A stretch of 23,135 nucleotides of DNA from a virus: positions 1 to 23,135 of the IMG/VR virus record IMGVR_UViG_3300020221_000125, one strand, 5' to 3'. Below, in pieces: positions 1-23,135 of this stretch; position 1 is the stretch's first letter, and each line of letters begins with the position of its first letter. The notes beneath the pieces are model-generated. The model was given only the letters and a program-made list of their open reading frames with translations, was not told the DNA's origin and searched no databases. The position numbers and the translations under genes were made by a program.

Positions 1-257
1 AATAATTCAGGATTTTCCAATTCTACATCAAAAAGCATTGGATGGCAAAGTTCATCTATCAAATAACACGAAGACTTACAGAGGTCTTCTGGTTCATATG
101 CGAGTGACTGACTTGCTGCTTCCACCACCTCTCCCATATGCAGTGCGGTGTGTGGCAGGTCATCAAATGTGAATGGGATTCCATTGATGAAATACATCAA
201 AACAATTTGAGTTCCCTTGTTATACCAACAATAAGCAGTATCTATGCGATATTTCAT
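1..257 (-). CDS. Hypothetical protein, 3' end cut by the window edge
   Basis: An open frame starts at an ATG at 257 and runs off the left edge with no stop, giving at least 85 residues. The protein begins MKYRIDTAYCWYNKG. It is rich in Cys, acidic and aromatic residues, has no obvious signal peptide or membrane segment, and I recognise no family. It lies 26 bases downstream of the tRNA-Leu gene on the same strand, so it probably belongs to the same transcript as the small genes at 373-823. The start is the first ATG after the tRNA. The long stop-free frame and phage-like gene packing support it as real. Function unknown. Confidence 0.7.
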   Translation of the reverse strand, partial: MKYRIDTAYCWYNKGTQIVLMYFINGIPFTFDDLPHTALHMGEVVEAASQSLAYEPEDLCKSSCYLIDELCHPMLFDVELENPEL

Positions 258-283
258 AGACAACAGATTTTTGATTATTTAGG

Positions 284-366
284 TAGGGCGAGGGGGACTT
301 GAACCCCCACGGGCAATGCCCAACAGATTTTAAGTCTGGTGTGTCTACCGATTTCACCACCGCCCC
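284..366 (-). tRNA. tRNA-Leu (anticodon UAA)
   Basis: Read on the minus strand, this 83-base segment folds as a class II tRNA. The acceptor stem GGGGCGG pairs with TCGCCCT (ending in G-U pairs). The anticodon stem CCAGA/TCTG(T) holds the loop CTTAAAA, giving anticodon UAA. There is a long variable arm (GGGCATTGCCC) and a perfect T-arm GGGGG-TTCAAGT-CCCCC, followed by discriminator A. CCA is not encoded (the next bases are CCT), so it would be added by the host enzyme. It would decode UUA, a codon expected to be common in an AT-rich phage genome. Confidence 0.97.
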
Positions 367-372
367 AAGAAA

Positions 373-579
373 TCACCCAGAATAGGTGATAGGATGATAC
401 TTCAAATACTCCCAGAATGTCAACTTCATTTCTTTTTGTGTCATTCCACAGTGTTTTGCTGCTTGAGGTAAGTTCCACTTTACTGTAAAAAGTGCCTCAT
501 TTGCTTCTTTGACGTTTTCTGGTGTTGTTTTGACTGGAGTTTCGTAAAGTGCTGCTTTGTTAATTTTTAGTAGACTCAT
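373..579 (-). CDS. Small conserved-type phage protein, HTH-like C-terminal half
   Basis: A 68-residue protein starting MSLLKINKAALYETPVKT. The second half, NLPQAAKHCGMTQKEM followed by a basic/aromatic helix, has the spacing of a helix-turn-helix (Ala-Ala, Gly turn, Thr-Gln recognition-helix start), so DNA binding is a reasonable guess but not shown. The frame stays open upstream to an ATG at 693, but that extension is basic/aromatic, overlaps the preceding gene and looks non-coding. An ATG at 594 is a second alternative, with a GGAGG about 30 bases upstream. I prefer the start at 579 because the protein then opens with a normal hydrophilic N-terminus. It ends six bases before the tRNA. Confidence 0.7.
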   Translation of the reverse strand: MSLLKINKAALYETPVKTTPENVKEANEALFTVKWNLPQAAKHCGMTQKEMKLTFWEYLKYHPITYSG

Positions 580-640
580 TTTTTTAAAAATCATCGTGCG
601 TAAAAATTTTGCCGGAATTTTTTTCCTCCAAAAATGAAAC

Positions 641-823
641 TTAAAGTGGATTTGCGTATGAGAGTGTGTCTTCATCCACAGTCGAACGAACAAAGTTTAG
701 CACATTCATAAATTCTTGAATGGTTTCGCAGTTCACTTTTTTTTCTGCACCCTCGTTAGAGTACAAATACACGGTTTTTTTAAGGGGATCAACTACGCAT
801 CGTGCTAGATACTCATTCTGCAT
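641..823 (-). CDS. Small hypothetical protein (60 aa)
   Basis: A 60-residue protein, MQNEYLARCVVDPLKKTVYL..., of mixed alpha/beta character. Sequence such as KKTVYLYSNEGAEKKV suggests a beta-hairpin, followed by an amphipathic helix (ETIQEFMNVLNFVRS). There is no membrane segment or signal peptide, and I recognise no family. It lies downstream of the structural operon, separated by an imperfect hairpin at 842-870. Its Shine-Dalgarno is weak. The 61 bases after it, before the next gene, hold A/T tracts and nothing I can assign. Its coding nature rests on open-frame length, sensible composition and the lack of any better frame. Confidence 0.65.
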   Translation of the reverse strand: MQNEYLARCVVDPLKKTVYLYSNEGAEKKVNCETIQEFMNVLNFVRSTVDEDTLSYANPL

Positions 824-841
824 TCATCTTGTCTGTTGATT

Positions 842-870
842 ACCCACATACTATAGCATAGAGTATGGGT
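842..870 (-). other. Imperfect hairpin between structural operon and small genes
   Basis: The arms ACCCA-c-ATACT (842-852) and AGTATGGGT (862-870) pair over nine bases with one bulge around a 9-base loop. The hairpin starts just past the stop of the structural gene at 875 and ends 18 bases before the start codon at 823. There is no T-tract after it in the direction of transcription, so it is not a standard intrinsic terminator. It may be an attenuating, processing or mRNA-end stabilising hairpin. Confidence 0.4.
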
Positions 871-874
871 GGTG

Positions 875-1711
875 TCAACCGGTTGCGAGATATGGACCAC
901 CATTAGCAGGATTGTTTAGAATTGAAAGTATAGAAGTATTTGTAGTGATGGAAGTATTTGCTATAGAAATCGATTTATTGATAGACCAATATTTTAATTG
1001 TCTTCTGTGTTTATATCTTTTTACTGAAGTTACCGAATTTGTATAACTTGAAATACTTACCCTCAGTGCGGCAATTTCATTAATCAAGTCAGTGATAGAA
1101 CTAGCCCAATCTGAACAAGACCCACCTCCTCCGGTAATTTGAAATACGGTTCCAATAAAAGAACCAGTATTGATCCCAAGTCTAGAAGATATTCCAATAC
1201 CAAGATTAGATGAAGTTATTGTTTCGTCTCCTGGATTTTCAAGAGGGTTGAGTGATATATAATTTCCAACTTCTAAATTTGGATATCTATAAGCAACCAA
1301 AGTATCTGCGTATACTGTACCATATCCAACAACAGCCGTAGTTGCCAGACCAACATTATTTCCTGCTGTCACTCCTATTCCAATAGCAATTATTCTATTC
1401 TCTCCGTTTGCATAAACTCCAGAAACTCCATCGGCAGTGTTTCCTAAAGTACATGTTGGATCCAACGTTGGAGGAGTATTGGCAGAAGCTGATGCTGCAA
1501 TATTTACAATCTCTTGCTTTTTTGCATTGATACTTGCGACAATTCCAACCAATACATTATCAATATAAGAACAGGGTGCAATCCATTTTTGCAACTGATT
1601 AGATGCAATTCCAGCAGCTACTTTCAGAGATCCTGTCGTTGCTATTCCAAGAGAATAATTTGTTGTTGTTAATATTCCTGTGATTGATAATGTAGTTTGA
1701 GCAAATCCCAT
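875..1711 (-). CDS. Putative virion structural protein (tail/baseplate accessory)
   Basis: A 278-residue protein rich in Gly, Ser, Thr, Ile, Ala and Asn, with alternating polar and hydrophobic stretches such as IIAIGIGVTAGNN. This composition is typical of beta-structured phage tail or fibre proteins. The N-terminal part (about 1-80) is predicted helical, with SINAKKQEIVNIAASAS. A second helical stretch lies near 205-225 (SITDLINEIAALRVSISS), and a short basic patch KRYKHRRQLKYW follows. It ends NNPANGGPYLATG. It is the last gene of the large structural operon and starts one base after the preceding gene ends. No named family was recognised; assignment as structural is by context and composition. 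Confidence 0.7.
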   Translation of the reverse strand: MGFAQTTLSITGILTTTNYSLGIATTGSLKVAAGIASNQLQKWIAPCSYIDNVLVGIVASINAKKQEIVNIAASASANTPPTLDPTCTLGNTADGVSGVYANGENRIIAIGIGVTAGNNVGLATTAVVGYGTVYADTLVAYRYPNLEVGNYISLNPLENPGDETITSSNLGIGISSRLGINTGSFIGTVFQITGGGGSCSDWASSITDLINEIAALRVSISSYTNSVTSVKRYKHRRQLKYWSINKSISIANTSITTNTSILSILNNPANGGPYLATG

Positions 1712-1712
1712 C

Positions 1713-2561
1713 TTAATTACCCTCTAAATTTACATCTTTGTCAAAAGGTTCCCACTGCGGATTTCTGCGATCATAATCCCAACCACCAATTAGAAACTGC
1801 TTATTATCACCTGGATAATCGTCAGGTGTCTCTCCGTCATAAACAACGATTAGTTTTTCATCGTGATTCATTGGATTTAACCACCTTGCTGCCCAAACTT
1901 CATAGTAACAATGAATATTTGCACCAACACCAGAGCGAATGATAATATTTTTACCCCACTCAATTCTTTCAACAATTAAATCTTGAGAATATCCAATTTG
2001 AGTGAGAGTTACTGTGATGGTTTCTGGATCAATCAATCCATCCCAATATTCTGGTAGTTCAATAACATTCGTATCTTTAATCTTACCTCTTACATAAATT
2101 CCTGCTTCTGGACCCTCTGCGACGATGTGTCTAATTCTTTTTCCCTTCTTTTTTGCATGTGGAATATCAAAGGAACTTGCAAGTTTATTTCCAGTAGCTA
2201 CTCCATTAAAGACAGATGCCGTAACCGATCCAGCAACAACGACATCACCTAAAACTGATGCATACTCAGAATTTAAAATGACTGTATCAGCATCTATGGA
2301 TAAGCAAGGAATACTACCATTCGCATGACCTACATTTAAAAATTGAGTTAAATTTCCATAGCAATACATTCCAACGTAATCAATTTCATTGTGATATAAA
2401 ACAACTGCGATATCTGTGATTTTAAATGAGGTATCATTTGGTTCGTCTTTATCCCACTCTAAACCTATTTCTTTGGAACTTGAATCGTAATCATAATTAC
2501 CAGTTAGACTTAACGGTCCTGTAAAAGTTCCATAGTCTTGAAAAAGAAATGGTCCTGGCAT
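1713..2561 (-). CDS. Putative tail fibre/decoration protein with 'EGPE..YxRG' domain
   Basis: A 282-residue protein with a variable beta-rich N-terminal half (about 1-125). A conserved-looking C-terminal domain (about 128-226) is marked by AEGPEAGIYVRGK, ELPEYWDGLI, ITVTLTQIGYSQDLIVE and a final Tyr-rich strand HCYYEVWAARW. The same domain, with the same motifs in the same order, occurs in the gene immediately upstream, so the two are paralogues. The last 55 residues are extra and acidic/aromatic. Related modules are common, from my memory of the family, at the C-termini of cyanophage virion proteins, where they probably support trimeric fibre or appendage assembly. Its start overlaps the upstream stop (TAATG), indicating coupled translation. 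Confidence 0.75.
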   Translation of the reverse strand: MPGPFLFQDYGTFTGPLSLTGNYDYDSSSKEIGLEWDKDEPNDTSFKITDIAVVLYHNEIDYVGMYCYGNLTQFLNVGHANGSIPCLSIDADTVILNSEYASVLGDVVVAGSVTASVFNGVATGNKLASSFDIPHAKKKGKRIRHIVAEGPEAGIYVRGKIKDTNVIELPEYWDGLIDPETITVTLTQIGYSQDLIVERIEWGKNIIIRSGVGANIHCYYEVWAARWLNPMNHDEKLIVVYDGETPDDYPGDNKQFLIGGWDYDRRNPQWEPFDKDVNLEGN

Positions 2562-3256
2562 TATGCATCAATCTCCGTTTCTAATTTATGAATGTCTTTT
2601 CTTTCTGCGAAGATATGATAAAAACAATCTATTGACATGCTGTAGTTTGATTGAATAGTGATGTACTCTTGTGTAATCTCCTTTACGATTAAATCTTGAT
2701 GTGATCCAATTGGAGTTAAGGAAACTGTAATTGTATGATAATCTATCAAATTTGTCCAGTATTCTGGTAAGAAAATTTTATCGTTAGCACTAAGTCTTCC
2801 TCTTATATAGACGCCATTTTCAGGTCCTTCTAGGCAAGCATGAACTAATTTTTTATTTTCTTTGTTTGGGTGATCAATAATAAAGTTTTTACTCCTAGCC
2901 ATCAAAGTTTCAGTGTATATTATCTTTGCTTTGATTAGTTCAACGGTAAGTAATTTATCTACTTTTAAAAATGATTTAATTCTAGCGTATGTTTTTACAA
3001 ATAAAGAATATTTTGGTTTTTCTGGTGTTTGAAACTCATTTGTAGTTTCCGATATACTAATCGTACCAAATTCAGTTCGTTCATTTGCATCATTTCTTGT
3101 GTATGCATTAGAGTTTCCAACATGCAAAGGACCTTCAATGTAAGCAGAACCTGGTGTTTCTCCTGTTTTTTCAATAGGTTCTAATAGAGGACTTGATATA
3201 GCAGCATCAGTTGCAACCTCTAGATAAACTGTTTGTACTACATCAGATTGGGACAT
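2561..3256 (-). CDS. Putative tail fibre/decoration protein, paralogue of the downstream gene
   Basis: A 231-residue protein. Residues 120-219 carry HACLEGPENGVYIRGR, FLPEYWTNLIDYHTITV, SLTPIGSHQDLIVKEI and CFYHIFAERK, which align in order and spacing with the C-terminal domain of the next gene downstream. The N-terminal half (about 1-118) differs and includes an amphipathic region KSFLKVDKLLTVELIKAK. So this appears to be a duplicated domain carrying different N-terminal attachment regions. The gene starts three bases after the preceding spike-like gene ends and overlaps the next gene by one base. Function as a minor virion protein is inferred from context. Confidence 0.75.
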   Translation of the reverse strand: MSQSDVVQTVYLEVATDAAISSPLLEPIEKTGETPGSAYIEGPLHVGNSNAYTRNDANERTEFGTISISETTNEFQTPEKPKYSLFVKTYARIKSFLKVDKLLTVELIKAKIIYTETLMARSKNFIIDHPNKENKKLVHACLEGPENGVYIRGRLSANDKIFLPEYWTNLIDYHTITVSLTPIGSHQDLIVKEITQEYITIQSNYSMSIDCFYHIFAERKDIHKLETEIDA

Positions 3257-3259
3257 TTT

Positions 3260-3847
3260 TTATTTAGCAGTAAGTTTTCTTTTGAAAGGAAGTGCTTTTT
3301 TCAGAGGCCCTCCCTGAGATGAACTACAAAATGATTTTGACATAGCTGCTGACATTTCAGCTAAACCAGATACTTGTAAAGCATAGTTTCCACTTGAAGC
3401 CAATCTCATCATTTTTCCAGATTCTATTTCTATATTTGGTGCGCTAATAGAAACTTTTTGTCCTCCTTTAATATGAACGTTGCCTTCATTAACCTTTCTT
3501 ACATTAAAACCAGACTGTATATGTATATCTCGTGCTAATAATCTAATGCTCCCATTTTCACATGTGATTGAAATATCTCCATTTTCGGCAATCATAAAAA
3601 TACCACTACTCGTCTCTGGTGTCTTTTTACCTGCCTTAACTGCAAATGTTCCAGGTGAACTAAAAAGTGTCCATCCGGAAGATTCTGGTCCACGATTTAC
3701 ATCAAATGACATATAATGCTCTGGGTCATATCCAGATGAATGTTTGTAAGCAAAAAATGTTGTTTGATCATCCCAATATTTTCCCTTTTCAATAATTACA
3801 TCTGCAGTTGCATCATTTCCGCCATACTTGCTATGATAATCAGCCAT
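3260..3847 (-). CDS. Beta-helix-like spike protein (gp5 C-terminal type)
   Basis: A 195-residue protein. From about 75 to 160 it is built of short alternating strands with regular period: GIFMIAENGDISIT, NGSIRLLARDIHIQSG, GNVHIKGGQKVSISAP, NIEIESGKMMRLAS. This resembles the intertwined beta-helix needle of T4 gp5 and VgrG C-termini. The N-terminal third is acidic and aromatic; the C-terminus is basic (PLKKALPFKRKLTAK). Its start codon lies inside the end of the gp5-like gene (8-base overlap), which fits a needle part made alongside the hub. In T4 the OB-fold and needle are one polypeptide; here they seem to be separate. The fold is inferred from strand periodicity alone. Confidence 0.65.
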   Translation of the reverse strand: MADYHSKYGGNDATADVIIEKGKYWDDQTTFFAYKHSSGYDPEHYMSFDVNRGPESSGWTLFSSPGTFAVKAGKKTPETSSGIFMIAENGDISITCENGSIRLLARDIHIQSGFNVRKVNEGNVHIKGGQKVSISAPNIEIESGKMMRLASSGNYALQVSGLAEMSAAMSKSFCSSSQGGPLKKALPFKRKLTAK

Positions 3848-6596
3848 TTACTTTACCTACACAATCAATTACGCTTATGATTTTATCTTGTCCCAACTTC
3901 TGAGCCTCCTCTTTTGTTGTTCGTTTTACCTTCAGTACAGCAAACATATCTGCATTAATTCCAGTTTTAGTATTGCATATTTTAATTGATGGTCTCTCAG
4001 TAACAAATGTACCTCTATTTAGAATTCTAACATTAATTAACCTACCATATGGATCGAATTGAGGTTCAAGTTTAGCACCATTATCAGGAGTAATGCAAAT
4101 CTTATCGTCGAGAGAATAATTAATTCCAGTATTTTTAATGATAACATCATCAAGTTCTAAAACGACATTATAGGTATCAAGAACAGAGGTAGAGGTGTCT
4201 GAATCAATTTTAGAGGGGATTGGTGGAATTGTTACTACACAATCTTGATGAAATGTATAAGTATTGCCAGACTTAGTAAATTTACAATCCGGTTTAATTT
4301 CTCCTAATGTCGGAGACAAAATAATTGAACAACCGGAATTTACGCCAGCAGTGCCACCTGGAAGAATCGTAATAGGAATATTTGGATAATTATTGACTTT
4401 TTTATTACACTCGGTTTCTATAGCAGGTGCAATTGAGTTCGTGCCGATACCAGATGAAACTGAGTCCGTGCCGATACCAGATTTGATTTTCTGTTTAAAA
4501 GATTCAATTATCGGTCCCAAGTTTGGAAATGTAAATACACTGGTATCAATGACAAAATCAGCTCCACTCGGAAGAATAAGAGCATTTGCATTCAATCCAA
4601 CATCTACGCTGGTAACTCCAGAAGAACCTAAACTTCCATTAGGTTTCTTTAGATATCCAGTCCCACCATCCACGACTCTAACACCTACAATTTTACCACA
4701 ATTTTCTCCACTTGTTCCAACAATTACCTCTGCTTTTGCTCCAGAACCCTTTCCACAAGGATCATCAAAATATACAAAAGGATTTGAATAATAGTTAATA
4801 CCGGAACTTAATATATCGACAGCAAGAATTTCACCCGAAGATCCAATAATCGCATTTGCAGCAGCACCAATTCCACCCCCACCAAACAATTGAACTGCGG
4901 GAGGCCCACATAATCCAGGACCACTCAGACATTCTGATATAGAACCTGCTGAAGGTGGAATCTCAGATGGATTACCTAAAAAGTTGCTTAAACTTGTAGA
5001 TGGTGATGATCTAATATTTTTTAATTCTTTTGAATATTCATCATCTTCACTTGGTTTTGGACCATCTAACCAGGACCAAATTTCTACCTCTGGACAAGGA
5101 TCTTCTTTTTCGCAAGATAAAAAGCTTTCAATAGCACTCACAAAACTTAATGCTTGATCTAAGCTTCCACTAGCAGCTCCTAAGAATGCACTAAGTGGGG
5201 CTAAAATCATATTTAAAACACCTTCAATTGGTCCAATAATACTATCAAGAAGTGCTCCTATCATACTATCAATTATACACTGAGCAGCATTAAGGATCTT
5301 ATCCAGCATGTTTGAAAGAAAATCAACAAGAAGATCAAACAAAGAATCCATTATTTTATCAAAAAGACAAGAAATAATATCAAGAATTTCTTGTAAATTT
5401 TCACCTACTTTAATTTGGTCTTTTGCTCTAAGTGTGTTAGCTAGTTTCTCATATCTTTTTTTGATCTCATTAATTACCCAATCTCTAAACTTATTTAATT
5501 TCTCTTGTATAAATCCATTAATAATTCCCGCACATTTTCTAATTTCTGCTGTTATGTTTGCAATTTCGTTCAAAGATGGATTAATGTACGTGTCATTAAT
5601 TCTTTGCATTCCTTTTATTGCTCTAGTTAAATTTTTAATTGCTGATTTTATTTTACTTTTGTTTTTTTTATCCTTTTTGCAAGCATTCGCAAGAGTATAT
5701 TCTTTATTATCTTGTTGTTGATTGACTTGTGTCTTGGACCTTATATCTCCGGCTCCATTACCCCCTTCTGGATTTGCTGGTTTTGCTGGGTTGGGTGTTG
5801 TAGCACTTACCGTGACTGGTGATGTCGCATTAGGTGGACCAAATTTAGCACGTGCAGTAGCAGCAAGAACTTTTTGTTCTAATGGCTCACCACTTAGTCC
5901 TGCTGCTTTTCCTTCTTCTCTAGCTTTTTTAGCTGCTTCAAATTCTGCCTTTGTTGGAGTTAGATCAGTGCGAAGAATTTTTTTCAGTTCAGCAGCGGGC
6001 ATCTGTTCATAGTTAGTATTAGAAGGTTGTACACCTCCACCTGCCGCTGCCGATCCACTCGAAACTGGAATTGGTGGTGCATTAGTTCCTCCTTGAATTC
6101 TATCCCTTTGAACTGCTGCTGGATCCCTTTGACCATGAGATGGAACTTGTTTTCCAGTTGAGGTATAACCCGAAAATGGTTTAAATCCTAATGAAGGTAA
6201 AGACTTTGAAAGAATTGTTTGCGTTGAATTTCCAAGATGACCGATAATAACAGGTTGCTGCCCGTTATCTCCATCTAAAAAGAAACCAAAAACAAATTCA
6301 CCACCAGAGAACCTAGGAGTTGTTGTGTTTCCCCCCGAACCAGATCCAGCGGTCGTTGGCAACATTACCAAAGCCCACGGTAACTCTTCATCAGAAAGGG
6401 TGGTTAAATCTGATGTGTGGTATCCAAGAATTCGTACCTTTACTCTATACTGAAATCCAGGTAAATCTGATGGACTATTTTGAGGTAGAGTTGGTAAATT
6501 TCCGTTCCAAATTTTTGCATCAGGAACTTGACCGATCCACCAAATGAAACCGTCTCTTCCTATAAAATTTTTGGAAAGTAATCCTGAGTCAAGCAT
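3840..6596 (-). CDS. gp5: Baseplate central hub protein, gp5-like, without lysozyme domain
   Basis: A 918-residue protein. Residues about 10-123 look like the T4 gp5 N-terminal OB-fold: FIGRDGFIWWIGQVPD, YRVKVRILGYHT, LPWALVMLP and FVFGFFLDGDNGQQPVIIGH. They are followed by a low-complexity Pro/Ala/Gly/Thr linker (about 130-290), a Lys-rich helical region (300-390) and a long amphipathic helical region with spaced Cys (400-495). Beta modules with GxGY-type turns lie around 570-650 (INYYSNPFVYFDDP, VVDGGTGYLKKP), and related modules recur near 840-905. I see no gp5 T4-lysozyme motif (Glu, then Asp/Thr with GIGH), so the protein is probably structural. The start overlaps the stop of the CP12-like gene (TAATG). 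T4 gp5 is 575 residues, so this version is much extended. Confidence 0.8.
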   Translation of the reverse strand: MLDSGLLSKNFIGRDGFIWWIGQVPDAKIWNGNLPTLPQNSPSDLPGFQYRVKVRILGYHTSDLTTLSDEELPWALVMLPTTAGSGSGGNTTTPRFSGGEFVFGFFLDGDNGQQPVIIGHLGNSTQTILSKSLPSLGFKPFSGYTSTGKQVPSHGQRDPAAVQRDRIQGGTNAPPIPVSSGSAAAGGGVQPSNTNYEQMPAAELKKILRTDLTPTKAEFEAAKKAREEGKAAGLSGEPLEQKVLAATARAKFGPPNATSPVTVSATTPNPAKPANPEGGNGAGDIRSKTQVNQQQDNKEYTLANACKKDKKNKSKIKSAIKNLTRAIKGMQRINDTYINPSLNEIANITAEIRKCAGIINGFIQEKLNKFRDWVINEIKKRYEKLANTLRAKDQIKVGENLQEILDIISCLFDKIMDSLFDLLVDFLSNMLDKILNAAQCIIDSMIGALLDSIIGPIEGVLNMILAPLSAFLGAASGSLDQALSFVSAIESFLSCEKEDPCPEVEIWSWLDGPKPSEDDEYSKELKNIRSSPSTSLSNFLGNPSEIPPSAGSISECLSGPGLCGPPAVQLFGGGGIGAAANAIIGSSGEILAVDILSSGINYYSNPFVYFDDPCGKGSGAKAEVIVGTSGENCGKIVGVRVVDGGTGYLKKPNGSLGSSGVTSVDVGLNANALILPSGADFVIDTSVFTFPNLGPIIESFKQKIKSGIGTDSVSSGIGTNSIAPAIETECNKKVNNYPNIPITILPGGTAGVNSGCSIILSPTLGEIKPDCKFTKSGNTYTFHQDCVVTIPPIPSKIDSDTSTSVLDTYNVVLELDDVIIKNTGINYSLDDKICITPDNGAKLEPQFDPYGRLINVRILNRGTFVTERPSIKICNTKTGINADMFAVLKVKRTTKEEAQKLGQDKIISVIDCVGKVNG
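4435..4482. repeat. Short in-frame direct repeat inside the gp5-like gene
   Basis: The 21-base unit at 4435-4455 recurs at 4462-4482 with one mismatch, a period of 27 bases. On the coding (minus) strand this encodes two copies of a 9-residue unit, SGIGTDSVS and SGIGTNSIA. The period is a multiple of three, so copy-number change would keep frame. It probably reflects slippage in a flexible linker. Confidence 0.85.
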
Positions 6597-6808
6597 TAGT
6601 CTTCATACACTCTACATTCTGAAGCATCTGGATGTGTATCACAATACAATTCTAATGAAGTTGGGTCGTGGTCTTCTCCGGGATGATTTTCCTTATATAT
6701 TTTTAAGTCGTGCAACTCTTCTTCAATATGACGACGTTGTTGAGAAGAGATCGTAGGATCATTTAAAATTTTTTCATCCTCTTGAATATGTTTTTCTATG
6801 CTGTCCAT
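6596..6808 (-). CDS. cp12: CP12-like small protein (C-terminal GAPDH-binding-type motif)
   Basis: A 70-residue acidic, helical protein. Its last 20 residues, LELYCDTHPDASECRVYED, match the C-terminal signature of CP12 (YC-x4-P-x3-EC-x-VY-[DE]-D), including the Cys-x8-Cys pair (C56, C65). In chloroplast and cyanobacterial CP12 this pair forms a redox-controlled disulphide and the tail inserts into GAPDH. The N-terminal Cys pair and the AWDAVEEL core used with phosphoribulokinase are absent; instead there is a charged helix (about 1-42). CP12 normally shuts down the Calvin cycle by tethering GAPDH and PRK, and cyanophages are known to carry CP12 genes. Here the gene sits in the baseplate operon, with its stop overlapping the gp5 start. 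That this copy binds GAPDH is inference. Confidence 0.7.
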   Translation of the reverse strand: MDSIEKHIQEDEKILNDPTISSQQRRHIEEELHDLKIYKENHPGEDHDPTSLELYCDTHPDASECRVYED

Positions 6809-6837
6809 AGTAAAATAAAATAGTTATTACTATTTAA

Positions 6838-8223
6838 CTACTTTTTACCAACAGAATCTCTAACTAAATTCAAATAAGTATAATGAAATTTTCTAGAGAC
6901 ATATTGATTAATGTCTGCAATTAAATAGTTACCACTTAATTCTTTATTAACTGAATTTTCTGCAGTATTTCCTGATGATGGGTTTGGAAACTCGCAGTAA
7001 ATTATATCTCCAGCGTGTAAAGAAAAATCACCTGGTACGGTAATTGAAATTTTGTTTGAAAAAAGTTGATTAAATCTTGCAATTGATTGATGAAGATTTA
7101 AATCTTTACTGTCGTTCATTTGACTTGGATTTTGTCTCCAAGATTCTAATTGTTTGCCCCCAGTTGTTCCCGATGGGAGATTGCCGTTATCTTTTACAAG
7201 ACACATTAAACGGCAAGGTTTATCTGGATCTAAAAATTGTTGGTCAATAAAGTCAAGTTTTTTTCCTGCTGTAGTTGCATTATTTTTTTGAGGTGATGAT
7301 TTTACAACTAATTGTTGATCACTATCCGTTCTTCTTTCCGGTGCAATTCTTTGGGATTCCGTTGCTGAATTTATAACCGCATCTACCTTGAAAGTGTATG
7401 GATCAAAATATATTATTCTTGTGTTGTATGTCCCAATTTGCATTTTATTTTGAATATTAATATTTTCATCAATAGAATATTGTAGAATCTTTTTAAAAGA
7501 TCCGTCTGAATATTCATCAGATTTGCTTGGAGGAGTATTTGTATAGATGTATTTGTTCTTTGCAGGTTGACCTAATAAACCATCAACAGATTTAAATTTA
7601 TACCCCTCTGAAGTTTTGAAAAAGAAAAACCCAGCACAAGATCCAGACTTACCAAGAGGAATAGCTTTGGGTGATAACCAATCTAAAATATATAATGGTT
7701 TGCGATCATTACCAATAAAATTGTAAACGTTTTCTGTGTCCTCCACATCAAGTTCAGAGTCATTTAAACCAAATATTTTTCCATCTTTCAAAATACTTTT
7801 GATTGTTTCAGATATTTTACCACCATATCTTCTCACAACTCTCGTCTGTTCATTTGACAAATACTCTCTTGGGAACAAAGACATCATAAAAGATGCTTTT
7901 TGTGTTCCTACATCACCAGACTTAATTGTATTTGTATATAAAGTTTGTTTGAATTTAACTCCTTGAGAGTCTTCTAAAGCAATTTCAACTTCTTCACCAC
8001 CCCTCAAAAATCCAGATAAAACATTGGTCTGTGATCCCTCAACAACACCAGCACCAACGTCAATTGCAGCAACATCCATAGAAGAAGTCGCATTCAAAAT
8101 ACTTTCATAGTAATTCAGTTCGGCAACACCGGAGAGAAAATCAACAACACTATTCGGACCTTTTTTGACAAGAAAAGTCAGAAATTTAGCTTCTTTGATT
8201 GATTTTAAATCTAAATTTGACAT
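6838..8223 (-). CDS. Baseplate hub protein, gp27-like
   Basis: A 461-residue protein with an N-terminal region of mixed strands (ELNYYESILNATSSMDVAAIDVG near 35-55, EEVEIALEDSQGVKFKQTLY) and a C-terminal region with FSLHAGDIIYCEFPN and SGNYLIADINQYVSRKFHYTYLNLVRDS. That pattern (mixed strands plus a C-terminal 'y.i..v.h....y.t.l.l.r') is the usual look of hub proteins of the gp27/gpD/VgrG type, which form the ring on which the gp5 spike sits. T4 gp27 is 391 residues. Position also fits: T4 has 26-51-27, and here gp26, the gp51-position ORF and the two large tail proteins precede it. It begins inside the stop of the upstream gene (TAATG). Identity is a context-aided guess; a generic virion structural protein is the alternative. 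Confidence 0.6.
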   Translation of the reverse strand: MSNLDLKSIKEAKFLTFLVKKGPNSVVDFLSGVAELNYYESILNATSSMDVAAIDVGAGVVEGSQTNVLSGFLRGGEEVEIALEDSQGVKFKQTLYTNTIKSGDVGTQKASFMMSLFPREYLSNEQTRVVRRYGGKISETIKSILKDGKIFGLNDSELDVEDTENVYNFIGNDRKPLYILDWLSPKAIPLGKSGSCAGFFFFKTSEGYKFKSVDGLLGQPAKNKYIYTNTPPSKSDEYSDGSFKKILQYSIDENINIQNKMQIGTYNTRIIYFDPYTFKVDAVINSATESQRIAPERRTDSDQQLVVKSSPQKNNATTAGKKLDFIDQQFLDPDKPCRLMCLVKDNGNLPSGTTGGKQLESWRQNPSQMNDSKDLNLHQSIARFNQLFSNKISITVPGDFSLHAGDIIYCEFPNPSSGNTAENSVNKELSGNYLIADINQYVSRKFHYTYLNLVRDSVGKK

Positions 8224-10883
8224 TATGCTGTTGCTTTATTTACTGCGATTTCATAATCTAATTTATTATTATTTACACCACCACCATCAGCAACAATCAT
8301 ACCTCTACCAGATTGGTTTTGGTTCATCGGAACATATACAATTTGTCTGACCACTTGTAATTTTGTTAAAGGTCTATCATAAGATGCAAATCTAGAAACA
8401 CCTGAGTATGATGTTGCGGATGGAGAGTATGGTTTTGATGGTGTCATTTTTACTTGTGATGGTTGCATTGGAACATTTTTAGCTCCAACTTTAGATTTTT
8501 TATCTTTACCTAAATTATATTTCTCAGCATTTTTTAGTATGTCTTCGGCAAATCCAAACCTATTACCCTCTACAGAATAACCTTCGTATCCTTTAATGAA
8601 TTTCTTGTGTGCTGATTTATCATTTCCTTTCATCATTGAAAGTCCAGCATTATATGTTTGCCCCTCTACAATTGTGTATTCTAGTTGAGCATAAAAGTCA
8701 CCAATCTGTTTATTGTTTTTTTCTGCCCATTTTTGATATCCTAACCATCTAGCCCCAGCAGCTGGATCAATCCTCCATTGAGCCAATCCGAATGCTTTTC
8801 CATTATCACCTATGGCATCTGGTCTTAATCCGGATTCTTGCAAAAGGTTTCCAACCATATAAGCGGCACCAGTATCAGAAAATCCTTTTGACTTATAAAA
8901 AGCAAGTGCTGCTTTGATTTTGTCATCTTTACCTGTAGGAACATTGACTGGTGCAGGAGCGCTACCATCCGGTTCTTTATCTCCACCACCACCAGCTCCT
9001 CCAGCTGCTTTCTTAGCTTCCTCTGTTGCATTAAGCATAATAAATTTAATCAACCCTTGTAAAGGAGATAATGTATCATATAAAGCTTTTCCTAAAAATT
9101 GAGTAATTGCATTTGACAAAAATAGACCAAAATCTCTTCCAACTACTTTCTGAACCAGGTTTCCTAATCCTGGCATTGTTTTATCTAAAAAATTATAAAT
9201 TGATACTGCTAATGGGTTTCCAAGAAGATTTCCAATTCCCGCAGCAATTCCTAATGCATTGGACTTTGAAAATCTTTCTTTACCTAAAGCTAAACTAATT
9301 CCCAATGCGGCAAATGGACCAATACCTGCTGCACTTGAAGAAATTAAATTTGCAACATCAGTAAATCCACCAAAAAGTTTTTCACCAATCCTATCTGTTA
9401 ATTGAGGATCTGCAGAAATTTTGCTTATAATTGGATTGGATGAAGATGTTCCTTGTTGTTGAATTGCCTTTTGAGATGAACCAAGACCTCTAGATGCAGA
9501 TGCAGTTGATTTTGGTTTTCCACTAAAAAAGTTTTGAACTCCACTTACCAATCCACCAAAGAAATATCCTTTTGGTTTTTCAGTTTTTTTCTTTGGTCCT
9601 TTCTTTTTATCATCTGGTTTATTTGCGAACATATCATATACTGCACCACCTAATAAGTCACCCAAAAATCCACCAAGAATTGTTCCTGCAAATGGAACAG
9701 GGATTAAGGTTCCAAGTCCTGCGCCAAGAGTAGCACCAACTGCTTTTGCTGCTGCTCTTCCTGGTTTCTCTCGCAATATTGCGAGATTGATAATAAAATC
9801 AATCAGTCCACCAATGATGGGTATTCTACCAAATACTTTTCCAGCTAATCTTAATCCACCTCTACCCAAAACTCTTGCTGCTAATCTGGTAGGTAATCTT
9901 CCTAATCCTCTACCAAAAAGTTTACTACCACTTTCTGTTCCACCCAAAGAACCCATCATTCTTTGAGGTGTTATTCTTCCTTTATCTACATATCTACTTA
10001 AAACATTTTTTGTTGCTTGTGTAGAATTTAAACCTTTTGCTTTCTCTAAATCATATAATCTTGCAAAAGCATCACCATATTTTTGTCTTATTAAAGCTCT
10101 CTTAGGATCGTGCTCTCTAAGAAGTTCTTTTGCACTTTTTAATGGACCTCCTTTACCTCCACCACCTCTCTCAGGTCTCTCAAATAAATCCAATCCATCA
10201 GCAACAGCAGAAAAAATATCACCGATGATAATGCCTGCCATCAAGGCATCTATGATACTAAACTTCTTATCAATTTCGTTAATTGCTACAGCAAGGTCTT
10301 TTTCATTCTTATCAATTTGAGCTCCAGTAATGGAACCCAACATTTTAGTTCCAGCAAGAGTAACGTTATACAACGCAGACCCTAAAGCATTGGTAATGGG
10401 ACTTAAGTATTTTTGAAGTATCTCTACTCCTTTTAAAAAGTTACTTACACCTTCCATTATTTTTGGAAGATAATCAAAGAAGGTATTAACCAACCATCCG
10501 ACAAACAAAAGAGTTAATGCATTTTTAAGTCGATCCAAGAAACTCATTCCAGGAATACGAGGTTTGGGTAAATTTAAAGTATTTTTTTTAGATTTACTTT
10601 CTAATTGCTTTTCTTCTTTCTCCTTTTCTTTTTTATCCTCAGTATCTCTTTTTTTGATGATTTCTTTTGTTTCTTCTTTTGCCCTTTTGCTTATAATACC
10701 ATTTATCTTGACTAAAGTTCCGTAAATTGGAACTAGTGCTCCACCAGAAACCCCACCACCACCTTTAGAACTGGGAGAAAATTTACGAACAGCACCTACA
10801 TTAGAAACTTTAACCATAGAAGATGAGAGTTTTATCCCTCTACTTCCTGCCTGTGGTAATAGTTTTTGTGATGAAATTGCCAT
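8223..10883 (-). CDS. Large tail protein with C-terminal phage-lysozyme-like domain
   Basis: An 886-residue protein. In order: a Gly/Ser-rich N-terminus; a Lys/Glu coiled-coil stretch (64-100); a membrane-like helix module, FLDRLKNALTLLFVGWLVNT (115-134); a long Gly/Ala/Leu-rich part (150-630) with repeated hydrophobic helices like tape-measure or hub proteins; a Gly/Pro linker; and an enzymatic domain at about 654-792. That domain has VGNLLQESGLRPDA (probable catalytic E683), GDNGKAFGLAQW and later GYEGYSVEGNRFGFAEDI, the pattern of the phage tail lysozyme family (Pfam Phage_lysozyme2). It would cut cell-wall glycan during DNA injection. A unique tail (800-886) ends the protein. It follows its paralogue by two bases and overlaps the gp27-like gene. 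Confidence 0.75.
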   Translation of the reverse strand: MAISSQKLLPQAGSRGIKLSSSMVKVSNVGAVRKFSPSSKGGGGVSGGALVPIYGTLVKINGIISKRAKEETKEIIKKRDTEDKKEKEKEEKQLESKSKKNTLNLPKPRIPGMSFLDRLKNALTLLFVGWLVNTFFDYLPKIMEGVSNFLKGVEILQKYLSPITNALGSALYNVTLAGTKMLGSITGAQIDKNEKDLAVAINEIDKKFSIIDALMAGIIIGDIFSAVADGLDLFERPERGGGGKGGPLKSAKELLREHDPKRALIRQKYGDAFARLYDLEKAKGLNSTQATKNVLSRYVDKGRITPQRMMGSLGGTESGSKLFGRGLGRLPTRLAARVLGRGGLRLAGKVFGRIPIIGGLIDFIINLAILREKPGRAAAKAVGATLGAGLGTLIPVPFAGTILGGFLGDLLGGAVYDMFANKPDDKKKGPKKKTEKPKGYFFGGLVSGVQNFFSGKPKSTASASRGLGSSQKAIQQQGTSSSNPIISKISADPQLTDRIGEKLFGGFTDVANLISSSAAGIGPFAALGISLALGKERFSKSNALGIAAGIGNLLGNPLAVSIYNFLDKTMPGLGNLVQKVVGRDFGLFLSNAITQFLGKALYDTLSPLQGLIKFIMLNATEEAKKAAGGAGGGGDKEPDGSAPAPVNVPTGKDDKIKAALAFYKSKGFSDTGAAYMVGNLLQESGLRPDAIGDNGKAFGLAQWRIDPAAGARWLGYQKWAEKNNKQIGDFYAQLEYTIVEGQTYNAGLSMMKGNDKSAHKKFIKGYEGYSVEGNRFGFAEDILKNAEKYNLGKDKKSKVGAKNVPMQPSQVKMTPSKPYSPSATSYSGVSRFASYDRPLTKLQVVRQIVYVPMNQNQSGRGMIVADGGGVNNNKLDYEIAVNKATA

Positions 10884-10885
10884 TT

Positions 10886-12916
10886 TTATCTAACGATTTG
10901 TCTGGCGGCTGCAGCACCAACACCTTGAGGGTCTTGTTTTGCTGCTGATCCAGATAGAACTGAACTTTCTGGTGCTTGTCCTTGTTGACCTCCAGGAACA
11001 CCGGTGATTTGGTCTATTGTTGGAAGAACATCAATACCTCTAGCATTAAAGGGTTGAGTGATGTAATTTAGATAAGCAGATGTCATTCTCCTTTCTTCTT
11101 CCGAGGCAAAAACAATTCCTTTTGATCCCGTTGATTGCGTTGATTCCGTTGATGATGTTGTGTCTTCTCCTGGAGGTATAGAACTTTCACCTGATAATGA
11201 TTCTGCAGAAATACTATCTTTCTTACCCAGAACATAATTTGACCAAACTTCGTGAAATCTCTTTGACCCTTCAATATGAACATGAGGTCCTGTTGATTCT
11301 CCAGTGCTGCCTTGAATACCTAAAAATTTTCCTGCTTTAACTGTTTCACCACTTTTTACAAAAAGTTTGCTAAAGTGTCCAAATAAAGCAAGATTTTTTC
11401 CACTTGAATCGACAAGTTCTACGGCATTTCCATATCCACCTGCAACGCCAGCATATTTTACTATGGCATCCACAGGAGTTGGAACATTGTAATTTGGATA
11501 CTTTGGTCCATCTATAATATAATCTTTAGTAATTCCATATTTTCTCACAGAATCACCAGTTCCATGGTGTTTTCTAAGTTGATTAAAATTAACTGGAGCA
11601 CTTAATGGTGTTAATCCACCGCCCGAACTATGTAAAATAAGTCCACCACCGGAAGCATACATTCTTCCACCAGAATATGTTGGACGGTTTGTTCCACCTC
11701 CAAGTTTATTCATAGAAAGTAAGAAGTCTTCACCAAATGTTTTAACTGCTGGTTTGGAGAAAACGATCTCTCCTTCAGTCAGATTGGCAGGGACCCTATC
11801 AATTCCAGATGGACCCTCAACTACCCCACCATCATCATACTCACCAACTCCTTGTAACATTCCATATGGACTTGCTGCTCCCATATCACCAACACCACCA
11901 ACACCCTGAAGACCTAATCCCCTTCCTGCTTGTGCTCGTGCTTTATTTTCTGCTTGAGTTTCTCCTGCCTGTCTTTGTCCAGTGACTTCATTTGCGGCAA
12001 CAGCAGCTCCTGTAACAGCGAGTGGAACTGCAACAAAAGGATTTCTAACAATTCTAGCAGCTGCACCCAAAAGTCCTCTACCACCTCTACCTCTACGAAG
12101 ACCAGAGAGAAGACCTTTTCCTTTTGCAAGGTCAGCAATCATTCTAACAAGGAACTTTATTAAATTTCTCCCCAACCACCTAACGACTTTAACTAGTGGA
12201 TTATTAAGAGCAACATATAAAAGTAATAACTTTCCTGCATTTCTAGAAAGAAAATCTACAATTGCATTAAAAGTTGTAATATTTTTGGGGTCTGATATCC
12301 AATCTATAAGAGTATTTGCTACCCACCCCAAAAGTAAAAGACCTATAGCATCACGAATTCTTTGAAAAATACCGATGACAGGCTTAAAGGTTTTTTCAAG
12401 TGCGTTAACAATTCCTTTGGAAGTCTTTTCTAATGAAGACTCTTTTGCTGTTTTATCTTCCTTATCTTTACGTGCCTTTTTATCTCTCTCATTTTTCTTT
12501 TTCCGTGCTTCTTCTTCTGATAAATTCTTCCAAATATCATTCAGAAGAGAATCAATTTTTCCTAAGATTTCTGCATTATCGTCTACAAAATTTTCTTTAG
12601 GTAAAACTCTACGTGATAAAGAACCTGCTGCAGGAGCACGATACTTAACTAACCCCGCACCTCCAGTTTTTCCACTAAAAACTGCCCGAGGATTGATTGT
12701 TGTTTTTTTAACTTTTACTGAATTTGTTTTTCCTTTAACTCTTTGAAACTCCTCACGAACTGCCATCTCTTCATCACGGGAAAGACCACCCTTTCCCACA
12801 CTAATCTCAACTAACTTTTCACGCAAATATCCTTTATAGGATTGCATATCAATTTCATCGGTCTCTTCAAGGCCCAGTATTTTAAGTATGTCTGTGCTTA
12901 CTTGTTCAACCGCCAT
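10886..12916 (-). CDS. Large tail protein with M23 peptidase-like domain
   Basis: A 676-residue protein. N-terminal helical region; Lys/Glu coiled coil (133-165); a module FQRIRDAIGLLLLGWVANTL (184-203) matching the downstream paralogue; hydrophobic/Arg-rich segments (215-310). A stretch at 361-408 (DDGGVVEGPSGIDRVPANLT, EGEIVFSKPAV) is typical of tape-measure and tail proteins. An M23/LytM-like domain follows (about 448-552): GGYGNAVELVD, LFGHFSKLFVKSGETVKAGK, GSTGESTGPHVHIE. The HxH pair (H545, H547) and GH(514) are present. The first zinc ligand motif is unclear: HGTGD (451-455) offers H-x3-D, but the aligned site reads GITKD. It probably cuts peptide cross-links of peptidoglycan, or is a structural relic. 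The tail (570-676) is Ser/Thr/Gln-rich. Confidence 0.75.
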   Translation of the reverse strand: MAVEQVSTDILKILGLEETDEIDMQSYKGYLREKLVEISVGKGGLSRDEEMAVREEFQRVKGKTNSVKVKKTTINPRAVFSGKTGGAGLVKYRAPAAGSLSRRVLPKENFVDDNAEILGKIDSLLNDIWKNLSEEEARKKKNERDKKARKDKEDKTAKESSLEKTSKGIVNALEKTFKPVIGIFQRIRDAIGLLLLGWVANTLIDWISDPKNITTFNAIVDFLSRNAGKLLLLYVALNNPLVKVVRWLGRNLIKFLVRMIADLAKGKGLLSGLRRGRGGRGLLGAAARIVRNPFVAVPLAVTGAAVAANEVTGQRQAGETQAENKARAQAGRGLGLQGVGGVGDMGAASPYGMLQGVGEYDDGGVVEGPSGIDRVPANLTEGEIVFSKPAVKTFGEDFLLSMNKLGGGTNRPTYSGGRMYASGGGLILHSSGGGLTPLSAPVNFNQLRKHHGTGDSVRKYGITKDYIIDGPKYPNYNVPTPVDAIVKYAGVAGGYGNAVELVDSSGKNLALFGHFSKLFVKSGETVKAGKFLGIQGSTGESTGPHVHIEGSKRFHEVWSNYVLGKKDSISAESLSGESSIPPGEDTTSSTESTQSTGSKGIVFASEEERRMTSAYLNYITQPFNARGIDVLPTIDQITGVPGGQQGQAPESSVLSGSAAKQDPQGVGAAAARQIVR

Positions 12917-13079
12917 TTTGTTGTTTGAGTTTCTCTTCTTCTAAATGTTGTTTTAATAAACTAACATAAACATCTCTTTCCCAAGGAATCCAATTTTCAA
13001 TATCCCTCAAAGAATATTTATGGTACTGCATCAAGGCAAAGTTTATTTTATAGTATGACTCCAAATCAATATGGTTCAT
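12906..13079 (-). CDS. 57-aa protein in the gp51 (hub assembly chaperone) position
   Basis: A 57-residue protein, MNHIDLESYYKINFALMQYH..., ending in a charged helix with WIPWERDVYVSLLKQHLEEE. It starts two bases after the gp26 stop (GGGTGAGTATG, with the ribosome-binding-like GGTGAG inside the gp26 end) and overlaps the start of the M23 tail gene by 11 bases in another frame. This tight coupling strongly supports translation. T4 has gene 51, a hub-assembly catalyst, directly after gene 26, so position suggests the same role, but T4 gp51 is about 250 residues and I cannot show homology. The 'PWxRxVYVxLLxxHLxEE' pattern also resembles small chaperones encoded ahead of tape-measure genes. Confidence 0.75.
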   Translation of the reverse strand: MNHIDLESYYKINFALMQYHKYSLRDIENWIPWERDVYVSLLKQHLEEEKLKQQNGG

Positions 13080-13081
13080 AC

Positions 13082-13804
13082 TCACCCGAAAAAAGATGCT
13101 AAGCCCTCCAAAACGACGGTACTCTTAACTTTTGTTTTTGGATTTGTCACTTCAATTTTGTGACTCAACTTTGGCATTGTTTCAAAAAACTTTTCAATTT
13201 GTTTAAATTGATTTGAATTTAATTGTTCTAAAAATTCAATTAATTCTTTTTTAGTCACATCCTCCGATGCCCAAGATTCATCTTGATTAAAAATAACATC
13301 AATGCAGGAAGCAATTAAATCAAATGATTGTTCTATACTTGCATTATTACCAGTAAAATCAAAATTATTTTTAATAAATTCTTCTAATGATGGATATCTC
13401 AATCTCATCGTAAGATTATCATCAAGTTTAATGTCCTTATTATGTTCTTCTGTTTCCTGGACTTCAATTTCATCCAATACAATTTTGACTGGAACTGTCG
13501 TCTCTTCATCATCAGGACAAATAATACTAACTTCTACTTCCTCTCCAACAGATTTTCCTCTGATGTTCAAGAACAAGTATTCAATATCAAAAGTAGGTAA
13601 TCTTTCAATTTTAATTCCCTTTGTAATGATACAATTATTCAAGACATTTTTAATTGCTGTAGAAATTTGCTTATTATCCTGACTTTCTAAAGCAAGAACT
13701 AATACTTTTTCCTCTTTAACTAAAAATGGTCTATATTGTACCTCTTGTTTTGTTGAGGGTAATACAAGATGGTATACTGGTGTGGCAATCTTCGGTAAAG
13801 GCAT
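13082..13804 (-). CDS. gp26: Baseplate hub subunit gp26
   Basis: A 240-residue protein. The N-terminus, MPLPKIATPVYHLVLPST followed by YRPFLVKEEKVLVLALES, is the hallmark of the T4-like gp26 baseplate hub family (T4 gp26 is 208 residues). Further on are LPTFDIEYLFLNIRGKSVGE, an acidic beta region, MRLRYPSLEEF, and a helical C-terminal part. Gp26 is needed for assembly of the central hub of the baseplate. The gene begins 25 bases after an AATAAATA late-promoter-like element and is followed directly by the small gp51-position ORF and the large tail genes, as expected for the T4 26-51-27 order. Confidence 0.9.
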   Translation of the reverse strand: MPLPKIATPVYHLVLPSTKQEVQYRPFLVKEEKVLVLALESQDNKQISTAIKNVLNNCIITKGIKIERLPTFDIEYLFLNIRGKSVGEEVEVSIICPDDEETTVPVKIVLDEIEVQETEEHNKDIKLDDNLTMRLRYPSLEEFIKNNFDFTGNNASIEQSFDLIASCIDVIFNQDESWASEDVTKKELIEFLEQLNSNQFKQIEKFFETMPKLSHKIEVTNPKTKVKSTVVLEGLASFFG

Positions 13805-13829
13805 TGTGAAATATACAATTCAGTGTGAT

Positions 13830-13837
13830 TATTTATT
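13830..13837 (-). promoter_or_regulatory. Late-promoter-like AATAAATA upstream of gp26
   Basis: On the minus strand AATAAATA lies 25 bases before the gp26 start codon, in the 40-base gap after gp54. It matches seven of eight bases of the T4 late consensus TATAAATA, which is read by gp55-type sigma with gp33 (encoded in this window). Confidence 0.45.
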
Positions 13838-13844
13838 CAGTATC

Positions 13845-14834
13845 TTAAAATGTTGCTTTCGGAAAATCTCTTGTTGTTAAAATAATTGGACCTGGACCTC
13901 TACCTGCTCCTTCTGGATTTCGTCCAGGAACACGATAGGAAAGATCATTATTTACAATATTTCTAAGTTCAGGTACGTTCTGATTTAATGCTTCTGAAAG
14001 TAATCTTTTTTGTGTTGCTGTTCCAACTTTCTTAATCATTTGTCTATTTTGCAATGCATTAATATAAAGATCTTGTCTTCCAGATCCCTGTTGAGTAAGA
14101 GGAGTGTTTATGTCTAACCCTGTTGTATCAACGCCAAATTCTGGTTGAGGAGCTGAAGAAGTAGTAGAAGGCACAGCAGATCCAACTCTATCAAATACAT
14201 ATCTATCATATGAAAAAGATACAGAGCATTTTAAAATGTCTGAGGAATCATATGAAACAGGCATAGATGTAATATCAATTGGAAAAGCATTTATAAACCT
14301 ATAAGAAATTTTATCATAAAGTCCCTCATCTTTATTGAATTTAGCAATATAAAAATTGCACTTATAAGCACTTGGGTAATTAAATCTAAATGATCCCCTT
14401 TGACCATTTTCTTCATGAATCGCAGATCCATTTCCATAAGGACTTGCAATATAACTCATCCAAGATTCAAAAAATCTAATAACTTTATACGAACTATCAA
14501 CATAAAAAGTTAATTGAAGATCATTGTAAATCTTTCGATATGGAAACTTTTGTGAGACACCTGGAAAATCAGTTGTCATCTCTGTCGTTGCAAAAGAGTT
14601 TCCTGGTAAGGAAGCTTCATTGCAATACATTCCAATATCACTTGAAACAAAGGCAGGATCTACTCCAAAAGAAGTTAAAATTTTACTAAAAGGAGGAGCT
14701 CCTGCATTAGTTTGTCCACCTGCAACAGTTTCATTTACTAAGTGAACATAGTACTGAGAAGTCTGTGCAAGTTTAGTAAATCTACTCAGTATTTCTGAGG
14801 TTTTATAATGTCTTACTGGAATATTTCCTGCCAT
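13845..14834 (-). CDS. gp54: Baseplate tail-tube initiator, gp54-like
   Basis: A 329-residue protein, close to T4 gp54 (320). It has the tail-tube-type fold markers: CNEASLPGNSFATTEMTTDF near 70-90, KIYNDLQLTFYVDSSYKVIRFF around 101-122, then NAFPIDITSMPVSYDSSDIL and KCSVSFSYDRYVFDR near 190-220. These are shared by gp19, gp48 and gp54 in T4-like phages. Gp54 caps the baseplate and starts polymerisation of the gp19 tube. The C-terminal third is Gln/Asn-rich and ends GPIILTTRDFPKATF. It is the first gene of the large minus-strand structural operon and is divergent from the gp4-like gene. No clear Shine-Dalgarno precedes its ATG. Confidence 0.8.
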   Translation of the reverse strand: MAGNIPVRHYKTSEILSRFTKLAQTSQYYVHLVNETVAGGQTNAGAPPFSKILTSFGVDPAFVSSDIGMYCNEASLPGNSFATTEMTTDFPGVSQKFPYRKIYNDLQLTFYVDSSYKVIRFFESWMSYIASPYGNGSAIHEENGQRGSFRFNYPSAYKCNFYIAKFNKDEGLYDKISYRFINAFPIDITSMPVSYDSSDILKCSVSFSYDRYVFDRVGSAVPSTTSSAPQPEFGVDTTGLDINTPLTQQGSGRQDLYINALQNRQMIKKVGTATQKRLLSEALNQNVPELRNIVNNDLSYRVPGRNPEGAGRGPGPIILTTRDFPKATF

Positions 14835-14837
14835 GGA

Positions 14838-14845
14838 AATAAATA
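14838..14845 (+). promoter_or_regulatory. Late-promoter-like AATAAATA upstream of the gp4-like gene
   Basis: In the 37-base divergent gap between gp54 and the gp4-like gene, AATAAATA lies on the plus strand 26 bases before the ATG at 14872, similar to the spacing seen at gp26. A second, host-like element, TATACTATG, overlaps the leader. Both genes encode late virion proteins, which fits a late promoter. Confidence 0.45.
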
Positions 14846-14871
14846 TTTTTTAGTGATTATATACTATGTAG

Positions 14872-15306
14872 ATGAGTTACAAAGGAAAGTTTCGTCCAAG
14901 CAATTACAGAAAATATAAAGGTGACCCAACCAACATCATTTATAGATCTCTTTGGGAACTTAGATTTATGAAATGGTGTGATACAAATGAAAACATTTTA
15001 GAATGGGCAAATGAAGAATTTTGGATTCCATATCGTTCTCCCCTCGATAATCGTGTTCATAGATACTTTCCAGACTTTTACGTCAAAGTAAAAGAAAATA
15101 ATGGAACAATTAAAAAGTATGTAATTGAAGTAAAACCGATGCGACAAGTTCTTGAGCCAAAGATACAGAAAAGAAAAACTCAAAAGTATATTGCTGAGGT
15201 CAAAGAATATGCCAAAAATCAAGCAAAGTGGGAAGCAGCAAAGGAATATTGCAAAGATCGCATGATGGAATTTAAAATCATTACAGAAAAAGAACTAGGG
15301 ATATGA
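14872..15306 (+). CDS. gp4: Head completion protein gp4-like (PD-(D/E)XK nuclease fold)
   Basis: A 144-residue protein, close to the T4 gp4/gp50 size. It has the layout of a TnsA-like nuclease: IYRSLWELRFMKWCD (E29), RYFPDFYVKVK (D68) and YVIEVKPMRQ (E86-V-K88), followed by two Lys-rich helices. In T4-like phages gp4 is needed to complete DNA-filled heads before tail joining; the nuclease active site is conserved here. It is the first gene of the plus-strand block and overlaps the next ORF by four bases (ATGA). The start at 14872 is the first ATG after the promoter-like motif. Confidence 0.85.
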   Translation: MSYKGKFRPSNYRKYKGDPTNIIYRSLWELRFMKWCDTNENILEWANEEFWIPYRSPLDNRVHRYFPDFYVKVKENNGTIKKYVIEVKPMRQVLEPKIQKRKTQKYIAEVKEYAKNQAKWEAAKEYCKDRMMEFKIITEKELGI

Positions 15307-15653
15307 ATAGAATATCCGAAAAAGATCAATCTATTATCAAGTCATACAGAGACCCTGATGATAGAATGATAGCAATTATCGAACTACTAACTGAAATAGA
15401 TGTCATACCAGATGTAGGGCAACTATATACGTTTGTCTACTCGCCAAAGACACCCGAAATAGAATACGATCAACATCCTTTAGTAGCAGTGTCAGACATT
15501 TATCGTTGGGGATTTAGAGGATACAACTTTCACTGGAAATCCCCACACAACTACACTTGGTTAGAGTTAGTTGGTAATTTGCATAAAGTTCGAAAGGAAG
15601 AACTAAATACTTTATTAACATTGAACTATCAAAAGTTCAGAATAAATACTTAA
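15303..15653 (+). CDS. Conserved-type phage protein of unknown function
   Basis: A 116-residue protein. The N-terminal helix (about 1-30) has acidic and basic residues. The central part, VGQLYTFVYSPKTPEIEYD followed by QHPLVAV and YRWGFRGYNFHW, has the look of a small beta-barrel with a conserved 'YxFxYxPKT...YDxHPL' pattern. I have seen that pattern in T4-like marine phages, but I cannot attach a function. The C-terminus is helical (VRKEELNTLLTLNYQKFRIN). Its ATG overlaps the stop of the gp4-like gene, and the gp48 gene follows by nine bases, so it is probably co-expressed with head-completion and baseplate genes. A structural or assembly role is inferred from position only. Confidence 0.8.
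   Translation: MNRISEKDQSIIKSYRDPDDRMIAIIELLTEIDVIPDVGQLYTFVYSPKTPEIEYDQHPLVAVSDIYRWGFRGYNFHWKSPHNYTWLELVGNLHKVRKEELNTLLTLNYQKFRINT
15641..15648 (+). promoter_or_regulatory. Late-promoter-like AATAAATA at the end of the gene before gp48
   Basis: AATAAATACTT sits over the last codons of the 116-residue gene, 14 bases before the gp48 ATG. The same octamer precedes the gp26 and gp4-like genes. Spacing to the ATG is short, so a transcript from it would have a very short leader; chance occurrence in AT-rich sequence is possible. Confidence 0.35.
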
Positions 15654-15662
15654 AAAAAGTAA

Positions 15663-17156
15663 ATGGGAAGATCGCGAGGATCAAATCCAGACCCTAAAAA
15701 TCCAGCAAGAGAAATAGGTTCGTTTAATCAATCTTTAACTTTTCAGGCATCCAGCGCTGGAAGAGGTGGCGCTACACCAAATGTTACTACTAACAGAACT
15801 TATGTTTTAGAAGCTAATTATCAAACTGGAAATCGAGCATTATATGCTACTAATGCTTTCGGGGGTAGAGGATCTCCAGTTGCAACAAAAAGTCCAAATG
15901 GTAGATGGCAAGTGACAGGTGCCCTCTCTAACCCAGATGAAAGAAGTGCATTGCAGCAATCTTTAAATAAAGGTAACTTTGGAAAAACCTTAAACAATGA
16001 ATTACAAAGTGTTGCCACTGGTGATTTAGGATCAGATCAATATAATAGAATATTTAATTCAAGTGTAGCAAAAACTCCAGAAAAAGGATCATCTCCTGGT
16101 GGGGGAGGAAATTCTCCAAAAGGACCTGGAGGGAGTAGCTCTAAGACTACTCCTGAAGATTCTGAAACAATGAAATCTGCAATAAGCACTGGAGTAAAAG
16201 CACGAACACAATACGCTTCCAGTTCTGAATTAAAATATCCCTCCCAGTATGATGGTAATGATTATTTGACAATCACTATGCTTCGTTATGTTGCAGACCC
16301 CAATCTTGGATTGGGGAAAAATCCAAATGCCACAGGAGAAGGTGAAGGAAATGTTTTAACCCTTAATCCAGATCTAGGTTTATCTAGACCATCTCAAAGA
16401 TTAGCAGGGAAAAAAAATGTGCTAGCTACAATCAGTCTTCCAATACCCGCAAATTTAGTAGACCAAAATCCTGTTGGTTGGGGAAACGGTGATATAACTG
16501 CTCTTGAAGCTTATGGCGCTGGAGCTGCTGCTAGGTTGATGTCATCAGGACTTAATGTTGGAGCACAGGCAGGGGCAGAAGTTTCTGCTGCTGCGGGAGC
16601 ACTTAGAAATAATAAAGATGCTGCTAAAACTCTAATTACCTCTAAACTTGCCGCCCAAATCATCGGCATAGACAGCAAAAACCTTTTATCAAGGTCAACT
16701 GGAGCAATTTTAAATCCAAACTTAGAACTTCTTTTTAATGGACCTTCATTGAGAATGTTTAATTTTAGTTTCAAAATGACACCGAGAGATCAAAAAGAAG
16801 CAATTGCTATTCGGAAAATCATAAGAACTCTAAAACAGGGAATGGCACCAAAAAGCACTGCGTCTGGAATATTTCTTGCTGCTCCAAATATATTTGAATT
16901 GGAATTTAAGTACGTTGATCCAAAAATTAAAGAAGCAACAGCTAAAAGGCATCCTTTTTTACCAGTTTTAAAACCTTGTGCTCTACAAAATTTATCCGTT
17001 AATTATATGCCAGATGGTTCTTATATGACTTATGGTGATGGTTCTATGATTGCTTATGATATGACTTGCTCTTTTGCTGAACTTGAACCTATCTTTGACC
17101 AAGACTACGATGAACTTGAAAAATCAGCTGAACAAGACTCACTCATAGGTTACTAA
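15663..17156 (+). CDS. gp48: Baseplate tail-tube cap protein gp48-like
   Basis: A 497-residue protein. The N-terminal 160 residues are Gly/Ser/Pro/Asn-rich with low-complexity runs (SSPGGGGNSPKGPGGSSSKT). The C-terminal half holds the tube-cap part: LNPNLELLFNGPSLRMFNFS and KMTPRDQKEAIAIRKIIRTL near 350-385, FELEFKYVDPKI, then LQNLSVNYMPDGSYMTYGDG and YDMTCSFAELEPIFDQDYDE at the end. That set is the usual gp48 signature in cyanomyoviruses. T4 gp48 is 364 residues; the extra length is in the N-terminal linker and an Ala/Gly-rich middle insert (about 280-320). Gp48 binds the hub and with gp54 nucleates the tail tube. The next gene (gp53) starts one base after the stop. Confidence 0.85.
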   Translation: MGRSRGSNPDPKNPAREIGSFNQSLTFQASSAGRGGATPNVTTNRTYVLEANYQTGNRALYATNAFGGRGSPVATKSPNGRWQVTGALSNPDERSALQQSLNKGNFGKTLNNELQSVATGDLGSDQYNRIFNSSVAKTPEKGSSPGGGGNSPKGPGGSSSKTTPEDSETMKSAISTGVKARTQYASSSELKYPSQYDGNDYLTITMLRYVADPNLGLGKNPNATGEGEGNVLTLNPDLGLSRPSQRLAGKKNVLATISLPIPANLVDQNPVGWGNGDITALEAYGAGAAARLMSSGLNVGAQAGAEVSAAAGALRNNKDAAKTLITSKLAAQIIGIDSKNLLSRSTGAILNPNLELLFNGPSLRMFNFSFKMTPRDQKEAIAIRKIIRTLKQGMAPKSTASGIFLAAPNIFELEFKYVDPKIKEATAKRHPFLPVLKPCALQNLSVNYMPDGSYMTYGDGSMIAYDMTCSFAELEPIFDQDYDELEKSAEQDSLIGY

Positions 17157-17157
17157 T

Positions 17158-17856
17158 ATGTACTTCAAAAAATTACCAAATATCAAATATCATACAAAAT
17201 TACCTGGTAGCAATTCTAGTTTAGATTCTGTTATTGCAAAAAACCTTTTTAGAAGAGGAAAAATTCGTGCTGATATTTTCAATAATGTATCCTTATTTAC
17301 AAAATATTCCATTATTGGTGATGAAAGACCCGAACAAGTTTCAGAAAAGTTCTATGGATCTCCTTTATATGATTGGGTTATCTTAATTTCCAATAATGTT
17401 ATCGACATAACTAATGAATGGCCCTTAAGTCAACAAACTTTTTATGATTACTTAATTGAAAAATATGGATCCGAAGAGGCACTAAACAACATCAAATATT
17501 ATAAGACTTTAGAAGTTACAAATTCAGCAGGTCAAATCGTACAAAATGAAGATTTGATTGTTGATGCAACTTTTTACAATAAGTCTAGTTTATCTGGTTT
17601 TGCTGCACTGGAATACTATGATGAAAATCTTGCATCTATGGTTCAAAAAGCAGGATCAGAAATTTCAATTCCAGTTACAAATATAGATTATGAAAATGAA
17701 ATTAATGAAAATAAAAGAAATATATTTATCTTGAGATCTCAATATCTTCAAGATGCATTAAACGATCTTGAAGATATTGGAACTTATAAACAATCTTCAG
17801 ATTATATTTCAGATAGTCTGAAGAATACTGATAATATTTACACTACCAGTGTTTAA
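17158..17856 (+). CDS. gp53: Baseplate wedge subunit gp53-like
   Basis: A 232-residue protein (T4 gp53 is 196). The core, YSIIGDERPEQVSEKFYGSP followed by LYDWVILISNNVIDITNEWP, matches the gp53 pattern 'Y.I.g..RPE.la..iYGnp.lyWvLl..N.I.d....WP'. It is followed by QQTFYDYLIEKYG and a C-terminal helical region with INENKRNIFILRSQYLQDAL. Gp53 joins wedges to the hub during baseplate assembly. It directly follows gp48 (one-base gap). Its stop codon abuts the stop of gp32 on the other strand with no bases between, so any terminator must lie inside coding sequence. Confidence 0.85.
   Translation: MYFKKLPNIKYHTKLPGSNSSLDSVIAKNLFRRGKIRADIFNNVSLFTKYSIIGDERPEQVSEKFYGSPLYDWVILISNNVIDITNEWPLSQQTFYDYLIEKYGSEEALNNIKYYKTLEVTNSAGQIVQNEDLIVDATFYNKSSLSGFAALEYYDENLASMVQKAGSEISIPVTNIDYENEINENKRNIFILRSQYLQDALNDLEDIGTYKQSSDYISDSLKNTDNIYTTSV
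17840..17852. terminator. Possible short bidirectional hairpin at convergent gp53/gp32 junction
   Basis: ACACT-ACC-AGTGT forms a perfect five-pair stem with a three-base loop, flanked by TTT on both sides, a few bases inside the gp53 3' end and next to the gp32 stop. It is the only stem-loop I see at this zero-spacer convergent junction. It is too weak to be called a sure terminator. Confidence 0.3.
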
Positions 17857-18783
17857 TCACTCTTCAGCAAGTCGTTGAAAATAGGACAGAGCATCATCTT
17901 CATCTTCATCGTTTGAAGGACGACGAACGGAAGTTTCCACTGAAGGAAGTTCTGGTTTAGGATGACGTGAAGAGAAGTCGGGAGTATAAGACCCACGATC
18001 ATTGTCTTCGTCGTCAACTTCCTCATCAATGCGATGTTGTTGAGGTTTGGTATTCAGAACATAGTTAAGACGCTTCTCAAGTTCATCGTAAGTCTTGAAC
18101 TGATCAGCAGCAAGGAACTGAGTAAGAGAGTATTCTTTCTTCCAGAGCCCTTCAAGGGCATCGTCATCACTCAGCAGAGGAGAAGGGCGATCAAACTCAG
18201 ACTTGTCATAATTCCAGTAACCATCTTTCTTTACAATTTTTAGTTTGAAGTTTGCACCTTGCCAGAAATCAAAAGGATTGATTGCTTCTTCATCCTCAAA
18301 CTCAGGTTGCATTGCACCCATAATCTTATCAAAGATCTTCTTACCAAATTTATAAAGGAATACTTTTCCCTCATTTTGAGGATTAGCGGGATCTTTTACA
18401 ATATAAATGTTGACGTAGTAAGACAGTTTGCGTTTTTGTTTACGTACAGTTTCTTTATCTTTATCATTACCACTATTCCAGAGTTCACGATTGTAATCTG
18501 AAACAGGATCTTTTTGATTTAGAGTAGTCAAACTATTTTCAATGTACCATCCACCAGGACCTTGAAATGCGTGACTCCAAACTTTAGACCAAGGGAGATC
18601 TTCACCTTCGGGAGCAGGCAGAAACCGAATGGTCGCAAAACCATTTCCCACTTTATCTACCTCAGGTTTCCAAAACCTTTCATCTGCAACTGATTCTCCA
18701 GCACTAATTTTTTCTACTTCTTTTACTAACTTAGCAGTAAGCGAACCAAGTTTAGATTGTTTTTTAAGATCTGAAAAGGACAT
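17857..18783 (-). CDS. gp32: Single-stranded DNA-binding protein gp32 (zinc-finger Cys absent)
   Basis: A 308-residue protein (T4 gp32 is 301). The basic N-terminus (KKQSKLGSLTAKL) corresponds to the cooperative-binding B domain. The core has WYIENSLTTLNQ, YYVNIYIVKDPANPQNEGKV, FLYKFGKKIFDKI, FWQGANFKLKIVKK and NYDKSEF, all closely matching T4 gp32. The C-terminal tail (253-308) is strongly acidic, as needed for protein contacts. The T4 zinc site CPVC is replaced by DPVS (92-95) and the protein has no cysteine at all, so it cannot bind zinc in the T4 way. It coats ssDNA in replication and recombination and partners gp59. A good ribosome-binding site (GGAG, eight bases before ATG) is present. 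Confidence 0.95.
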   Translation of the reverse strand: MSFSDLKKQSKLGSLTAKLVKEVEKISAGESVADERFWKPEVDKVGNGFATIRFLPAPEGEDLPWSKVWSHAFQGPGGWYIENSLTTLNQKDPVSDYNRELWNSGNDKDKETVRKQKRKLSYYVNIYIVKDPANPQNEGKVFLYKFGKKIFDKIMGAMQPEFEDEEAINPFDFWQGANFKLKIVKKDGYWNYDKSEFDRPSPLLSDDDALEGLWKKEYSLTQFLAADQFKTYDELEKRLNYVLNTKPQQHRIDEEVDDEDNDRGSYTPDFSSRHPKPELPSVETSVRRPSNDEDEDDALSYFQRLAEE

Positions 18784-18840
18784 TTGTATTCTCCGTATTA
18801 GTTGTATTTGTTGGATTACTTTTGTATTTTAATGTGTAGG
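18784..18840 (-). promoter_or_regulatory. A-rich unstructured leader before gp32
   Basis: The 57 bases between the DUF1825-like stop and the gp32 start, read on the minus strand, are A-rich with very few G. They show no stem I can find and end in CGGAGAATACAAATG. T4 gp32 represses its own translation by binding an unstructured A/U-rich leader, so this stretch could serve the same way. No convincing promoter was seen. Confidence 0.35.
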
Positions 18841-19173
18841 TCAATTTTTGTCAACCTGCTTTTTTGTGTTTTCTAAAATAACTTTCATATTATCAAGAAG
18901 AGTAAACAAGTCAACATTACGAGGCATTCCCATTTCAATTGCGTGATCGATAATGCGTTGCTTCATTTCCTGTGCTTCTGGATCATCAGATAAACTAAGT
19001 CTGGTATATAAAACTTTTTGAGCTTCTATCAATCGCTCTAAAGACTCAAGATGTTCTAATCGCCCTTCTTTATCCATCAAGGCAAAACCAAACATATTAT
19101 CGTATACTTCTTTTTGTAGTTCAGAAAGTTTACGAACTTCTTCTTGAACGATATCGGAACTAAAAAAACTCAT
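18841..19173 (-). CDS. DUF1825-like protein (cyanobacteria-specific family)
   Basis: A 110-residue helical protein beginning MSFFSSDIVQEEVRKLSELQ. The opening '[MG]FF[DS]S[ED]IVQ.E...L' and the following pattern (a 'F..MDKEGR..HLESLE.LIE' segment, then a 'LY.RL.LSDD.EA' segment and a C-terminal long helix) match my memory of DUF1825, a family of small proteins found almost only in cyanobacteria. Its function is not known to me. It overlaps gp59 by four bases (ATGA) and precedes gp32, so it is embedded in the replication operon. This makes a role in DNA replication, or in host-polymerase takeover, worth considering, but that is inference. Confidence 0.7.
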   Translation of the reverse strand: MSFFSSDIVQEEVRKLSELQKEVYDNMFGFALMDKEGRLEHLESLERLIEAQKVLYTRLSLSDDPEAQEMKQRIIDHAIEMGMPRNVDLFTLLDNMKVILENTKKQVDKN

Positions 19174-19766
19174 ACCTTACCTAAGACAACTTCTTTCACA
19201 ATTCTTCTATATTCAAACACATCAATATTTATGAACGGTTTGTATTTTTTAATCCTCATACTTACAAGTTTCCAAACAGGATCTAGTAACTTTTTATCAA
19301 AGTTCTTAGAGTAAAAAAAGATATCATCATAGATTACCATTGTTTCAAGAGAAGTGTTTTTACTCAAAAAACTTTTAAGAAGGATTGGGTGACCTTTAGT
19401 ACAATCAAATATATCATCTAATTTGTTTTTTGAGAATAACTTTTCAGTTTCTTCCTTAAATCTATATTTTAATCCTTGGATTCTTTTTTGCCACTCTAAG
19501 TAATTTTGATTTCCATTTCTAATGATGTCACCAATCCAAAGTGAATGTGGGTCATCACACAAAGCAAAATTAGCAATAAAAAAATTTTCTACTTCTTTAT
19601 CACTTTTTTGTCTAGAAGTTTTTTCAAAAAAATAACGGTCTTTACGTTTGTAAAAAGACTCTAATGTTGCTTTTGATTTACCACAATACTTATGATAATC
19701 ATATGAAATTTTTGTAAAATGATTCTTAAATGCCAAATATGTTTTATAACAATCAAAAGGAGTCAT
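19170..19766 (-). CDS. gp59: DNA helicase loader gp59
   Basis: A 198-residue basic, helical protein (T4 gp59 is 217). Shared points with T4 gp59: the N-terminal 'YK.YL..K.H' helix (CYKTYLAFKNHF), KRKDRYFFEKTSRQ, NFFIANF, DPHSLWIGDI, then LEWQKRIQGLKYRFKEE and a C-terminal half with ETMVIYDDIFFYSKN and MRIKKYKPFINID. Gp59 binds fork DNA and gp32 and loads the gp41 helicase onto ssDNA. Its start overlaps the gp33 stop (TAATG) and its stop overlaps the next start (ATGA), so gp33, gp59 and the DUF1825-like gene are translated together with gp32 downstream. Confidence 0.9.
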   Translation of the reverse strand: MTPFDCYKTYLAFKNHFTKISYDYHKYCGKSKATLESFYKRKDRYFFEKTSRQKSDKEVENFFIANFALCDDPHSLWIGDIIRNGNQNYLEWQKRIQGLKYRFKEETEKLFSKNKLDDIFDCTKGHPILLKSFLSKNTSLETMVIYDDIFFYSKNFDKKLLDPVWKLVSMRIKKYKPFINIDVFEYRRIVKEVVLGKV

Positions 19767-20020
19767 TAAAACTTTAACATAGCCTTACTTGTTTTTTTAA
19801 GAAAATTAAGTTGAGTTGCTTCAAATTTTAATTTTTCTTTGAGGGGTTTTGAAATCAATTTAGGAATTGTCTCTAACTCCACAGAGTTTTCCTCACAAAA
19901 TTGAAGTATAGCATCAATATAAGATGTTTGATTTTCTTTTACAATTGTTTCAATTTTTTGAGAAAATTTATTAGAACATAAAAATTTTTCCTCTAAAGCT
20001 TTAGTGACGGGATCTTTCAT
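19766..20020 (-). CDS. gp33: Late-transcription co-activator gp33-like
   Basis: An 84-residue helical protein. The stretch KFSQKIETIVKENQTSYIDA followed by ILQFCEENSVELETIPKLIS lines up with T4 gp33 (T4: '.gFI.EKMV.EFGMSYLEA..AFLEENSIPE..FAKFI'), and the next helix with KPLKEKLKFEATQLNFL also matches. T4 gp33 is 112 residues; this version lacks much of the N- and C-terminal extension. Gp33 bridges RNA polymerase and the gp45 clamp and, with gp55, activates late promoters. Its start is inside the end of the exonuclease gene (20-base overlap) and its stop overlaps the gp59 start. The close synteny (33-59-32) with T4-like phages strengthens the call. Confidence 0.8.
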   Translation of the reverse strand: MKDPVTKALEEKFLCSNKFSQKIETIVKENQTSYIDAILQFCEENSVELETIPKLISKPLKEKLKFEATQLNFLKKTSKAMLKF

Positions 20021-20684
20021 TATGGTTTTGTATTACAAACTTTTTAATGTATTGTACTAATAGTTTAATATACTCTGTTTTATTTCTTTTGTCAAATATT
20101 TTTACATCACCATTTGGAGTTACCATAATAGTGATAAGTTTGACAGGAGGTATCTCTGTTAATTCATAGTAAGCAGCAGCATAAAACATTTCTTGAACGA
20201 AATAATTTTCAATCCACTCTTCAGGTTTAATTTCATCTGAAGTTTTAAAGTCGATAACTGCTAGTTCACCTTCATATTCAGCAATACAATCTACTCTTCC
20301 AGCAACTCCAAAATATTCTGAGTAAAGAGTTCTCTCAATTGCGTGAATATTATTTATCTTGTCAAGGTAAGGTTTTGCATAAAAAAACATGAATTTTGTT
20401 AATGGTTTATAATCATCCCAATTTAACTCTTTGTTCTCAAGATAGTCTTGACATACTTGGTGAAAATCGGTTCCCCTTGCTGCAGCTTTTCTGCTGATTT
20501 GATTTGCTTTTTCTTCACCAACTCTTTTACGCCATTCTAATATTTTTTCTTTTTTGAAAAATCCTGTAACTGTAGTAATGGAAGGCACCCAATTTCCACT
20601 TGGAAGTAAGTAGAAACGAGTGCCATTTTCTTCTTTTTTCTGTAATTCAAGTTCTCCAATATGGTTCAGATGAGTAAATGTCAT
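20001..20684 (-). CDS. PD-(D/E)XK exonuclease (RecB/Cas4-like)
   Basis: A 227-residue protein with the motif order of RecB-type nucleases: SITTVTGFF (an S/T-x-T entry), a 'RGTDFHQVCQDYL' stretch (H75), GVAGRVDCIAEYEG (D132), LAVIDFKTSD (D145-x-K147) and YFVQEMFYAAAY (QxxxY). The predicted fold suits a single-strand 5' or 3' exonuclease. Cyanophages commonly carry such a gene beside phoH and gp33. It may process DNA ends in recombination or help degrade host DNA. It overlaps phoH (ATGA) upstream and gp33 downstream. Its exact substrate cannot be read from sequence. Confidence 0.85.
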   Translation of the reverse strand: MTFTHLNHIGELELQKKEENGTRFYLLPSGNWVPSITTVTGFFKKEKILEWRKRVGEEKANQISRKAAARGTDFHQVCQDYLENKELNWDDYKPLTKFMFFYAKPYLDKINNIHAIERTLYSEYFGVAGRVDCIAEYEGELAVIDFKTSDEIKPEEWIENYFVQEMFYAAAYYELTEIPPVKLITIMVTPNGDVKIFDKRNKTEYIKLLVQYIKKFVIQNHNERSRH

Positions 20685-21436
20685 AAATTAAGACCTATCT
20701 TTGCCATAATATATTCTTTTACAATACCAGAACGAACAATGTCCTCAACACCAAACTCAATCATATCAAATGAAGGCATCTCACGAAGTATTCTCATAAA
20801 ATCAATAATTCCATTTCTCTCATTTGTCTTAACTAAATCTGATTGAGTAGCATCTCCACAGAAGCAAATACGACTATCTTCACCGACACGAGTGATAATA
20901 CTATCTAACTCATGGAAGTTTAAGTTTTGAAATTCATCTACAATAATAATTGCTTTATCTAGAGTTGTTCCACGCAAAAATGATGTGCTCCAGAATTTAA
21001 TCGTTTCTTGTGCTTTTAAATTACCATAGAGCATTTCAAAGTCAGCATCAGAAGGCATTTGGAACATGTACTTTACCATATTCTTATAAGGAATTTGATA
21101 AAGTGCAGATTTATCTTCATGATCGCCAGGAAGAAAACCAATTTCCCGAGTAGCAACAAGAGACCTGACGATATAAATTCTTTCGTAAGGAGTTTTTTCG
21201 TCTAAAACATCGCAAAGTGCATTATAAAGTGTAATGAATGTTTTACCTGTTCCAGCGCATCCATAAGCAACTAAGTGTTGTCCTTCTGTGTAAGCATCAA
21301 ATAGTTTTTTTTGATTATCTGTAAGTGGATCGATATCAATTAGAAGGTCGGAATTAATTGGTTTCTTACGTTTTATTTGTTTTGCAGTCATACCAACTCC
21401 GATTGGTTGGTCATTCGTTCTTCTTTTTCTTGCCAT
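20681..21436 (-). CDS. phoH: PhoH-like P-loop ATPase
   Basis: A 251-residue protein with a basic N-terminal arm (1-27), the PhoH/PIN-type 'PLTDNQKKLFDAY', Walker A GCAGTGKT (59-66), RSLVATREIGFLPGD, Walker B IIIVDEFQN (163-171) followed by the PhoH stretch 'LD.IITR.GE.SR...CGD..QSD', and a C-terminal arginine R235 in IVRSGI. This fits the PhoH family, common in marine phages and tied to phosphate stress in hosts, though its role in phage is unsettled (RNA handling is one idea). It lies four bases after the FmdB-like gene and overlaps the exonuclease by four bases. Confidence 0.95.
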   Translation of the reverse strand: MARKRRTNDQPIGVGMTAKQIKRKKPINSDLLIDIDPLTDNQKKLFDAYTEGQHLVAYGCAGTGKTFITLYNALCDVLDEKTPYERIYIVRSLVATREIGFLPGDHEDKSALYQIPYKNMVKYMFQMPSDADFEMLYGNLKAQETIKFWSTSFLRGTTLDKAIIIVDEFQNLNFHELDSIITRVGEDSRICFCGDATQSDLVKTNERNGIIDFMRILREMPSFDMIEFGVEDIVRSGIVKEYIMAKIGLNL

Positions 21437-21440
21437 AGGT

Positions 21441-21689
21441 TCAGACTGGTTTTACGCGAGATCCTGGAGCTTTTGATGCTTTATGCAAAACATCATTCCA
21501 ACCTGGGTGAGTTTTTTTGAGTTTGTCATAAACCTCACCCAACTCACCCGAGTTCGGACAAGTTGATGGATCTGACCAGTCTCTGTCCCAATCAGGATTA
21601 TCTTGTTTCCACTGATCCCAATCATGGACGCTCATCTTGACTTCTTTCTGCTCACCAGTTTGCCTATTAACAACGGGATATACTGCCAT
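21441..21689 (-). CDS. Small FmdB-like/phage conserved protein
   Basis: An 82-residue protein beginning MAVYPVVNRQTGEQKEVKMS. The opening 'Y.v.n..TGE..e..M' followed by WDQWKQDNPDW, a single Cys (STCPNSGEL) and a C-terminal 'L....PG...VL.KAS...PGS.V' match the layout of FmdB-like proteins that T4-like marine phages often carry. The usual CxxC zinc ribbon is not preserved, so metal binding is doubtful. Function is unknown. It sits between thyX and phoH on the same strand, 25 bases after thyX and four bases before phoH. Confidence 0.7.
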   Translation of the reverse strand: MAVYPVVNRQTGEQKEVKMSVHDWDQWKQDNPDWDRDWSDPSTCPNSGELGEVYDKLKKTHPGWNDVLHKASKAPGSRVKPV

Positions 21690-21714
21690 ATATTTTCATA
21701 AAGTGTAAGAATAT

Positions 21715-22404
21715 TTAGTCTATACGAATGGATGGTGCGTCCACACATTCATCACATCCATCACGCTTCCAACCAAGTGCTTCCGATACAGCAGGAAACT
21801 GACAGGTGAATATACAACGAACTGCTTCTGCGATTTCCATGTGTTCCTTCTGAGTTCCATGAGAAGAACGCAAGTCTATGTAGTGAATCCAGGAACGCAC
21901 GGAACCCGTCATATACAGGCGTGTGGGCGTTGCTAGAGGCAGCACAAACCTAGCACACTCTTTTGCGACTCCTGCCTCTAGAAGGCGATTATAGAGGTGT
22001 AGAGCATGTTCAAAATGAACACGAATATCTTCACTCAAAACCAGTTTCAGATAGTCTGGAATATCATCAATACTATTCTGACGATTCTTATCATCTTGCC
22101 GCCGAAGTTCTGGAAGAGGAATCGTCTTGCTCAGGAGATTCGTATCAGCATAGCGTTGTGAAAACTCTTGATAGGTGAATGATCGATGACGAAGTATTTG
22201 AGCTGCGATACCACGAGTGGTGTTAATCTCCACAGTCATTGTTGCCTGCTCAAAGATACTCCAGTGTTGATGCTGAATACAATACTTGAGTAGTCCAGAG
22301 AACTTTTCGCTCTCTTGATTTGCAGGATTACTCACCCGAGCACAATATGCCATGTGCTTCTCTGCATCAGGTGTAACGCTGATTAGTTTTACTTCTGGTT
22401 TCAT
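21715..22404 (-). CDS. thyX: FAD-dependent thymidylate synthase ThyX
   Basis: A 229-residue enzyme from the ATG at 22404 (MKPEVKLISVTPDAEKHM). It has the ThyX signature RHRSFTYQEFSQRY at 72-85 (RHR-x7-S), the FAD/dUMP-binding ARFVLPLATPTRLYMTG near 151-167, and SWIHYIDLRSSHGTQKEH. It makes dTMP from dUMP using FAD, CH2-THF and NADPH. A longer reading from 22446 adds a Met-rich segment (MMVMMMDIQTEFEY) that is the frame-shifted shadow of the preceding 59-aa gene, so I reject it. ThyX is common in cyanophages and supports DNA synthesis. It follows the 59-aa gene by ten bases. Confidence 0.95.
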   Translation of the reverse strand: MKPEVKLISVTPDAEKHMAYCARVSNPANQESEKFSGLLKYCIQHQHWSIFEQATMTVEINTTRGIAAQILRHRSFTYQEFSQRYADTNLLSKTIPLPELRRQDDKNRQNSIDDIPDYLKLVLSEDIRVHFEHALHLYNRLLEAGVAKECARFVLPLATPTRLYMTGSVRSWIHYIDLRSSHGTQKEHMEIAEAVRCIFTCQFPAVSEALGWKRDGCDECVDAPSIRID

Positions 22405-22414
22405 ATACTCAAAT

Positions 22415-22594
22415 TCAGTCTGGATATCCATCATCATCACCATCATAAAACACTTCGTCGTACTCGCTAATGTAAGGTGCTACTTCTTCATAGTTCGCTC
22501 TATAAGCATCTACGTCTGAATAAATCTCAGATTTTAAAGAGTCCACTAGTAACTCTAGATTATGAACAATCAGTTTAAGTCTTTCTTTATCCAT
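22415..22594 (-). CDS. Acidic 59-aa hypothetical protein before thyX
   Basis: A 59-residue protein: an amphipathic N-terminal helix (MDKERLKLIVHNLELLVDSL) followed by a highly acidic Tyr/Asp tail with EYDEVFYDGDDDGYPD. No family is recognised; an acidic tail of this sort is often seen in small phage inhibitors or DNA mimics, but that is only a possibility. Its start is 32 bases downstream of the intrinsic terminator, so it is the first gene of the thyX operon. The stop is ten bases before the thyX ATG. A weak promoter candidate lies in the 31-base gap (TTGTAG, 16 bases, TATGTAT). Confidence 0.75.
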   Translation of the reverse strand: MDKERLKLIVHNLELLVDSLKSEIYSDVDAYRANYEEVAPYISEYDEVFYDGDDDGYPD

Positions 22595-22625
22595 AATAAT
22601 ACATAGTCTTCAAGTATTTTACTAC

Positions 22626-22650
22626 AAAAAAAGGAGGGTGTAAACCCTCC
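22626..22650 (-). terminator. Strong intrinsic terminator
   Basis: On the minus strand GGAGGGT-TTAC-ACCCTCC is a perfect seven-base-pair, GC-rich stem with a four-base loop, followed at once by seven T. It closes the four-gene micro-operon 22659-23135 and lies 32 bases before the 59-aa gene. This is the only classical Rho-independent terminator seen in the window. Confidence 0.92.
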
Positions 22651-22658
22651 CCTGTTAA

Positions 22659-22748
22659 TCAGTATTTATACAACCATTGAATATAGGTTGAAAGTAAGAT
22701 TGTCCCTAGAGATATAGTAGCAGTTAAAGATATAACGGTTTGTGCCAT
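22659..22748 (-). CDS. 29-aa single-pass membrane peptide
   Basis: A 29-residue peptide, MAQTVISLTATISLGTILLS plus TYIQWLYKY. A hydrophobic stretch of about 17 residues ends in aromatic and basic residues, like a membrane peptide with its C-terminus in the cytoplasm. A Shine-Dalgarno AGGAG lies seven bases before the ATG, and its A overlaps the preceding stop (TAATG), so it is probably translated. I compared it by eye with small photosystem and cytochrome b6f subunits and found no match. It ends nine bases before the terminator hairpin, so it is the last gene of its transcript. Confidence 0.7.
   Translation of the reverse strand: MAQTVISLTATISLGTILLSTYIQWLYKY
22663..22670 (-). promoter_or_regulatory. 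Perfect T4-type late consensus TATAAATA before the terminator
   Basis: On the minus strand TATAAATAC overlaps the last codons of the 29-aa gene (Leu-Tyr-Lys-Tyr). It is the exact T4 late -10 octamer. Initiation six or seven bases downstream would put the hairpin at the extreme 5' end of a thyX-operon transcript. Codon choice alone could make this match, so confidence is low. Confidence 0.3.
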
Positions 22749-22846
22749 TACTTTGCTCCTACTAGTTGTGCTAGTTGTGCTTGATGACGACGCTCCTCTT
22801 TTTGCTTTTGTTCCTTAATCAATTGTAGGAAGTTAAGTTTTTTCAT
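22748..22846 (-). CDS. 32-aa basic, helical micro-protein
   Basis: A 32-residue protein, MKKLNFLQLIKEQKQKEERR followed by HQAQLAQLVGAK, entirely helical and strongly charged. It has the best Shine-Dalgarno in the window (GGAGGAGAAGAA just ahead of ATG). Its start overlaps the end of the DUF4278-like gene (ATGA) and its stop overlaps the next start (TAATG). Nucleic-acid or protein binding is possible. No family is recognised. Confidence 0.75.
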   Translation of the reverse strand: MKKLNFLQLIKEQKQKEERRHQAQLAQLVGAK

Positions 22847-23004
22847 TTCTTCTCCTCCCAGTTCCAGTTGTTACAAGGACGATAAGCAACACCACGATAT
22901 GTGTTTGATGGATGCGATGGAGCATGTGTTTGTGAATACCACTTACGATATTCTAGTTTCGGAGTGTGAGTGTTATACTTCACACCACGATAGGTTGCTG
23001 TCAT
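22843..23004 (-). CDS. DUF4278-like 'YRG' micro-protein
   Basis: A 53-residue protein carrying two copies of a TYRGVxY motif: TYRGVKYNTHTPKLEY at 4-19 and TYRGVAYRP at 35-43. 'YRGVxY' near the N-terminus is the mark of DUF4278, a family of short cyanobacterial proteins of unknown function. The gene overlaps its upstream partner by ATGA and has a purine-rich ribosome-binding region (GAGGGGACCAAGGG) ahead of ATG. It contains Arg, His, Tyr and Trp in quantity, so nucleic-acid contact is thinkable, but no role is established. Confidence 0.75.
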   Translation of the reverse strand: MTATYRGVKYNTHTPKLEYRKWYSQTHAPSHPSNTYRGVAYRPCNNWNWEEKK

Positions 23005-23126
23005 CCCTTGGTCCCCTCTTTTACAAATTTGACCCCACGATAGGTCTCATTGTATTGTTGAGGTTGTTGTTGCATTTGCTGTTGATATGCGATACGCTTT
23101 TCGGTATCGTATTCAACGCCACGGTA
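22892..23126. repeat. Four copies of a CCACGATA-type octamer encoding YRG motifs
   Basis: On the plus strand CCACGATA occurs at 22892, 22985 and 23035, and CCACGGTA at 23119. On the coding strand each encodes Tyr-Arg-Gly, so the DNA repeat mirrors the four protein motifs of the two DUF4278-like genes. It suggests motif duplication rather than a binding site. Confidence 0.7.
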
Positions 23127-23135
23127 TACGACTTT
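23001..23135 (-). CDS. DUF4278-like 'YRG' protein, 5' end cut by the window edge
   Basis: An open frame entering from the right edge gives 44 residues up to the stop at 23001. It starts in the window with KVVYRGVEYDTEKR and has a second copy, TYRGVKFVKEGTKG, at the C-terminus. A Gln-rich middle (QQQMQQQPQQ) separates them. It is therefore a paralogue of the next gene, with the same two-motif plan. The only in-frame Met lies after the first motif, so the true start is outside the window. Confidence 0.75.
   Translation of the reverse strand, partial: KVVYRGVEYDTEKRIAYQQQMQQQPQQYNETYRGVKFVKEGTKG

Follow-up and report, generated by a model that had tools for sequence, protein, structure and literature searches.

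Introduction

The wall-degrading enzymes of phage tails are found at several places in the particle. Gp13 of phage phi29, a protein at the tip of the tail knob, joins a lysozyme to an M23 domain. In phage T4 the lysozyme (PF00959) resides on the spike protein gp5, and gp29 (phrog_1283, PF25671) and gp28 are encoded in a gp26-gp51-gp27 neighbourhood. It is already known that tail enzymes can be located on tape measures: in Tmp of mycobacteriophage TM4 (PMC1796659) and in staphylococcal tape measures a hydrolase lies within a long tail protein. Glycan and peptide cutting are combined at the tail tip in the hub protein gp15 of A-1(L) and in the hub-hydrolase of diffocin (PMC10966104, PMC11329794), in both cases on one hub protein.

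Here, we analyse a 23-kb IMG/VR record (23,135 nucleotides, the window hereafter), in which a neighbourhood similar to that of T4 gp29 and gp28 contains two adjacent genes, termed X1 and X2. Their products presumably do the same jobs as T4 gp29, gp28 and the gp5 lysozyme, namely setting tail length and delivering a wall enzyme. However, T4 has a single gp29, without detectable sequence relation to X1 or X2, whereas kyanoviruses have two paralogs, and the enzymes are located on these tape-measure-like proteins instead of on gp5. The TM4 and staphylococcal phages likewise have a single tape measure and not two tandem proteins whose enzymes differ and are exchangeable, although M23 and lysozyme domains are common to X1/X2 and the staphylococcal tape-measure and tail-lysin proteins. 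The two activities that A-1(L) and diffocin unite on one polypeptide are spread in the window over two paralogs, and phi29 gp13 lacks the X scaffold. Orthologues of the X proteins in kyanoviruses (S-SCSM1, S-CREM2, RB11-B and others) carry varied annotations, among them 'endolysin', 'tail length tape measure protein', 'peptidase family M23' and hypothetical protein. The available parts of the literature on these orthologues do not discuss paralogy, length covariation, cassette exchange or loss of the gp5 lysozyme.

Results

X1 and X2 are adjacent paralogs in a conserved block of tail genes

The window is a fragment of a T4-like cyanophage of the Kyanoviridae type. The relatives that share this gene block and have a known taxonomy belong to the Kyanoviridae; a DNA-level search of phage records with the window gave short partial matches and nothing more. 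On the minus strand the tail tube gene is followed by gp26, a short gp51, X1, X2, a gp27-like tail protein and a gp5-like spike (Table 1). The other genes of the window encode head closure, DNA end protector, gp48, gp53, gp32, helicase loader, exonuclease, PhoH and thymidylate synthase proteins. A second tandem pair of paralogs, of 282 and 231 residues, is located downstream of gp5 (1713-2561 and 2561-3256, minus strand), and both members match PHROGs 17490 and 28536, two families without an assigned function.

Table 1. Features of the X1/X2 region and the flanking tail genes; positions refer to the window.
Feature	Position	Strand	Basis or remark
Tail tube	13845-14834	-	
gp26-like baseplate hub protein (PF12322)	13082..13804	-	left anchor of the conserved block
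Short gp51-like hub-assembly gene	12906..13085	-	overlaps the X1 start; position and size as in annotated kyanovirus gp51, synteny
X1, 676 aa, first of the pair	10886..12916	-	tape-measure-like scaffold with M23 cassette; ORF, Pfam, locus survey
X1 shared N-terminal module, residues 120-238	12203..12559	-	coiled coil, then hydrophobic helix; HMM, HHalign
X1 motif GIDRVPANLTEGEIVFSK, residues 371-388	11753..11806	-	in 24/62 X1 and 0/62 X2 proteins
X1 exchangeable cassette, residues 425-593	11140..11642	-	different M23 type in the near-identical contig L006
X1 M23/LytM-like peptidase	11261..11575	-	Pfam, Foldseek, alignment
X2, 886 aa, second of the pair	8223..10883	-	scaffold with phi29-gp13-type tail lysozyme; ORF, Pfam, AF2/Foldseek
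X2 shared N-terminal module, residues 52-168	10380..10730	-	HMM, HHalign
X2 glycine-rich hydrophobic segments, residues 344-421	9621..9854	-	PHROG 12490, hydropathy
X2 Phage_lysozyme2 domain, residues 654-779	8547..8924	-	Pfam, AF2, Foldseek
Tail protein phrog_350	6838..8223	-	gp27-like hub by position; right anchor
gp5-like spike	3840..6596	-	weak OB domain only, without lysozyme domain

X1 and X2 are paralogs, as a preliminary description of the DNA had proposed. Direct comparison by BLASTP gives 30% over 83 residues (E 2e-5), partly in low-complexity coiled coil. Profiles in which each slot was represented without proteins of the other slot also recover the relation: the X1-only HMM matches residues 53-151 of X2 in the window (E 3e-14), and the X2-only HMM matches residues 126-215 of X1 (E 2.7e-17). 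None of 124 shuffled or reversed decoys scored below 1e-3 with either profile (lowest values 0.0011 and 0.19), and the HHalign probability for X1 against X2 is 99.2%. The independently made PHROG families of the X1 and X2 proteins cross-match, and direct X1-X2 matches occur in other phages as well, with a best E of 1e-38 in S-H9-1.

Of 129 X proteins, 117 contain the N-terminal module. Its ungapped common motif, R[IL].[DN]A[IL].LL..GW..NT..D, spans residues 186-205 of X1 (12302-12361) and 118-137 of X2 (10473-10532). The module had thus been placed correctly beforehand; the longer pattern then given for it, beginning F.[RD]R[IL], misfits X1, where the F is one position off. On a tree of the module the slot label changes 10 times, compared with a mean of 40 after shuffling, which indicates that the duplication is old and that the scaffolds mostly keep to their slots.

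AF2 modelled the scaffolds poorly (mean pLDDT 52-54), and the models therefore matched no tape-measure fold. In X1 a helix of 94 residues (114-207) is predicted with modest confidence. The confident parts of the X2 model are the lysozyme domain, a coiled coil around residues 60-90 and residues 251-300, a small helical domain (9984-10133, minus strand; block pLDDT up to 90). The X1 motif in Table 1 resembles the DTVPAMLTPGEFV motif of tape-measure and tail-tip proteins, and the glycine-rich segments of X2 could possibly form a membrane-active stretch.

The pair carries different hydrolases, and gp5 lacks a lysozyme family

The C-terminal cargo differs between the two proteins, with an M23 domain on X1 and a lysozyme domain on X2, as had been predicted from the letters alone. 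The M23 domain matches Pfam PF01551 at residues 475-551 (E 6e-14, 52 bits against a cut-off of 28.7). Its AF2 model is weak, and the Foldseek match is LytM/lysostaphin. Candidate metal-binding or catalytic residues are H450/H451, D455, H514, H545 and H547, of which H545/H547 form the HxH motif. The candidate HxxxD motif, in the sequence HHGTGD (H451..D455), is kept in relatives with the same (type-A) domain; it lies outside the Pfam match and ahead of an insertion. With the HxH motif present but the candidate HxxxD preceding the insertion, activity of the type-A domain of the window appears likely, not certain.

The X2 domain matches Phage_lysozyme2 (PF18013) at residues 656-774 (E 1.3e-17, 64.7 bits against a cut-off of 28.2). 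It is modelled with pLDDT values mostly between 80 and 97, and Foldseek assigns it the lysozyme fold of phi29 gp13 (3csq/3csr, probability 1.00). The candidate catalytic glutamate, E683 (8835-8837), is invariant in 12 aligned homologues.

In eight kyanovirus gp5-like proteins, including that of the window, we found at most an OB domain and no lysozyme family. PF00959, which in T4 hits a frame of 579 residues, the size of gp5, falls on X proteins in S-CREM2 and S-CRM01, suggesting that the label 'tail lysozyme' for kyanovirus gp5 is probably an inherited annotation. Searches of ten kyanovirus genomes with the T4 gp29 families (PF25671 and phrog_1283) yielded no convincing match, and the same families were recovered in T4; two short sub-threshold matches in kyanovirus genomes were taken as chance. 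PF25671 did not match X1 or X2 of the window either.

The X1 cargo is an exchangeable cassette

One metagenomic contig, L006, is nearly identical to the window on both sides of the X1 cargo (33 mismatches in 4674 bp on the left, 99.9% identity over 1162 bp on the right). Within the X1 gene, DNA identity is complete over 1274 bp at the start and 254 bp at the end. The cassettes between these stretches have only ~20-30% amino acid identity, and that of L006 is a strong match to Pfam M23. The L006 cassette is 94-100% identical in DNA to that of contig L008, from a more distantly related phage; the scaffolds of L008 and the window are for the most part 52-98% identical. The borders of the cassette are formed by the linker SGGRMYAxGGG and a conserved C-terminal block. 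The cargo of X1 is therefore an exchangeable cassette, and the earlier idea of a duplicated scaffold with swapped enzymes is stronger than its author could know, because a natural swap is visible.

We considered whether the swap, seen in this one contig, is an assembly chimera instead of a natural recombinant. The contigs are metagenomic, the right flank is identical between the cassette types over 127 bp, and several contigs stop there, which is typical of branches in an assembly graph. At the left junction, however, L006 keeps the allele of the window and switches within 10-11 bp of the glycine-linker repeat, a length insufficient for an overlap during assembly. Moreover, the cassette of L006 carries variants of its own, with 7 differences from that of L008. 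At least three cassette types are found in contigs with the same linker, on scaffolds of 77-95% identity, and similar cassettes also occur on diverged scaffolds, so that the identity of the scaffold does not follow that of the cassette, in either direction. We consider a chimera, which would affect only the swap itself, very unlikely, mainly on account of the left junction.

Two X genes with varied cargo are the rule in kyanoviruses

We surveyed 66 non-redundant loci spanning gp26 through gp27; the freshwater phage BUCT-ZZ01, in which the gp26-X-gp27 block is not kept together, was left out. In 61 loci, gp51 and the gp27-like gene enclose exactly two X genes. Four have one (S-RSM4, ACG-2014j, ACG-2014e and S-CRM01), hence two copies are not obligatory, and one locus (L135) has three. 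The tandem genes of L135 (5706-14164) encode 827, 950 and 1039 residues, with an SLT transglycosylase on the second and Hydrolase_2 on the third product, and these two are nearest neighbours on the module tree. The single X protein of S-RSM4 (NC_013085, 184939-187941; L035) contains an M23 domain; the name given in the record, '2OG-Fe(II) oxygenase family like protein', seems to be wrong.

The Pfam cargo of the X proteins comprises M23, Phage_lysozyme2, GH24, GH19, glucosaminidase, VanY/M15, SleB-type Hydrolase_2, Amidase_2, Amidase_5 and SLT domains. Together the loci contain at least nine hydrolase families, several of which are found in either slot; in Syn1 the arrangement of the window (M23 on X1, lysozyme on X2) is reversed, with a lysozyme 65% identical to that of the window. 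For the whole locus set, cargo was called with profiles seeded from Pfam matches, and 23 of the 61 two-copy loci had no cargo recognised by these profiles. Minimal pairs of 466/418 residues (L012, 7905-10562) and 475/393 residues (L114, 5075-7685) have no recognised enzyme and would imply short tails if the X proteins are rulers.

Two recognised enzymes are present in 12 loci. Sorted by what is known of the families, glycan and peptide cutters are combined in seven (the window, L010, L011, Syn1, S-SCSM1, ACG-2014f and S-RIM2), in ACG-2014f and S-RIM2 on one protein. The other five (S-N03, S-CREM2, L087, L102 and L135) have two glycan cutters. The preliminary description had envisaged one tool for glycan and one for peptide cross-links; this describes the window, and we reject it as a rule.

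The lengths of X1 and X2 point to a probable split tape measure

As expected of tape measures, the X proteins are long and, by prediction, mainly helical or coiled-coil, and orthologues of both are virion components. They were detected by mass spectrometry in virions of S-SCSM1 (PMC9602691) and S-CREM2 (PMC10665884), which agrees with the tail location assumed at the outset.

The lengths of X1 and X2 are correlated across the 61 two-copy loci (r 0.76). The correlation persists when phylogeny is taken into account (r 0.75; 46 of 60 contrasts of the same sign) and with the recognised cargo removed (0.65). The length of gp27, used as a control, is not related in this way to X1 or X2 (r -0.19/-0.16). 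The tail of S-CREM2 is 418 nm long, and that of its cluster relative S-N03 138 nm (PMC10665884, PMC7472177). In 101 reciprocal best pairs between these phages, the largest two increases from S-N03 to S-CREM2 are those of X2 (722 to 1456 residues) and X1 (933 to 1565 residues). The next, in residues, is that of gp124 (+192, 8%); S-CREM2 proteins of 1937 and 1640 residues have no reciprocal partner and fall outside the comparison. In S-CREM2 (OR473000, 154483-163554; L038) the extra ~600 residues precede the cargo in X1 and follow it in X2.

Tail length correlates with the longest X protein with r 0.95 when S-CREM2 is included; without it r is 0.58 (n=6, not significant). The longer X protein corresponds to 0.15-0.16 nm per residue in S-SCSM1, S-N03 and S-CREM1 and to 0.13 in S-SZBM1 and MS29. 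S-CREM2 is out of line with these phages, because 418 nm requires 0.27 nm per residue. A-1(L), with a tail of 104.5 nm and a tape measure of about 689 residues (PMC10966104), comes close to the ratio of 0.15-0.16.

These proteins could instead be lysins of the virion, associated with hub or tube like phi29 gp13 and the T4 gp5 lysozyme, with another, unrecognised protein as tape measure. The enzyme domains, the 'endolysin'-type names in PHROGs and database records and the hub location of wall enzymes in A-1(L) and diffocin (PMC10966104, PMC11329794) agree with such a role. It does not account for the co-varying lengths, independent of gp27, or for the fact that X1 and X2 lengthen most among the matched proteins of the long-tailed S-CREM2; nor was a gp29 homologue found elsewhere in the ten kyanovirus genomes. 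We rejected gp124 of S-CREM2 (2668 residues), the other very long protein, as an alternative tape measure, since it has nearly the same size in short-tailed relatives. We therefore regard a purely lytic role as unlikely.

Rather improbable, in our view, is that one member of the pair is the tape measure and the other a gp28-like enzyme carrier, the length of which follows for assembly reasons. A single X gene suffices in four genomes, and at 0.15 nm per residue the longer protein alone fits the tails of S-SCSM1, S-N03 and S-CREM1. On the other hand, both proteins are ~630-730 residues longer in S-CREM2, and which member is longer differs from phage to phage. We infer that X1 and X2 resemble a split tape measure in their behaviour, and this reading explains the observations best.

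Discussion

The existence of paralogs with exchangeable enzymes at this locus is real and well supported. We further consider it probable that X1 and X2 are tail-lumen proteins of the tape-measure kind, equipped with hydrolase cassettes and filling the role of T4 gp28/gp29 in kyanoviruses. The N-terminal scaffold of coiled coil and hydrophobic helix would assemble on the gp27-gp5 hub within the tail tube, and X1 and X2 together may set the length of the tail. Each protein has a peptidoglycan hydrolase cassette between conserved flanks. Upon contraction, X1 and X2 are expected to leave the tube ahead of the DNA, after which the X1 peptidase and the X2 lysozyme would cut the wall, a job for which T4 uses the lysozyme within gp5. 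The hydrophobic segments may aid crossing of the inner membrane. Recombination in the conserved flanks would move cassettes between phages; the cassettes can reside in either slot, while the scaffolds largely stay in their own slots.

More tentatively, we propose a hetero-tape-measure for the kyanoviruses, in which two ancient paralogs co-assemble within a single tail tube, jointly set tail length and deliver different, exchange-prone hydrolases, thereby replacing the spike lysozyme of T4.

The X proteins provide a candidate tape measure for T4-like cyanophages, a T4-type one not having been found in ten kyanovirus genomes, and their cargo suggests where the entry lysozyme of these phages went. 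In L006 a tape-measure-like protein has recently exchanged a domain; Smug et al. (2023; PMC10684548) sought recent swaps of this kind and could confirm no genuine case. If the hetero-tape-measure is real, the entry enzymes of the tail would be an accessory shuffled by recombination. Because the cassette can be exchanged, it becomes possible to test whether entry enzymes follow differences in the cell walls of the hosts.
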